In this document: in pieces, positions 1-64,000 of the stretch
Position numbering within the stretch: the first letter of the stretch is position 1
Layout: each line of letters opens with the position of its first letter
Assembly (NCBI GenBank): GCA_020350725.1
Contig: CP070719.1
Location: 1 to 64,000, forward strand
Direction: 5' to 3'
From: a bacterium
GTDB lineage: Bacteria > BMS3Abin14
Length of the DNA: 64,000 bases
Position numbers and translations under genes: made by a program
Notes under the pieces: model-generated
What the model was told of the DNA's origin: nothing
What the model saw: only the letters and a program-made list of their open reading frames with translations
Database searches by the model: none

Positions 1-885
1 CAGGCCGACGGCGAACACGACGTGAAGCGTCGTGGAGCTGAGGGCATACAGCGGAGCCAGCCGATTGAGCAGAAAACCGCCTGCATTGATGATGCCTGCA
101 TGCAGCAGCGCATGGATTGGAGTGGGCGCGTAGAGTGAATCCGGCAACCACATGTGTAGCGGAACCTGGGCCGATTTACTCATCGCTCCGATGAAGATGA
201 GCAGAGCAACCGCGGTCGCGCCGCTCATCTTAAGGCCGCCAAGCAATGCCAATTGCATTGGATCTGCCACGGCCCGTTCGAACAGCGGTGCGAATTGGAC
301 GGTTCCATACAGGTGATAGGCCAGCACGATCCCGGCGAGGAACGCAATGTCCCCGGCCCGCAGCATAATGAAAGTTCGAAAGGAGGCCTGTGCTGTTGGA
401 GCATGGGAATAGTTGTGCGAAAGCAGGGACAGAAGCCAGCTCAGCAGCTGCCACGAGATAAAGAGGGTCACGAGATCGGCGCTCGAGACCATGAAGAGCA
501 GCGACGAAACGGCGAGCGCCAACAGAGTCTGGTACAGGGGCTGCCCGTCGTCCTGCTGCAGGTACCGGGTAGAATAGCGATAGAGCAGTGTCCCGATTGC
601 CGAGATGACCACCATCAGGATGGCAGCCAACCGATCGATGGAGAGTTCCACCACCGGCAAGACCTTCCATGGCCACGCAAACAGAACAATGCGAATGGGA
701 TCTGCGCTATGGGCCACCTGCCAAAGAACCGGGAGGGAAGCTATGAAGCCAGCAACAAACGCCCACCAGCCCATCGTGTAGCGACGGTCGCTCATATCTC
801 GGCGAGGAAGCGCAGCGAGGGCCGCCGCGACGAGCGGGGCCAGAGGGATTAGCAGTGGATAGTAGTACGACAGGACTGTGATCAA
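1..885 (-). CDS. NuoL/DabB-like proton-translocating membrane subunit (5' part; C-terminus outside window)
   Basis: The reading frame runs off the left edge, so only the N-terminal ~295 residues are visible. They are strongly hydrophobic with many transmembrane segments and carry the antiporter-core signature of the NuoL/MrpA family (GAMSKSAQVPLHMWLPDS, then AP.PIHALLHAG...NAGGFLL). These proteins translocate protons, either in respiratory complex I or in the DabAB inorganic-carbon uptake system. No other nuo gene is visible, and the lone position fits a DabB-type subunit, but the partner (dabA?) would lie outside the window, so this is inference. I chose a TTG start at 885 because a GGGAGGT ribosome site lies 9 nt upstream and the first membrane helix would be cut by the next ATG at about 795. 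The next upstream stop is at 961-963. Confidence 0.75.
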   Translation of the reverse strand, partial: MITVLSYYYPLLIPLAPLVAAALAALPRRDMSDRRYTMGWWAFVAGFIASLPVLWQVAHSADPIRIVLFAWPWKVLPVVELSIDRLAAILMVVISAIGTLLYRYSTRYLQQDDGQPLYQTLLALAVSSLLFMVSSADLVTLFISWQLLSWLLSLLSHNYSHAPTAQASFRTFIMLRAGDIAFLAGIVLAYHLYGTVQFAPLFERAVADPMQLALLGGLKMSGATAVALLIFIGAMSKSAQVPLHMWLPDSLYAPTPIHALLHAGIINAGGFLLNRLAPLYALSSTTLHVVFAVGL

Positions 886-911
886 AACCGCGTTACCTCC
901 CTTGCTTACCT

Positions 912-960
912 GGAACAGGAGCGATCCGGTCCGTAAGGAACAGGAGCGATCCGGTCCGTA
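912..960. repeat. 24-bp perfect tandem duplication
   Basis: Two identical 24-bp copies (912-935 and 937-960) are separated by a single A, giving a 25-bp period. They sit just upstream of the antiporter gene's ribosome site, in the decayed stretch next to the MFS pseudogene. The copies share the core GGAGCGATCCGGTCCGTA. The perfect identity suggests a recent slippage duplication. No hairpin or known regulatory motif is obvious. Confidence 0.9.
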
Positions 961-1051
961 TTAAACTGTCAAAACAGGGTTTTATGGCCAGCCGCTTCGC
1001 TAATACCATATTAAGGGAAAAAGAACAACATGAACGATACGGTCTCTGACA

Positions 1052-1470
1052 CCGGGGACAGCACAGCTCGGTGTGTATGTTATAGCTTGCCTGTTCGTCC
1101 TCGGGAATGCTACCGGATTCATTCAGGTTCTCATCGGCCTGTGCCTGGTCGGGTTCTGCTGCGGCGGATATCTGGTCATGATGCCCCCCTTCACAGCGGA
1201 CTACTATGGTGCCAGGAACGTGGGCGGCAACTGCGGCATCGTGTTCACCGCATGGGGTGTCTGCGGGTTCACCGTGCCGAAGTACTTCGCCGGTATTATG
1301 ATGACCGCCAAGGAGGTGGGCAATCTCGCTGCCGGATAAAACAAGGTCTACTTCACCCTGGCCGTCTTCTGTGGCGTGGGTATCGCTCTCGTCCTGATCG
1401 TCAAGGGGCCCATGCAGGAGGCAGGAGCCAGCACCGAGAAACATGAGGGTGAAGACACGTTACGCCTGAA
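1052..1470 (+). pseudogene. Decayed MFS (oxalate/formate antiporter-like) transporter fragment
   Basis: A frame reading VYVIACLFVLGN... and GGYLVMMPPFTADYYG... resembles the C-terminal third of OFA-family major facilitator transporters: two to three membrane helices with a PPFTADYYG..N.GGN motif. The frame is broken by an in-frame TAA at 1337-1339, after which homologous-looking sequence (NKVYFTLAVFCGVGIALVL) continues in the same frame. The preceding in-frame stop lies about 1045 and no start or N-terminal two-thirds is present. It therefore appears to be a remnant with both a 5' truncation and a nonsense change. Exact ends are approximate. A strong hairpin follows it. Confidence 0.7.
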
Positions 1471-1472
1471 AG

Positions 1473-1505
1473 AAAAGGGCGGCCCTTTCGGGGCCGCCCT
1501 TTTTT
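1473..1505. terminator. Strong bidirectional intrinsic terminator
   Basis: A 13-bp perfect stem (1473-1485 with 1491-1503, AAAAGGGCGGCCC paired to its complement) closes a 5-nt loop. It is flanked by a T run on the right and an A run on the left, so it can terminate the former MFS gene on the plus strand and the PxxKW gene on the minus strand. Confidence 0.85.
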
Positions 1506-1523
1506 CCGGAAGTAACTCGAATA

Positions 1524-1811
1524 TCACCGACCCGCAGCGGCCCTCTTGGCGGCCTTGAGCGGGTTGATTTTAGCCTGGGCAACGACAGGGGACTCTTTCT
1601 CCACGTGGGTGGCGTAGTTGCAGAGACCGATGTTCCACTTGGCTGCGGGATTGGCGCTGGTGGTGCAGTAATAGTCGCCGTCCACCTCTTTGATGTGACT
1701 GCATCCTTCACAGGCTTCCACCACCGGATCACAGTGGCCCCCGTTGTAGGTGCACCCCTGCCTGGTCATGAACACGCAGTCGATCTCCTCCTTGAGAATA
1801 GTACAGACCAT
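1524..1811 (-). CDS. PxxKW family cysteine-rich protein
   Basis: A 95-residue protein with eight cysteines (3, 12, 20, 27, 34, 37, 49, 64) and the family-naming motif P55-A-A-K-W59. Family members are found mainly in deltaproteobacteria and have no established biochemical role. The Cys spacing suggests metal or Fe-S binding or disulfides. No signal peptide is seen. The start at 1811 is chosen over a longer frame because an AGGAGG site lies 7 nt upstream. It is followed by the strong terminator at 1473-1505, so it is probably monocistronic. The C-terminus is Lys/Ala-rich and low-complexity. Confidence 0.8.
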   Translation of the reverse strand: MVCTILKEEIDCVFMTRQGCTYNGGHCDPVVEACEGCSHIKEVDGDYYCTTSANPAAKWNIGLCNYATHVEKESPVVAQAKINPLKAAKRAAAGR

Positions 1812-1956
1812 CTTCTTTCCTCCTCTTCTTATGGTTACCGCGTCCCATGGGGACACCTTTACACAAAACGCTGCGGTATTTATACTTTTTGGGGGAAAAA
1901 GGCAAGAAGAAAATTCATGTCCGCGGTGACTTTCCTGCCGCCACGGGAGGACGGCT

Positions 1957-2532
1957 TTGAGTAAACCACGTCTCCTTCTCCATGTCTGCTGCGCACCGGA
2001 CGCGACGGTGGCCTTCGAAAGGCTGAATTCCGAGTTCGATGCGGAGGGCTTTTTCTACAACCCGAACATCCACCCGGAGGAGGAATACCTGCGCCGGCTG
2101 AATGCTCTTGAGGCCCTCTCCCGGGTCATCGATCTGCCCTTTACCGAGGGGCCGTATGAGACAGGCATATGGCACGCGGCCGTCCGGGGTCTCGAGGGTG
2201 AGCGGGAAGGGGGCAGGAGGTGTGAGGAATGCATCCGCCTTCGCATCAGGAGGACGGCAGAGGCCGCCAAAGACGGGGGGTTCGACGCCTTTGCCGCCGT
2301 TTTTTCCGTCAGCCCCCACAAGAGCCCTTCCCTGGTGGACCGGATCGGAGGGGAGGCCGCCAGGGACTTTGGAACAACCTACCTGGCCACCGACCTGAAG
2401 AAAAAGAACGGATTCAAAAGAAGCGTCGAGCTGAGCAGGACCTACGGGATCTACCGGCAGGACTACTGCGGCTGCGTGTACAGCCGGCGGTCCATCCGGT
2501 TTGACCGGGAGAAAGAGAGCGGGGGGAGCTGA
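1957..2532 (+). CDS. queH: Epoxyqueuosine reductase QueH
   Basis: QueH performs the last step of queuosine synthesis, reducing epoxyqueuosine to queuosine in the wobble position of GUN tRNAs. It is the non-orthologous replacement of QueG. The 191-residue protein shows the expected cysteine signature: C11-C12 in LLLHVCCAPD, C89-x2-C92 and C171-x-C173 near the C-terminus, which bind the Fe-S cluster and iron. The start is TTG at 1957 with a GGGAGG site 6 nt upstream, giving the standard N-terminus MSKPRLLLHVCC. It appears to stand alone. Other queuosine genes are not in the window. Confidence 0.9.
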   Translation: MSKPRLLLHVCCAPDATVAFERLNSEFDAEGFFYNPNIHPEEEYLRRLNALEALSRVIDLPFTEGPYETGIWHAAVRGLEGEREGGRRCEECIRLRIRRTAEAAKDGGFDAFAAVFSVSPHKSPSLVDRIGGEAARDFGTTYLATDLKKKNGFKRSVELSRTYGIYRQDYCGCVYSRRSIRFDREKESGGS

Positions 2533-2585
2533 GTCATCCCTTTTTCCCCCATACGTTACCGTGAAGTGTTAAGTGGTCGTCTCAC

Positions 2586-2617
2586 TTATCCACAGCTGTG
2601 GATAGGTCTGTGGATTG
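2586..2617. promoter_or_regulatory. Cluster of three DnaA-box-like 9-mers outside oriC
   Basis: In the gap between two convergent genes lie TTATCCACA (2586-2594, perfect consensus), TGTGGATAG (2597-2605, inverted, one mismatch) and TGTGGATTG (2609-2617, inverted, about one mismatch). The first two form a palindrome, TTATCCACAGCTGTGGATAG. Convergent flanks argue against a promoter role. The same 9-mers recur in the origin near 58.37 and 60.03 kb. Confidence 0.6.
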
Positions 2618-2652
2618 GAGCAAGGGAATCCTGATGTGGGGGAAAGGGGCGC

Positions 2653-3075
2653 CTAGAAAACAGTCTGGAGGTCTTCCGTGGTCAGGGACTCCGCCTCCAG
2701 GAGGCCGAGGAGGAGACGGTAGCCGCCGCACGGGCTGGAGCCCCTGACCGGTACAGGGGCCATATAATCGCAACCGTCGGCCAGGTAGGAGCAGTTTCGG
2801 CACAGCCGGTCGACGAGGAAAGAGGAGCGCCGGGCCGGGCCGGGAACGATCCCCACCAACTGGCGGAGATTGCCGACGCTGATGGTCCCGATCTCGACTC
2901 CCCGGACGACCGCTGCGAAGCCGGCGCACTGGTCCTCCCCTCCCAGACCCTCGCGATAGTACTCGCAGAAGCCCCGGCAGACAAGGTCCAGTGCCAGAAC
3001 TCTCTGATCCATGAGGGATTCTGAAAACCGATCGGCCACCGATCGGACGATGCCCATCGGTCTGTTCTTCTTCAT
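2653..3075 (-). CDS. Uncharacterised seven-cysteine protein
   Basis: I do not recognise this 140-residue protein. It has seven cysteines in two groups: C33-x3-C37-x12-C50, and C92-x2-C95-x6-C102-x13-C116 followed by GGY. The second group loosely recalls YkgJ-type metal-binding proteins, but the match is weak. There is no signal peptide or membrane segment. Its ATG overlaps the stop of the upstream CNNM-type transporter gene in an ATGA, which indicates translational coupling and perhaps a linked role in metal handling (inference). Confidence 0.75.
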   Translation of the reverse strand: MKKNRPMGIVRSVADRFSESLMDQRVLALDLVCRGFCEYYREGLGGEDQCAGFAAVVRGVEIGTISVGNLRQLVGIVPGPARRSSFLVDRLCRNCSYLADGCDYMAPVPVRGSSPCGGYRLLLGLLEAESLTTEDLQTVF

Positions 3076-4346
3076 TGCTGTCCCTCCCCGTTTTCTGGAA
3101 CTGCGGTGACCCTGATCCTCTTGATCCTTCTCTCGTCGGATCTTACCACGGTGAACCTCAGGCCGAAACTCTCTATTGTCTCGCCCGGTTCCGGGACCCG
3201 CCCCGTCAACTCCATGATCAGCCCGCCGACGGTCTTCGAGGGAACTTCCTCCTTCCAGGCGGGGAATATCCTCTGCAGATCCGAGACAAGGGTCCTTCCC
3301 GAGACCTCAAGGGCCCCGGAAGGAAGCCTCCGCATCATGACCACATCTCTGTCGAACTCATCGTGGATCTCGCCGACGAGCTCCTCCAGGATGTCCTCCA
3401 GGGTCACCAGGCCTTCCGTCCCTCCGAATTCGTCCACCACCAGGGCGAGATGGATCCGGCGCCTCTGGAACTCCTTGAGGGCCCCTCCCACCTGTGCGCT
3501 CTCGGGGACGAAATAGGGCGGATGGAGATGTTCGGCCAGACGGAACAGCTCCCTCTCGCCGGGTGTCATCAGAAGGAGATCCTTGACGTGAAAGACACCC
3601 ACGATGTCGTCCATGTTATCCCTGAACACAGGAAGCCTGCTGTGGCCGCTGCCGACAGCCGTCTCCACGATGGTCTGCGCATCCTGGGAGAGCTCCAGGG
3701 CGACCATCTCCATGCGGGGGACCATTATGTCCTTGATCGCCTTCTCCTCGAATTTGAGGACCCTGCCGATGATATCCGCCGGATGCTGCTCGATGCTCCC
3801 CTCCCGGGCGCCCAGGGAAACGATGAGCTCCAGTTCATCCGCCTGAATGGATGAGAACTCCTGGTCGGGATCGCCCCCGGTCAGCCTGATCAGAATGTGG
3901 GAAAACCACGTGAAAAACCAGGTCGCCGGCCAGGTTATCAGGTAGAAGATCGCCAGGGTCTGGGCCACGGAGAGGACGAACCGCTCGGCGTACCTCCGGG
4001 CCATGACCTTCGGCGTGATCTCTCCAAAGACCAGGATCACCAGGGTAGTGGCCCCGACGGCCACGGCGATCCCGCGGTTGCGGAACATTCTGGAAGCGAT
4101 ATCGGTGGCGAGAGCGGAGGCCCCGATGTTGACCAGGTTGTTGCCGATGAGGATGGCCGTCAGGAGGGCGCTGGGCTTTTTCAGCCAGATCCTGAGGGGG
4201 TCCCTTTTTTTCCCCCTTCGCTCGAGAAGGGCGTGGACCTTGGCCCTGGAAAGACTGACGAAGGCGGTTTCCGACCCGGAAAAGTAGCCGGAAAGCAGGA
4301 CACAGACGATAATTGTCACCCACTCCCAGGTGGGAACATCTACCAT
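3072..4346 (-). CDS. CNNM/CorC (HlyC) family transporter with CBS pair
   Basis: A 424-residue protein in the CNNM/CorC layout: an N-terminal DUF21 membrane domain (residues ~1-190; starts WVTIIVCVLLSGYFSGSETAF), a CBS-domain pair (~205-335, with IMVPR and DEFGGTEGLVTLEDILEELVGEI) and a C-terminal CorC_HlyC domain (~345-415). Members export or regulate Mg2+ or Co2+; the common 'hemolysin' label is historical. It lies 13 nt downstream of the LOG-family gene and overlaps the seven-cysteine protein gene by 4 nt, so these three probably form one transcript from the promoter at 5163-5191. Confidence 0.9.
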   Translation of the reverse strand: MVDVPTWEWVTIIVCVLLSGYFSGSETAFVSLSRAKVHALLERRGKKRDPLRIWLKKPSALLTAILIGNNLVNIGASALATDIASRMFRNRGIAVAVGATTLVILVFGEITPKVMARRYAERFVLSVAQTLAIFYLITWPATWFFTWFSHILIRLTGGDPDQEFSSIQADELELIVSLGAREGSIEQHPADIIGRVLKFEEKAIKDIMVPRMEMVALELSQDAQTIVETAVGSGHSRLPVFRDNMDDIVGVFHVKDLLLMTPGERELFRLAEHLHPPYFVPESAQVGGALKEFQRRRIHLALVVDEFGGTEGLVTLEDILEELVGEIHDEFDRDVVMMRRLPSGALEVSGRTLVSDLQRIFPAWKEEVPSKTVGGLIMELTGRVPEPGETIESFGLRFTVVRSDERRIKRIRVTAVPENGEGQQ

Positions 4347-4359
4347 TGCCGGCTTCCCG

Positions 4360-5127
4360 TTACAGCCTCTCGGTGAACTCTTCCGGTTCGAGGTATGTCA
4401 CGTAAGGTTTCTCCTGAGCTCGGCAGAATTGGGCCACCTGTTTGACGGCCTCCTCGGGATCGTTGCAGATCGTCATGAGGTCCAGCTCGTCCTCCTCGAG
4501 GTAGCCCCTCGTCACCATCTGTGTCCGGAGCCAGTCGTAGAGGCCGCCCCAGTAGGACCCGTCGTACAGGATGATGGGGAACATCTGCATCTTTCCCGTC
4601 TGCTTCAGGGTAAGCGACTCGAAGAGCTCATCCATGGTGCCGAATCCCCCCGGCATGCAGATCAACGCCTTGGCATATTTTACGAACATCACTTTCCGGA
4701 TGAAGAAATACCTGAAGTTCAAGAGGTTGGTTATGTACTTGTTCGGTTTCTGCTCCCTGGGGAGGATGATGTTGAGTCCTACGGAGACGCCTCCGGCGTC
4801 CATGGCCCCCCGGTTGACCGCTTCCATGAGCCCCGGTCCGCCGCCGGTGATCACGGCGTAGCCCTCCTCCGCAAACCGGCGCCCGATCTTCCTCGCAATA
4901 CCGTAAATATCGTCCCGCGGCTTTGACCGGGACGAGCCGAAGATGGTCACCGCATCCGGGATCTTCTGCATCAACTCCAGGCCGCTGACCATCTCCGCCA
5001 TAATGCGAAACACCCTCCTGTTGTCCAGCTCCGCCTGGCGCAGGCTCTCCAGAACGGGACGAATGTCCTTGTGGAGGACATCCTCGAGCAGGGTTCTGAT
5101 GATCGTTCTCGCTTCCTCGTCGCCCAT
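4360..5127 (-). CDS. LOG family protein (cytokinin-riboside phosphoribohydrolase-like)
   Basis: A 255-residue Rossmann-like protein with the family signature MPGGFGTMDELFE and the upstream GGGPGLMEAVNRGA. Characterised relatives hydrolyse nucleoside 5'-monophosphates to free base and ribose 5-phosphate; the old annotation 'lysine decarboxylase' is wrong for the group. It has an N-terminal helical extension (~70 residues) typical of longer bacterial members. The start at 5127 is preferred because AAGGAG sits 6 nt upstream. It is the first gene of a three-gene transcript. Confidence 0.88.
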   Translation of the reverse strand: MGDEEARTIIRTLLEDVLHKDIRPVLESLRQAELDNRRVFRIMAEMVSGLELMQKIPDAVTIFGSSRSKPRDDIYGIARKIGRRFAEEGYAVITGGGPGLMEAVNRGAMDAGGVSVGLNIILPREQKPNKYITNLLNFRYFFIRKVMFVKYAKALICMPGGFGTMDELFESLTLKQTGKMQMFPIILYDGSYWGGLYDWLRTQMVTRGYLEEDELDLMTICNDPEEAVKQVAQFCRAQEKPYVTYLEPEEFTERL

Positions 5128-5162
5128 TCCATCTCCTTTCGATCCCCGAGCCGGGATTGCCA

Positions 5163-5191
5163 AGTATGTTATGTTTATGGCAAATCGTCAA
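5163..5191 (-). promoter_or_regulatory. Candidate sigma-70 promoter for the LOG-CNNM operon
   Basis: On the minus strand TTGACG (5191-5186) and CATACT (5168-5163) are separated by exactly 17 nt, and the -10 lies about 35 nt upstream of the chosen LOG start. Five and four of six consensus bases match. Confidence 0.6.
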
Positions 5192-5519
5192 CTGAGAGAG
5201 GGCTGGAGCCGGCAGGAGAGATCAGGCATTTGACATTGGAGAATAGAGGTTAGATTAGACACCGGATGTTGGATCTTGGCGATCAGGGATGGTATTCGAG
5301 CCGTGACCTCCCGGATATCGGCCCGGACAGCGGGCCTGGGCGGTCTGCCCCGTAGCGTGGGCTGTCATCCGGTGTCGGTCTCCGATGGAGTACCTTTTCC
5401 TTTTCCCTCATATGTGTTAGCTTAATTGCCTTTGACTGGCAGTCAGCACAGGCGGCAAGGTCGAGGGGAGAACATTACGGGGGGGCTTGAGGCGCCCCTT
5501 TTTCGGGAGGCACACGGAA
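5192..5519. other. Intergenic leader between divergent LOG and heme operons
   Basis: No gene is visible in these 328 bases. The right part should hold the promoter of the heme operon, but I found no convincing -35/-10 pair. A hairpin followed by T residues lies at about 5482-5505 (see separate entry). Confidence 0.6.
5482..5505 (+). terminator. Hairpin with T-run in the heme-operon leader (possible attenuator)
   Basis: GGGGC...GCCCC closes a short loop and is followed by TTTTTC, an intrinsic-terminator shape, ending about 15 nt before the chosen ahbD start. It lies downstream of any plausible operon promoter, so it would act as a leader attenuator rather than an end of a gene. The stem is short (5 bp). 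Confidence 0.4.
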
Positions 5520-6638
5520 TTGGCACAGACAGAACCTCGGACCAAGCAGGACAGGATCTTCGAGCCCAAGTGGCTCGCGTGGGAGATCACCGGCAGGTGT
5601 AACCTGAACTGCATCCACTGTCGCTCTTCATCCTCTATGGGTTCGGACGAAGGAGATTTTACCCTTCAGGAGGCCAAGGCCCTCATCGACGAGATCACCT
5701 CATTCGCAAAGCCCGTTGTTGTCCTGTCCGGAGGAGAACCGCTCCTCCGCAGGGATGTGTTCGAGATAGCCTCGTACGGGACGGGGAAAGGCCTGAGGAT
5801 GGCTCTCGCCACCAACGGCGACCTCGTCAACGACGACATCTGCCGCAACATCAAGGAGTCGGGAATCCGGATCGTCAGCCTGAGCCTCGATGGGTCCACC
5901 GCCGAGATCCACGATGACTTTCGCAAACAGCCCGGGGCATTCGAAGCCACTCTCCGGGCGGCTTCGTTCTTCCGCAAACACGGCATCGAGTTTCTCATCA
6001 ACTCCTCCTTCACGAAGCGAAACCAGGACGATATCCCCAACGTCTACCGGCTGGCCAAGAAGATCGGGGCCGTCGCCTGGTATATGTTCATGATCGTGCC
6101 CATGGGGCGGGGCGAGGACCTCATGGCCGAACTCATCTCCAAAGAGGACTATGAGGACATCCTCAAGTGGCATTTCGAGATGGAGCTTCAGGAGAAGGAG
6201 ATGCTGGTCCGACCCACCTGCGCTCCCCACTACTACAGGATCGTCCAGCAGGAGGCCAAGGCGAAGGGTATCGATTTTCAGCGTCGCAACCTCAAATTCG
6301 GCACGGGGGGGGCGAAAGGATGCATCGCCGCCCAGTCCATCGCCTTCATCGGAAGCAAGGGAGAGGTTCAACCCTGCAGCTACTTTCCCCAGGCGGCCGG
6401 AAACGTCAAAGAGCAGAGTTTCAGGGAGATCTGGGAAAACTCGAAGATCTTTCAGGATATGCGCAGCTTCAAGGATTACAAAGGACGGTGCGGCTCATGC
6501 GAATACCTCGGTGTCTGCGGAGGTTGTCGGGCCAGGGCCTTTGCCGTTTCGGACGATTATATGGAAGAGGAGCCCTTCTGCAGCCACATTCCGAGGAAGG
6601 TCCTCCGTGAGATGGAAAAGGAGCGGAACAACCCATGA
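5520..6638 (+). CDS. ahbD: AhbD-like radical SAM/SPASM enzyme (heme synthesis)
   Basis: Radical SAM protein of 372 residues with the SAM-cluster motif C27-x3-C31-x2-C34 and a C-terminal SPASM domain ([18 protein letters not shown] ... EEPFC). The features [13 protein letters not shown] and [11 protein letters not shown] match the AhbD/NirJ group. AhbD decarboxylates two propionates of Fe-coproporphyrin III to give heme b in the siroheme-dependent route. Here it is translationally coupled (ATGA) to hemE and sits with hemH and a HemY-type oxidase, so it may serve in a parallel route or replace a missing coproporphyrinogen decarboxylase (inference). The TTG start at 5520 has GGGAGG 9 nt upstream; the longer start at 5487 would fall inside the leader hairpin. 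Confidence 0.75.
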
Positions 6639-7660
6639 CCACCTATCCCTATCTGGAGGCCTGCTATCGTCGTCCTACTCCCCATACCCCGATATGGATC
6701 ATGAGACAGGCGGGACGCTATATGCCCCAGTATCAGGCTGTTCGCGGCGAAGTCGATTTTCTCACGCTCTGCAAGACGCCCGAGCTGGCGACCAAAGTCA
6801 CCCTTCTCCCCATCGACCTCCTGGGAGTCGATGCGGCGATCCTGTTCTCCGACATCCTCATTCCTCTCGAACCCATGGGGATCTCGGTGGCGTTTGAGGA
6901 CAAAATCGGTCCGGTTCTCTCACCGGTCAGGAACGAGGAGCAGATCCGGCGTCTGCGGAGGATCGAGGCAGACCAGGATGTACCCTTTGTCATGGAAGCC
7001 ATCCGGATGATACGCCGCGAACTGGAGGGCCGCGTTCCCCTCATAGGTTTTTCCGGGGCACCTTTCACCCTTGCCACATACGCCGTCGAGGGTGGAACCA
7101 CCAAGAGCTTCCACAACATCAAGGGTCTTATCTATGCCCGGCCCGAGCTTGCCGATGCCCTCATGGACCTTCTCGCTGACGTGGTAACGTCCTATCTCAA
7201 CTCCCAGATAGCGGCGGGGGCACAGGCTGTACAGATCTTCGACACATGGGGGGGCATCCTGGATGATCCGGAGTATGTGCGTTTTGCCCTCAATCCCACC
7301 AAGAAAGTGATTGCCGGCCTGAACCGGGAGAGTGTCCCCGTGATCTACTACCTCAACAACGGCTCCTATCTGGCCCACCACATGGATGGCCTGGACGTTG
7401 AGGTCATCGGCATCGATTGGCGTCAGGATATCCAGCAGGCACGGCGGACCTTCGGCAGATCCAAAGCCGTCCAGGGGAATCTGGATCCCACCGTCCTTTT
7501 CGCCTCCCCCGAGGAGATCCGCCGTCGGGCCCATGGCGTCATGGAAAAGGCGGGTTCCGAGCCGGGGCACATCTTCAACCTGGGGCACGGCATCCTTCCC
7601 CAGACTCCCATGGATAATGCCATCGCTCTTGTGGAGGCCGTCCACCAATACAGACGGTAA
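6635..7660 (+). CDS. hemE: Uroporphyrinogen decarboxylase HemE
   Basis: HemE removes four carboxyl groups from uroporphyrinogen III to give coproporphyrinogen III in the cytoplasm. The 341-residue length is normal. The N-terminal signature [15 protein letters not shown] and [10 protein letters not shown] are present. Its start overlaps the ahbD stop by 4 nt, and it is followed by hemH after 5 nt, so ahbD-hemE-hemH form one transcript. Confidence 0.96.
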
Positions 7661-7665
7661 GGGGG

Positions 7666-8649
7666 ATGTCCTCCCTGGATCGAAGAACCGCGGTGCTTCT
7701 CCTGAACATGGGGGGGCCCGATTCCCTCGGGGCCGTTCAGCCGTTCCTGACCCGTCTGTTCTCGGACCCGGCGATCGTTCCCTTGCCGGGCTTCTTCCGT
7801 CTTCCCCTGGCCCGGGTCCTGGGCCGCCGGAGGGCAAGGAAGGTCAGGCCCCGGTATTCCCTTATCGGCGGACGCAGCCCCATCGGCGAGATCACAGACC
7901 AGCAGGCAAAGGCCCTCAGGGAGATCCTGACGGAAGAGGCGATCGATCCGGCCGGCGTCTTTCCGGCTTTTTCCTACTGGCATCCCCTCATCGCCGAGGC
8001 CGTCCGGGCCGCCGTCCTGGCGGGAGCCGAACATCTGACGGCCCTGTCTCTCTACCCCCAGTACTGCAGCGCGACGACGGGAGCCTGCGTCAGCGACCTG
8101 AGCCGCAGCCTGCCCGAAACCCCGTTCGAGACGAGCACCACCATCATCGATTCCTGGCCTGATCACCCAGGCTATCTGGACGCCCTCGCCGGAACGGTTG
8201 TGGAGGCTCTGGGGCGGATCCCGGTTGAGGAGAGGGACGATGCGGTCATCCTGTTCTCGGCCCACGGCGTTCCCGAGTCACTCGTCAGGAGAGGGGACCC
8301 CTATGTCGAGGAAACAGCCAGAACCGTGGCGGGGGTCATGGAGAGGGTGGGGGACAGGCCTCATGTCCTGGCTTTCCAGAGTCGCCTGGGCCCTGTTCGA
8401 TGGACGGAACCCAATCTGCAGACTGCCCTCAGGGATCTGTCGCTTCAGGGATCCCCTCCCCTGGTCGTGGTGCCGGTCTCCTTCGTCTCGGACCACATCG
8501 AGACCCTGTACGAACTGGACATCCAGCATCGCGACCTGGCTCTCGACCTGGGGTTTACCCGGTACGAGCGGGCCCCTGCCCTCAATACCCGTCCGGACTT
8601 TATCAGGGCCCTTGCCGACCTGATTTTGGACAGGCTGACACCATCCTGA
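7666..8649 (+). CDS. hemH: Ferrochelatase HemH
   Basis: A 327-residue protein with ferrochelatase landmarks: LLNMGGPDSL at the N-terminus, ALSLYPQYCSATTG, FSAHGVPES with the catalytic His, and QSRLGPVRWTEP. It inserts Fe2+ into protoporphyrin (or coproporphyrin III in the coproporphyrin-dependent route). It is third in the heme operon. The 222-nt gap that follows contains the marR promoter. Confidence 0.95.
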   Translation: MSSLDRRTAVLLLNMGGPDSLGAVQPFLTRLFSDPAIVPLPGFFRLPLARVLGRRRARKVRPRYSLIGGRSPIGEITDQQAKALREILTEEAIDPAGVFPAFSYWHPLIAEAVRAAVLAGAEHLTALSLYPQYCSATTGACVSDLSRSLPETPFETSTTIIDSWPDHPGYLDALAGTVVEALGRIPVEERDDAVILFSAHGVPESLVRRGDPYVEETARTVAGVMERVGDRPHVLAFQSRLGPVRWTEPNLQTALRDLSLQGSPPLVVVPVSFVSDHIETLYELDIQHRDLALDLGFTRYERAPALNTRPDFIRALADLILDRLTPS

Positions 8650-8797
8650 CCAACCGGGGCACGGGATCCCCGCCCACGGGGAGGTTACCCGAGACCTTCC
8701 CGCTTTGCCGTCTCCCCGGCCGGCCCTTACGGCCTCTTTTCCGGTCGGCGTCCTCCCGGAGGGCGGCGTCGGGAACAACTGCTCCGGCACAGCCCTC

Positions 8798-8826
8798 TTG
8801 ACAAACCAGCTTAGGCGCCCTAATAT
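8798..8826 (+). promoter_or_regulatory. Sigma-70 promoter of marR-hemG
   Basis: TTGACA (8798-8803) and TAATAT (8821-8826) with a 17-nt spacer, about 45 nt upstream of the marR start. This is one of the best-matching promoters in the window. Confidence 0.8.
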
Positions 8827-8839
8827 TTAGATGTCCTAA
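8811..8839. promoter_or_regulatory. Two MarR-type operators overlapping the promoter
   Basis: Two 13-bp inverted repeats of the form TTAG-N5-CTAA lie 16 bp apart: TTAGGCGCCCTAA (8811-8823) and TTAGATGTCCTAA (8827-8839). They cover the spacer, the -10 and the start region of the promoter. MarR dimers commonly bind such palindromes, so autorepression of marR-hemG is likely. Confidence 0.7.
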
Positions 8840-8871
8840 TTTTTAGGCCACCTCAATCAACAGGGTCCGCC

Positions 8872-9327
8872 ATGGAAAATGACCCGATCCACACCATTGC
8901 CCTCCTCTACCCCAGGTTGATGAGGGCCATGAGCCACCTTAGGGGAGTGGTCGATGGGGGTATGGACCTGTCCTACAATCAGTACAAGGCCCTTCTGTCC
9001 CTATCGGACATCGGTCCCTGCACCCTTAACGCCCTGAGCCGGGACCTCGGCGTGGCGACAAGCTCGGCCAGTCAGATGATCGACCGCCTGCTGATCATGG
9101 GCCTCGTCCGACGCGGTCCGGGGGATGGGGACAGGCGGCAGGTCGAGTTGAGGACCACCGAGGACGGCGAGGCTCTCCTCAAGAGTGTCGGGGAGGGGAT
9201 CCTGCTGCGATATCGGGAGCTCTTCGAGCACCTGTCACCTTCTGAGCAGGCCAATCTGGCCGGAGCCATTCACACCCTCGTCCGTATCCTTGAGAGGGCC
9301 TCTCGGGACAGGGAAGAGGGAGGATAG
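8872..9327 (+). CDS. MarR family transcriptional regulator
   Basis: A 151-residue winged-helix protein of the MarR family. The dimerisation helices flank a central HTH (~residues 50-75, LNALSRDLGVATSSASQMIDRL) and a wing with RRGPGDGDRRQVELRTTEDG. It is co-transcribed with the protoporphyrinogen oxidase gene, 2 nt between stop and start. Paired operators in its own promoter suggest autoregulation and control of the oxidase, possibly in response to porphyrins or oxidative ligands (inference). Confidence 0.9.
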   Translation: MENDPIHTIALLYPRLMRAMSHLRGVVDGGMDLSYNQYKALLSLSDIGPCTLNALSRDLGVATSSASQMIDRLLIMGLVRRGPGDGDRRQVELRTTEDGEALLKSVGEGILLRYRELFEHLSPSEQANLAGAIHTLVRILERASRDREEGG

Positions 9328-9329
9328 CC

Positions 9330-10757
9330 ATGCCATCGTCCCCCGGAACGAGAAGGGTCGTCGTCATCGGCGGCGGCATTTCGGGGCTCTCTGCCGCCTA
9401 TTACATACGGCAGTTGGCCCGCACCTCGGATCTGCCCGTCGAGGTGATCCTCCTTGAGAAGGAGCGACGGGTGGGCGGCAAATTCATCGCCCGACGGGAG
9501 GACGGCTACCTTGTGGAGGGGGGGCCGAACGGTTTTCTTGACAGCAAGCCCTGGACCCTTGACCTGGTCCGCGACATGGGGATGGAGAGCAGCCTGCTGC
9601 CGAGCGACCAGGCCGCGGCCAGAAGGTTTATCTTCTCCCGGGGCAAGCTCCACGAATTGAAGGCCTCCCCTCTGTCCTTCTTTCTTTCGGACCTCCTCTC
9701 ACTCCGCGGCCGCCTTCGTATTTTCGGTGAACTGGTCGCCCCGACCACCCCCCCGGGTGAGGACACCTCCCTCGCCGAATTCGCCCGCCGACGTCTCGGC
9801 AAAGAGGCCCTCGAGAGGATGCTGGACCCCATGGTGTCGGGCATCTTCGCCGGCGACCCGGAGAGGATGAGCCTCAGGGCCTGCTTTCCCCGGATTGCGG
9901 AGCTGGAGGAGGATTACGGGGGACTGGTCCGGGCGATGGTCAAGATCGCCGCCGAGAGAAAGCGGGCGAAAAGGGCGGGCGAGCAGGTACCCGCTTCATC
10001 GGGACCGTCGGGGCCCGGGGGCGTGCTTACCTCGTTTCGGGGAGGCGTCTCCGAGCTGTCCGACAGGCTCGCCGAAAGTCTGGGAGAGGGTGTCCGGACA
10101 GCCGTTGGAGTCAGCTCCGTGGCAACGGCCGGCGGCGGCTGGCACATTGGCACCGACAGGGGCGACATCTCCTCGGACGCGGTGATCCTCGCCACGCCCG
10201 CCGACGCGGCAGCAGCCATCCTGGCCGGGGCGGCTCCCCGGAGCGCCGCGGTCCTGGCCGAGATCCCCTACAGCCCCATGGCCGTCATCGGCCTGGGATA
10301 CTCCCTGGCAAACGTGGACGATCCACCCCATGGTTTCGGCTATCTCATTCCCGGCATCGAGAGAAGAAAGATCCTCGGCGCCCTGTGGACATCGAGCATC
10401 TTCCCCGGCAACAGGTCCCCTGAGAGACATTTTCTCATTCGGGCGATGGTGGGTGGAGCCAAGGATCATGACACCCCTTTCCTCGATGACGAGACCCTGG
10501 TCGCCGTGGTCCGAAGGGAGCTGGCCGCCACGATGGGCCTCGTTGCCGAGCCGAGCTTCGTCACCGTCTTCCGGTGGGAAAAGGCCATTCCCCTGTACAC
10601 CGTAGGTCATCTGGAGAGGCTCGCCAGAGCTGAATCTCTCCTGCCTCCCGGCCTTGTCCTGACCGGCAACGCCTACCGGGGAGTCGGGATCAACGATTGT
10701 GTCAGGGAATCGAAGGTGTCGGCCCAAAGAGTTCTGGATCATCTGTTTCCCGCCTAG
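9330..10757 (+). CDS. hemG: Protoporphyrinogen oxidase, HemY type
   Basis: A 475-residue FAD flavoprotein with the N-terminal dinucleotide motif VVIGGGISGLSAAYYI (residues ~11-26) and the C-terminal GNAYRGVGINDCV typical of HemY-type oxidases (often annotated hemG). It oxidises protoporphyrinogen IX to protoporphyrin IX, or coproporphyrinogen III in the coproporphyrin route. The HemY class normally uses O2, which points to some oxygen exposure. It is coupled to marR and convergent with the REC-PilZ gene. Confidence 0.92.
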   Translation: MPSSPGTRRVVVIGGGISGLSAAYYIRQLARTSDLPVEVILLEKERRVGGKFIARREDGYLVEGGPNGFLDSKPWTLDLVRDMGMESSLLPSDQAAARRFIFSRGKLHELKASPLSFFLSDLLSLRGRLRIFGELVAPTTPPGEDTSLAEFARRRLGKEALERMLDPMVSGIFAGDPERMSLRACFPRIAELEEDYGGLVRAMVKIAAERKRAKRAGEQVPASSGPSGPGGVLTSFRGGVSELSDRLAESLGEGVRTAVGVSSVATAGGGWHIGTDRGDISSDAVILATPADAAAAILAGAAPRSAAVLAEIPYSPMAVIGLGYSLANVDDPPHGFGYLIPGIERRKILGALWTSSIFPGNRSPERHFLIRAMVGGAKDHDTPFLDDETLVAVVRRELAATMGLVAEPSFVTVFRWEKAIPLYTVGHLERLARAESLLPPGLVLTGNAYRGVGINDCVRESKVSAQRVLDHLFPA

Positions 10758-10845
10758 CCTGGCCGACGCGGGGCATGCCGCCTGTCCGTCCCGCTGGGCA
10801 CAGGATGGAAGGCTGGAATGGCCTGCCGGGAAAACCGCTATCGGC

Positions 10846-11541
10846 TCACTCACCCCTCTCCCAGAAACGCCTCAGCCTCTCCTTGGTCTCCTGGTGGATG
10901 ATGATGAAATTCACACCGCTCTGGTAGCCTCCTTCGGCCTCCCGGCAGTGAACCACCTGGGCGCCGACGGAGACCGGTTCCGCCTCCCTGGGCAGCACGA
11001 AGGCCAGCTTGACGATATCACCTTTGACGAGGGGCGCGCTGAGGAGAAAACCAGCCCCTCCTTCACTCAGCTCCAGAAGTTCTCCAGTGTGCTGGTCGTG
11101 TCCCGTGTTGACTTCCACCACAACGTGGCATGGCACCCTTCCGTAATTCCTCGGATTGGGTTCCAGGAGGTTCTGCAGCCTCTGATAGAGCAGCCGCGTG
11201 TCGATCGGCTTTACCAGGTAATCATCCGCCCCCGCCCTGAGGCACTCGCCGACCGTCCCGATGGTGTCGGTGTCCGTGAGGACGAGGATCGGGACGGTCT
11301 CGAACGGTACCGCGCCCCGGATTCGGGCGATGGCGGCCGGTCCATCCACGGCCGGGCCCGCCGCATCGAGGATCACGAGATCCACGGTCCGCTCGGGGGC
11401 GATCTCCCCTGGGCCGCCAGCCTCGCCGTCCGCCGTCAGGACATGGTAACCGAACGCTTCCATCTGGGCGGCCAAACCGCCCCGGCTGTCTTCCGAAGGA
11501 TCGATCAGCAGGACCGCCTTAACCCTTGCCTCTTTCCCCAC
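10846..11541 (-). CDS. Response regulator receiver - PilZ domain protein
   Basis: A 231-residue two-domain protein. The receiver domain (~8-125) has the acidic pocket D14, the likely phosphoacceptor D59 (DLVILDAAG) and K112 (DDYLVKPID). The C-terminal PilZ domain (~130-225) has R132-x3-R136 but E158-x-S160-x2-G163 where Asp/Asn is usual, so c-di-GMP affinity may be altered. Proteins of this layout link two-component signals to c-di-GMP outputs such as motility. The start is GTG with GAGGAG upstream, overlapping the end of nth by 23 nt. Confidence 0.85.
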   Translation of the reverse strand: MGKEARVKAVLLIDPSEDSRGGLAAQMEAFGYHVLTADGEAGGPGEIAPERTVDLVILDAAGPAVDGPAAIARIRGAVPFETVPILVLTDTDTIGTVGECLRAGADDYLVKPIDTRLLYQRLQNLLEPNPRNYGRVPCHVVVEVNTGHDQHTGELLELSEGGAGFLLSAPLVKGDIVKLAFVLPREAEPVSVGAQVVHCREAEGGYQSGVNFIIIHQETKERLRRFWERGE

Positions 11542-12229
11542 CTTGATTCTCCTCTTCCTCCCTGTAGGAGGGACAGTATTCGCCCAGCGGACACTCGGGA
11601 CATCGGGGTGAACGGGGCCTGCAGATGCGGCGGCCCAGGGTGATCAGGTTGAGATGGACCTCAAGGTAATCCTCCGGCCGGAAATACTCCTCCAGAACAG
11701 AGTGTGCCTTGACCCGGTCCTCATTGTTGACCAGGATCTTCAGCCTCCGGGCAACCCGGTAAATGTGGGTGTCCACAGGGAACGCCGCCACGCCGCAGGA
11801 GAACAGAAGGACACAGGCGGCGGTCTTCGGTCCGACACCCTCCAGGTCCATCAGGCGGCGAAAGGCCTCCTCCCTGTCGAGCCGGCACAGTCTCTCCAGA
11901 TAGCCCTCCTCCCGGTCGGCCAGGACCTGGAGAATGTTCCTTATCCGCCTGCTCTTGGTGGGCCCGAGGCCCGCCACGGAGATCGCAGCCTCCAGTTCCT
12001 CTCTGGATGAGTCAAGGATCCGGTCCCAGGTGGGGTAGCGGTCTCTCAGGGACGTGTATGCCCTGTCCCGGTTCCGATCGTTGGTATTCTGGGACAGGAT
12101 GGTGAGGATGAGCTCGTCCAGTGGGGGGCGCTGCTGCGGAGGTGGCGGAACTCCGAAGCGCTCCCTCAGCTTTCGGACGATCACGGGTGATGTCAGGTCC
12201 TGATGGGGCCGCATCCTGTCCTCTGACAT
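11519..12229 (-). CDS. nth: Endonuclease III
   Basis: Base-excision repair DNA glycosylase/AP lyase acting on oxidised pyrimidines. The 236-residue protein shows the helix-hairpin-helix with catalytic lysine (LEGVGPKTAA, K135), catalytic aspartate D153 (FPVDTHIYR) and the [4Fe-4S] loop C203-x6-C210-x2-C213-x5-C219. It has an Arg/Glu-rich tail. An ATG at 12214 with AGAGGA upstream is an alternative start. It is followed by the REC-PilZ gene, overlapping it. Confidence 0.93.
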   Translation of the reverse strand: MSEDRMRPHQDLTSPVIVRKLRERFGVPPPPQQRPPLDELILTILSQNTNDRNRDRAYTSLRDRYPTWDRILDSSREELEAAISVAGLGPTKSRRIRNILQVLADREEGYLERLCRLDREEAFRRLMDLEGVGPKTAACVLLFSCGVAAFPVDTHIYRVARRLKILVNNEDRVKAHSVLEEYFRPEDYLEVHLNLITLGRRICRPRSPRCPECPLGEYCPSYREEEENQGGERGKG

Positions 12230-12564
12230 GGCATTGTCCGGGAAAGCCTGCCGGGCTTTAACCTGTGCGCTCCAGGGGTGTCAACATCGGGAATGGCGGC
12301 CCCGGGAGAAAATAGCGGAGCGGCCCTGTAAGCCGAGTTCTGTATCCACCGCAGCCTTGGCGACGATGGACGGTGGCCATTCATCTTGGACCGACGTTGC
12401 CGACGGCCTCCAGCGGCCTACCCGGGAGCAATCGGACGGGCCGCCCTCGAACGCTCCCCTATTTGGCCTTGCACCGGATGGGGTTTGCCTAGCTACCGCC
12501 GTCACCGGCGGCACTGGTGAGCTCTTACCTCACCCTTTCACCCTTACCCGCCTGCGCCCCTCGA

Positions 12565-12614
12565 CCCTTCGATTTTACTCAGGGTGGTGAGCTTGTCGAA
12601 CCACAAGCTCGGGG
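12565..12614. repeat. Palindromic repeat copy in rnpB helix P12
   Basis: A 50-bp element begins CCCTTCGATTTTACTCAGGG and carries GAGCTTGTCGAA in the other arm. It occupies the peripheral helix that corresponds to P12. It shares its core with the copy at 12710-12776. Confidence 0.75.
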
Positions 12615-12709
12615 CAACGGCGGGCGGTCTGCTCTCTGTGGCACTTTCCCTGGGGTCACCCCCGGTCCGCGTTACGGACCATCCTGCCCTGCGGTGCTCG
12701 GACTTTCCT

Positions 12710-12776
12710 CCCTTCGACCTTGCTCAGGGCAGGCTCCCCACTTTTGAGGAAGCCCGGTCCCGAGCTTGTCGAGGGG
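12710..12776. repeat. Palindromic repeat copy in rnpB helix P3
   Basis: Begins CCCTTCGACCTTGCTCAGGG and ends CGAGCTTGTCGAGGGG. The two arms pair to form nearly the whole of P3. The core is the same family as the P12 copy, CCCTTCGA..TT.CTCAGGG with GAGCTTGTCGA. Confidence 0.75.
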
Positions 12777-12910
12777 CGGCCACCCGGGCCACTCCGCAAG
12801 GACATTTTAACGCAAATGGCAGGGTGAGGAAAGGGGAGGGGGGAAGGTGAAGAGAGTCGTTGCGGCAGCCAAGGGCAACTCACAGCCGGCGGAGGGGGAC
12901 CGATGTCGCC

Positions 12911-13471
12911 CTAAAGAGACACGGGACCCTCGGCATCGATGGCCATGTTGGCCAAACGGTCCGCCTCTTTGTTCTCCTCCCTGGGAATGTGGCTGTAGGT
13001 AACGTCCTTCAGGTTCGACGCCATCCTCTGGGCCCGCATGAAGAGGTCTTTGAGTCGGGGATTTTTAACCCGATATTCCCCCGTCATCTGCTTGACCAGC
13101 AATTCGCTGTCGGAGCATATTCTGACCCTGACCGCGCCCGCTTTAACGGCCTCTTCCAGGCCAAAAAGGAGGGCCTGATACTCGGCAACGTTGTTGGTTG
13201 CCTCACCCAGGTACTCCCCCCTTCTGACGGTTGTCCACCCGCGGCCCATGACCAGGAATCCCGCTCCGGCAGGGCCCGGGTTCCCTCTGGCCGCACCGTC
13301 GACCATCACCACGACCTCTTCCTCCGGGGAGGCGGTCAACCCGGCGGCCTCCTTGAGGATCTCCGACAGGCTTTCCCGGGTCAGCCCCGGGAACCTGGAG
13401 ATCGTCCTCCCGACATCGAGGCTTCCGGCCAGCTCCAGGAGGACGCTCGTCGGGTCAATTTTCCTCGACAT
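12911..13471 (-). CDS. Ribonuclease HI family protein
   Basis: A 186-residue protein with an RNase H fold from ~residue 52, preceded by an N-terminal helical extension not found in classical RnhA. The four catalytic acids are all present: D58 (VDGAARGNPGPAG), E97 (AEYQALLFGL), D121 (CSDSELLVKQM) and D171 (KEADRLAN). It should cleave RNA in RNA-DNA hybrids. It belongs to the short RVT_3-like group that lacks the basic protrusion. Its start overlaps the end of the zinc-ribbon gene by 17 nt. Confidence 0.88.
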   Translation of the reverse strand: MSRKIDPTSVLLELAGSLDVGRTISRFPGLTRESLSEILKEAAGLTASPEEEVVVMVDGAARGNPGPAGAGFLVMGRGWTTVRRGEYLGEATNNVAEYQALLFGLEEAVKAGAVRVRICSDSELLVKQMTGEYRVKNPRLKDLFMRAQRMASNLKDVTYSHIPREENKEADRLANMAIDAEGPVSL

Positions 13472-14171
13472 ATATGATCCTGCCGCAGTTCGGACAGCTG
13501 TGGACGGTTCCCTTGGCCAGGACCTGGTTGTAAAGCTGGGGAGGAACCGTCATGAAACATCCGTAGCAGACACCGCCGACCACCTTGACCACTCCCTGGC
13601 CCTTGTAACGCTCAAAGACCTTCTGGTAGCGGGCAAGGAGCTCGGGATCGTTTTGGCCTATCAGACCGGCCTCCACTTCCCTGGTCTTCTCCAGATCCTC
13701 CCTCTCCTTCCTGATGGTCTTGAGCGCCTTCCCCATCTCCGTTCGCTGTTTCTCGAGGGAGGCCCTCTCTTCCTCGATGGCCTGTTCCGTCTCCCTCATC
13801 TGGCTCTCGACGCCTTGCATCTCCTCCCGGAGCTCTTTTATCTGCCCGTCCAGTTCTCCCCGCTTCTTTCTGGCCGCCTCCCCCTCCCTCTGCACCGCCT
13901 GGTATTCCCTCTGGGTCTTGACGACCAGAAGGCGGGACTGGAATCTTCTCGTACTTTCCTTAACGGCCTCCAGCTCCCTGTCCAGGTCGGCCAGCTGCTG
14001 GTTGAAATGGGCGAGCTCCTCCTCAATGCCCTTTCTCTGCTCCTCCAGGTCCTGGAGCTTCCTTTCCCTTGTTTCCAGCTCCTTGGGGAGCTTGTCTTCC
14101 TCTCTCTGGTACGCAACGATCTTTTCGTCGGTGTTCTGAAGATCAACCAACCGGTCGAGCATGTCCTTCAC
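13455..14171 (-). CDS. Zinc-ribbon coiled-coil protein (DUF164/CT398 family)
   Basis: A 238-residue protein with a long coiled coil (~residues 5-170, rich in Glu/Lys/Arg heptads) and a C-terminal zinc ribbon (C202-x2-C205 ... C226-x2-C229). Relatives include Chlamydia CT398 and Helicobacter HP0958 (FlgZ), which interact with sigma54/RpoN and secretion or flagellar mRNAs. The function here is not established. It sits between a Nif3-like gene and an RNase H gene, the same neighbourhood as in many deltaproteobacteria. Start GTG; an ATG 9 nt later is possible. Confidence 0.87.
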   Translation of the reverse strand: MKDMLDRLVDLQNTDEKIVAYQREEDKLPKELETRERKLQDLEEQRKGIEEELAHFNQQLADLDRELEAVKESTRRFQSRLLVVKTQREYQAVQREGEAARKKRGELDGQIKELREEMQGVESQMRETEQAIEEERASLEKQRTEMGKALKTIRKEREDLEKTREVEAGLIGQNDPELLARYQKVFERYKGQGVVKVVGGVCYGCFMTVPPQLYNQVLAKGTVHSCPNCGRIIYVEEN

Positions 14172-14204
14172 CTCTTCCTCCTTGGGACCAATCTCTTCAG
14201 AGCG

Positions 14205-15341
14205 TCACAGCTCCGATAGCGTCATGTCCCTTTCGATCTCCCTGAAAGGGTCCTCCTCCTCGGCAAATAAAACCTCAATCCGGTGGCCGGTTTCCGCAAG
14301 GGTGCTCCTGAGAAGTTCACCGAACCTCTCGATCCCCAATCTCTCGGGACCGAAGTGGCCCACATCCAGGACGGTCAGCCCCGCGTGCTGAGCCAGCCGC
14401 GCATCGTGATACTTCATGTCTCCCGTCACATAGAGACCCGCACCGCGTTCGATGGCCGCCTTCATCAGTGACCCCCCGCTCCCGGCACAGAGGGCCACAC
14501 GCGTCACCGAGGCTTCAGGGTCCCCGATGAGCCTTGCACATCGGCCCCTCAACGGCTCCAGGATTCTGGGAACAAGGCTTTTTACGGAGACCTCGCCGGG
14601 GAGATCGCCGATGAGCCCGATGCCCGCACCACCGCCGGGGCATACCATGGAATAAACATCCACGACGGGTTCTTCATATGGGTGGCTGGCGAGGAGGGAC
14701 GCCACGGCGAGGGGAAGGTCAGCCCTTCGGAAGACCACTTCAAGGCGAACCTCATGTACCCTCTCGAAGCGCCCCGGCACACCGGCCTGCGGTTTCGTCC
14801 CCTGGCCGCCCAGGAAGGTCCCTTCTCCAGGTGTGGTGAAAGAACATCGGGAATAAGCTCCAATCCGGCCTCCTCCGGACCTGAACAGCGCCTCTCTGAC
14901 ATCCTCAAGGGAATCCAGGGGCACGAAGGTCACGACCTTGACCCGATCAGGGTTCGTCGGCAGGAGCACGTCACCGCCGCTGAGGCCAACGGCCTCCGCC
15001 AGGGCGGCATTCATCCCCTGGCTTGCCGCATCCAGATTCGTGTGGGCGCTGTAGACGGCTATCCGTTTTTTAAGGCAGAGGTCGATGGCCCTTCCGGTCT
15101 CGGTCTGCAGATCGACCCTTTGAAGGGGCTTGTGGATCAGGGGGTGGTGGGTAAGGAGCAAGCCGGCACCGCTTTCGGCGGCCTGTCTTGCCGTCCCGTA
15201 GTCGGCATCCACCGCCATCATGATCCTCTCCACCCGCCAGTCGGGGCTGCCGACCTGAAGGCCTATGGTATCATCGGGCAGAGCGATGTCAGGCGGAGCG
15301 ATCCTCTCTATCTCTTCGGCGATCCTTGTGACGGTCAGCAC
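14205..15341 (-). CDS. Nif3-like dinuclear metal-centre hexameric protein
   Basis: A 378-residue NIF3 family protein with N-terminal LPDDTIGLQVGSPD and LLLTHHPLIHKP (metal-binding His pair) and C-terminal DVGHFGPERLGIERF. The length indicates the form with a PII-like insert domain between the two NIF3 halves (~residues 125-240). Often annotated as GTP cyclohydrolase I type 2, but no physiological role is settled. GTG start with an AGGTGG site. It lies just downstream of the terminator that closes the rpoD-tRNA transcript. Confidence 0.9.
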   Translation of the reverse strand: MLTVTRIAEEIERIAPPDIALPDDTIGLQVGSPDWRVERIMMAVDADYGTARQAAESGAGLLLTHHPLIHKPLQRVDLQTETGRAIDLCLKKRIAVYSAHTNLDAASQGMNAALAEAVGLSGGDVLLPTNPDRVKVVTFVPLDSLEDVREALFRSGGGRIGAYSRCSFTTPGEGTFLGGQGTKPQAGVPGRFERVHEVRLEVVFRRADLPLAVASLLASHPYEEPVVDVYSMVCPGGGAGIGLIGDLPGEVSVKSLVPRILEPLRGRCARLIGDPEASVTRVALCAGSGGSLMKAAIERGAGLYVTGDMKYHDARLAQHAGLTVLDVGHFGPERLGIERFGELLRSTLAETGHRIEVLFAEEEDPFREIERDMTLSEL

Positions 15342-15373
15342 TGTTTACTGCCACCTGCGTTTGTCGCGGCAAC

Positions 15374-15407
15374 AAAAAAATCGGGTGCGCTCTCGAGAGT
15401 GCACCCG
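15374..15407 (-). terminator. Intrinsic terminator downstream of tRNA/rpoD
   Basis: A perfect-looking hairpin (CGGGTGC...GCACCCG with an inner CTCTCGAGAG palindrome, 15382-15407) is followed on the minus strand by seven T residues (15380-15374). It closes the transcript that carries rpoD and the CAU tRNA. Confidence 0.85.
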
Positions 15408-15557
15408 TATCGTTTGCCTAAGAAGTCGGTCCGGTTTTGGGGCCCTTGACCGGCCTCTTCATGGTCCGCCCCGCCGTGGGCCGCGATCGCCTCCGCCGGT
15501 GCGCCCTTCGAAACCGTCAATGTCCGCTCTCAAACGGTCCGCCTCCCTGGATAGTCT

Positions 15558-15634
15558 TGGTGGGCCCACTCCGACTCGAACGGAGGACCTACCGGTTATG
15601 AGCCGGTGGCTCTAACCAACTGAGCTATGGGCCC
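15558..15634 (-). tRNA. tRNA with CAU anticodon (probably tRNA-Ile2, lysidine type)
   Basis: A 77-nt cloverleaf with acceptor GGGCCCA/TGGGCCC, D arm TAGCTCAGTTGGTTAGAGC, anticodon stem-loop CCGGCTCATAACCGG (anticodon CAU), T arm with GTTCGAGTC and an encoded CCA end. CAU can be elongator Met, initiator Met or Ile2 (C34 modified to lysidine by TilS). The GGCTCATAACC loop matches known Ile2 tRNAs better than elongator Met. Initiator features (three G-C pairs in the anticodon stem with a C1-A72 mismatch) are absent. Confidence 0.9.
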
Positions 15635-15738
15635 GCACTTTAAGTAGCTCTTTTGACTCCTTATGTCAACCGATGCCTTGGTCCGGTGACGATGCCCTTG
15701 AATTCCGGTCGCCGCCTGCCTACCCTTGGCGGTTCGGC

Positions 15739-17613
15739 TCAGTCCTCATAGAACGGCTTGAGTCTCTTGCACCGGCTCGGATGCCTCAGCTTCCTCAACG
15801 CCTTGGCCTCGATCTGCCGGATACGCTCCCTGGTCACGGAGAAATTCTGCCCGACCTCTTCAAGGGTGTGATCGGTCCTCTCGTCGATACCGAAGCGCAT
15901 CTTCAGGACCTTTTCCTCCCGTGGGGTCAGGGTCTGGAGGATCCCGCGGACCTGATCCCTGAGGTTGCTGTGCACCACCGCGTCCCCCGGCGAGATGACC
16001 TTTTTGTCCTCGATGAAGTCGCCGAGATGGCTGTCCTCCTCTTCTCCTATGGGCGTCTCCAGGGAGATGGGTTCCTTGGCGATCTTAAGGACCTTCCTGA
16101 CCTTGTCCAGGGGAAGGTCCATCTTTTCGGCGATCTCCTCGGGCGTGGGTTCCCTTCCCAGCTCCTGGACCAGCTGCCTGGACGTTCGGATCAACTTGTT
16201 GATCGTCTCGATCATATGGACCGGGATCCTGATGGTTCGGGCCTGGTCCGCGATGGCCCTCGTGATCGCCTGCCGTATCCACCAGGTGGCGTATGTGGAG
16301 AACTTGTAGCCGCGTCGATACTCGAACTTGTCCACCGCCTTCATCAGTCCTATATTGCCCTCCTGGATCAGGTCCAGGAACTGGAGCCCCCGGTTGGTAT
16401 ATTTTTTGGCGATACTGACGACAAGCCTCAAGTTCGCCTCGACCAGCTCCTGTTTGGCGTCCCGGGCTTTCCTCTCGGCGGCACGGATGAGGTACCCGTC
16501 CCTGACGATATCGCCACAGCACATTGCCGTTTCGATCTCGATCTCCTTCAACCGTTTCTTGCATTCCCGCACGTGCCTCCTGTAGGCCTCCAGTTGAGCG
16601 ATGCTCATCCCTGCTTCACGGGCGGCCGACTTGGCCTCGCCCTTCCTGGCCCGCCGGAGGAGGGTCGTCATCTTCCACTCGGAAAGGCCCGTGCGGTCCG
16701 TCACGGCGGCGACCCGCCCCTGGTAGTGATGGACCTTTTCGCTGAACGCCGTGACCCTGGATGCCAGACGCATGATCTGGCGGGGATTCAGGCTGAGGCT
16801 CTCGACATCTTTTCCAATATCCCTCCTGAGCCTGCTTCTCTTCTTCTCGAGGGTTTCCCTGGCCTCGGGGGTCGCCTCGGAGATCTGCCTGTCAAGGTCC
16901 GCGAGACGATCGAACCTTTTCCCGATCCGGTTGAAAACCTTGATGGCCTCCCTGTGGATCTCCGCATCCCTCTCTTCCCCGTTGACGACCTTGTCCACGA
17001 CTTCAACGAGCTGGCCTCCGCCCTCGGTTTCCTCGGCCTCCTCCGAGTCCTCTGCAACCTCCTCGGGCTCGCCGTTCTCTTCCATCCCCTCCTCGCTGTC
17101 GAAGAGGATCTCCTTGATCTTGACCTCGCCCCCCTTGAGCCTTTCGCCGAGCGTCGTCAGCTCTCTTATGCAGATGGAGTTGCAGGCGACCGTCTCCAGG
17201 ATCTCCTGTTCGCCTTTCTCGATCCTCTTGGCGATCTCAACCTCCCCCTCTCGAGTGAGAAGGTTGATCTGGCCCATCTCCTTCAGATAGAGTCTTACCG
17301 GATCGTCCGTCCTTCCGGCCAGGGTGGGGCCTGCGGCAACTTTGGCGACACTTTTCTTCTCCAGGTCTTCCTCCTCCCTCTCTTCATCGTCTTCGTCAAT
17401 GTCGGCTTTTGTATCCTTTATCTGAATGCCGCGCTCGAAATCGACGATCTCGATATCCATCTCTCCGAACATCCCCATGACCTCATCCAGCTGATCGGAT
17501 GAGACCAGGTTGTCGGGCAGGGCATTGTTGACCTCATCGTAGGTCAGATAACCCTGTTTCTTCCCCTTGGTGATCAGTTCTTTGATCTGTTTGGGTTCAC
17601 CGTGCTCCTTCAT
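15739..17613 (-). CDS. rpoD: RNA polymerase primary sigma factor RpoD
   Basis: A 624-residue group 1 sigma-70 factor. Region 1.1 is at the N-terminus, followed by region 1.2 ([22 protein letters not shown]), a non-conserved acidic insert (~190-350), region 2 ([56 protein letters not shown] pattern), region 3 and region 4 ending [18 protein letters not shown]. It is the last protein gene of the rpsU-yqeY-mutS2-dnaG-rpoD operon, with its ATG overlapping the dnaG stop. Confidence 0.97.
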
Positions 17614-19403
17614 TCGTCGTTTTCTCCTCCAGAGGTAGGGATTACGGCGCCATCAGCGCTCGGCCTGCGGGATCTCAGGCCATCCAGCTCCCGTGTCAGC
17701 CGCTGCCATTCTCCTGCCAGCTCCTGGACCTTCTCCTCGAGTCCTTGCTCCACCGCCACAGCCCACTTCCGCTTCTTTTCCTGGATATTGCGCTCCAGCT
17801 TCTTCTGGGCAAACCACCGAAGGCAGCTGTCCAGGGACTCGTCCACTCCCTCTACGGGGTCTTCCAGGGCCCACCTCGTCAGGGCATTCTTGAGATTGTC
17901 GTCCACAGCATCCACAAGGGAGTTTAAATTAACACCGGCGTAGAGCTTTTCAACCAGTCCGGACATGCCCGGGCCGGTGAAATCCTCCGGTGTTAGTGTT
18001 TCTCTGATCCTGGAAACAGTTGACGGGTTTCTGATCATTATGTGCACAAGCAGCTCCTCCCTTCTCGGAATGAACCCCTGCGGGCCCTCCGGAGGGGAGG
18101 ATGCTTGTTTTCTAACCTTAAGTGAAGAGAGTTTCGCCCTCAGGTCATGCTGCTCTATTTTAAGCTCTTCAGCAACTTCCTTCAAGTAAACTCCCTGCTT
18201 TGCCCTATCCCCTATTTTAGCCAAATAGGGGACAATTGCATCAAGAACTTTAACCCTGCTGTCGGCATTCCCGCCGGGAAAGAGCCTTCTGGCCTCTTCG
18301 AGGGCGAAGGTGATGATCGGTTGAGCCCGGGATATTTTCCGGGTGAGCATTTCCCGGCCCTTGTCCCTCAGGTAGCTGTCCGGATCCTGTCCAGGTTCCA
18401 GCGGGGCAACCTGGCACTGAAACCCCGCCTCGAGGAGGATCATCCCGCTCCTCAGAGCGGCCTTTGTGCCCGCCTCGTCTCCGTCGAAGAGGAGGACGCA
18501 GCTGTCGGTCAGACGCCTGATCCGCCTCGCCTGGTCACCGGTCAGGGCCGTTCCCAAAACACCTACAACGTTCCGGATGCCCCCCTGATGGAGGGATATC
18601 ACATCCAGATACCCCTCCGTGAGGATGACGGATCCCTCATCTCTGATATGGGATGCGGCGACATCCATCCCGAAGAGGGAGTCCCCCTTTCGGTAGATGG
18701 GAGTCTCAGGCGTGTTGATATACTTGGGCAGCTGGTCATCCAGCACCCTCCCTCCAAACCCGAGGACCCTGCCGCTCAGGTCCCTGATGGGGAAGACGAC
18801 CCTGTCCCTGAACCTGTCGTAGGGCTCCTTCGGTCCATCTCCCTGGACGGCCAGGCCGCATTCGACGGCCAGCCCGTGATCGATACCCTCCTCCTTCAAT
18901 CTCTCCAGGAGATTCCTCCATCCCTTGGGGGCGTAACCCAGGCCGAAGACCCTGCTGACGTCCGAGTGGATGCCCCTGGCCTGGAGATAGTCCCTGGCCC
19001 TTCGTCCTTCGTCGGTCCTCATCAGGTGGGCCGAGAAAAACTCGAAGGCGATCCGGTTGGCCCGGTAAAGAAGATCCTTCCGATCCCTCCTCGGTCCGCT
19101 GTCGAACTCCCTCTCAGGCAGATCGATGCCCGCCCTGCCGGCCAGTTTCCTCAGGGCATCGGCGAAGGGAAGGCCGTCATGGAGCATGACGAAACGGATG
19201 ACATCACCTCCGGTGTTGCAGCCGAAACAGTGAAAGATCTGCTTGGAAGCATTCACCGTGAAGGAGGGAGTCTTCTCCTGGTGGAAGGGGCAGAGACCCT
19301 TGAAGTTGGCCCCTGATTTCTTGAGGCTGACGTGTTGGCCCACAACGTCCACCACGTCACTGGCCTCCTTGACCCTCTCTATGATGTTTTCGTCCCACCG
19401 CAT
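17610..19403 (-). CDS. dnaG: DNA primase DnaG
   Basis: A 597-residue primase with the CHC2 zinc finger at the N-terminus ([15 protein letters not shown] ... [11 protein letters not shown]), the catalytic core with TOPRIM (~residues 255-340, [14 protein letters not shown] and LLFDGDEAG) and a C-terminal helicase-binding region. It makes RNA primers for replication. Overlaps rpoD by 4 nt; 60 nt separate it from mutS2. Confidence 0.97.
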
Positions 19404-19463
19404 GGAATCAGCTGATCTCTAATATTCCCACTTTTCCGCGCCGCTCATCCGGGCTGCCGCAGG

Positions 19464-21815
19464 TCATTCCTTCAGCTCAACGATAGTGACCCCTGCCCCT
19501 CCCTGCTCCGGGGGGGCCTGATGGCAGGCCTGGACCCTGGGGTCTCCGTCCAGGGTCTCCAGGATGGCTCTGCGGAGAGCCCCGGTACCCTTTCCATGGA
19601 CGATCCTCAGGCTCCTGTGCGGACCGATGAATGATCGATCGAGGACCCGGTCCACCGAACGGAGAGCCTCCTCGACGGTGCATCCGAGGACGCTGATCTC
19701 TGCGGGGGATGCCCCTTCACCCTGATAGTTGACGGAGGGATGCCCCGCCGCTTTCGGGCATGTCTTCTCCCCGCCGTTCTCGATGGCGGTCAGGTGGTCC
19801 ACAGGAAGCCTCATCCTGATGCCACCGGCCTGGACTTCCGCCTCGTGCCCTTCCCCGGTCAGGGAAAGGACGGTGCCGGTGACCCCAAGTGGCGCCACCT
19901 CGACAGTCTGACCCTTCCTGACTGGCCCGCCCCGCCCCCTTTTCACAGGTGACGGCGGCATCCTTGTCGAAATCTCCTCCGCCATAAGAGCGACCTCTTC
20001 GTTCAGCCGGGCGGTTCCTGTTTCCGGCCGCGCCCTGATCTCCTTCAGGAGCGCTTTGCCTCTTTTGGCCAGATCCCTGATCAGAGCGCCGGCCTCCCTT
20101 CTGGCCTCGGCCCTGATCTTTCCTGCCTCCTCGCGGGCCCTCTCCTGGCGGATCCGGAGCCGCTCCCTCTCGACCTCGAGACGGCCAGCGACCTCTTCAG
20201 CCCGCGTGCGCGCCCTCGTTTCCCGGTCCAGCTCCTGGCTGAGCCTTCCGAGAAGTTCATCCACCCTGACGGCCCCGGTACCCATGATCTCCTTCGCCCT
20301 GCCGGTGATCTCCTGCCCGATACCGAGCTTCTCGGCGATCTCGAGAGCGTGGCTGCGTCCGGGCATGTCCATGCGTATCTCATAGGTCGGGCGCAGGGTT
20401 TCCGGGTCGAAAACAGCCGAGGCATTCCTTGCATAGGGCGCCCTGAAGGCGAACTCCTTCAGCAGGTTGTGGTGGGTGGTCACCGCAGTCCAGGCGCCCG
20501 CCTCGTGCAGAACCTCCAGGAGGGCTACTCCGAGGGCCGAGCCCTCCTGGGGATCGGTTCCCGCTCCCAGCTCGTCAAGGAGGACGAGAGTGTCTCCATG
20601 GGCCTGCCTCAGGATATCCGAGATCACGGAGATGTGGGCCGAGAAGGTGCTCAGGCTCTGGGCCAGGCTCTGTTCGTCCCCTATGTCGGCGAATATCCTC
20701 CCGAAGACCCGCATCCGGCTCGACCCGTCCACAGGCACCGGTATCCCGGTCTGCACCATGAGGGTCAGAAGGCCCAGGGTCTTGAGGGCAACCGTCTTGC
20801 CTCCCGTGTTGGGGCCGGTTATGACAAGGGTGCGTGACCCTGTGTCCAGACCGAGATCGATGGGAACACAGCCGCCGTCAGGTCTGAGTTCCAGCAGTGG
20901 ATGCCGGGCCTTTCTGAGCGCGATCCTGTCGTCGTCAACGGCGGGGAGAACGCCCTTGATCTTCCGCCCGAATCGGGCCTTGGCAAGGACCACGTCCAGT
21001 CGTGACAGGAGGTCAAGGTTGGCCGCCAGCCCGTGGCGGATGTCCCTTGCCGCCGAACTCATCCGCGCCAATGCCTTTCTGGCCTCCTCCTCGGCCTGAG
21101 CCTGCGCCTTGACGAGCCGGTTGTTCAGATCCACGGCGAAGAGCGGTTCGACAAAGACGGTCTGGCCGCTCTGCGAGGTGTCCTGGACGACGGCTTCGAA
21201 GGCGCGGTGATATTCCGGTTTTGCCGGGACCACATATCGCCCGTTCCTCTGGGTGACATAGACGTCCTGCAGGACCTTTTTCGTCGAAGGCTTTCCGGCA
21301 AAATCCTCCAGCCTGCGCACGATGCTGTCCCGGGCGGACCGGAGTTCCTTTCTGCATCTGGCCAGCTCGCTGCTTGCGGCATCGAGGACCTCTCCCGAAT
21401 CGGCAACAGCTCCCCGGACCCAGTTCTCCCAGTCCCCGTACGAGACCATTCCCGCCACGATCTCCGACAGGAGCGGGGCATCCCGGCCCGCCTCCCGGAA
21501 AAGCTTCTTGATCCTGCGAACCACCGCCTGGTTGCCGACAAGGGCCAGGAGGTCGTCCGGAGTGAGGACGATGCCCTCTATGCTCAGTCTCCTCAGTACG
21601 GGGTCGGTGTCCCTGACGGAGGCGAGATCGGGCTCGGCGTTCTCCAGGAGGCGCATGGCCTCCCTTGTCAGGTCAAGGTCGTACCCTGTCCTCTCGGCAT
21701 CATCTCCGGGACGGAGCCTTTTGACGAGCTCGGCACCGGGGTGTGATTGGGCACACTGGGCGACGTGAGACAGGAGCTCGGGGAACTCGAGGACTGTAAG
21801 AGCGTGATGGTCCAT
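19464..21815 (-). CDS. mutS2: MutS2 family ATPase/endonuclease
   Basis: A 783-residue MutS2 protein: core/lever domains, ATPase with Walker A (ITGPNTGGKTVALK) and Walker B (LVLLDELGAGTDP), a long coiled coil (~515-600), a KOW-like segment (VRKGQTVEVAPLG) and a C-terminal Smr domain with HGKGTGALRRAI. MutS2 suppresses homologous recombination and/or rescues collided ribosomes. Unusually, the LDLR motif expected at the start of the Smr domain is replaced by VLGC (EISVLGCTVEEA), which may reduce nuclease activity. It sits between yqeY and dnaG. Confidence 0.94.
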   Translation of the reverse strand: MDHHALTVLEFPELLSHVAQCAQSHPGAELVKRLRPGDDAERTGYDLDLTREAMRLLENAEPDLASVRDTDPVLRRLSIEGIVLTPDDLLALVGNQAVVRRIKKLFREAGRDAPLLSEIVAGMVSYGDWENWVRGAVADSGEVLDAASSELARCRKELRSARDSIVRRLEDFAGKPSTKKVLQDVYVTQRNGRYVVPAKPEYHRAFEAVVQDTSQSGQTVFVEPLFAVDLNNRLVKAQAQAEEEARKALARMSSAARDIRHGLAANLDLLSRLDVVLAKARFGRKIKGVLPAVDDDRIALRKARHPLLELRPDGGCVPIDLGLDTGSRTLVITGPNTGGKTVALKTLGLLTLMVQTGIPVPVDGSSRMRVFGRIFADIGDEQSLAQSLSTFSAHISVISDILRQAHGDTLVLLDELGAGTDPQEGSALGVALLEVLHEAGAWTAVTTHHNLLKEFAFRAPYARNASAVFDPETLRPTYEIRMDMPGRSHALEIAEKLGIGQEITGRAKEIMGTGAVRVDELLGRLSQELDRETRARTRAEEVAGRLEVERERLRIRQERAREEAGKIRAEARREAGALIRDLAKRGKALLKEIRARPETGTARLNEEVALMAEEISTRMPPSPVKRGRGGPVRKGQTVEVAPLGVTGTVLSLTGEGHEAEVQAGGIRMRLPVDHLTAIENGGEKTCPKAAGHPSVNYQGEGASPAEISVLGCTVEEALRSVDRVLDRSFIGPHRSLRIVHGKGTGALRRAILETLDGDPRVQACHQAPPEQGGAGVTIVELKE

Positions 21816-21884
21816 CTCGCCTCGTGGTTGAGACAGGTGGGTGTTCCTCTTCGGGGATGCCTGCCGGGTTGTCTCAGCGCGCCC

Positions 21885-22331
21885 TCAGACCGAGAGGAGC
21901 TCCCGGACGATCTGGTTCACCAGCTTTCCATCCGCCTGGCCGCGCACCTTTGGCATCACTTCCTTCATCACCGCTCCAAGATCAGCGGACGAGGTGGCCC
22001 CCGTGGCCGATATCACCTGCCGGACCAGAGAGCGGATGTCGTCCTCGGACAACTGTTCGGGCATGTATTCTGAGAGGATCGCCAGTTCGGCTTCCTCCTT
22101 GTCCACCAGGTCCTGGCGGCCGCCCTCCCGGAAAGCGTCGATGCTCTCCCTGCGACGCTTGGCAGCGGACGTGATCTCCTGGAGGACCTGATCCTCATCC
22201 AGGGAGGCCATGTTGTCGATCTCGCGGTTCCTGATGGACGCCAGAAGGAAGCGAAGGACGGAAACCCTTGTTCCGTCCTTCGCTTTCAGTGATCTTTTCA
22301 GGTCTTCCTGTATTCTTTCCAGAAGTTTCAA
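21885..22331 (-). CDS. GatB/YqeY domain-containing protein
   Basis: A 148-residue YqeY protein made of the tail domain shared with GatB. MKLLERIQEDLKRSLKAKD at the N-terminus and GAVMKEVMPKVRGQADGKLVN near the C-terminus are typical. In GatB the domain helps tRNA recognition; the free-standing protein has no firm role. It follows rpsU by 1 nt in the macromolecular synthesis operon. Confidence 0.92.
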   Translation of the reverse strand: MKLLERIQEDLKRSLKAKDGTRVSVLRFLLASIRNREIDNMASLDEDQVLQEITSAAKRRRESIDAFREGGRQDLVDKEEAELAILSEYMPEQLSEDDIRSLVRQVISATGATSSADLGAVMKEVMPKVRGQADGKLVNQIVRELLSV

Positions 22332-22332
22332 C

Positions 22333-22527
22333 TCAGCGCTGCCTCCTGGCCATCTTGGCCATCTTCTTGCGCGCGGCGATCATCTTGCGTTTTCTCTGAA
22401 TGCTTGGCTTCTCGTAGTATTCCCTTTTCCTGATCTCGGAAAGAATTCCGGACTTCTCGCACTGTTTCTTAAAACGGCGAAGGGCACCCTCGAAGCTTTC
22501 ATTTTCTCTGACCCTTACACCCGGCAT
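22333..22527 (-). CDS. rpsU: 30S ribosomal protein S21
   Basis: A 64-residue basic protein: [21 protein letters not shown]... ending RRQR, standard for S21. It heads the rpsU-yqeY-mutS2-dnaG-rpoD operon. A GGAGGG ribosome site precedes the ATG and a candidate promoter lies 60 nt upstream. Confidence 0.96.
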
Positions 22528-22580
22528 TCACAACCCTCCTCTCCACGGAGCATATTACGAATATCTTCGTCAAATACTGT

Positions 22581-22608
22581 AGTTTAATAAAATTCCAAAT
22601 TAATTCAA
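22581..22608 (-). promoter_or_regulatory. Candidate promoter of the rpsU-rpoD operon
   Basis: TTGAAT (22608-22603) and TAAACT (22586-22581) on the minus strand are spaced by 16 nt in an AT-rich stretch between hinT and rpsU. Confidence 0.5.
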
Positions 22609-22624
22609 GGTTTTTATCCGACGC

Positions 22625-22966
22625 TCAGGCCATGGGGCCCAGTTTCCTGCCGCCGATGAGGTGAAGGTGAAGGTGAAAGACCTCCTGGCCGCCGTCAGGG
22701 TTACAGTTCACCAGGACTCGGTAACCGCTTTCGGCCACACCGCGCTCTTTGGCGATCAGGGCCGCTCTCGTCATCATCCGGCCAAGAAGCCCCTCCTGTT
22801 CCGGACCAGGGTCATTGAGGGTCGCCAGGTGCTCCCTGGGGATAATGAGGACGTGGACGGGCGCCTTCGGACTGATGTCGTCGAAGGCGATCATCTCCTC
22901 GTCCCGGTAGGAGACCTTGGCGGGGATCTCCCCGCCGGCGATCTTACAGAAGATACAGTCGCTCAT
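22625..22966 (-). CDS. HIT family purine nucleotide phosphoramidase (HinT-like)
   Basis: A 113-residue histidine-triad protein: N-terminal CIFCKIAGGEIPA, C-terminal triad GGQEVFHLHLHLIGGR (His-x-His-x-His). HinT enzymes hydrolyse nucleoside phosphoramidates and lysyl-AMP. The start at 22966 follows a GGGAGGG site and removes a spurious N-terminal extension. It lies 108 nt after hisIE and may be the last gene of the histidine run. The gap contains AT-rich near-repeats (AAATCCAA-like). Confidence 0.93.
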   Translation of the reverse strand: MSDCIFCKIAGGEIPAKVSYRDEEMIAFDDISPKAPVHVLIIPREHLATLNDPGPEQEGLLGRMMTRAALIAKERGVAESGYRVLVNCNPDGGQEVFHLHLHLIGGRKLGPMA

Positions 22967-23074
22967 GAAGATCCCTCCCTCTCTTACTACAAAATCCAAT
23001 GTGCAAAGTCCAAAATGAAAAGCATCGCCCCAGTTTCTCACCATGTTTGTTTTTCCAAGGTTTAGTTTTCGATT

Positions 23075-23788
23075 TTAGACCTTGGATTTTGGACTGTTCT
23101 TCTTCCTTTCCGCTTTCTCTGCGAGGCCGGACTTTCCGAACCTCCTCACCAGTTCGTCCTGCACCTGTTCCGGTGAGACATCCGCCATGGCGAGCAGCAC
23201 CCAGGCGTGATAGATCAGATCCGCCGCCTCATGGATGACCCTGTCGGGGCCTTGATCCATCGCTTCGACCAGTTCCCGGGCCTCCTCGAGGACCTTGTCA
23301 CCGACAGCGTCACGACCTCCCGTGAGAAGGCGGCTGGTGTAGGAATCGTCCCTCGGCGACCGTTTCCGGTCGCTGATGATCCCGAAGAGCCGGTCAAGGA
23401 CCTCCCTGCTCTCCCTGTCTTCGTAGACCTCTGCCTCGTTGAACACCTTATCGGACACCGTCTTCCCCGACAGGGTCCTGTAGAAGCAGGAACGGTGGCC
23501 CGTGTGGCAGGCAGCCACCTTCTGGTCAACCCGGATGAGAAGGGCGTCGCCGTCACAGTCGTACAGGATCTCCTCGACCGCCTGAACATGTCCCGAGGAC
23601 TCGCCCTTCTGCCAGATCTTCCGGCGTGACCGGGAGAAGAAATGCGCCAATCCGGTGGCCAGCGTCCTCTCGAGTGCCTCCCGGTTCATGTAGGCGACCA
23701 TGAGGACCTGACCGTTTTCACGGTCCTGAACGATGGCTGGGATCAGTCCGTCCGCGTCGAATTTTAATTCATCCCACTGTGTCTTCAT
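23075..23788 (-). CDS. hisIE: Bifunctional phosphoribosyl-AMP cyclohydrolase / phosphoribosyl-ATP pyrophosphatase
   Basis: Fusion of HisI (residues ~1-125, with [22 protein letters not shown] and [13 protein letters not shown]) and HisE (~130-225, with [28 protein letters not shown]). It catalyses steps two and three of histidine synthesis. The C-terminal Lys/Ser-rich tail is low-complexity. It lies 104 nt downstream of hisF. Confidence 0.94.
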
Positions 23789-23892
23789 CTTTTCTTCGTG
23801 AACCGATGGCGGGGCTTTCCCCTTCTGTTTCCGGGCCTGACCCTTGTCCCTTCCCCTTCGTGTACGACCCGCAATTTTCCTCGCGACCCCTG

Positions 23893-24681
23893 TTACTCCC
23901 GTACCATGATGCCCCGGGACCGGAGATAGTCCTTCGCCTCCTGGACCGTGTATTCCCTGAAGTGAAAGATGGAAGCGGCCAGAACGGCGTCGGCCCCGCC
24001 TGTGGCGAAACCCTCGTAAAGATGATGGAGGGTCCCGGCGCCGCCCGAGGCGATGACCGGGATGGAAACGGCATCGGTTATGGCCCGGGTCAGATCAAGA
24101 TCGTAACCGTCCTTTGTCCCGTCCCTGTCCATGCTGGTCAACAGGATCTCTCCCGCACCATACTCTTCCATCCGTCTGGCCCACTGGATCGCGTCGATAC
24201 CGGTGGATTCTCTTCCCCCGTGGGTGTAGGTCTCCCAGGCCGGTCTGCGGCCCTTCCCCCCTTTTCTCTTTGCGTCTATGGCCACCACGATACACTGGGA
24301 TCCGAACCGCAGGCTTGCCTCGCGCACGAATTCCGGATTGGAAACGGCTGCGGTGTTGATGCTGACCTTGTCTGCACCGGCCTTGAGCAGCTCCCGGATG
24401 TTATCGAGGTTCCGGACACCGCCGCCGACGGTCAGTGGTATAAACACCGTCTCGGCCGTTCGTTTGACCACATCGAGCAGGATCGCCCTTCGATCCGATG
24501 AGGCCGTTATGTCCAGGAAGGTGATCTCGTCCGCTCCCTGCTCGTCGTAGGCGGTAGCCACCTCGACGGGGTCTCCCGCGTCAATGAGGTTGACAAACTG
24601 CACTCCCTTGACCACCCGGCCTTCGGTGACATCCAGGCAGGGGATGATCCTCTTGGCCAGCTCAGCCCTCCCCCTCTTCAA
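23893..24681 (-). CDS. hisF: Imidazole glycerol phosphate synthase subunit HisF
   Basis: A (beta-alpha)8 cyclase subunit that, with HisH, converts PRFAR to IGP and AICAR. Key motifs [17 protein letters not shown] and [16 protein letters not shown] are present with the two catalytic aspartates. A TTG start with GAGGGAG 7 nt upstream overlaps the hisA stop. The first ~7 residues before LAKRI are extra, so initiation slightly downstream (CTG) cannot be excluded. Confidence 0.95.
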
Positions 24682-25418
24682 AGGCGGTCTCCCTCTCTCT
24701 GAACCGCCTCGATAGCCCTCGTGAGATCGATGGTCCCCTCGTAGAGGGATCTGCCGAGGATGACGGCACGCACTCCCTTGTCCTCGAGTTCGGCCACGGC
24801 GAGGATGTCGTCATGGCTGTGCATGCCTCCGGACAGGACTATGGGGATGTCTATCGCCTCGGCCAGTTCCGTCGTCGCTTCGAGGTTGGGACCCGTGAGG
24901 GCTCCGTCCCTGACGATATCGGTGTAAATAATATGGCTGACGCCGATCCTTTCCAGTTCCAGGGAGAGGTCAACGGCCCTCTTTTCGGTGATCTCCTGCC
25001 AGCCTTGCACAGCTACAAACCCCCCCTTGGCATCGATTCCAACCGCCACGCGTCCCGGGAATTTTTCGCACGCCGAGGCCACGAGGTCGATATTCTGGTG
25101 GGCGGCCGTTCCCATGATGACCCGGTCGACACCCAGTTGGAGGTAATCCTCCACAACCTCGAGGGATCGGATGCCCCCGCCCAGTTCCAGGGGGATGTCA
25201 ACAGCGTCCAGGATCCTCGCGATGGCCCCGAGGTTGCGGGGCTCTCCTGCAACAGCCCCGTCCAGGTCCACCAGGTGCAGCATCCGGGCCCCGAGGGATT
25301 GCCACTTCTCGGCCATCTCTTCGGGATGTTCTGAATAGACCTTTGCTGTGTCCATCTCTCCCTGATAGAGCCGGACACACTTTCCCTCCTTCAGGTCTAT
25401 GGCGGGCAGAATGAGCAT
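24678..25418 (-). CDS. hisA: ProFAR isomerase HisA
   Basis: A 246-residue half-barrel-duplicated enzyme with N-terminal [20 protein letters not shown] and the catalytic Asp of PAIDLK. It isomerises ProFAR to PRFAR. It abuts hisH (one-base spacing) and overlaps hisF. Confidence 0.96.
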
Positions 25419-26072
25419 TCAATCCTCCTTGCGGCCACGGACAATGATGCCGAAGTTCTCAAGCACCCTCAGCCCCCAGGGTGCGCTCTTCTCCGGGTGG
25501 AATTGCGTGGCGAAGAGATTGTCCCTGGCGAAAGCGGAACAGAACCTGACGCCGTAATCGGTCCAGCCTGCCATGCTTTCCTCACTGTCCGGCAGCACAT
25601 AGTAGGAGTGGACAAAATAGAAAAAGGACCCATCGGGAATACCTGCGAAAAGTGGGTTGGGGCGGCCGATGTGGACTCTGTTCCACCCCATATGGGGAAC
25701 CTTCAGTTTCGCGTCGTGGGGAAAGCGGACAACTCTCCCGGGAATGATGTCCAGCCCCTGATGGATGCCGAACTCCTCGCTAACAGACATGAGAAGCTGC
25801 ATCCCCAGGCAGATGCCGAGAAACGGCTTTCCCTCCATTATGGCCTCCCTGACGGGCTCGACCATTCGGGCCTGTGTCAGGTTCCCCATGCAGTCCCTGA
25901 AAGCTCCCACCCCGGGGAGCACCACCCCGTCGGCTGAGGAGATGTCGGCCGGATCGCTGGAGACGATCGCCTGCACACCGGCCCTCTCCAGGCCCTTCTG
26001 GGCGCTCCTGAGGTTTCCCATGCCGTAGTCCACGACGATCACTGTAGGCGGTCCGGACGCCAGGTCCTCCAT
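25419..26072 (-). CDS. hisH: Imidazole glycerol phosphate synthase glutaminase subunit HisH
   Basis: A class I glutamine amidotransferase of 217 residues with VVDYGMGNLRSAQKGLERAG, the nucleophile Cys in GICLGMQLL and the His/Glu pair in QFHPEKSAPWG. It feeds ammonia to HisF. Start overlaps the hisB stop. Confidence 0.96.
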   Translation of the reverse strand: MEDLASGPPTVIVVDYGMGNLRSAQKGLERAGVQAIVSSDPADISSADGVVLPGVGAFRDCMGNLTQARMVEPVREAIMEGKPFLGICLGMQLLMSVSEEFGIHQGLDIIPGRVVRFPHDAKLKVPHMGWNRVHIGRPNPLFAGIPDGSFFYFVHSYYVLPDSEESMAGWTDYGVRFCSAFARDNLFATQFHPEKSAPWGLRVLENFGIIVRGRKED

Positions 26073-26662
26073 CAGCTTCCGATCCTCCCCTTGGTGGAGG
26101 GCACGCCCTGCACCCTGGGATCGACGGAGGTGGCCTGATCGAGCGCCTTGGCGAAGGCCTTGAAAACAGCCTCTGCGATGTGGTGACGATTGCGGCCGTG
26201 ATCCACCCGGATGTGAAGGTTCGCCCCGGCATTGTTGCAGAAGGCCTGGAAGAACTCCGGGACCAGCTCCATGGAAAATCCCCCGACGATCCCGTCGAGG
26301 GACGGGATGGAAAAAGCCAGGTAGGGCCGTCCACCTATGTCGATGGCGACCATTGCCAGGGCCTCATCCATGGGCAGGACGGCCCACCCGTAGCGCCTGA
26401 TACCCGCCGCCTCCCCCAGGGATTCCTTCACCGCCTGGCCCAGACATATGCCCACATCCTCCACCGTGTGGTGGGCGTCGACCTCCAGATCCCCCGTTGC
26501 CCGGACCGAGAGGTCAAACAGCCCGTGCCGCGTGAACAGGTCCAGCATGTGGTCGAGGAAGGGCACTCCCGTCTCAATGTCCGCCTGCCCACTGCCGTCG
26601 AGCCCCAGGGTCAGCCCGATGCTGGTCTCTTTCGTCTCCCTTTGGATGTCCGATCGCCTCAT
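26072..26662 (-). CDS. hisB: Imidazoleglycerol-phosphate dehydratase HisB
   Basis: Monofunctional IGPD of 196 residues (no phosphatase domain). Motifs [24 protein letters not shown] and [14 protein letters not shown] supply the metal-binding histidines. I start at 26662 (AAGGAG 6 nt upstream) rather than at a longer ATG within hisC. Histidinol phosphatase is not in the cluster. Confidence 0.95.
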
Positions 26663-26672
26663 GCCTCTCTCC

Positions 26673-27755
26673 TTAACAGGAAAAGGTCTTGACCCCCTCA
26701 AGGAGGGCCTTGTTCTCCTCGGCCGTGCCGACGGTTATCCTCAGAGCATCCCCTACGACGTCGAGCCGGGGGAGAAATTTTACCACAATGCCCTGCCGAT
26801 GCAAAAAGGCCGAAAGCTGGGCTTCCCTCCCCTCCGCCTGGACGAGGAGGAAATTGGCCGCGGAGGGAAAAACGGTCAGCCCTCCCTCGGCGAGGCCGGC
26901 GGCGAGGGTGTCCCTCTGGACGATGACATCTTCGATCTGTTTCTCGATCAGGTGGAAATGTTCCAGAAGGATGGTCCCCGCCTCCTGGGTTAAGGTGCCG
27001 ACATTGAAGGGTTGCCGCACCTTGTTCACCTCCTCGATGAGGTCCGGCTGAGCGACCATGAAACCGCAGCGAAGCGCCGCCCCGCCCACCTTGGAGAGCG
27101 TTCGGAGAACGACCAGGTTAGGGTATTCCTCGACGTGAGGGCACCATGTGGGCTCCCGGGAGAAGTCTCCGTACGCCTCGTCGACGACAACAACCCCCCG
27201 ACAGGCCTCCAGGACCGCCTTGACCTCAGACTGCCCGAACACGGTCCCGGTGGGATTGTTCGGATTGCTCAGAAAGAGGATGTTGGGGTCTACCCGGCGG
27301 GTCCTGCGTATCATCTCGTCGATGTCCAGCTTCAGGTCGGCTGTCAACGGAACCCTTTCCACCTCGAATCCTGCTGCCAGAGCCCCTATGACGTACATGT
27401 TGAAGGTAGGTGAGGGAACCATGACGGCGGGCGATCCGGTGCTGCTCCCCCTCCGGAAAGTCCAGAGGAGGAGGGCGATGAGCTCATCGGAGCCGTTGCC
27501 GGCCATGACGTGATCGGAACGGCAGCCGAACCGCCTGGCGAAGGCGTCCCTGAGGTTGCGACAGGAGGGATCGGGATAACGGTTGAGGGGACAGGCCCCG
27601 AGGACGGCTCGGATCTTGCCCATGACGGGTTCCGGCAGGGCAAAGGGGTTCTCGTTGGCATTCAGCCGGACGGGGTGTTTACCCTCGGGGGGCGCGTAGG
27701 CTTCAAGACCCCTTATGGCCTCCGGAACCAGCCGCTCTTTGACGGAAGCCATCAC
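26673..27755 (-). CDS. hisC: Histidinol-phosphate aminotransferase HisC
   Basis: A 360-residue PLP fold type I aminotransferase with [26 protein letters not shown] and [12 protein letters not shown] (in place of the common SKAFGLAGLR, with the Schiff-base lysine in LRTLSK). Converts imidazole-acetol phosphate to histidinol phosphate. Overlaps hisD by 4 nt. Confidence 0.94.
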
Positions 27756-29044
27756 TTCCTGTTCACCCTGAAGTCGACAGCCCTTGCGTGAGCCTCCAGG
27801 CCTTCCATCCTGGCAAAACGGGCCACCTTTCCGGCCCTGCGTTCCAGGGCCTGACGGTCGTAACGGATAACGCTGCTCCTCTTGAGGAAATCGTAGGCCC
27901 CCAGAGGAGAGAAGAACCGGGCTGTTCCACCGGTGGGAAGGACATGATTGGGCCCGGCCATGTAGTCCCCCAGGGCCTCGGGGGTGTAGCTTCCGAGGAA
28001 GACGGCACCGGCGTGCGTTATCCTGTTCAGCAGACCGTCGGGATCGTCCACCATTAGTTCCAGGTGCTCGGGTGCGATGCGGTTGGACACCTCGGCTCCA
28101 AATGCAAGATCCGGCACCTGGATGAGATAGCCCCTTTCCTCCAGCGAGGCGGCCGCAATGTCCCTCCTGGGAAGGAGGGCAAGCTGGCGCTGCGTCTCCC
28201 GTTCCACACTGTCCAGCAGGCCGCCATCGTCCGTGACCAGGACGGTATAGGCAAGGGGGTCGTGTTCCGCCTGGGACAGGAGGTCCGCCGCCACCAGCCT
28301 GGGATCCGCTGTCCGGTCCGCGAGGACCAGGATCTCACTGGGGCCGGCGATCATGTCGATGTCCACCGCGCCGAAGACGATCTTCTTGGCCAGGGCCACG
28401 TAGATGTTTCCCGGGCCGACGATCTTGTCCACCCGGGGTATCGTTTCGGTGCCGTATGCCAGGGAAGCGATCGCCTGGGCGCCGCCGACACGGAAGACTC
28501 GATCCACCTGGGCCACCGCCGCCGCTGCGAGCACCGCCCCGTTGACGATCCCGCCAGGGGTGGGCACGGCCATGATGACCTCGTTGACGCCGGCCACCCG
28601 GGCGGGGACAGCGTTCATGAGGACGGAGGAAGGGTAGGCGGCGGTCCCTCCCGGAACGTAAAGGCCCACCCGGTCGATGGCCGTCACCTTCTGTCCCAGC
28701 AGGATTCCGGGCCCGGCCTCGTAGGTCCAGCTTTTCTCCAGCTGGTGAAGGTGAAACTCGCGAATGGACTCTGCCGCCTCCTCGATGAGCTGCCGGTCCG
28801 AAGGGGGAAGATCCCGGAGCGCTCTTCTGAGTTCCCCCGGTTCGATCTCCGCCCCGACTTCGGAGAGATCGAGCCGGTCGAACTCGAGGGTGTACTCTGC
28901 GACCGCGGCGTCCCCCCTTTTCCTGACATCCTCGACGATAGCGCTTACCTTTTCCTCTGTCTCCCGGGGCACCGATTCGCCGCGGGTCTCCAGGGCACGG
29001 ATAACGGCCTCGAATTCCGGTTCGGGATGCTTTACGGTCTTCAT
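27752..29044 (-). CDS. hisD: Histidinol dehydrogenase HisD
   Basis: A 430-residue NAD-dependent enzyme for the last two steps of histidine synthesis. It has PGGTAAYPSSVLMNAVPARVAG-type substrate and NAD regions, IAGPSEILVLAD and the catalytic EHLEL. The frame stays open far upstream into hisG, but the natural N-terminus is [12 protein letters not shown] at 29044, overlapping the hisG stop by 4 nt. Confidence 0.96.
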   Translation of the reverse strand: MKTVKHPEPEFEAVIRALETRGESVPRETEEKVSAIVEDVRKRGDAAVAEYTLEFDRLDLSEVGAEIEPGELRRALRDLPPSDRQLIEEAAESIREFHLHQLEKSWTYEAGPGILLGQKVTAIDRVGLYVPGGTAAYPSSVLMNAVPARVAGVNEVIMAVPTPGGIVNGAVLAAAAVAQVDRVFRVGGAQAIASLAYGTETIPRVDKIVGPGNIYVALAKKIVFGAVDIDMIAGPSEILVLADRTADPRLVAADLLSQAEHDPLAYTVLVTDDGGLLDSVERETQRQLALLPRRDIAAASLEERGYLIQVPDLAFGAEVSNRIAPEHLELMVDDPDGLLNRITHAGAVFLGSYTPEALGDYMAGPNHVLPTGGTARFFSPLGAYDFLKRSSVIRYDRQALERRAGKVARFARMEGLEAHARAVDFRVNRK

Positions 29045-29724
29045 CTCCCCGTCCTCGTTTGATTCACTCCCCGCTGCTCCCTTTCGGTCTCTTGCCTGAT
29101 CGCTTGGATCAGGGGAGCCAGCCGATCGGACTTGATCTTCATGCTGGCCCGGTTGACCACCAGACGAGCGGTAATGCGGGCCACTTCCTCGACTTCCGCC
29201 AGGTTGTTCTGCCGGAGGGTCTCGCCAGAGGAAACCAGGTCGACGATCCTGTCGGCCAGGCCGACGAGGGGCGCAAGCTCGATGGAGCCGTAGAGGGGGA
29301 TGATCTCCACCTGTTCCCCCCGGGAGGCGAAATGGTCGGTAGTTATCCGGGGATATTTGGTGGCTACCCTCATATGCCCCCACCCGGTGGGGTCCTCCCG
29401 CCCCGAGATCGAGGCCGGCCGGGCCACGACGATGCGGCAGAATCCGAACCCGAGGTCCGCGGGTTCCAGGAGGTCCGCACCGGATTCCATGAGGACATCC
29501 TTGCCCACAACACCCACATCGGCCGCCCCGTATTCCACGTAGGTGGGCAGGTCCTTGTCCCGCACCACCAGAATCCTGGCTGACCCGTCTTCGCTGGAGA
29601 AAAGGAGCTTTCTGGAGGTGTCGATCTCCTCGGTCGTCCTCATCCCGACAGCGGACAAGAGCCTGATGCAGTCGGGAAGAAGACGCCCCTTGGGCAGAGC
29701 GACGGTGATGGCATTCCTATCCAC
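29041..29724 (-). CDS. hisG: ATP phosphoribosyltransferase HisG, short form
   Basis: A 227-residue HisG without the C-terminal ACT-like regulatory domain, so it belongs to the HisG-S class that needs the HisRS-like partner HisZ for activity and feedback inhibition. Motifs [28 protein letters not shown] and [12 protein letters not shown] are clear. GTG start overlaps the murA stop by 8 nt. No hisZ is present in this window. Confidence 0.94.
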
Positions 29725-30973
29725 TTGCTCTCCAGATCTTCCCGCCCAGAAGAGACAGTTTTCGGTCCAGGGAGTCGTAACCGCGGTCGAGATGGTAAAC
29801 CCGCGATATCTCCGTAATACCCTCCTCGGCCGCCAGGCCGGCCAGCACCAGAGATGCGCTCGCCCTGAGGTCGGTCGCCATGACGGGGGCGGCCGACAGG
29901 CCGGCCACGCCCCGGATGATGGCCCGCCGGTCGGAGAGGGTGATATCGGCCCCCATCCGGCAGAGCTCCGGGACGTGCATGAACCTGCCGTCGAAGATGG
30001 TCTCCGTTAACGTGGAGAGTCCGTCGGAGAGGGCCATGAGGACCATGAATTGGGCCTGCATGTCCGTGGGGAATCCGGGATAAGGATCCGTCCGCACGTC
30101 CACGGCCCTGATGCCGTCCGGACAGGCCGCCCTGAGCCAGTCGGGACCCTCCTCGACCGTGAGGCCGGCTTTCTCCAGCCTCTCGATGACAGCCCTTAGG
30201 TGGGACGGAACGCAGCCCTTGACCGTGACGTTTCCCCGGGTAACACCTGCGGCGATGAGATAGGTTCCGGCCTCGATCCGGTCCGGCATAACCCGGTAGC
30301 GCACCGGTGTCAGGGATGTGACTCCCTCGACGTGGATCACATCCGTTCCCGCCCCGGCAATTCGCGCTCCCATGGCGTTCAGGGCGTCGGCCAGATCCAC
30401 GATCTCCGGCTCCCGGGCCGCGTTGACCAGGGCCGTCCTTCCCTCGGCGAATACCGCCGCCATGATGAGGTTCTCCGTACCGGTTACGGTGGGCGCCTCG
30501 AAGACGACCTCCGCTCCGACGAGGCGTTCAGCTTCCGCAATGACGTAGCCGTGCTCCAGGCGTATGTTCGCACCCAGTGCCTCCAGGCCGGCAAGGTGGC
30601 GGTTGATCGGCCTTGTCCCGATGGCGCACCCCCCGGGCTGGGACACCTGTGCCCGGCCGAAGCGGGCGAGAAGCGGGCCAAGCGTCAGGATCGAGGCCCG
30701 CATGGTCTTAACCAGATCATACGGAGCGTCCCAGGAGGACGCCTTCGTGGAATCGAGAGTGACCGTTCCGCGGCCATCGCAGGACACACCGAGGTGGCCC
30801 AGGAGCCCGCACATGGTGGTCACGTCCCTGAGGTCGGGGACATTCTCGAGCACATACTCGCCCGGGACGAGGAGGGAGGCCGCCATGAGGGGTAAGGCCG
30901 CGTTTTTCGCTCCGCTGACCGCAACCTCTCCGTGCAGAGGAGTGCCGCCTTCTATGAGGATCCTGTCAGGCAT
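29717..30973 (-). CDS. murA: UDP-N-acetylglucosamine 1-carboxyvinyltransferase MurA
   Basis: First committed step of peptidoglycan synthesis, transferring enolpyruvate from PEP to UDP-GlcNAc. The 418-residue length is exact for the family. The N-terminal [18 protein letters not shown] and the active-site cysteine in [12 protein letters not shown] (the fosfomycin target) are present. I start at [10 protein letters not shown] (30973, GGGAG 8 nt upstream). It is wedged between prmC and hisG, overlapping both. Confidence 0.96.
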
Positions 30974-31853
30974 CGTTTCTGCTCCCGGCAACGACACGGC
31001 CTGTCCCGGCCAGGTCATCAACCACCCTCAACCCGCTGAAGCCCGCCCGGGCCAGGATCTCTGCAACCCTCGGAGCCTGTCCCATGCCCACCTCCAACAG
31101 CAGGATCCCGGCCGGCCGCAGAAGGCGGAAGCTCTGCTCCGCGATGGGTTCGAACAGGCCATAGCCCTCGATCCCGGCGACGAGAGCTTCTCTCGGATCC
31201 CCCTTTCGTACCTCAGGCGACAGCCTGTCGAATTCATTCTCACCGATGTAAGGGGGGTTGGAGACGATCATATCGAAGCAGCCCCCGGCCCCAAGACCTT
31301 CGGTCCGATCCCCCCGAAACAGAAGGACCCGATCCCTGACCCCGTGTCGCCGGGCGTTGGCGTCGGCCGTCCTCACTGCGGCCCGGCTAATGTCGACCGC
31401 CACAACCCGGCAGCGGGGAACCGCTGTCGCAAGGGCGATCGCGATATTGCCTGATCCTGTTCCGATGTCGAGCACCGCAGGAGCACCTGCCATCCCTTCC
31501 AGGCACCGGATGGCCTCCTCAACGAGGGTCTCCGTCTCGGGCCTTGGGGTCAGGACGCCGGGAGCGACCCCGATCGTCAGGGAGTAGAACTCCCTGTAGC
31601 CGACAATCTGGCTCACCGGCTCCCTCCCGCACCTGCGCACGATCAGGTCCCGGTAATGCAATGCCTGCTGCGGCGCCAGCGGGCGATCCCGGTCCAAAAG
31701 CACCTTTTCGGGGGGCTCCTCCGTGACAAATCCCATGATGACGGAGGCATCAAGCTCGGGATTGGGTACGCCTGCCTGCCGCAAGGCCCGGACGGCGCGG
31801 CTGTAGACGGCCCGCCGCCGGTGCTCGGTTCCCTTTTGGTCTTCCAGATTCAT
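30966..31853 (-). CDS. prmC: Release factor glutamine methyltransferase PrmC
   Basis: A 295-residue SAM methyltransferase that methylates the Gln of the GGQ motif in RF1/RF2. It has an N-terminal helical domain, the SAM loop [16 protein letters not shown] and the catalytic [11 protein letters not shown]. It follows prfA, its substrate gene, by 6 nt. Confidence 0.95.
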
Positions 31854-31859
31854 GATCTG

Positions 31860-32942
31860 TCAGGCGACCTCCATGGATTTGAGTTGGTCGGCCTGGTCCG
31901 AGGCGATGAGGGCCTGGCAGATCTCATCCAGGTCCCCGTCCATGACTTCCTCGAGCCGGTAGAGGGTGAGATTGATCCTGTGGTCGCTGACGCTGCCCTG
32001 GGTGAAGTTATAGGTTCTGATCCTCTCACAGCGAACTCCTGAGCCGACCATGCTCCGCCGCAGGCCCTCCTGCTGGCTGCGTTGCTCTTCCTGCTTGGCT
32101 TTGAGAAGCCTGGCCTTGAGGATCTTCATGGCTTTGGCCTTGTTCTTGTGCTGGGATTTCTCGTCCTGGCAGGAGACGACCACCCCCGTGGGGATGTGGG
32201 TGATGCGGACGGCGGAATCGGTGGTGTTGACGTGCTGTCCTCCGCATCCGGATGCCCGGAAAACGTCTATCCTGATGTCCTCGGCGTTGACCTTCACCTC
32301 GACGTCCTCCGCCTCCGGCATGACCGCGACGCTCACCGCCGAGGTATGGATACGGCCGCTTGATTCCGTCTCAGGCACCCTCTGGACACGGTGCACCCCG
32401 CCTTCGAATTTCAGCATGCTGTACACACTGTCGCCCCTCAGGAGCAGGACGATCTCCTTGAATCCGCCGAGTTCGGTGGGGTTGGAGTTCAGGACCTCCA
32501 TGGTCCAGCGCTTTCGCTCGGCGTAGCGGGTGTACATCCTGGTCAGGTCCGCCACGAAAAGGGAGGCCTCCTCACCCCCGGTCCCGGCCCGGATCTCTAT
32601 GAGTATGTTCTTTTTGTCGAGGGGGTCTGCAGGCAGGAGAAGCCTTTTCAGGTGATTTTCCTGTTCCTCCATCTTCTCCATCAGGCCATCCCGCTCCTCC
32701 CTCGCGAGGCTGATCATCTCCGGATCCTTCTCCTCTCGGATCATGGCCTCCGCCTCTGCCAGCTGGCTTTCCAGGGATTTGTATCGCCTGTAGGTCTCCA
32801 CCACGGGTTGAAGTCCGGCATGCTCCTTTGAAAAACGACGCAGCCTGCCCGGGTCGGCCACGACCTCCGTGTCGCTGAGGAGCCTTTCCAGGTCGTCATA
32901 CTTCTCCTCAACCTGAATCAAACGATCCATCCACCACGTCAT
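31860..32942 (-). CDS. prfA: Peptide chain release factor 1
   Basis: A 360-residue RF1 with the codon-recognition PETESSGRIHTSAV region (the PxT motif, here PET) and the catalytic GGQ in ASGCGGQHVNTTDSAVR. It terminates translation at UAA/UAG. The ATG overlaps the DUF1385 stop; a second ATG four codons later is also possible. Confidence 0.96.
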   Translation of the reverse strand: MTWWMDRLIQVEEKYDDLERLLSDTEVVADPGRLRRFSKEHAGLQPVVETYRRYKSLESQLAEAEAMIREEKDPEMISLAREERDGLMEKMEEQENHLKRLLLPADPLDKKNILIEIRAGTGGEEASLFVADLTRMYTRYAERKRWTMEVLNSNPTELGGFKEIVLLLRGDSVYSMLKFEGGVHRVQRVPETESSGRIHTSAVSVAVMPEAEDVEVKVNAEDIRIDVFRASGCGGQHVNTTDSAVRITHIPTGVVVSCQDEKSQHKNKAKAMKILKARLLKAKQEEQRSQQEGLRRSMVGSGVRCERIRTYNFTQGSVSDHRINLTLYRLEEVMDGDLDEICQALIASDQADQLKSMEVA

Positions 32943-33841
32943 TGGGTTTTCGCTCCTTCATCCGCTATGGCTTCTTTGAGCGCGATCAGTGCCACCTCGA
33001 TCTGGTCGTCCGTGGGCTCCCTTGTCGTCAGCCTCTGGAGGAGGAGACCTGGCAGGAGGAACAGCCTCAGAGCGGCACTGTGTCTGTGTCTGTCACCGAG
33101 CTTCATCAGTTCATAGGAGGCCCCGGCAATGACCGGAACCAGCACCACCCGCGACAGGGCTTTGGCCCAGAAGGACCATGCCTGGGGGATCTGGGCGAAA
33201 ACAAGGATGGAGAGCACCATGACGATGAGCAGGAAGCTCGTTCCGCAGCGGGGATGCATGGAACTGTATTTTCTCGCGTTTTCCACCGTCAGCTCCTCGC
33301 CGGCCTCCATGGCGTAGATGGTCTTGTGCTCCGCTCCGTGGTACTGGAAGATCCTCCGGACGTCCCCCGCCAAGGTGATGGCCGCCAGGTAGAGGAAAAA
33401 CACCGCCAGCCTGAGGATGCCGTCCACCACGTTGAAGGCCCACTGCCCTCTTACCCAGTGGAAGTGGACCTCCAGATACCGGGTCAGCCACAGGGGGAGG
33501 ATGAGGAAGAGGAAGACGGCCAGCCCGAAAGCTAGGGCAATGGTCCCCGTCATCGCCAGGGGGCCGATCTCTCCCTCGTCCTCTTCCAGTGCCTGCTGAG
33601 CACTGTAGTTCAGGGCCCGTATGCCGAGGATAAGGGTCCCGAAAAGGGAGATCGTTCCCCGAAAAAGGGGCCACTGAAGAAACGGATATCGGTCAGACAT
33701 GAGATTCAGCCGATCTGCCTTGACCACGATCTCTCCTGACGGCCGTCGAACGGCGACTGCCATGACCCGCGGGGCTCTCATCATGACCCCCTCGATGACC
33801 GCCTGCCCCCCGATTTTATGGTCCTGATGATTGATCGCCAT
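32939..33841 (-). CDS. DUF1385 domain-containing membrane protein
   Basis: A ~300-residue protein with the family signature [14 protein letters not shown] at the N-terminus and four or five hydrophobic segments (~70-95, ~110-135, ~150-175, ~215-260). The conserved [24 protein letters not shown]-type region holds HGAEHK, a possible metal or catalytic site. Bacillus YqhQ belongs here. Function is unsettled. It sits upstream of prfA as in other deltaproteobacteria. The start is uncertain; no strong ribosome site is seen. Confidence 0.88.
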
Positions 33842-34188
33842 GATCCGCTGTGCCCATTGCATCACGTCGAATGGAAAGCTTCTCCTTGAGCTCTCCACGC
33901 CTCTGGTTCTGCTGGGAATAGGGGGTGAATCCGTGTCAGCCACGATCTGCGGATCATGACTCTGCGAGACACCCTCTATTCCTAATGCGAAAGAGGCGTG
34001 CTCTCGGACGCTGTGGATGGCCCGGGGAAGGTCGCTTCGCCGGGAGGAGGGTTCCGTCTGGTCCCTCGGGAGGCCGTTCCGGATCACCGATGTGCAAGGG
34101 GCAAGAAGGACGGTCCCGCGCCCACGACGTGCGCTCTGCCAGGGTCAGGAGGCTGAAAAAGAGGGTGGGCCCGGACGGCCACAGCTCA
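33842..34188. other. Gap between rpmE and DUF1385 gene
   Basis: About 347 bases without a supported gene. The right end holds a likely terminator of rpmE at 34156-34182. The remainder has open frames in several phases but no ribosome site or recognisable protein. Confidence 0.6.
34156..34182 (-). terminator. Candidate terminator after rpmE
   Basis: On the minus strand GTGGCC-GTCC-GGGCCCAC folds with one bulge and is followed by CCTCTTTTTC, just past the rpmE stop. Confidence 0.45.
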
Positions 34189-34389
34189 TCAGTTCTGCCC
34201 GTAGCGCCTCTTGAACTTCTCAACCTTTCCGGCGGCGTCGACAAGCTTCTGCTTTCCGGTGTAAAAGGGATGGCAGTTCGAGCAGATATCGATGGTTCTG
34301 TCGTCTATGGTCGATTTCGTCTTGTACTGCGCACCGCAGGCACAGGTGAATATGGTCTCTTTGTATTCAGGATGAATATCCTTCTTCAT
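34189..34389 (-). CDS. rpmE: 50S ribosomal protein L31 (zinc-binding type)
   Basis: A 66-residue protein: [20 protein letters not shown] with the zinc ligands C16-x-C18 and C37-x2-C40 ([15 protein letters not shown]). This is the zinc-containing C+ form. I start at 34389 with a GGAAAGGGA ribosome site; the longer frame adds an unrelated N-terminus. Confidence 0.95.
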
Positions 34390-34566
34390 GTTTCCCTTTC
34401 CTCCAGGTCGAGCCCTTGTATGAAGCAAAGGGCTAATAGATAACACAAATGCTGCTCCAAGTCTAACACCCGCCGCCGAACACCCGGAGGGGAAGAGGGG
34501 CCGGGATCGTCCGTCCGCGCCAGGACCCGTGCTCCCACCTTCGGGTCCGAAGGCTTCCGCAGGCAG

Positions 34567-35820
34567 CTATTTGTCCATAATGTCGTAGAATTCCTTGTTG
34601 CTCTTGGTCCCCTGCAGCTTGTCCAGGAGGAATTCCATGCTGTCCACAGTATTCATGGCGGACAGGACCTTGTGCAACACCCAGATCCGATTGAGTTCGT
34701 CCTCGGAGACGATGAGTTCCTCCTTGCGGGTTCCTGATCTACTGATGTCAATGGCCGGGTACACCCGCTTCTCCACCAGACGCCTGTCGAGGTGGAGCTC
34801 CATGTTGCCGGTGCCTTTGAACTCCTCGAAGATGACCTCGTCCATCCTGCTCCCGGTGTCGACCAGGGCCGTGGCGATAATGGTCAGGCTGCCGCCGTCC
34901 TCTATGTTCCGGGCCGCCCCGAAAAACCGCTTCGGCCGGTGGAGGGCATTGGAGTCCACCCCTCCTGAAAGGACCTTTCCCGAAGGGGGCTGAACGGTGT
35001 TATAGGCCCGGGCAAGGCGGGTGATGCTGTCCAGGAGGATGACCACGTCCTTTTCGTGTTCGACAAGCCTTTTGGCCTTTTCAATGACCATGTCCGCAAC
35101 CTGGACGTGGCGGGTGGCGGGCTCGTCGAAAGTGGAGGATATGACTTCGCCCTTGACCGACCTCTGCATGTCGGTCACCTCCTCCGGGCGTTCATCGATA
35201 AGAAGGACGATGAGAAAGATCTCGGGATGGTTGGTGCTGATGCTGTTGGCGATGTTCTGGAGGAGCATGGTCTTTCCCGTCCGGGGAGGAGCGACTATCA
35301 GGCCCCTCTGACCCTTCCCGAAAGGGGTAATAATGTCCATGACACGCATGGAGTAGTTCTGTGGGTCCTTGGTCTCGAGATGGATCCGTTCATCGGGGTG
35401 GAGGTGAGTCAGGTTGTCAAAGAGGATCTTGTCCTTGGCCGCCTCGGTATCCTCGAAGTTAAGGCTCTCGACCTTGAGAATGGCAAAATATCTCTCTCCC
35501 TCCTTGGGAGGACGGATCTCTCCGGTAACGGTGTCTCCTGTGCGCATGCCAAAGCGCCGTATCTGGGACGGAGACACATAGATGTCGTCCGGCCCTGGAA
35601 GGTAGTTGGAGTCCGGCGACCTCAGGAAGCCGAAGCCATCGGGCAGTATCTCGAGAACACCGCTTCCGTAGATGGATTTGTTCTGCTCGGCCTGCGCCTG
35701 CAACATGGCGAAAATGAGATCCTGTTTCCGCATGTTGCTGGCATTTTCGATCTTGAATTCATTGGTCGCCATCTTTGTGAGTTCGCTGATGGACTTCTCT
35801 TTTAATTCGGTAAGATCCAT
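34567..35820 (-). CDS. rho: Transcription termination factor Rho
   Basis: A 417-residue hexameric RNA helicase. The N-terminal helical domain and cold-shock-like RNA-binding domain ([30 protein letters not shown] pattern, ~50-120) precede the ATPase core with Walker A ([16 protein letters not shown]), Walker B ([17 protein letters not shown]) and the Q/R loops. I start at [10 protein letters not shown] (35820, GGGAG upstream). There is no large insert of the actinobacterial type. Confidence 0.97.
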
Positions 35821-36203
35821 GACTTCTCCCGGTCCTCTTCCTTTCGCGCTCTCGATCGGCTGATCGGCGCGCTTCTTCCCTGAGATCCCCAAAAGGGGTG
35901 GCCGGCCGACTCCCTAATGCTGAAGGAAAGCGAATGTCTCAATTCAGAGAAATGCCTGAATAATCTTGCTTTCTAGACAGCCCGAAAAGCTCTTCGCTCA
36001 CGCGACTGTTCAAGGGTCTTCAGATGCGGGATTCCGATGCGGGATTTCCTCTTGGGATATTAATGGGCTTGGTTTTTCTGAAAAGGCTCCTGTCAAATAC
36101 GGCAGGTGCCCCATAATTAGCCATATAGAAGGGTGATGTCAACCCCCAATCGATCATTTCGATGACTGCAGGGAGCACCGCCGTGCCTCCCCGGGGGCGC
36201 CCC
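35821..36203. other. Upstream region of rho
   Basis: 383 bases without a gene. It holds a short tandem repeat (GATGCGGGATTCC, 36023-36035, then a near-identical copy to 36049) and the candidate rho promoter at 36113-36142. The length suggests a long rho leader, as used for autogenous attenuation in other bacteria (inference). Confidence 0.6.
36113..36142 (-). promoter_or_regulatory. Candidate rho promoter
   Basis: TTGACA (36142-36137) and AATTAT (36118-36113) on the minus strand with 18-nt spacing, leaving a ~290-nt leader before rho. Confidence 0.45.
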
Positions 36204-37184
36204 TCACTGGACGTGGAGGGAGTTGCCACCCTTGCGCCTGGCCTCGCTGAGGGCGTTATCCACTCTCTGGATAAGGGCCTTCTCGGCCTCCCCCTTGATG
36301 AAGGAGGAGAGGCCAATGCTTATGGACACCCTTGGCTCCGTGTCCAGGGCGAACTTCTCGAAGTCCTGAAGGATGTTTTCGGCCATCTTCCCGGCCGCGT
36401 CCCGATTCTCCCCGACGAGGAGCACGTGCCACTTGGAGCCCACCCTGCACGGGACATCGAGTTCACAGAGCCTGTTCTGGATGATCTTGGATGCCTCGTT
36501 CAGGAGCAGATCCCCTTTCACGTGTCCGTTCATGGAATTGTACTCCTTGAACTTGTTCATCCTGATGTCCATCAGGGAGAGATCAAGATCTACCTTCTCG
36601 GTCTTGACGATCTCCCGGTGCAGCTGTTCATGCCAGAATTGGTACCCGAACATGCCGGTCTTCGGATCATACTGGGACAGGGCAGTGACCTGGTCTCCCA
36701 GGCCGCCGTGGTCCAGGATGAGGGTGCACAGGTTGGCCATATCCCGCAGCATTGCCTGCTGACCGGCCCTGAAGGCATCGTCGTCGCTGCTTGACAGATA
36801 GAGGACTCCGATCCTCTTCCCCCGGATGGCCATGGGGACGGCCAGAAGAACCCTGTATGGATGCTCGAAAACATAGCTGTCCTTCTGGAAGTGGGTGCTG
36901 GTCCCGTCAACCCTCAGGGGCTCCTTCAGCTTCAGCGCATCCTCCAGAAACCCCGACAGGGAGCGGCCGTGGAACCTCTTGACGAATTCATTGCTCCACC
37001 CCTTTGATATGACCACCTTGAAGTGATCCCTGGGCGGGTCGATAATGATAATGGAGCAGGCCAGACAGTTGAAGGCATCCTTGATGCCCTGGAGAGCAAA
37101 GCTGAGGATCTCCTCGGCAGTCATGGGGGTATTCACCTTTTCGAGGATCTTTCTGATCAGGTCCAGTTCGTTCTGGGGATTCAA
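36204..37184 (-). CDS. GAF domain protein with degenerate GGDEF domain
   Basis: A 326-residue protein: N-terminal GAF sensor (~15-155, with ACSIIII and VLLAVPMAIRGKRIGVLYL) and a C-terminal GGDEF fold (~170-320). The fold is recognisable from DPKTGMF, LMDIRMNKFKEYN and HVKGD, but the active-site loop reads G249-S-K-W-H253 in place of GGDEF, so diguanylate cyclase activity is unlikely. It may bind GTP or c-di-GMP or act as a regulatory partner. No membrane segment. It is followed by the rho upstream region and appears monocistronic. Confidence 0.85.
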   Translation of the reverse strand: MNPQNELDLIRKILEKVNTPMTAEEILSFALQGIKDAFNCLACSIIIIDPPRDHFKVVISKGWSNEFVKRFHGRSLSGFLEDALKLKEPLRVDGTSTHFQKDSYVFEHPYRVLLAVPMAIRGKRIGVLYLSSSDDDAFRAGQQAMLRDMANLCTLILDHGGLGDQVTALSQYDPKTGMFGYQFWHEQLHREIVKTEKVDLDLSLMDIRMNKFKEYNSMNGHVKGDLLLNEASKIIQNRLCELDVPCRVGSKWHVLLVGENRDAAGKMAENILQDFEKFALDTEPRVSISIGLSSFIKGEAEKALIQRVDNALSEARRKGGNSLHVQ

Positions 37185-37454
37185 GCTTGCCTCCCTTCAG
37201 GCTGTGGGGAAGGGACAGAGCCCCGAATTTCAAATCGGCATTAAGACCCGTCGGTGGTTGAGTGCCCGCACCCCCGGTCATCTTCATCCCACGTCCGGAG
37301 GCGGGACCGATGCCTGGCCGAGGACCCGCCTGTCGTCCGGCGGGAGTCTCAGGAGCGGCCCCGGGGTGCCGCCGCGCCAGGTAGTTTAATTATACCAAAG
37401 GGGTGATCATCTCAACAAGCGAATCACCGGTTACGATCTGGGTGCCGGGCGGTA

Positions 37455-38063
37455 TCAGCGGTGAGGCTCGGGCCCTAACTGCCTCCAGATGCTTTCCAGC
37501 TGTCTCCTCGTCTCCGCCTCCGTTCCGCTGTTGTCCACCGTATAGTCGGCCATTTTGAGTCTGTCCAGGTCGGTCGCCTGACTCCGGATCCTGGCCTCGG
37601 CCTCTCGCCGGCTGTAGCGTTTCGCCTCGACCAGCCTCCGGATCCTGGTAGCCATGGTCGCCGTGACGTTGATCACCAGGTCGTAGGCCTCCCCTCTCTT
37701 TCCCTCCGCCAGCAAGGGGATTTCAACGGCTGCAGTACACTGGGGGTCGCGGGCGGCGATCTCCTGGAGAACCCTTTTCTCTTCCTCTCTTATCAGGGGG
37801 TGGAGGATCCCCTCGAGCTTTGCTCTGGCCTCCTGGTCGGAGAATACCAGCTCAGCCATGTCCTTCCGCCTGAGCCGCCCTTCGCTGTCGAAGAACCGGT
37901 CCCCGAAGGCGTCCCTGACCCGCAAGGCCCCCTCGGTACCCGGCTCGACCACCTTCCTGGCGAGCTCATCGGCGTCAACGCCCACCGCCCCCATCTCCTC
38001 GAGGATCCTGCGCACGGTGGACTTGCCTGACCCGAGGCCTCCGGTGATGGCGATGACCCGCAT
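37455..38063 (-). CDS. coaE: Dephospho-CoA kinase
   Basis: A 202-residue P-loop kinase for the final step of CoA synthesis. P-loop GGLGSGKST at residues ~8-16, DADELARKVVEPG and IPLLAEGKR are typical. I use MRVIAITGG (38063) with GGAGG 7 nt upstream; a longer in-frame start gives an unrelated Pro/Cys-rich N-terminus. It is divergent from bioY. The 270-nt gap downstream, up to the GAF gene, holds no supported gene. Confidence 0.95.
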   Translation of the reverse strand: MRVIAITGGLGSGKSTVRRILEEMGAVGVDADELARKVVEPGTEGALRVRDAFGDRFFDSEGRLRRKDMAELVFSDQEARAKLEGILHPLIREEEKRVLQEIAARDPQCTAAVEIPLLAEGKRGEAYDLVINVTATMATRIRRLVEAKRYSRREAEARIRSQATDLDRLKMADYTVDNSGTEAETRRQLESIWRQLGPEPHR

Positions 38064-38225
38064 CACAGGTCCTCCGGCGTTGCCAGCCACCCGGCAGGGC
38101 AGGCATGGGCATCGCGTACCCTCTGGAATCCGGACCCTGAACCCTGGACTCTGGACATTTCCCCCCTCTTTGAATAGATTAGGCGGGTCGCCGTCCAATA
38201 AATTCTATATCATTAGGATGCCAAG

Positions 38226-38783
38226 ATGAAGTCCAGAACGAGGAAGATCGCCCTTGTCGCACTGACTGTCGGCCTGATGACAGCCGGTGCCTACATCAGG
38301 ATCCCCATCGGGCCCGTACCCGTGACCCTCCAGACCCTTTTTGTTCTCATCGGCGGAGCCGTCCTCGGTCCCGGCCTGGGTGCAACCGCCATGACGGCCT
38401 ACATCCTTCTCGGGCTCATGGGCCTGCCCGTCTTCTCAGCGGGAGGAGGGCCCCAGTATGTCCTTTCTCCCACCTTCGGCTACCTTCTGTCCTTCCCCCT
38501 CGCCTCCGCGGCTGCGGGGTGGATAGCGGGAAGAAGCCCATCCGGATCGGGATTGTGGAGGAATGTCCTGGCCCTGTCCGTGGGCACTGCCATCATCTAC
38601 TGTGTCGGCGTCCCCTATCTCGCTCTGAACCTGAGAAGGATCCAGGAGAAGTCCGTCGCCTTCCCGGCCGTCCTGATGATGGGAATGGTGCCCTTTCTGC
38701 CCGGGGACCTGGCAAAGATCGTTTTCGGAAGCCTCGTCATCGGCCCGGTGAGGCGGTCTCTGGATCAGATCCGTACCGGATGA
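38226..38783 (+). CDS. bioY: Biotin transporter BioY
   Basis: The 185-residue substrate-binding (S) component of an ECF-type biotin transporter, with six hydrophobic segments and the signature IPIGPVPVTLQTLFVLIGGAVLGP (start ~residue 26). No ECF ATPase/EcfT genes are adjacent, so it either works alone or with a shared module elsewhere. No BirA-type operator is visible upstream. Its 3' end overlaps the convergent nucleoside phosphorylase gene by 47 bp. Confidence 0.93.
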   Translation: MKSRTRKIALVALTVGLMTAGAYIRIPIGPVPVTLQTLFVLIGGAVLGPGLGATAMTAYILLGLMGLPVFSAGGGPQYVLSPTFGYLLSFPLASAAAGWIAGRSPSGSGLWRNVLALSVGTAIIYCVGVPYLALNLRRIQEKSVAFPAVLMMGMVPFLPGDLAKIVFGSLVIGPVRRSLDQIRTG

Positions 38784-39549
38784 GCCTTTCCGCGGCCGGC
38801 CACAACATCCCGGCCGCCCGAGAGATGTTCTCGACCACCGCCTCATGATCGACGCCGCGGGCACCCGCCCTGTTCCCCACCACCGCAAGGCAGGCCGATC
38901 TCAGCCCGGCACCGGCCGCCGTCAGCACCTCGAGGACGGTGGACATGCACACGATGTCCGCCCCGAGGCCCCTCAGGGCCCCGGCCTCGGCCGGAGTCTC
39001 GTAAGTGGGACCCCTGACGCCGGCTAAAACGCCCGCGCGCACCCCTTCTCCCTGGAGGAAAGACAGGTAATCCGGATCGTAAAGGGAGGACGCATCGTGA
39101 AACATCCCGGTCCCCCGGTGAGGATCCTCACCGGTGAGGTTGATGTGGTCCGAGACGGTCACTGCCGAACCCTCCTCCAGGCCGGGATCGAGTCCTCCGA
39201 CGGCTGTGGTGAACAGGATGCTCGTCACGCCCATGGCTGCCATGATCCGGACAGGGCGGACGACCTCGTCGACGGTCAACCCCTCATAGAGGTGCAGGCG
39301 CCCAGTGGCGGCCACCACCGGAACGCCGGCGGCCTTGCCCCCGACAAAAACTCCAGGGTGCCCCTTTGTCCCCGGCCGCCCCAGGCGGCCGACCCTGGAG
39401 TAGGGCACCTGCCCGGTCCTGGTCAGCCTCCCGGCCCAGGCGGAAAATCCGCTCCCCAGCACCAGCCCCCAGGAGGGGCGGTCGCCCTCCGGAAAGAGCT
39501 CCCCGGCGAGTTCCTCCGGGGAAAGAGCCGCCGAGCCCCGCTCTCTCAC
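38737..39549 (-). CDS. Purine-nucleoside phosphorylase
   Basis: A 270-residue member of the trimeric PNP/MTAP family (PunA-like): GLVLGSGFSAWA, GRLHLYEGLT, SILFTTAVGGLDP and GPTYETPAEAGALRGLGADIVCMSTV. It phosphorolyses inosine/guanosine to base and ribose 1-phosphate. Its ATG overlaps the stop of the small membrane protein gene. Its 3' end overlaps bioY. Confidence 0.92.
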   Translation of the reverse strand: MRERGSAALSPEELAGELFPEGDRPSWGLVLGSGFSAWAGRLTRTGQVPYSRVGRLGRPGTKGHPGVFVGGKAAGVPVVAATGRLHLYEGLTVDEVVRPVRIMAAMGVTSILFTTAVGGLDPGLEEGSAVTVSDHINLTGEDPHRGTGMFHDASSLYDPDYLSFLQGEGVRAGVLAGVRGPTYETPAEAGALRGLGADIVCMSTVLEVLTAAGAGLRSACLAVVGNRAGARGVDHEAVVENISRAAGMLWPAAERLIRYGSDPETASPGR

Positions 39550-39806
39550 AGAGTCCTCCTGGTGTACTTTCCGGCAAAGAAATGGTCGTCGAAGAAGTGA
39601 TAGATCTCCGCCAGAAAGCCGGTATAGTGGTTGACGAGGATGAGAAAGACCAGCGAAACGATGAGGGTGCAGTAGAAGATGATGAGCGCCTCACCCCGGC
39701 TCGCGCCGATGCGGGGAGCCAGAAAACGCCTGATAAAATGCCAGACCATCACAGACAGGAGGATAAGGTACGCTATGAAGAAACCGAAGGTCAGCAGATA
39801 GAGCAT
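39546..39806 (-). CDS. Small membrane protein of unknown function
   Basis: An 86-residue protein with two clear hydrophobic segments (residues ~1-22 and ~42-66) joined by a basic stretch (RRFLAPRIGASRG) and a His/Tyr/Asp-rich C-terminus. I do not recognise it. It overlaps the PNP start (ATGA), implying coupled translation. The ATG at 39806 avoids overlap with tRNA-Pro; no strong ribosome site is seen. Confidence 0.6.
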   Translation of the reverse strand: MLYLLTFGFFIAYLILLSVMVWHFIRRFLAPRIGASRGEALIIFYCTLIVSLVFLILVNHYTGFLAEIYHFFDDHFFAGKYTRRTL

Positions 39807-39845
39807 AGAGAAAAAAATGGCCTGGAGTGACCAGGCCAGAGGATC

Positions 39846-39922
39846 TGGTCGGGATGGCGGGATTTGAACCCGCGGCCTCATGGTCCCGAACCATGCGCGC
39901 TACCAAGCTGCGCCACATCCCG
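39846..39922 (-). tRNA. tRNA-Pro (CGG)
   Basis: A 77-nt cloverleaf with acceptor CGGGATG/CATCCCG, D arm GGCGCAGCTTGGTAGCGC, anticodon loop TTCGGGA (anticodon CGG), T arm GGGTTCAAATCCC and encoded CCA. It matches proline tRNAs closely. Confidence 0.95.
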
Positions 39923-40083
39923 AATGCGTTGTCTCGTAAAGGGCGGTTTTGCCGAAAAACAGTGGCCATATTATAGATGCCGAGGGAAAAAAGTCAAAAG
40001 GGAAAAGGGTTTAACGGACCTCCCGTTGGAGGATCGATCCTCCTGGGACCTGCGATCCCCCTGTCCGCATCCCGCCCGTCAGG

Positions 40084-40111
40084 CAAAGAAAACGCCCCGG
40101 GAGGGGCGTTT
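40084..40111 (-). terminator. Terminator of the ATP synthase operon
   Basis: A 9-bp stem AAACGCCCC/GGGGCGTTT (40090-40098 with 40103-40111) closes a 4-nt loop. On the minus strand it is followed by TTCTTT. It lies 25 nt past the atpC stop. Confidence 0.8.
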
Positions 40112-40135
40112 CGAGGTGCTTCTTGCCTTCGGGGC

Positions 40136-40552
40136 CTACCGGCGGCCGGCCACCTGAACCCGGATCACCGATTTTTCCAGCGTCACCTTGGCCCTCTCGT
40201 ATTCGGCGTCTTCCTTGCCGGCGGTGAGGATCTTCTCGGCTTCCTGTCTTGCCAGCTCGGCCCGGCTGAGATCGATCTCGGTGGCCTTTTCGGCCGTCTC
40301 GGCCAGGACCTTGACACTTTCCGCAGACACCTCCACGTACCCCCAGGACAAGGCGAGATGTTCCGATTGACCCCCCTTCCGGTAGACCATCTCGCCCACC
40401 TTCAGGGCCGTGAGGAAGGGAATGTGCCCAGGCAGGACGCCGAACTCCCCCTCGATGCCGGGCAGGATGACCTCGTCCACCTCCTCCGAGACGACCATGC
40501 GCTCGGGGGTGACGACTTCCAGGAGGATCTTGTCTTTTGTCTGTTCTGCCAT
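40136..40552 (-). CDS. atpC: F1Fo ATP synthase epsilon subunit
   Basis: A 138-residue epsilon subunit: beta-sandwich domain (LEVVTPERMVVSEEVDEVILPG.EGEFGVLPGHIPFLTALKVG) and a C-terminal helical hairpin (~90-138). It is part of the rotating central stalk and an inhibitor of ATP hydrolysis. Last gene of the operon. Confidence 0.96.
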   Translation of the reverse strand: MAEQTKDKILLEVVTPERMVVSEEVDEVILPGIEGEFGVLPGHIPFLTALKVGEMVYRKGGQSEHLALSWGYVEVSAESVKVLAETAEKATEIDLSRAELARQEAEKILTAGKEDAEYERAKVTLEKSVIRVQVAGRR

Positions 40553-40560
40553 AGCCTCTG

Positions 40561-42907
<2,347 letters not shown>

Positions 42908-42943
42908 GAAAAAACCTGTCCTTACAGACCTGTCTCAGGCTGA

Positions 42944-44461
42944 TTATTGATAGACGAACTCGCCCTTGAACGCGTTGAGCGCTTCCTCGAGCTTGCCCTT
43001 GACCGCGTCGTCGATCTCCTTCTTCTCGGCCAGCTCCTTCATGACCTCCGGATGTCTATTGTCCATGAAGTGGTAGAGCTCCTCCTCGTACTTCAGGAGG
43101 GCCTCCACTGGATAGCCGTCGACGAAGCCGTTGGTGGCCGCGAAGATGATCAGAACCTGTTTCTCCACGGGAAGGGGGACATACTGATCCTGCTTGAGGA
43201 TCTCCACCAGCCTCTCGCCCCGGGCCAGCTGAGCCTGGGTGGCTTTGTCCAGGTCCGAGCCGAACTGGGCAAAGGCGGCCATCTCTCGGAACTGAGCGAG
43301 GTCCAGCCGAAGCCGGCCGGCCACCTGCCGGTAGGCCCTGACCTGCGCGGCACCCCCCACCCGCGACACGGAGATGCCCACGTTGATGGCCGGTCGGACC
43401 CCCGAATAGAACAGGTCGGACTCGAGGAAGATCTGGCCGTCGGTGATGGAGATCACGTTCGTCGGAATATAGGCCGACACGTCGCCGGCCTGCGTCTCGA
43501 TGATGGGAAGGGCCGTCAGGGAGCCTCCTCCCTCCTCGTCGCTCATCTTTGCGGCCCGCTCCAGCAGCCTGGAATGAAGGTAGAAAACGTCTCCGGGGTA
43601 GGCCTCCCGGCCGGGGGGTCTCCTCAGGAGCAGTGACAGTTGTCGGTAGGCGGCCGCATGCTTGGAGAGGTCATCGTAGATGCACAGGGAGTGCTGACCC
43701 TTGTCACGGAAGTATTCGCCCATGGCACACCCTGCAAAGGGAGCCAGGAAGAGCAGCGGTGCCGGCTCGCTTGCCGAGGCGGAAACGACGATGGTGAAAT
43801 CCATGGCGCCGTTCTCCTCGAGGTCCCGGACAACCCGGGCTACGGTGGATTCCTTCTGGCCGATGGCGACATAGATGCATATGACCGGCGGGTCGGCGTT
43901 CTTCTGGTTGATGATGGTGTCCACGGCCACGGCCGTTTTGCCCGTCTGCCTGTCGCCGATGATGAGCTCCCTCTGTCCGCGCCCGATGGGGATCATGGAA
44001 TCGACCGCCTTCAGGCCGGTCTGAAGGGGCTGATTGACCGGCTGCCTCCGGACGATACCCGGAGCGATGACCTCAACGAGCCTGCTGGTCTCTGTCTCGA
44101 TGGGCCCCTTGCCGTCGATGGGCTGGCCAAGGGCATTGACCACCCTGCCCAACATACCCTCGCCCGCCGGCACCTCCACGATGCGGCCGGTCCTCTTGAC
44201 GATGTCGCCCTCTTTGATGAGCTGATACTCACCGAGGAGCACGATCCCCACGTTATCCTCCTCCAGGTTCAGGATCATGCCGAAGACCTCTCCGGGGAGC
44301 TCCACGAGTTCGCCGGCCATGGCGTTCTCCAGGCCGTGAACACGGGCGATCCCGTCACCGGTGGAGAGGACGATCCCGGTCTCCTTGACATCGATGGTCT
44401 TTTCAAAGCCCTGAATCTGTTTCTTTATGATCTCGGTGATCTCTTCCGCTCGAATCTGCAT
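42944..44461 (-). CDS. atpA: F1Fo ATP synthase alpha subunit
   Basis: A 505-residue non-catalytic nucleotide-binding subunit with [14 protein letters not shown] at the N-terminus, P-loop [14 protein letters not shown], and the VGGAAQ..A.....[12 protein letters not shown] region. Standard length, between atpH and atpG. Confidence 0.98.
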
Positions 44462-44467
44462 GTCGGT

Positions 44468-45013
44468 CTATCTCCCCTTGCCAATGCTTTCTTTAACCTG
44501 ATGCAGCTGGTTGCTCAGGCTGCCGTCGTATACCTGTCCTCCCATGTAGGCCACTATGCCGCCCAGAAGGCCGGCGTCCACCTCCAGCTCGAGGATCACC
44601 TCCTTGCCGGACAGGCGGTTCAGAGCATCCTTGATCCTCTTCTCCTCCTCCTTGTCCAGGGCAACCGCCGTCACCACCCTGGCCCGGATCCGATTCGCCA
44701 GCTGGTCGGCAAATTCGATGTAGGCCTGACAGATCTCACCGACGCCCAGGATCCGTTTCTTCATCAGAAGGACATGGAGGAACTTGAGGGTCAGGTCCTT
44801 GATCTTGCCCCTGGCCAGGACCTTCTCGAGGATTTTTTCCTTGTCCTGAAGGGACACCGTCGGATCGGAAAAGGCGTGTAAGAGCTCGGGGCTCTGAGCG
44901 AAGATCGCCGCAACCCCTTGGAGATCCTCTCCCACTTCCTTTATGATCCCCTGCTCATGGGCCAGGTCGATTACCGCTTTGGCGTAGCGCCGTGCGAGGA
45001 CAAAGCCGATCAC
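44468..45013 (-). CDS. atpH: F1Fo ATP synthase delta subunit
   Basis: A 181-residue OSCP/delta protein with ARRYAKAVIDLA at the N-terminus and the C-terminal VDAGLLGGIVAYMGGQVYDGSLSNQL pattern. It joins the b/b' peripheral stalk to the top of F1. Confidence 0.96.
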   Translation of the reverse strand: MIGFVLARRYAKAVIDLAHEQGIIKEVGEDLQGVAAIFAQSPELLHAFSDPTVSLQDKEKILEKVLARGKIKDLTLKFLHVLLMKKRILGVGEICQAYIEFADQLANRIRARVVTAVALDKEEEKRIKDALNRLSGKEVILELEVDAGLLGGIVAYMGGQVYDGSLSNQLHQVKESIGKGR

Positions 45014-45014
45014 C

Positions 45015-45587
45015 TCAGTTAGCCTCCAGTTTTTCCAGGTATTCGCTGATAAAGCGCCTGTGGTCCTCAGGAGTCAGGTTCTCCTCGATGATCCCCCTTG
45101 CGATCTCCACTGAGGATTCGGCCACCTCTTTTCGGAGGAGCGCCTGGGATTTTTTCAGTTCCTGTTCGATGGCCGTTCTGGCTTCCGTTTTCAGCTTCTC
45201 GACGGCCTCTTTCGCCTCGGCCAGGATCCTTTCCCTTTCCACCTCGCTCTCCTTTCGGGCGGCGGCGAGGAGTTCCTCGACCTCCCGATCGACTCCGGCG
45301 AGGCGGTCTTCGGCCTCTTTCATCCTGGCCTCGGCTTCCTTTCGGGCCTCCTCGGCGTCGCTGAGCGATTTGCGGACCGCATCAATGCTGCTCCGGATCC
45401 CATCCACAACGGGCCTGCGGGCAAAATAGAGGATAACGCCCATGAGGATGGTGAAATTGACGATCCTCAGGACCAGGTCCCAGATGGCTCTGCCCCCGCC
45501 TCCGCCGCCCTCCGCGGCGCCGGCCACCGCCGGCAGCACCAGAAGGACGGTCGTCACCAGGACTCTGAGCCCCAGCCGCGGACTCAT
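45015..45587 (-). CDS. atpF: F1Fo ATP synthase b subunit (with N-terminal leader)
   Basis: A 190-residue b subunit. The N-terminus resembles a signal peptide (VLVTTVLLVLPAVAGAAEGG, ~residues 9-28) before the membrane anchor (~40-58), an arrangement seen in deltaproteobacterial b subunits. A long charged coiled coil (~60-165) follows. It pairs with b' encoded just upstream (4-nt overlap). Confidence 0.93.
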   Translation of the reverse strand: MSPRLGLRVLVTTVLLVLPAVAGAAEGGGGGGRAIWDLVLRIVNFTILMGVILYFARRPVVDGIRSSIDAVRKSLSDAEEARKEAEARMKEAEDRLAGVDREVEELLAAARKESEVERERILAEAKEAVEKLKTEARTAIEQELKKSQALLRKEVAESSVEIARGIIEENLTPEDHRRFISEYLEKLEAN

Positions 45588-46021
45588 GATCCACCTCCAA
45601 CGGCCCGCCCCATGAGCTTTGACGCGATCCTCCCGGCCAGGCCCTCGGCCTCTGCCTTGAGCACCTTCCGGGAAGATTCCGCCTCGGCGGCCAAGGCTGC
45701 CCTGGCCTTGTCCAGCTCCCCGACGTTCTCGATCTTGGTGTTCTGGACGGCCTCCCGGAAGAGGGCCATTGCCTCGCTCCGGTGGCCTGACCGCATGGCC
45801 ATGGACTCCTGCTTGGCGGTGTGGAGTTTGGACTCGTACTCCTGGATGTTCTCCTGGGCCAGGGTCCCCAGCCGTTCCTTCAGCTCGGCCGATTCCCGGA
45901 CCAGTTTCTCTCGTTCATCCAGGACCTTGAGGATTGGCCTGAAGAGCAGAAAGTTTAGAACTACCAGCAATATCAAGAAGTTGGCGAGCTGTACCAGTAA
46001 GGTAAAGTTAACGTTGATCAA
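45584..46021 (-). CDS. atpF': F1Fo ATP synthase b' subunit
   Basis: A 145-residue second b-type subunit with an N-terminal membrane helix (LLVQLANFLILLVVLNFLLFRP, ~residues 8-29) and a coiled coil. Having both b and b' implies a heterodimeric stator. An internal promoter (TTGACA at 46101-46096) may start a second transcript here; the 136-nt gap upstream is the largest in the operon. Confidence 0.92.
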   Translation of the reverse strand: MINVNFTLLVQLANFLILLVVLNFLLFRPILKVLDEREKLVRESAELKERLGTLAQENIQEYESKLHTAKQESMAMRSGHRSEAMALFREAVQNTKIENVGELDKARAALAAEAESSRKVLKAEAEGLAGRIASKLMGRAVGGGS

Positions 46022-46071
46022 GTGTGCCTCCGCCTTCTGGCGTACGAAAAATGGCTGAATAAAGCGCTCAA

Positions 46072-46101
46072 CAAGTTAATAAAACGTCCTGTGGCTGTCA
46101 A
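46072..46101 (-). promoter_or_regulatory. Possible internal promoter before atpF'
   Basis: A perfect TTGACA (46101-46096) on the minus strand has TAACTT at 17-nt spacing (46078-46073), a weak -10. It would let the F1 and stator genes be expressed separately from atpIB and the c genes. Confidence 0.35.
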
Positions 46102-46157
46102 CAGTTTTTACCCCGCGGGCCACCCGCGCCGGCCTGCGGTCGGATGACCCCGTGAAG

Positions 46158-46415
46158 CTAGCCCTTTACAACGAAGATGAGGAGCAGGGCGACCACCAGG
46201 GCGTAGATGCCCGTGGACTCGGAGACGGCCTGGCCGACCAGCATCGTCCTGGTCAGGAGGCCGGCCTCGTCCGGGTTTCTTCCTATCGCCTCACAGGCCT
46301 TGCCGGCGGCAAAGCCCTCTCCAATGCCCGGGCCGATAGCGCCGAACCCCATGGCCAACCCCGCCCCGAGCAGGGCCGCCGCCCTGATGAGTTCTGCTCC
46401 TGTGATTCCGTCCAT
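46158..46415 (-). CDS. atpE: F1Fo ATP synthase c subunit, single hairpin, two-carboxylate Na+-type motif
   Basis: An 85-residue two-helix proteolipid. Helix 1 carries GPGIGEG with Glu33 where Na+-type rotors usually have Gln. Helix 2 carries Glu66 in [15 protein letters not shown], with S67, T68 and Y71 matching the Na+-coordination pattern of Ilyobacter-type rings. The Glu33 + Glu66 pair matches the 'two-carboxylate' rotor described for Fusobacterium nucleatum (known family fact); Na+ use here is inference. The loop R46-N-P contacts gamma/epsilon. AAGGAGG lies 7 nt upstream of the ATG, far stronger than the site of the fused c gene before it. Confidence 0.95.
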
Positions 46416-46461
46416 TTACAAACCTCCTTGAGAACATTCAGATATAGGTGTTGATGCAACA

Positions 46462-46475
46462 CCCCCGTGCGGGGG
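46462..46475 (-). promoter_or_regulatory. Intercistronic hairpin between the fused-c and single-c genes
   Basis: CCCCC-GCAC-GGGGG forms a 5-bp GC stem in the 93-nt gap between the two c genes, without a T run. It may protect or process the downstream atpE message and so help set c stoichiometry (inference). Confidence 0.45.
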
Positions 46476-46508
46476 CTTTCCGTCAACCCAGCCCCAGGCC
46501 GAGCGCTC

Positions 46509-47252
46509 CTAAACGAGCATGACCAGGACCAGGGATATCACGAGGGCGTAGATGCTGGTCGACTGCGCCACTGCCTGTCCGAGCAGCATCACCCGTGTCA
46601 ACAGGCCCACGCACGCTTCGGGGTTCCTGTGATGTCTGATGCCGATAATCGCCGACTCCGCCGCGATCCCCGAACCCACCGACGGCCCCATGGCGCCGAA
46701 TCCCATGCAGATGCCTGCGGACAGCACGGCCACGAATTCGACGAAACCGGCGTCCGGTTTGGCGGGCAGGAAGATGAGCATAAAGGAGATCATGAGAGCG
46801 AAGATGACCGGCGTCTGGCTGACCGCCTGTCCCAGGAGCATCAGCGTCATGAAGGGCCTCCGAAGATGGGGCTGGCGGGCGATGGCCTCACAGGCCCAGG
46901 CGACGGGCAAAGAGCTCCCCACGCCCGAGGCGAAAGCGGCTGCGCCGATGGAGATCCCGGCCCCGAGGGCGGCAAAACCCTGGATCAGGGTGGCTCCCTG
47001 GATGTTTCCAAAGAGCAGGAGAATGGCCACCACCAGGGCGAAGGTCGGCGGTGTCGAAGCCGCGGCCTGCCCGATAAGCATGCTGCGGAAGAGCTCTGAG
47101 GTCATTTTGGGCTGGCGTCCCATCCCCTCGCAGGCTGCCCCGCCCGCCATGCCGATGCCGATCCCCGCACCGACGGCACCGAGCCCGATGGCCAGGGCGG
47201 CCCCCAGCAGGTAGAGGGTTTTAACAATCTCGGACGCAGCTACCGAATCCAT
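46509..47252 (-). CDS. Triple-hairpin fused c-type proteolipid lacking the ion-binding carboxylates
   Basis: A 247-residue protein of six helices: three tandem c-like hairpins (~7-82, ~87-163, ~168-247), each with GQA in its second helix and an RQP/RNP-type polar loop (R46-Q-P, R126-Q-P, R209-N-P). The ion-binding Glu of helix 2 is S66, Q146 and Q230 in the three units; the helix-1 position is I33, S113 and S194. Unit three is closest to the adjacent atpE and keeps S231, T232 and Y235. The gene lies between atpB and atpE in the same operon, with a weak ribosome site (GGGG, no clear AGGAGG). It may enter the c-ring as a silent segment, or act as an assembly or regulatory protein (inference). 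Fused c subunits are known from V/A-type rotors and Acetobacterium woodii, but those keep at least one carboxylate. Confidence 0.93.
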   Translation of the reverse strand: MDSVAASEIVKTLYLLGAALAIGLGAVGAGIGIGMAGGAACEGMGRQPKMTSELFRSMLIGQAAASTPPTFALVVAILLLFGNIQGATLIQGFAALGAGISIGAAAFASGVGSSLPVAWACEAIARQPHLRRPFMTLMLLGQAVSQTPVIFALMISFMLIFLPAKPDAGFVEFVAVLSAGICMGFGAMGPSVGSGIAAESAIIGIRHHRNPEACVGLLTRVMLLGQAVAQSTSIYALVISLVLVMLV

Positions 47253-47260
47253 GCGGGCCC

Positions 47261-47932
47261 CTATTTTATCGCCACCGATATGTAGGTGATGGTCAGCATG
47301 GTGAAGACGAAAGCCTGGATGGTGCCCACGAAGAGCCCGAAAAAGACGTAGAGGAAGGGCGGCAGGACCAGGCTGTACACCATGTGGGAGACAACGGCTA
47401 TGATAATGGCTCCCCCCAGAATGTTGCCGAAAAGACGGAAGGAGATGGAGACAACCTTGGCCAGCTCACCCACCACATTGAGGGGAGCCATGATGAAGAA
47501 GGGCTGGCAATAGTCCTTCAGGTAGGCCACGATGCCCTTTTCCCTGATCGCCGCCGTGTGGGTCAGGAAAAACCCCATGATTCCCAGGCTCAGCGGTGTG
47601 TTGAGGTCTTTGGTCGGCTCCGAGAGCCCGGGAATGATCCCGAGCCAGTTGCACAGAAGCAGGAAAACGAACATTGTCGCCACCAGGGGGACGTAGCCCC
47701 TGCTGGTGGTTTCCAGGGTCTCCCTGGTAAGCTTGTCCATGAACCCTACGTAGAGCTCGGCAAGCCTCTGGGCGGGGTTGGGCAGCTTTTGGAGGCGGCG
47801 GGTCGCGATAAGGGACAGAGCGAACAGGGCTACCATGATGAGCCAGGTGTTGAACACGGTTTCCGTGTTGACCGTCAGCCGCATGCCAAACAGCTCGAAG
47901 CTATATGTCGCAATCCGGGTCAGATCTTCCAT
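47261..47932 (-). CDS. atpB: F1Fo ATP synthase a subunit
   Basis: A 223-residue membrane stator subunit with the essential arginine in VSISFRLFGNILGGA and the C-terminal FVGTIQAFVFTMLTITYIS. It forms the two ion half-channels against the c-ring. Eight nt precede the fused-c gene. Confidence 0.96.
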   Translation of the reverse strand: MEDLTRIATYSFELFGMRLTVNTETVFNTWLIMVALFALSLIATRRLQKLPNPAQRLAELYVGFMDKLTRETLETTSRGYVPLVATMFVFLLLCNWLGIIPGLSEPTKDLNTPLSLGIMGFFLTHTAAIREKGIVAYLKDYCQPFFIMAPLNVVGELAKVVSISFRLFGNILGGAIIIAVVSHMVYSLVLPPFLYVFFGLFVGTIQAFVFTMLTITYISVAIK

Positions 47933-47949
47933 CGTTCCGCCAACCGTCT

Positions 47950-48333
47950 TTAATCCGACATGTCCTTGCCGATGAACTCGCCGGCAAACAGCATGACCTG
48001 GGCGCTGAACAGCGCCGGTATGGCTCCGCCCAGGGCAATGTTCTCGTTCAACCCGGCGTAGGCGAGAGCGACGGCCGTGACCGCCATCCTAAGTGCATAC
48101 CTTGCCGCGGCCGGGCCGAAGACCTTTCCGCCCAGCGCCAGCGCCTGGCCGGGTATGCTGCGGGCCATCAACAGAAGGTTGACAAGGCTGACAGCCCCGC
48201 CGAGGGCGACGCCTCTGGCCCAGGGTTTCTTTCCCGCTAGGATAAGCAGTCCAGCGACCACCAAAACGAGCGCCAGGGTCCGGAAAAATATCTGCCTGAC
48301 GTACCCTGAGAATGAAGCCTGCGGTGCGCTCAT
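47950..48333 (-). CDS. atpI: ATP synthase subunit I (AtpI-like)
   Basis: A 127-residue protein with four hydrophobic segments, in the expected place before atpB. AtpI-type proteins aid c-ring assembly or Mg2+ uptake. I start at MSAPQASF (48333); the open frame continues into the bactofilin gene region but that extension is not conserved-looking. An inverted repeat covers the start. Confidence 0.8.
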   Translation of the reverse strand: MSAPQASFSGYVRQIFFRTLALVLVVAGLLILAGKKPWARGVALGGAVSLVNLLLMARSIPGQALALGGKVFGPAAARYALRMAVTAVALAYAGLNENIALGGAIPALFSAQVMLFAGEFIGKDMSD

Positions 48334-48349
48334 ACCCAAAATTGGGTAT
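48332..48349. repeat. 18-bp inverted repeat at the atpI start
   Basis: ATACCCAA-AA-TTGGGTAT overlaps the ATG of atpI. It could hide the start in a small hairpin or bind a regulator of the ATP synthase operon. Confidence 0.5.
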
Positions 48350-48376
48350 ACAATATACTGTATCCCACTTCTATAA

Positions 48377-48805
48377 TCAATCGCCTTTTCCGACCTTGGC
48401 CTGCTCTTCCTGGTCGGCGGCACCCTTTCGCTCCTCCAGGGACGAGACCTTGCCCTCGCCCTGCGCCATGGAGCAGCTCCCCTCGAAGATCACCCCCTCC
48501 TCGATATGCAGTACAGGGGTCTTTATGTTGCCGAAGAGTCTGCCCGGGCGGAGGACCTCCACCTTCCCCGTGGCCGCGACGTTTCCCCGCAGGGACCCGC
48601 TGACCACGACAGTGTGAGCGTTGATCTCGGCATTGATCTGGGCGCTCTCGCCGACGATCAAGGTGTCCTTGGTGTAGATCTCCCCCTCCAGCTTTCCGTC
48701 CACGCGGACCGTACCCTCGAAGGTCAGGATGCCCTTGAATTCCGTTCCCTCACCGAGAAATGCCTTGATCTCTCCTCTTGCGCCGGCTGTCTCTTTCTTG
48801 ATCAT
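48377..48805 (-). CDS. Bactofilin family cytoskeletal protein
   Basis: A 142-residue protein with the bactofilin beta-helix core (~15-110: FLGEGTEFKGILTFEG.VRVDGKLEGEI, IVGESAQINAEI, VVVSGSLRGNV) between short polar tails. Bactofilins polymerise without nucleotide and in some bacteria position ParAB or chromosome ends. The place directly after parB is suggestive. It precedes atpI. Confidence 0.92.
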   Translation of the reverse strand: MIKKETAGARGEIKAFLGEGTEFKGILTFEGTVRVDGKLEGEIYTKDTLIVGESAQINAEINAHTVVVSGSLRGNVAATGKVEVLRPGRLFGNIKTPVLHIEEGVIFEGSCSMAQGEGKVSSLEERKGAADQEEQAKVGKGD

Positions 48806-48915
48806 AACGATCCTCCCTTAAAAGGAGTGTTTGGTGTCACCGCCCTCAGTCAGATCCTGGTTTTTTGATCTGCTGTTCGGCTCTATCGCTCTGGCCATAA
48901 CGGCGTGTTTCCGGT

Positions 48916-49770
48916 TCATCGCTTGAAGATCTTATCCACGATCCCGTTGAGTTCCTCAAGGCTGGAATAGGTGATCTCGACCCGTCCGCCCTTCTTCGTG
49001 TCCCGGATGCGGGCTTTGGTCCCGAGGTATCTCTCGAGACGTCTTTCCAGGTCCCTGATCTCAGGATCGGCCTGCGCCGGCTGCCGCCGGGCCGGTCGGT
49101 GGGCCTTGGCCCGGCCAACGATCCTCTCGACCTCGCGGACCGACAGGCCCATTTTCAGGATCCTGCCGAGTACGGAGCGAACGGAGGCCTCGTCCCGGAG
49201 GCCGATGAGGGCCCGGGCGTGCCCCGCCGATATCGTGCCCTTGATCAGCTCCTCCTTGACGAATTCCGGCAGCGACAGCAGCCTGAGGGCATTCGCAACC
49301 GTCGCCCTGTCCTTCCCGACCCTCTCCGCGATGTCCTCCTGGGTGAGGCCGTGCTGGCCCTGGAGCTCTCGGTAGGCCTGCGCCTCCTCGATGGGGTTGA
49401 GGTTTTCCCTCTGGATGTTCTCGATGAGGGCCAGCTCCAGCCTGTCGTCGCCTATTCTCCTGACATGAACGGGGACCCTTTCCAGGCCTGCCAGTTTCGA
49501 GGCTCGCAGGCGCCTCTCGCCGGCCACCATCTCGTATCCACCCGGAACACGGTGGACCAGGATCGGCTGTATGACTCCCTTTTCCCGGATAGAGGCTGCC
49601 AGCTCCTCCAGACGCTCCCGGTCGAAGGCCCGCCTCGGCTGCTCCGGATTCGGGAAGACCTCCCCAATCGGGACCAGGAGGACTTCGCCCTGTTCCGCCG
49701 CTTCTTCTCCGCCCGGGATGAGGGCTCCAAGACCCTTGCCCAGCGCCTGTCTCTTCCTCTCTCTCGTCAT
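48916..49770 (-). CDS. parB: Chromosome partitioning protein ParB
   Basis: A 284-residue ParB: N-terminal ParA-contact peptide (KRQALGKGLGALIPG), CTPase domain with GERRLRASKLAG and ENIQRENLNPIEEA, central HTH (LTQEDIAERVGKDRATVANALRLL) and a C-terminal dimerisation segment. It loads at the two parS sites in this window and spreads as a clamp. Confidence 0.96.
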   Translation of the reverse strand: MTRERKRQALGKGLGALIPGGEEAAEQGEVLLVPIGEVFPNPEQPRRAFDRERLEELAASIREKGVIQPILVHRVPGGYEMVAGERRLRASKLAGLERVPVHVRRIGDDRLELALIENIQRENLNPIEEAQAYRELQGQHGLTQEDIAERVGKDRATVANALRLLSLPEFVKEELIKGTISAGHARALIGLRDEASVRSVLGRILKMGLSVREVERIVGRAKAHRPARRQPAQADPEIRDLERRLERYLGTKARIRDTKKGGRVEITYSSLEELNGIVDKIFKR

Positions 49771-49812
49771 GAGCTCCCTCTGCAGCCTGGCGGTCCTCGC
49801 TCCCCGTCCCTT

Positions 49813-50586
49813 CTACCGGCCTCTGTCCTCTCCGTTGAGCAGTTCCTTGGCCAACTGGAGATATCCCTGGGTCCCCGACGAGCGGATGTCGTAGAGGATC
49901 ACCGGTTTGCCGTGACTGGGGGCCTCGCTGAGCTTGACGTTCCTGTGGATGACTGTCCTGAAAACCTTTCCGGGAAAATACTTTCTCGCCTCTCCTGCCA
50001 CCTGGTGGGACAGGTTGTTTCTGGGGTCGAACATCGTCAGGAGGATCCCCTCGAGGAGGAGGCCCGGGTTGAGGGCCCCCCTGACGAGCTTGATCGTGTT
50101 CAGAAGCTTACTGAGCCCCTCCAGGGCATAGTATTCGCATTGCAGGGGGACAAGGACCGTGTCTGCCGCCGTCAGGGCGTTCAGGGTGAGGAGGCCCAGG
50201 CTCGGCGGACAATCTATGATCACGAAGTCGTAGTCTCCCCTGACGTCCTTGATGGCCCTGGCCAGGAGGGTCTCCCTCGACAGGGCGGTGACCAGCTCGA
50301 CCTCGGCTCCGATGAGGTCCACGTGGGAAGGGGCCAGCTTGAGGTGTTTGAGATCGGTGTCCACCACGATGTTCTGGATGGATTCCTGATCGACGAGGAC
50401 CTGATAGATGGAACGGTCAAGGGTCGACGGGTCCACCCCGACACCGCTGGTGGCGTTGGCCTGGGGGTCCACGTCCACCAGAAGGGTTCTCCTCTCGGCG
50501 GCTGCCAGGGACGCCGCCAGGTTGATGGCAGTGGTTGTCTTGCCGACACCGCCCTTCTGATTGGCTATCGTGATGACCTTTCCCAT
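49813..50586 (-). CDS. parA: Chromosome partitioning ATPase ParA (Soj)
   Basis: A 257-residue deviant Walker A ATPase (IANQKGGVGKTTTAINLAASL pattern at the N-terminus; DYDFVIIDCPPSLGLLTLNAL). It has no N-terminal HTH, as is usual for chromosomal ParA. The start at 50586 gives MGKVITIANQKGG. parB follows after 42 nt. Confidence 0.96.
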   Translation of the reverse strand: MGKVITIANQKGGVGKTTTAINLAASLAAAERRTLLVDVDPQANATSGVGVDPSTLDRSIYQVLVDQESIQNIVVDTDLKHLKLAPSHVDLIGAEVELVTALSRETLLARAIKDVRGDYDFVIIDCPPSLGLLTLNALTAADTVLVPLQCEYYALEGLSKLLNTIKLVRGALNPGLLLEGILLTMFDPRNNLSHQVAGEARKYFPGKVFRTVIHRNVKLSEAPSHGKPVILYDIRSSGTQGYLQLAKELLNGEDRGR

Positions 50587-50975
50587 AGTTCTTATTGACG
50601 CCGCGGCCCGGGACCCGGACATCCGGCTGCGTTCTGTTTAAGCCGGACACCGGACTGGGACGGGGCTGAGTCTCCCCTCTGCCATGGGCCCATGAACCCA
50701 TTTTGTCCCCATAACCTCTTAAAAATAAACAGGTTTAATGGTTGTTTTGCCCCTCCAGGAACGTTTTCCACGGGGATCAGCCTGACATGGGTTCTGGGAC
50801 CCGGCACCTCATTTCGTCCGGAGTATGAAAACTAATATATGGCGGGGAAAATGGCAATGAAGAAAAACACCCCGGGCAGGGAGTGTGTTTCACGTGAAAC
50901 ATTCTGTCCGGCAGCGGCGGCGTGGAACCGTCAGGGGCCCGGCTTGTGGACTTCCGGAACCACCCGAGGTCGCCA
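50587..50975. other. Gap between rsmG and parA containing parS
   Basis: 389 bases without a gene. It holds the first parS site and AT-rich sequence near 50.70-50.86 kb that probably carries the parAB promoter, though no clear -35/-10 pair is assigned. Confidence 0.6.
50886..50901. promoter_or_regulatory. parS site 1
   Basis: TGTTTCACGTGAAACA, a perfect 16-bp match to the consensus ParB-binding site, 300 nt upstream of parA. Confidence 0.97.
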
Positions 50976-51608
50976 CTAGCGCATGTCCCGGGCCTCCACC
51001 AGCCAGATCACGGTCGGCAGATCCGACCCGGGAAGCCGGTAAGGGTGGATGGTTCCTGGTCCCCGGGAGGCGAGGCTTTCCGAGGTGAAGATCATCGCCC
51101 GGCCTTCCTCGGCCAGGAAGGGGGCGGCCGCTTTCAGGATGGCGCCGGGCTTGGCGGCCGCCCGGGACACAGCCACGTCGAAGCTTCCGGCCATCCCGCC
51201 CTCAAGGACCCGGTCGAATCTTCCTTCGGCCACCTCGGCACCAGAAAGGTTCAGGGTTCGCACCACATGTCTCAGGAAAGCGCACTTTTTCCCCGAGGAC
51301 TCCACCATCACCAGGGTGAGGGAGGGTCGGACGATTTTCAGGGGCAGGCCGGGAAAGCCGGCGCCTGCGCCGAGGTCCACCAGGCGCTCCTCGCCTTCCA
51401 GGAGCCCCATGGACAGGGGGACCAAAGAGTCCAGGAAGTGGACTCTCACCCAATCGGGCTGTTTCCTGGAGACCAGGTTCACCCTCCGGTTCCAGCGCTC
51501 CAGCTCCCGGCAGTACAGAAAGAGCTTTTCCGCCGCCCCTTCGCCGACCGGGACATTCAGCGTCGCAGCCCCGATCGTCACGGAATCGATGAACTCTGTT
51601 CTATTCAC
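50976..51608 (-). CDS. rsmG: 16S rRNA (guanine527-N7)-methyltransferase RsmG
   Basis: A 210-residue SAM methyltransferase with LVDLGAGAGFPGLPLKI and VSRAAAKPG. It methylates G527 in the 530 loop; loss gives low-level streptomycin resistance. It follows mnmG by 36 nt as in many bacteria. Confidence 0.95.
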   Translation of the reverse strand: MNRTEFIDSVTIGAATLNVPVGEGAAEKLFLYCRELERWNRRVNLVSRKQPDWVRVHFLDSLVPLSMGLLEGEERLVDLGAGAGFPGLPLKIVRPSLTLVMVESSGKKCAFLRHVVRTLNLSGAEVAEGRFDRVLEGGMAGSFDVAVSRAAAKPGAILKAAAPFLAEEGRAMIFTSESLASRGPGTIHPYRLPGSDLPTVIWLVEARDMR

Positions 51609-51644
51609 GGTCCTTCGGCCGCGACCTGAGAGCCCTTGGACAGG

Positions 51645-53561
51645 CTAGGTCCGGCCCCCCCCGGCAGGATCGCCTTCCGGATCCCGGCCCCTGTTGCTCC
51701 CCGCCAGGTAAATCATCAGGGCGGACACCGCCGCCGGCGTGACGCCCGGTATCCGGCTGGCCTGGCCCAGCGTACGGGGCCTCACTCCTTCCAGCTTCTC
51801 CCTCACCTCCGCCGATATCGCTCCCAGGGACGAATAGTCGATATCCTCCGGAATCCGCAGGCTCTCGAGGTGTCTCATCTTCTCGACCATCGCCTCCTGG
51901 CGTCTGATATAACCTTCATATTTGACCTGGATCTGGACCTGGTCGGCAACGTCCCTCCGCTCTGCGGGCTCGAATCCGGGGTTATATTCCGTCAGGTCCC
52001 GGTAGGAGACCTCCGGCTGCCGGAGGGCATCGAAAAGGAGCGATCCCTGCCTGGGTGCCCCCTCGCCCAGGTCCACCGTCACCCGGTGCCTGCCCAGCCT
52101 CTCTATCTCCTCCTCGATCAGACGCGCCTTTTCTTTCGTGGTCTCCGCTTCTTCGGCGGTTATGAGGCCGACGGCGTGTCCCTTGTCCATGAGGCGGAGA
52201 TCGGCATTGTCCTCCCTGAGGAGGAGCCGATGCTCCGCACGGGACGTCAACAGGCGATAGGGCTCGGATGTTCCCTTGGTCACCAGATCGTCGACCAGGA
52301 CACCGATGTAGGACTCGTTGCGGCCGAGGACCAGGGGAGGGTCACCCTTCACCCGAAGGCCGGCATTGATTCCAGCGACCAGGCCCTGGCCGGCTGCCTC
52401 CTCGTAACCCGAGGTGCCGTTGATCTGACCGGCCAGGAACAGGCCCGGCACGGATTTAACCTGGAGATCGGGGCCGAGCTGTGTGGGATGCACGAAGTCG
52501 TACTCGATGGCGTAACCGGGTCGCATGATCTGCACCTCCTCGAGGCCGGGGATCGTACGCAGCATCTCGAGCTGGACGTCAATGGGGAGCCCGGTGAACA
52601 TTCCGTTCGTGTAGATCTCCCTCGTGGAAAGGCCCTCCGGCTCGAGAAAGAGCCGGTGGCCGGTACGTCCGGGAAAGGCCCTCACTTTGTCCTCGACGCT
52701 GGGGCAGTAGCGGGGAGGCGCCCCCGTCATCACCCCGGAGATCATGGGCGAGCGATCGAGGTTGTCCGCAATGATCCTGTGGGTCTTCTCGTTGGTCCTG
52801 GCGATCCAGCAGGGCACCTGGTCTCTCTCGATCCGGTGGTTCCTGAAGGAGAAGGGGACAAAATCCGGATCGCCGTTCTGGGGCGTCAGGGGCCGAAAAT
52901 CAATGGTCTTGGCGTCCAGCCGCGGCGTGGTGCAGGTCATGAGCCTTCCCATCCGCAGGCCGAGGCCGGCGAGGGCCGCCGACAGGGAAACGGCCGCAAA
53001 CTCACCGGCCCTGCCTGCCGCGTACCGGGTGTCACCGATGTGTACCATGCCGTTGAGAAACGTTCCCGAGGACACGACGACCGTCCGGGCCGGGAATTCC
53101 TCTCCCGCCTGGGTATGGACCCCGACCACCTGCGCCCCGTCCATGAGGAAGCCCTCCGCCAGGCCCTGTTTGATGTGGAGCCGCTCCTGTCCCTCCAGCT
53201 TCTCCTTCATCCACGTCTTGTACTGGAGCATGTCGGCCTGGGCTCTTGAGGAGCGGACAGCCGGACCCTTCCGGGTGTTGAGGCGGCGGAACTGAATGCC
53301 GGTGGCGTCGATCGCCTGGGCCATGACCCCCCCCAGAGCATCGATCTCCCTCACCACATGCCCTTTGGCGAGGCCCCCGATGGCGGGGTTGCAGGACATC
53401 TGGGCGATCTGGTCGATGGAAATCGACAGGAGAAGGGTCTCCAGCCCCATCCGGGCCGCTGCCATAGCTGCCTCGCATCCGGCGTGTCCGCCGCCGACCA
53501 CAACCACATCGTATTGTGTAGAGGGGCGGAATCCCTTCGTCCGCCGATGGTCCCTATTCAT
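51645..53561 (-). CDS. mnmG: tRNA uridine-5-carboxymethylaminomethyl modification enzyme MnmG
   Basis: A 638-residue FAD protein with VVVVGGGHAGCEAAMAAARMG at the N-terminus, PRYCPSIEDK-type motif (here PPRYCPSVEDKV) and a C-terminal helical domain. With MnmE it modifies U34 of several tRNAs. I start at MNRDHRRTKG (53561) rather than the longer frame. Confidence 0.96.
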   Translation of the reverse strand: MNRDHRRTKGFRPSTQYDVVVVGGGHAGCEAAMAAARMGLETLLLSISIDQIAQMSCNPAIGGLAKGHVVREIDALGGVMAQAIDATGIQFRRLNTRKGPAVRSSRAQADMLQYKTWMKEKLEGQERLHIKQGLAEGFLMDGAQVVGVHTQAGEEFPARTVVVSSGTFLNGMVHIGDTRYAAGRAGEFAAVSLSAALAGLGLRMGRLMTCTTPRLDAKTIDFRPLTPQNGDPDFVPFSFRNHRIERDQVPCWIARTNEKTHRIIADNLDRSPMISGVMTGAPPRYCPSVEDKVRAFPGRTGHRLFLEPEGLSTREIYTNGMFTGLPIDVQLEMLRTIPGLEEVQIMRPGYAIEYDFVHPTQLGPDLQVKSVPGLFLAGQINGTSGYEEAAGQGLVAGINAGLRVKGDPPLVLGRNESYIGVLVDDLVTKGTSEPYRLLTSRAEHRLLLREDNADLRLMDKGHAVGLITAEEAETTKEKARLIEEEIERLGRHRVTVDLGEGAPRQGSLLFDALRQPEVSYRDLTEYNPGFEPAERRDVADQVQIQVKYEGYIRRQEAMVEKMRHLESLRIPEDIDYSSLGAISAEVREKLEGVRPRTLGQASRIPGVTPAAVSALMIYLAGSNRGRDPEGDPAGGGRT

Positions 53562-53652
53562 GGAACAACCCTCGAGCAAATGCCGGGATATCCGGCCGGG
53601 CCGCCAACACACCCGTTCCCCTGTCCGAGCCGTCCTCCGGGTACCCCATCAT

Positions 53653-53668
53653 TGTTTCACGTGAAACA
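53653..53668. promoter_or_regulatory. parS site 2
   Basis: A second perfect TGTTTCACGTGAAACA, in the 213-bp gap between mnmG and mnmE, 2.77 kb from site 1. Confidence 0.97.
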
Positions 53669-53774
53669 CTCAATGCCCTGCCCCCGGGTTCTTCGCCGCA
53701 TGGGCGGCTCCGCTTGGGTCACGGCCTTTATGAAAATCTGTTAACGCCATCAGGGAACGGCGGGCTTTTCGCTG

Positions 53775-55160
53775 TTACTTGCCGATGCAGAACCGGGAGA
53801 AGATCTCGTCGAGGACCATGTCGGCGGTCATCTCGCCGGTGAGCTCACCGATCCTCATCATGGCATCGCCTACATCAACCGCCACCAGTTCCGGATCGAC
53901 ACCTCCCTCCAGGCCGGCAGCGGCCCTCTCGCACGCTTCCTTGAGCCCGTTGAGGGCCTCGGCCTGTCGGACGGAGGTGACAACGCCTCCTTCCAGGCCA
54001 ACGGGTTCCCCGCCCCGGTCCAGAACGTGCCGATGAATGGCCGCCTTGAGGTCTTCCAGCCCGTGTCCGGTTTTCGCGGACACGGACACCGCCCCGCCGG
54101 GAGGACCGGCATCGGCAGGGTGCAGGTCGGATTTGTTGGCCACGATCACTCTGGCGACGCCCTCCGTTTCCCCGAGGAGGGACATGTCGCCCCGTCCGGG
54201 GGGCCTCGATGAGTCCAGAATGATCAGCAGCAGGTCGGCCCTCTCCATCATCCTTCTCGTCCTCAGGACGCCCTCCACTTCCACGCCATCGGCCGCCTCT
54301 CTGATGCCCGCGGTATCCACCACCTTCACCGGAATGCCGTGGGCGTCGATCCTTCCCTCGATGAAATCTCTGGTCGTTCCGGCCATCTCATGGACGATGG
54401 CCCTCTCCTCGCCGAGGAGGGCGTTCAGGATGCTGGATTTCCCCACGTTGGGCGTTCCGATGATGACGGCGGAGAGGCCCTCCGACAGGGCGATGCCCTC
54501 CCGTGCGGTGGAAAGGAGCTTCCGGGTCAGGGCCAGTGCGTTTCGGGTGCATTCGAGGGCGCGGCCAGGCTGTATGTCGCCCTCGATCTCCTCCGGAAAG
54601 TCGATGGACGCTTCGAGGAGGGCCTTTACCTCCAGCAGGTTTCTCCTGATGGCGGCAGCTTCCCGCCCGGTCGCCCCCTCAACCTGCCGCAGCATCACCC
54701 TGCGGGCCTGATCCGTGGAAGCGTGGACGAGCCTGGCGACCGCCTCGGCCTGCGACAGATCCATCCGCCCATTGAGGAATGCCCGGCGGGTGAACTCACC
54801 CGGGTCCGCCAGGCGGGCCCCCGCCTCCAGAGAGGCCTCCAGGATGGCCTTCATGATGAGAGGTCCGCCGTGAGCGGTGATCTCGACGACGTCCTCTCCG
54901 GTGTACGACCTCGGTTGCTGAAAGAAGAGGAGGAGCGCCTGGTCAATGGGGTCGGATGCCGCGCCCGGGCGATGGGAGTGGCCCACCAGGGCCCGCCGCG
55001 GCTCCGGCGGAAAGGAGCGCCAGCCGGTCCGGGGAGTGAATACGGTCCGCGCCACCTCCAGGACCCGGGGCCCGCTGATGCGCACCATGCCTATCCCCCC
55101 GGGGCCGGGTGGGGTGGATACGGCGACGATCGTGTCCGTTCCTGGTCCTGTCCTTGCCAT
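53775..55160 (-). CDS. mnmE: tRNA modification GTPase MnmE
   Basis: A 461-residue protein: N-terminal folate-binding domain (DTIVAVSTPPGPGGIGMVRISG), helical domain, G domain (GTPNVGKSSILNAL, DTAGIRE, NKSD) and the C-terminal catalytic FCIGK. Partner of MnmG. Confidence 0.97.
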   Translation of the reverse strand: MARTGPGTDTIVAVSTPPGPGGIGMVRISGPRVLEVARTVFTPRTGWRSFPPEPRRALVGHSHRPGAASDPIDQALLLFFQQPRSYTGEDVVEITAHGGPLIMKAILEASLEAGARLADPGEFTRRAFLNGRMDLSQAEAVARLVHASTDQARRVMLRQVEGATGREAAAIRRNLLEVKALLEASIDFPEEIEGDIQPGRALECTRNALALTRKLLSTAREGIALSEGLSAVIIGTPNVGKSSILNALLGEERAIVHEMAGTTRDFIEGRIDAHGIPVKVVDTAGIREAADGVEVEGVLRTRRMMERADLLLIILDSSRPPGRGDMSLLGETEGVARVIVANKSDLHPADAGPPGGAVSVSAKTGHGLEDLKAAIHRHVLDRGGEPVGLEGGVVTSVRQAEALNGLKEACERAAAGLEGGVDPELVAVDVGDAMMRIGELTGEMTADMVLDEIFSRFCIGK

Positions 55161-55231
55161 CTCACACAGAGGTGTCGGTGCCGCTCGGCGCAGGCCAGAG
55201 GAGGCCGGACCTCTCCCCGTCGTCTCCCGGC

Positions 55232-56932
55232 CTACTTCTTCCCCTTGCCCTTCTTGACCTTGACCGGCTCGGGCTCAGGAAGGCTCTTGTCGTCCCTCTT
55301 GTTCAGATAGTACTGGTGGCCTATGGTGAGGACGTTGTTGACCAGCCAGTAGATGACCAGGCCGGCCGGAAAATTGAGGAAGAGGGCGGTAAACATGATG
55401 GGCATGAAAAGCATGATCTTCTGCTGCCTGGGGTCCCCCGCGGCGGGCGTCATCTTCTGCTGGAGGAACATGGTGCCGCCCATGATGATGGGCGTTATGT
55501 AGTAGGGATCCTTGGCGGACAGATCGGTGATCCAGAGGAAGAACGGAGCGTGTCTCAGCTCAATGGCCCCCAGCAGGGCCCGGTAGAGGGCAAAGAACAC
55601 CGGAATCTGGACCAGGATGGGCAGGCAGCCACCCGCCGGGTTGACCCGGTGCTCCCGGTAAAGGGCCATGATCTCCTGGTTCAGTTTTTCCCGATCCTTC
55701 TTGTACCTCTCTCTCAGGGCGTTGATCTGCGGGTTGAGCCGGCTCATCTTCTTCATGGACCGGTGGCTGGCCGTGGAGAAGGGGATGAAAAATATCTTGA
55801 TCAAAATGGTCAGGATGATGATCGACAACCCGTAATTCTTGACATATTTGTAAAAGAAATTGAGGAGGTCCATCAGCGGCTGGGCGATGAAACCGAAGAA
55901 GCCAAGGTTGATGGTCTTGCGGAGGGTCTCGTCCACAGTCCTGAGGGAGACCATCTCCTTCGGTCCGATGTAGACGAGCGCCTTCATCGCCGACGCCTGC
56001 CCCGTGAGCAGCCTCACCTGGGAGGTGAGAGCCACCCCCATTCTCCCGTCTTCCTGCTTCCGGGCAAGGGAACCGTCCGCTCCGCTGACCGGGATCATGG
56101 CGGCGGTGAAATACATGTCGGTGGTCGCGATCCATTGGGGCAGATATTCCAGGTCCTGCGTTCCGTCCACCTTTCCCGGCTTGATCTTCCTGGTCTTGTC
56201 GCCGACGAGGGCCAGTGCTCCCTGATACCCGTACCGTCCTCCCCCGAAGGGTCCGCCCTCCTTCTCTTCCGCCAGGGGCTCGAGGCCGGGCTCCCAGACC
56301 AGGGAGAGCCTGCCGTTCAATGGGGCTGGACCGCGATTGAGGATCTTCACGTCTGTTTTGATGCCGTAATTGTCGCCGGAGAAGGTGAAGGTCTTGACCA
56401 TCTCGAGGCCCTCCTCCGTCCGGAAGCGGAATCCTGCGGACGCCTCCTGGCCTTCCTCGATCAACATGTCGCGCCCCTCTATGACGAACAGGGCGTCCTG
56501 CAGGCCGAGCGGTCCGCCCGCCGCGGTGAACTCGGCGCTGAGGGGCAATGTTTCCGCCCGGGGTGACCGGACCATCTCGACGAAGGATTCGGGCTCTCTG
56601 GGATCCTCAAGGAACTTCATGAGCCGATAGCTCTTGATGCCTCCACCCCGGTTGGTGAGAACCGCCGTATATAGAGGCGTTCGAACGACGACCTGCTTCT
56701 CGGCCGACTCCTGCAGGGCGCCGGGACCCTCTTCCGGGAAAACCTCTCCGGTTTCCGGTGGCGGCAGAAGACCTGCGTCTGGCTCCCGGTCGGCCGGGAC
56801 GATCTCCTCGACAACCGGCCCGGTCTCCTCCTCCGGCGTGGGGGGAGACGGAGCGAAATACGACTGCCAGACGAAGAGAAACACGAAGGAGATAGCAACG
56901 GCTAATATCAGGCGTTTTATCTGGTCATCCAT
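55232..56932 (-). CDS. yidC: Membrane protein insertase YidC
   Basis: A 566-residue Gram-negative-type insertase: N-terminal helix (IKRLILAVAISFVFLFVWQSYF), large periplasmic P1 domain (~60-340) and five C-terminal helices with the conserved core (FFALYRALLGAIELRHAPFFLWITDLS). The C-terminus is Lys-rich. The jag gene often found next to yidC is absent; mnmE follows directly after 71 nt. Confidence 0.96.
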   Translation of the reverse strand: MDDQIKRLILAVAISFVFLFVWQSYFAPSPPTPEEETGPVVEEIVPADREPDAGLLPPPETGEVFPEEGPGALQESAEKQVVVRTPLYTAVLTNRGGGIKSYRLMKFLEDPREPESFVEMVRSPRAETLPLSAEFTAAGGPLGLQDALFVIEGRDMLIEEGQEASAGFRFRTEEGLEMVKTFTFSGDNYGIKTDVKILNRGPAPLNGRLSLVWEPGLEPLAEEKEGGPFGGGRYGYQGALALVGDKTRKIKPGKVDGTQDLEYLPQWIATTDMYFTAAMIPVSGADGSLARKQEDGRMGVALTSQVRLLTGQASAMKALVYIGPKEMVSLRTVDETLRKTINLGFFGFIAQPLMDLLNFFYKYVKNYGLSIIILTILIKIFFIPFSTASHRSMKKMSRLNPQINALRERYKKDREKLNQEIMALYREHRVNPAGGCLPILVQIPVFFALYRALLGAIELRHAPFFLWITDLSAKDPYYITPIIMGGTMFLQQKMTPAAGDPRQQKIMLFMPIMFTALFLNFPAGLVIYWLVNNVLTIGHQYYLNKRDDKSLPEPEPVKVKKGKGKK

Positions 56933-57308
56933 GGTGCAGCCTTTCTCTGTGGGATATCAGGCCCCGGCGACCGATCGCCGGCGGGCATGGCCGGAGAAGG
57001 CCCTTCTTCCTCGATCCCGGCCCCTCGATATCAGGCTGATCGTCCGGTGAGGCCGGCTTTCCTTTTCCCGGCAGCTCCGCCTCTTCCCTGCGGACGATCC
57101 CGGGCACAGGGTCGTATCCGCTCCTCCCCAGGGGGTGACACCTCAGAAGCCGTCCCGCGGCCAGGAAGCTTCCCCTGGCGGCACCGTGGACCTCAATGGC
57201 CTCCAGGGCGTAAAGAGAGCAGGACGGAAGGTATCGGCATGATCCGGGGAGCGCCGGCGAGATCCAGGTTCGATAGACGCTGATCAGGGCAAGCAGAAAC
57301 CTTTTCAT
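56925..57308 (-). CDS. yidD: Membrane protein insertion efficiency factor YidD
   Basis: A 127-residue protein with the YidD core in the first ~75 residues (YRTWISPALPGSCRYLPSCSLYALEAIE.HG and LRCHPL..SGYDPVP). The C-terminal ~50 residues are an extra Pro/Arg-rich tail without similarity. It overlaps yidC by 8 nt and rnpA by 4 nt. Confidence 0.93.
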   Translation of the reverse strand: MKRFLLALISVYRTWISPALPGSCRYLPSCSLYALEAIEVHGAARGSFLAAGRLLRCHPLGRSGYDPVPGIVRREEAELPGKGKPASPDDQPDIEGPGSRKKGLLRPCPPAIGRRGLISHRERLHHG

Positions 57309-57679
57309 TGATCTTTCCCGAGGAGAAGACCGGCCTGGCCGGCAAGCTCGAGAAGCTCCCGTTCCAGGTCAGCGAAGCGGGCGCTCTGCGCCCCTTTTCT
57401 GGGTATGACGATGATATCGTACGCGGGGATAAACCGGTCTCTGTTGAGCCGCTGGATCTCGCGGATCCTCCTCTTAATCCTGTTTCTGCTGACCGCGTTG
57501 CCGTGCTTTCGGGATACGGTCTGTCCGAATCTGGTGGTGGTCAATCCGTTGGCAACGGATAAGAGGACGAGGTGTCGGCCCTGGACCCTGATCCCCCCTT
57601 GCTGTGCCCTGAGGAAATCCGAGCGAGAGCGGACGCGGCAGAGACGGGGAAAGGACCGTCGGGGGCTCTCTGTTTTCAG
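57305..57679 (-). CDS. rnpA: RNase P protein component RnpA
   Basis: The RnpA fold is clear: [18 protein letters not shown] at the N-terminal side and the RNR motif region [20 protein letters not shown]. No ATG, GTG or TTG precedes this core downstream of rpmH. The only start-like codon in place is CTG at 57679, which overlaps the rpmH stop as CTGA and gives 124 residues, normal for RnpA. The frame is, however, open without a stop back to an ATG at 57838, upstream of rpmH, which would give 177 residues with rpmH nested inside, as described for Thermus. Either coupling to rpmH or an extended protein is possible. Confidence 0.85.
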
Positions 57680-57810
57680 ACTGTCAGACGTTTTCTTCCC
57701 TTTGCCCGCCTTCTCTTCAGGATCAGGCGGCCTGAGCGGGTCCGCATCCGGATTCTGAACCCATGTGTCCTCTTCCGGCTGATATTGCTGGGCTGGTAGG
57801 TCCTCTTCAA
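57676..57810 (-). CDS. rpmH: 50S ribosomal protein L34
   Basis: A 44-residue basic protein beginning [19 protein letters not shown] and ending [10 protein letters not shown], an unmistakable L34. The start is TTG, with a perfect AGGAGG 7 nt upstream. It overlaps the rnpA frame. The Arg at position 11 of most L34 proteins is Ser here (NISRKR), otherwise standard. Confidence 0.95.
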
Positions 57811-57922
57811 GATGAATCCTCCTGATACGACATAACATCCCGGGAACACGTTCCGCGGCGGAGCTCGCGTTTCTCCTCTACAGGGTAACTCAGAAGCATG
57901 CGAATAAAATGTAGAACGTGCC

Positions 57923-57951
57923 TATATAACAGAGAAACGGCCGTTATTCAA
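57923..57951 (-). promoter_or_regulatory. Promoter of rpmH-rnpA-yidDC
   Basis: TTGAAT (57951-57946) and TATATA (57928-57923) on the minus strand with 17-nt spacing, about 110 nt upstream of the rpmH start. Confidence 0.65.
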
Positions 57952-58364
57952 GACGATTCTGGACAGAGTGAGCGGTGCAGCGGGGGTGGAGGAGGGAAAT
58001 CTGCCGCCGGCGGGTCAATACGGTCCGGAAGCGGGCATAGCGCCCGTCCGATCCGTTTGTTTTATCTCCCTCCGACCACCATCTGTCCCTTTTCTCTTGA
58101 ACAATCATGGGCCAATCTGATATATCAGTTGCTTGCCCCCCGAGAGAAGGGAGCAGGGGGGGCACGGCCCTCATTTTCGATTAATACACAGTCGGCCGCA
58201 CTGTCCTGGGGGGGGCCCCGTTTCCGCAGAATCGAACATCCGATAAGTACCTGAGAAAACGCTTTTTTTCCTTGCTGTTCCACATATTAACAGCGGGTGT
58301 GAAGAGGAACCTTCAGGGGGGGTTTTTAACCTTCTATGTCCCTGTTTTAAATAGCTTTTTTGGG

Positions 58365-58384
58365 TTTTCCACAGGTGTGGATAA
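58365..58384. promoter_or_regulatory. Two inverted DnaA boxes upstream of dnaA
   Basis: TTTTCCACA (58365-58373) and TGTGGATAA (58376-58384, perfect consensus on the minus strand), 70-90 nt before the dnaA start. They probably autoregulate dnaA and form one half of a bipartite origin. Confidence 0.85.
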
Positions 58385-58453
58385 GGCTGTGTGTAACTGG
58401 CAGGGTTTCAAACGGGGTTTTACTCCTTACAAACACCCATAACTAAACGAAAA

Positions 58454-59824
58454 ATGCCCGCTTCAAAACTCTGGAAAGAGATTCTGACAAACCTCCAGGG
58501 AGAGGTCAACCCACAGATCTTCTCCACCTGGTTCGACCCTCTCGTCCCGGTTGACATCGAGGGCGGCAGGCTTGTCCTGGAGGCACCCCACGCCTTCATC
58601 CGCGACTGGATCGAGGAGAACTATGCCACCACCCTGAACCGCATCGTTCAGTCCCTGACGGGGAAGGATCTGTCGGTCCTGATATTGGTCAGCGAAGGCG
58701 GCGCTCCAGAGCCGCCTCCCGCCAGGAAGCGTCCCAAGAAACCCGCCCGGGAGGCCTCGCCCCCCAAACAGGAGGTCGGAGGGTTCGGAAACGGCGGTCT
58801 GAATCCCAAGTACACGTTCGACTCTTTCGTCGTCGGGTCTTCCAACCAGTTCGCCCACGCCGCCGCCATGGCGGTATCGGAACACCCGGCCAGATCGTAC
58901 AATCCCCTTTTCGTCTACGGCGGCGTGGGGCTCGGCAAGACACACCTGATGCATGCCATCGGCCACATGGCCCTTTCCCGAGATCCGAGCCTGCGCCTCT
59001 GCTACCTGTCCAGTGAACGCTTCATGAACGAGCTGATCAACTCCCTGCGTTTCGACCGCATGCCCCAGTTCCGGGAGATGTACCGGACCATGGACATCCT
59101 CCTGGTGGACGACATCCAGTTCATTGCCGGCAAAGAACGGACCCAGGAGGAATTCTTCCACACCTTCAATACCCTCTTCGATTCCCACAAGCAGATCGTC
59201 GTCTCCTCCGACAAGTACCCCCGCGAGATACCGGACCTCGAGGAGCGCCTGCGGTCCCGGTTCGAGTGGGGCCTCGTGGCCGACATTCAACCGCCTGACC
59301 TGGAGACAAAGATAGCCATCCTCAACAAGAAGGCGGCCCAGTCGGGCATCGCCCTCCCTCCGGACGTGTCGCTTTTCCTCGCGGAGAACACGGCTTCCAA
59401 CATCCGGGAGCTGGAGGGTTTCCTCCTCCGCATAGCGGCCTTCGCCTCCATCAAGAAAACGACCAAGATCAGCATGGATCTGGTCAACGATGCCCTGCGT
59501 AATTTCCTGGATCAGAAGAGGAAGATCATCACCGTTGAGGACATCAAAAGAAAGGTGGCCTCCAAGTACAACATCAAGGTGTCGGATATTAAATCCAAGA
59601 AGAAGAACAAGACCTTCATTCTCCCCCGCCACATTGCCATGTATCTGACCCGCCAACTCACGGATCTCTCCCTGCCCGAGATCGGCAGGAGCTTCGGCGG
59701 CCGCGACCACACAACCATCATCCACGCCATCAACAAGGTGGAGAAGATGTTGTCTGATTCCCCCGAATTCGCCGACAACGTCAACAGGCTCACCAAGGAG
59801 ATCGAAAACGGCAACCACCACTGA
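58454..59824 (+). CDS. dnaA: Chromosomal replication initiator DnaA
   Basis: A 456-residue AAA+ initiator: N-terminal domain I (LWKEILTNLQGEV.PQIFSTWF), a Pro/Lys linker (~80-110), ATPase with VYGGVGLGKTHLMHAIG and LLVDDIQFIAGKERTQEEFF, and the C-terminal DNA-binding domain ending with GRDHTTIIHAINKVEKM. DnaA boxes lie on both sides of the gene. Confidence 0.98.
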   Translation: MPASKLWKEILTNLQGEVNPQIFSTWFDPLVPVDIEGGRLVLEAPHAFIRDWIEENYATTLNRIVQSLTGKDLSVLILVSEGGAPEPPPARKRPKKPAREASPPKQEVGGFGNGGLNPKYTFDSFVVGSSNQFAHAAAMAVSEHPARSYNPLFVYGGVGLGKTHLMHAIGHMALSRDPSLRLCYLSSERFMNELINSLRFDRMPQFREMYRTMDILLVDDIQFIAGKERTQEEFFHTFNTLFDSHKQIVVSSDKYPREIPDLEERLRSRFEWGLVADIQPPDLETKIAILNKKAAQSGIALPPDVSLFLAENTASNIRELEGFLLRIAAFASIKKTTKISMDLVNDALRNFLDQKRKIITVEDIKRKVASKYNIKVSDIKSKKKNKTFILPRHIAMYLTRQLTDLSLPEIGRSFGGRDHTTIIHAINKVEKMLSDSPEFADNVNRLTKEIENGNHH

Positions 59825-60325
59825 TCCTAAGGGGCTCGCCCGGCGCGGTATCCTGAGTCTGTCCACGCCCGTCTGTTCGCAACCCTGTTTACATTCCTGT
59901 GGACCTTTCTGTGGACCTTTCTGTGGAATGCCGCACCTGTGGATGAACGTGGGCTCTTCAACAGATCCGTCCACAGCGACGCCGGAATCTGTTGTCCAAT
60001 AACTTCATGCAGTTAACCGCCCATACCCCCAATCCACAGTTCCTTCTTTACCTACTACTATCTTTTTTTATATAATAACTAGAAGTGCTAAGTGTTGCTT
60101 TACGGTGTGACTTTTTCCATATAAAATACGCAGAGATTCCGGACGTTCGGTAGGGAAAAGGGGGATCGTCCAGAGCTGAGAATCATCCTTCAGGGAGTCG
60201 ATTCTCCCCGTTACCGAACAGGTACTGATATTGGACTCCGGATGGACACCGGCCGGAAGCCGGCTCGACTGTAGATCCGGAATTTGGCGGCCCCCGGGGC
60301 TGCATTTACGAACAGGAGGTAAAAG
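59825..60325. other. oriC: Chromosomal replication origin (oriC), dnaA-dnaN intergenic
   Basis: 501 bases with at least six TGTGGA/TCCACA boxes: TGTGGA at 59898, 59910 and 59922 (12-bp steps) and TGTGGATGA at 59938-59946, CCGTCCACA at 59967-59975, CAATCCACA at 60030-60038. Directly after the last box come CCTACTACTATC (60051-60062), which fits DnaA-trio repeats, and an A/T-only stretch (60063-60078). This order (box, trios, AT-rich unwinding element) matches the basal unwinding system of well-studied origins such as Bacillus subtilis. Confidence 0.9.
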
Positions 60326-61444
60326 GTGCTTGCATTCTCCATCAACAGAGAAGCCTTTCTCCAGGGCCTGTCGCGTGTCCAGAATATAGTGGAGAAGAAG
60401 AACACCGTTCCCATTCTCAGCAACGTTCTCATCGACGGAAGCGGTGGAAATCTCAAACTGGTGGCCACCGATATGGAAGTGGGGATCAGCGGCTACCTGG
60501 ACGGTTCGATGAAAAGCGAAGGGGCGGTCACGGTCTCGGCCAGAAAGCTTTTCGAGATCATCAAGGAACTGCCGCCGGAAGCGGAGGTTTCCCTCCAGGT
60601 CAGGGAAGGCAACATATCGGAAATCACCTGCGGGACGTCTTCCTTCGAACTGAAGGGCCTTCCTGCGGAGGACTTTCCCAATCTGCCCTCCTACGAGGAG
60701 GAGAACTTCCTCACCCTCGATGCGGAGTCCTTCGGCGAGATGATCAGGAAGACGATCTACGCCGCCTCAACCGATGAGACCCGTTACAATCTCACCGGGA
60801 TCCTCCTGGAGATGGAAGACAGGGAAGGGACCAACATCGTGCGCATGGTAGCCACCGACGGCCACCGTCTGGCGATGGTGGAGAGAGAGGCAAAGGGCAG
60901 CATTCGGCCCGGGGAGAGTGTTGTCATTCCCCGCAAATCACTGAACGAGGTCCGGCGCCTGCTGGACGAGGGAAACGAAGGGGTCGAGATGGACTTTCAG
61001 AAACAACACGGTATCTTCCGAAAGGACTCCATCGTGTTGACGACAAGGTTGATCGACATGTCCTTTCCCAGCTACCAGCAGGTTATACCCGAGGAGAACG
61101 GCACTGCGGCCACGGTTGACAGGGAGGGAATGATCTCCGCCATCAGAAGGGTTTCTCTGTTGTCCTCGGAAAGGTCCAGGGCCGTGAAGTTCACCTTCTC
61201 GTCATCGGGCATCACCGTCTTCACCAACAACCCCGACCTCGGCGCCGCCACGGAATCGATACCCGTTACCTACGAGGGTGAGGACATGGAGGTGACCTTC
61301 AACGCACGCTACATGCTCGACACCCTGAACTCGATGACTGCCGACGACGTGATTTTAAGCCTCAAGGACGAACTCAGCCCCTGCAAGATTTTCCAGAAGG
61401 ACGATAAAAGCTACATCGCCGTGATTATGCCCATGCGCATCTGA
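60326..61444 (+). CDS. dnaN: DNA polymerase III sliding clamp (beta subunit)
   Basis: A 372-residue clamp of three similar domains (LAFSINREAFLQGLSRVQNIVEKKNTVPILSNVL pattern at the N-terminus; C-terminal SYIAVIMPMRI). GTG start with AGGAGG 6 nt upstream. recF follows after 3 nt. Confidence 0.97.
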   Translation: MLAFSINREAFLQGLSRVQNIVEKKNTVPILSNVLIDGSGGNLKLVATDMEVGISGYLDGSMKSEGAVTVSARKLFEIIKELPPEAEVSLQVREGNISEITCGTSSFELKGLPAEDFPNLPSYEEENFLTLDAESFGEMIRKTIYAASTDETRYNLTGILLEMEDREGTNIVRMVATDGHRLAMVEREAKGSIRPGESVVIPRKSLNEVRRLLDEGNEGVEMDFQKQHGIFRKDSIVLTTRLIDMSFPSYQQVIPEENGTAATVDREGMISAIRRVSLLSSERSRAVKFTFSSSGITVFTNNPDLGAATESIPVTYEGEDMEVTFNARYMLDTLNSMTADDVILSLKDELSPCKIFQKDDKSYIAVIMPMRI

Positions 61445-61447
61445 TCC

Positions 61448-64000
<2,553 letters not shown>

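What the first reader, a model, noticed from the sequence alone, without database searches (positions are those of the whole stretch)
46509..47252. Fused triple-hairpin c-type subunit with no ion-binding carboxylate in any hairpin, inside a complete F1Fo operon
The gene sits between atpB and a normal atpE and encodes three tandem c-like hairpins that keep the GQA packing motif and the RQP/RNP loop that contacts the central stalk. The essential helix-2 Glu is replaced in all three units (S66, Q146, Q230). Known fused rotor subunits (V/A-type proteolipids, the A. woodii c1) keep at least one carboxylate. If it joins the ring it would add silent segments and change the ion/ATP ratio or act as a brake. 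If not, it may be a c-ring assembly scaffold or regulator. The repeats differ from each other, so an assembly duplication is excluded. This looks like an undescribed rotor variant.
Basis: partly seen in the sequence, partly recalled or inferred. Interest (0 to 1): 0.92.

Follow-up and report, generated by a model that had tools for sequence, protein, structure and literature searches.

The report
Rotor subunit without ion-binding sites
This bacterium's ATP synthase operon carries, beside the normal rotor protein, a conserved triple-length version that has lost every ion-binding site, so the enzyme may run with a blank stretch in its rotor that changes how many ions it moves per ATP.

Summary
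Window 46509-47252 (-) encodes three fused c-type hairpins with S66, Q146 and Q230 at the ion site, between atpB and a normal Na+-motif atpE in a complete F1Fo operon. It is not decay: all 12 species held of this phylum carry it, dN/dS is about 0.06-0.2, and one genus keeps the earlier E-Q-Q state. It is one end of a wider family of fused F-type c proteins with 2-6 hairpins (43 of 395 Desulfobacterota-side genomes; rarer in Omnitrophota). Glu usually survives only in the first, sometimes also the last, hairpin; silent inner and last hairpins carry Gln in 113 of 113 cases. The closest solved relative, by sequence and fold, is A. woodii c1, which sits in a ring with nine single c subunits. Fused genes start beside the atpB stop with weak, a-like Shine-Dalgarno sites, while atpE has a strong one, which fits about one copy per ring. 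Best reading: a silent rotor arc that lowers the Na+/ATP ratio. Ring membership is inferred, not shown. Most of these genomes pair one canonical F1 with two a/c sets. New variant of the hybrid F/V rotor, not a new category.

The parts
46509..47252 (-). Fused three-hairpin c-like subunit, 247 aa, no ion-site carboxylate
   Evidence: ORF and translation; 3 PF00137 stretches, E 7.4e-36; closest PDB relative 4bem_J
47001..47252 (-). Hairpin 1 (residues 1-84): GQAAASTPPTF, Glu replaced by Ser66, helix-1 Glu replaced by Ile
   Evidence: Site table; S/Q/Q shared by the other sequenced members except one genus
46758..47000 (-). Hairpin 2 (residues 85-165): GQAVSQTPVIF, Glu replaced by Gln146
   Evidence: Site table
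46512..46757 (-). Hairpin 3 (residues 166-247): GQAVAQSTSIY, Glu replaced by Gln230; most like the single c (0.55 identity against 0.50 and 0.39)
46158..46415 (-). atpE, single-hairpin c, 85 aa, two-carboxylate Na+ motif (E32, E65, S66, T67, Y70 in I. tartaricus numbering)
   Evidence: PF00137 E 1e-19; residues; strong SD AAGGAGG
47261..47932 (-). atpB, subunit a, with the conserved stator Arg (SFRLFGN); its stop lies 8 nt before the fused-c start
   Evidence: PF00119 E 2.7e-49
47950..48423 (-). atpI-like
   Evidence: PF03899 E 1.7e-9
45584..46021 (-). atpF, first b-type subunit
   Evidence: PF00430
45015..45587 (-). atpF, second b-type subunit
   Evidence: PF00430
44468..45013 (-). atpH (delta)
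   Evidence: ORF; used as query that finds delta in related operons
42944..44461 (-). atpA (alpha), the only F1 alpha in the genome
42050..42907 (-). atpG (gamma)
   Evidence: ORF; matches related operons
40561..41973 (-). atpD (beta)
   Evidence: ORF with GGAGVGKT P-loop; distant match to alpha
40136..40552 (-). atpC (epsilon)
   Evidence: ORF and sequence

Best explanation
The protein is a minor rotor subunit of a Na+-type F1Fo ATP synthase, a variant of the A. woodii c1 hybrid-rotor subunit. About one copy joins the c-ring with several copies of the normal AtpE and supplies three neighbouring hairpins that bind no ion. This leaves a silent arc and lowers the number of Na+ moved per three ATP. 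If the ring has 11 hairpins, as in the Na+ F-type rings characterised by 2013 (PMC3692424), that gives 8 sites, about 2.7 Na+ per ATP. Shown here: homology, loss of all sites, purifying selection, gene order, translation signals and a single F1. Inferred: membership of the ring, one copy per ring, the ratio, and any preference for ATP-driven Na+ pumping over synthesis.
For: Closest solved relative by sequence (E 4e-19) and by fold (Foldseek E 8e-7; VIA-align Z 16.6, rmsd 1.8 over 155 residues) is A. woodii c1, chain J of 4bem, an entry whose other listed c subunit is c2 with nine chains. A. woodii and C. aceticum c1 have the same E-then-Q layout (PMC7911925). All 12 species held of the phylum carry the gene; dN/dS about 0.06-0.2. 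Silent inner and last hairpins carry Gln 113/113, S or T66 is kept in every hairpin, and position 70 is Phe in first hairpins and Tyr in 44 of 46 last hairpins, as in single c. A start within 10 nt of the atpB stop is seen in 26 of 32 loci. Mean SD energy: fused -5.0, a -5.0, single c -10.3 kcal/mol; single c stronger in 39 of 41 loci. The stator Arg is kept in all 25 AtpB compared. AlphaFold model: three hairpins, pLDDT 90. AAAST-type loss arose again in another phylum, in hairpin 2.
Against: No protein-level evidence that the subunit is in the ring. In Bacillus PS3 a single E56Q in a fused c10 ring abolished ATP synthesis and ATP-driven pumping (PMC8809890), so three silent hairpins in a row need a tolerance known only from A. 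woodii and V-type rings. The fused gene evolves faster than atpE, as expected also of an accessory protein.
Confidence: 0.6

Rival explanations
1. The fused protein joins the ring but works as a brake or one-way clutch: with three silent hairpins facing subunit a, ion-driven rotation stalls, so this Fo only pumps Na+ at the expense of ATP (or is held off), while the second, H+-type a/c set on the same F1 makes ATP.
For: A single E56Q stops PS3 (PMC8809890). One canonical F1 alpha but two a genes in most of these genomes. A silent run of three hairpins spans about 131 degrees in an 11-ring, close to one F1 step (arithmetic).
Against: A. woodii tolerates one silent hairpin; relatives have silent runs from 1 to 5 hairpins, with no fixed length as a clutch tuned to F1 would predict. 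No direction-specific data.
Confidence: 0.17
2. The fused protein is an assembly or sizing factor for the c-ring, or a regulator, and is not in the finished enzyme.
For: It binds no ion, has weak translation signals next to atpB, and evolves faster than atpE.
Against: Closest relative is a bona fide ring subunit (4bem_J). Most relatives keep a complete Glu/Glu site in hairpin 1 (33 of 38 first hairpins with Glu65 also have Glu32), which a scaffold would not need.
Confidence: 0.14
3. It is a degenerating duplicate of c that has lost its function.
For: All carboxylates are gone.
Against: dN/dS about 0.06-0.2, with dS often near saturation, presence in 12 of 12 species, strict Gln at silent inner and last sites.
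Confidence: 0.03

Closest known systems
Acetobacterium woodii / Clostridium aceticum F-type c1 subunit (hybrid F/V rotor; PDB 4bem chain J)
   Same: Fused c hairpins encoded in an F-type operon together with a normal Na+-motif single c; last hairpin has Gln for Glu; Phe70 in the first and Tyr70 in the last hairpin; best sequence and fold match.
   Different: c1 has two hairpins and keeps one Glu; the window protein has three and none, and its partner c has the two-carboxylate motif instead of Gln/Glu.
V/A-type proteolipids (subunit c/K), e.g. E. hirae NtpK 2bl2
   Same: Hairpin fusion with loss of some carboxylates; same fold.
   Different: Weaker sequence match, an F-type operon here, and the known V/A subunits keep at least one carboxylate (established knowledge).
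Fusobacterium nucleatum two-carboxylate Na+ c11 ring (PMC3692424)
   Same: The partner AtpE has the same Glu32/Glu65 pair.
   Different: Single-hairpin homomeric ring, no fused subunit.
Desulfococcus oleovorans ectopic second Fo complement (PMC4154653)
   Same: A second Fo set apart from F1, in the group where Fo-only modules with fused c are seen here.
   Different: The passages found do not mention hairpin fusion or silent sites; whether that species has a fused c was not tested.

Membership tests
A. woodii c1-type hybrid-rotor subunit | Tandem c hairpins fused in one chain, in an F-type operon with a single-hairpin c | tested here: met
A. woodii c1-type hybrid-rotor subunit | Gln in place of the ion-site Glu in the last hairpin | tested here: met
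   Q230; 27 of 46 last hairpins in the family are silent and all 27 carry Gln
A. woodii c1-type hybrid-rotor subunit | First hairpin keeps its ion-site Glu | tested here: not met
   S66 in the window and most of its phylum; the genus of L028 and L029 keeps Glu
A. woodii c1-type hybrid-rotor subunit | Partner c has a Na+-binding motif | tested here: met
   E32, E65, S66, T67, Y70 in atpE
A. woodii c1-type hybrid-rotor subunit | Found in the assembled ring | not testable with these tools
   Needs protein work
Conventional F-type c subunit | One hairpin with a carboxylate in helix 2 | tested here: not met
   Three hairpins, none with a carboxylate
V/A-type proteolipid | Encoded with A/V-type subunits | tested here: not met
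   F-type operon; the genome's A/V-type ATPase is elsewhere, near 2.17 Mb
Pseudogene or decaying duplicate | Relaxed selection, patchy presence | tested here: not met
   dN/dS 0.06-0.2; 12 of 12 species

The most novel reading that the evidence does not exclude
An F-type ATP synthase that has evolved a wholly ion-free rotor arc of about a third of the ring as a fixed gear or one-way clutch, used by cells in which one F1 is shared by two interchangeable Fo motors: a Na+ motor of variable gear (2-6 fused hairpins in different lineages) and an H+ motor.
Probability: 0.3. Interest if true: 0.87.

Novelty: new variant of a known kind. Interest (0 to 1): 0.63.

Why it matters
The ion/ATP ratio of rotary ATPases is thought to be set by the number of carboxylates in the ring, and laboratory work on Bacillus PS3 found that one Glu-to-Gln change stops the motor. 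A natural family with 1 to 5 silent hairpins in a row, including a phylum whose fused subunit mostly has no carboxylate left, would show how evolution tunes this gear and how a rotor crosses an ion-free arc. It also makes a shared F1 with two Fo motors directly testable.

Tried and rejected
Assembly duplication: rejected; the hairpins are 0.39-0.55 identical to the neighbouring c and differ from each other, and orthologues exist in 11 further species. Pseudogene: rejected. Relocated carboxylate: none at the helix-1 site of any hairpin; the only acidic residue noted near a membrane segment is the Glu of AAESAI in hairpin 3, close to the cytoplasmic end. Conserved RNA element between fused c and atpE: not pursued, because spacing varies (19 to 243 nt where both starts were placed well). 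Matthies 2014 (PMC4228694) is not held; Brandt and Mueller 2015 was seen only as a cited reference, so its list of hybrid-rotor species was not checked. Two literature searches failed on syntax. NCBIfam models treat these proteins as ordinary subunit c, several above cut-off, so annotation gives no hint.

Full report
Observation. The minus-strand ORF 46509-47252 encodes 247 residues with three PF00137 stretches. At the helix-2 ion site the residues are S66, Q146 and Q230; the helix-1 Glu of the neighbouring c is replaced by I, S and S. The codons were read on the DNA. The gene lies between atpB and a normal atpE, inside atpI-atpB-fused c-atpE-b-b-delta-alpha-gamma-beta-epsilon.

Not decay. All 12 species held of this phylum (one family) have the gene (for the first 11 relatives). 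Pairwise dN/dS is about 0.06-0.2 for the fused gene and 0.01-0.1 for atpE, with dS often near saturation, so these are rough. In an AtpB tree, the two species of one genus (L028, L029), which have E-Q-Q, fall outside a group of all S-Q-Q species; support at that split is moderate (0.69), so a single loss is likely but not proven.

A wider family. A search of 395 genomes from the phylum of a Desulfobacteraceae locus gave 43 with a multi-hairpin relative; 334 genomes from the phylum of an Omnitrophota locus gave about six with fused copies (the other rows there are single c). Hairpin numbers run from 2 to 6. Common patterns are E-Q, E-Q-Q, E-Q-Q-Q, E-Q-Q-E, E-Q-Q-Q-E and E-Q-Q-Q-Q-Q; a few have a third Glu, and three Omnitrophota copies have E-E-E. 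A two-hairpin Omnitrophota copy (L090) has G-Q, also without a carboxylate. Silent inner and last hairpins have Gln in 86/86 and 27/27 cases; residue 66 is S or T in all hairpins; residue 70 is Phe in all first hairpins and Tyr in 44 of 46 last ones and in all single c; helix-1 Glu is lost together with helix-2 Glu. These rules speak for packing inside a ring and against drift. Many of the sequences are related, so the counts are not independent events. In another phylum (4 of 4 species have a relative; the three complete copies have four hairpins) hairpin 2 is ETP in two species and AAASTP in two, the same kind of change as in hairpin 1 of the window: a recurrent route to a silent site.

Closest known. 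By sequence the best PDB match is A. woodii c1 (4bem_J, E 4e-19), in an entry with nine c2 chains. An AlphaFold2 model from six sequences has pLDDT 90 and pTM 0.87; its best match is again 4bem_J. C. aceticum and A. woodii c1 have a complete site in hairpin 1 and Q...QT in hairpin 2 (PMC7911925), and the A. woodii ring has 10 Na+ sites, 3.3 Na+/ATP (PMC7793690). ProAD says that c/K variants have two or more hairpins, each with or without an ion-binding site (PMC11738941), so the general fact of silent hairpins is known.

Dosage signals. In 39 of 41 loci the single c has a stronger Shine-Dalgarno pairing than the fused gene (means -10.3 and -5.0 kcal/mol). Subunit a, one copy per enzyme, has -5.0. 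The fused start lies within 10 nt of the atpB stop in 26 of 32 loci where both were found. Start sites were chosen by the best SD within a short range, for both genes alike. This fits about one fused chain per enzyme, but it is indirect.

One F1, two Fo. G000 has one alpha and two a genes. The same holds for most relatives tested; genomes with an extra, more distant alpha (about 50% identity, probably N-type) mostly have three a genes. In L011 and in four further Desulfobacterota loci (L141-L144) the fused c lies in a module of a, fused c, c and b genes without F1. The second c of G000 lacks the Thr67 and Pro28 of the Na+ motif, so it is predicted to be H+-type. Sharing of F1 is inferred from gene counts only; PMC4154653 reports a second Fo set in Desulfococcus oleovorans.

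Mechanism. The likeliest reading is a silent rotor arc that lowers Na+ per ATP. With 11 hairpins (assumed) the window enzyme would have 8 sites. The main difficulty is that one E56Q in a fused PS3 ring stops the motor (PMC8809890). A. woodii shows that Na+ hybrid rings tolerate one silent hairpin. The genome also has one RnfD/NqrB-family gene, consistent with a Na+ cycle.

Verdict. A real, conserved, all-silent form of the hybrid-rotor subunit within a larger, little-described family. New variant of a known kind. Ring membership remains to be shown.

Noticed in passing
G000 contig C1, about 201200-202200 (L019 11186-12317): A second a/c pair, predicted H+-type, without F1 or b genes nearby, followed by a multihaem-like cytochrome gene; the genome has only one F1 alpha.
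   Followed up: partly
L011, L141, L142, L143, L144: Fo-only modules (a, fused c, c, b genes; atpI seen in some) without F1 genes in Desulfobacterota.
   Followed up: partly
L153 1017-1256, L154 5346-5567 (also L096, L097, L098): Omnitrophota single-hairpin c-like proteins with Ser at the ion site, encoded just before atpB, with the normal c just after it: separate silent c subunits.
   Followed up: no
L088, L089, L091: Omnitrophota three-hairpin fused c with Glu in all three hairpins, beside a normal c.
   Followed up: no
L012 5504-6973: A six-hairpin F-type c with one Glu (E-Q-Q-Q-Q-Q), in a full F1Fo operon.
   Followed up: partly
window 46416-46508: Two short inverted repeats between the fused-c stop and atpE (CCCCCGCACGGGGG and GGTGTTGCATCAACACC on the minus strand); spacing is not conserved in relatives.
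   Followed up: no
L033 1468-2418 (G013): A distant four-hairpin relative with E, Q, E, D at the sites, in a genome whose F1 alpha is far from it.
   Followed up: no
G000 contig C1, 2167797-2173187: An A/V-type ATPase with a single-hairpin K subunit in the same genome.
   Followed up: no
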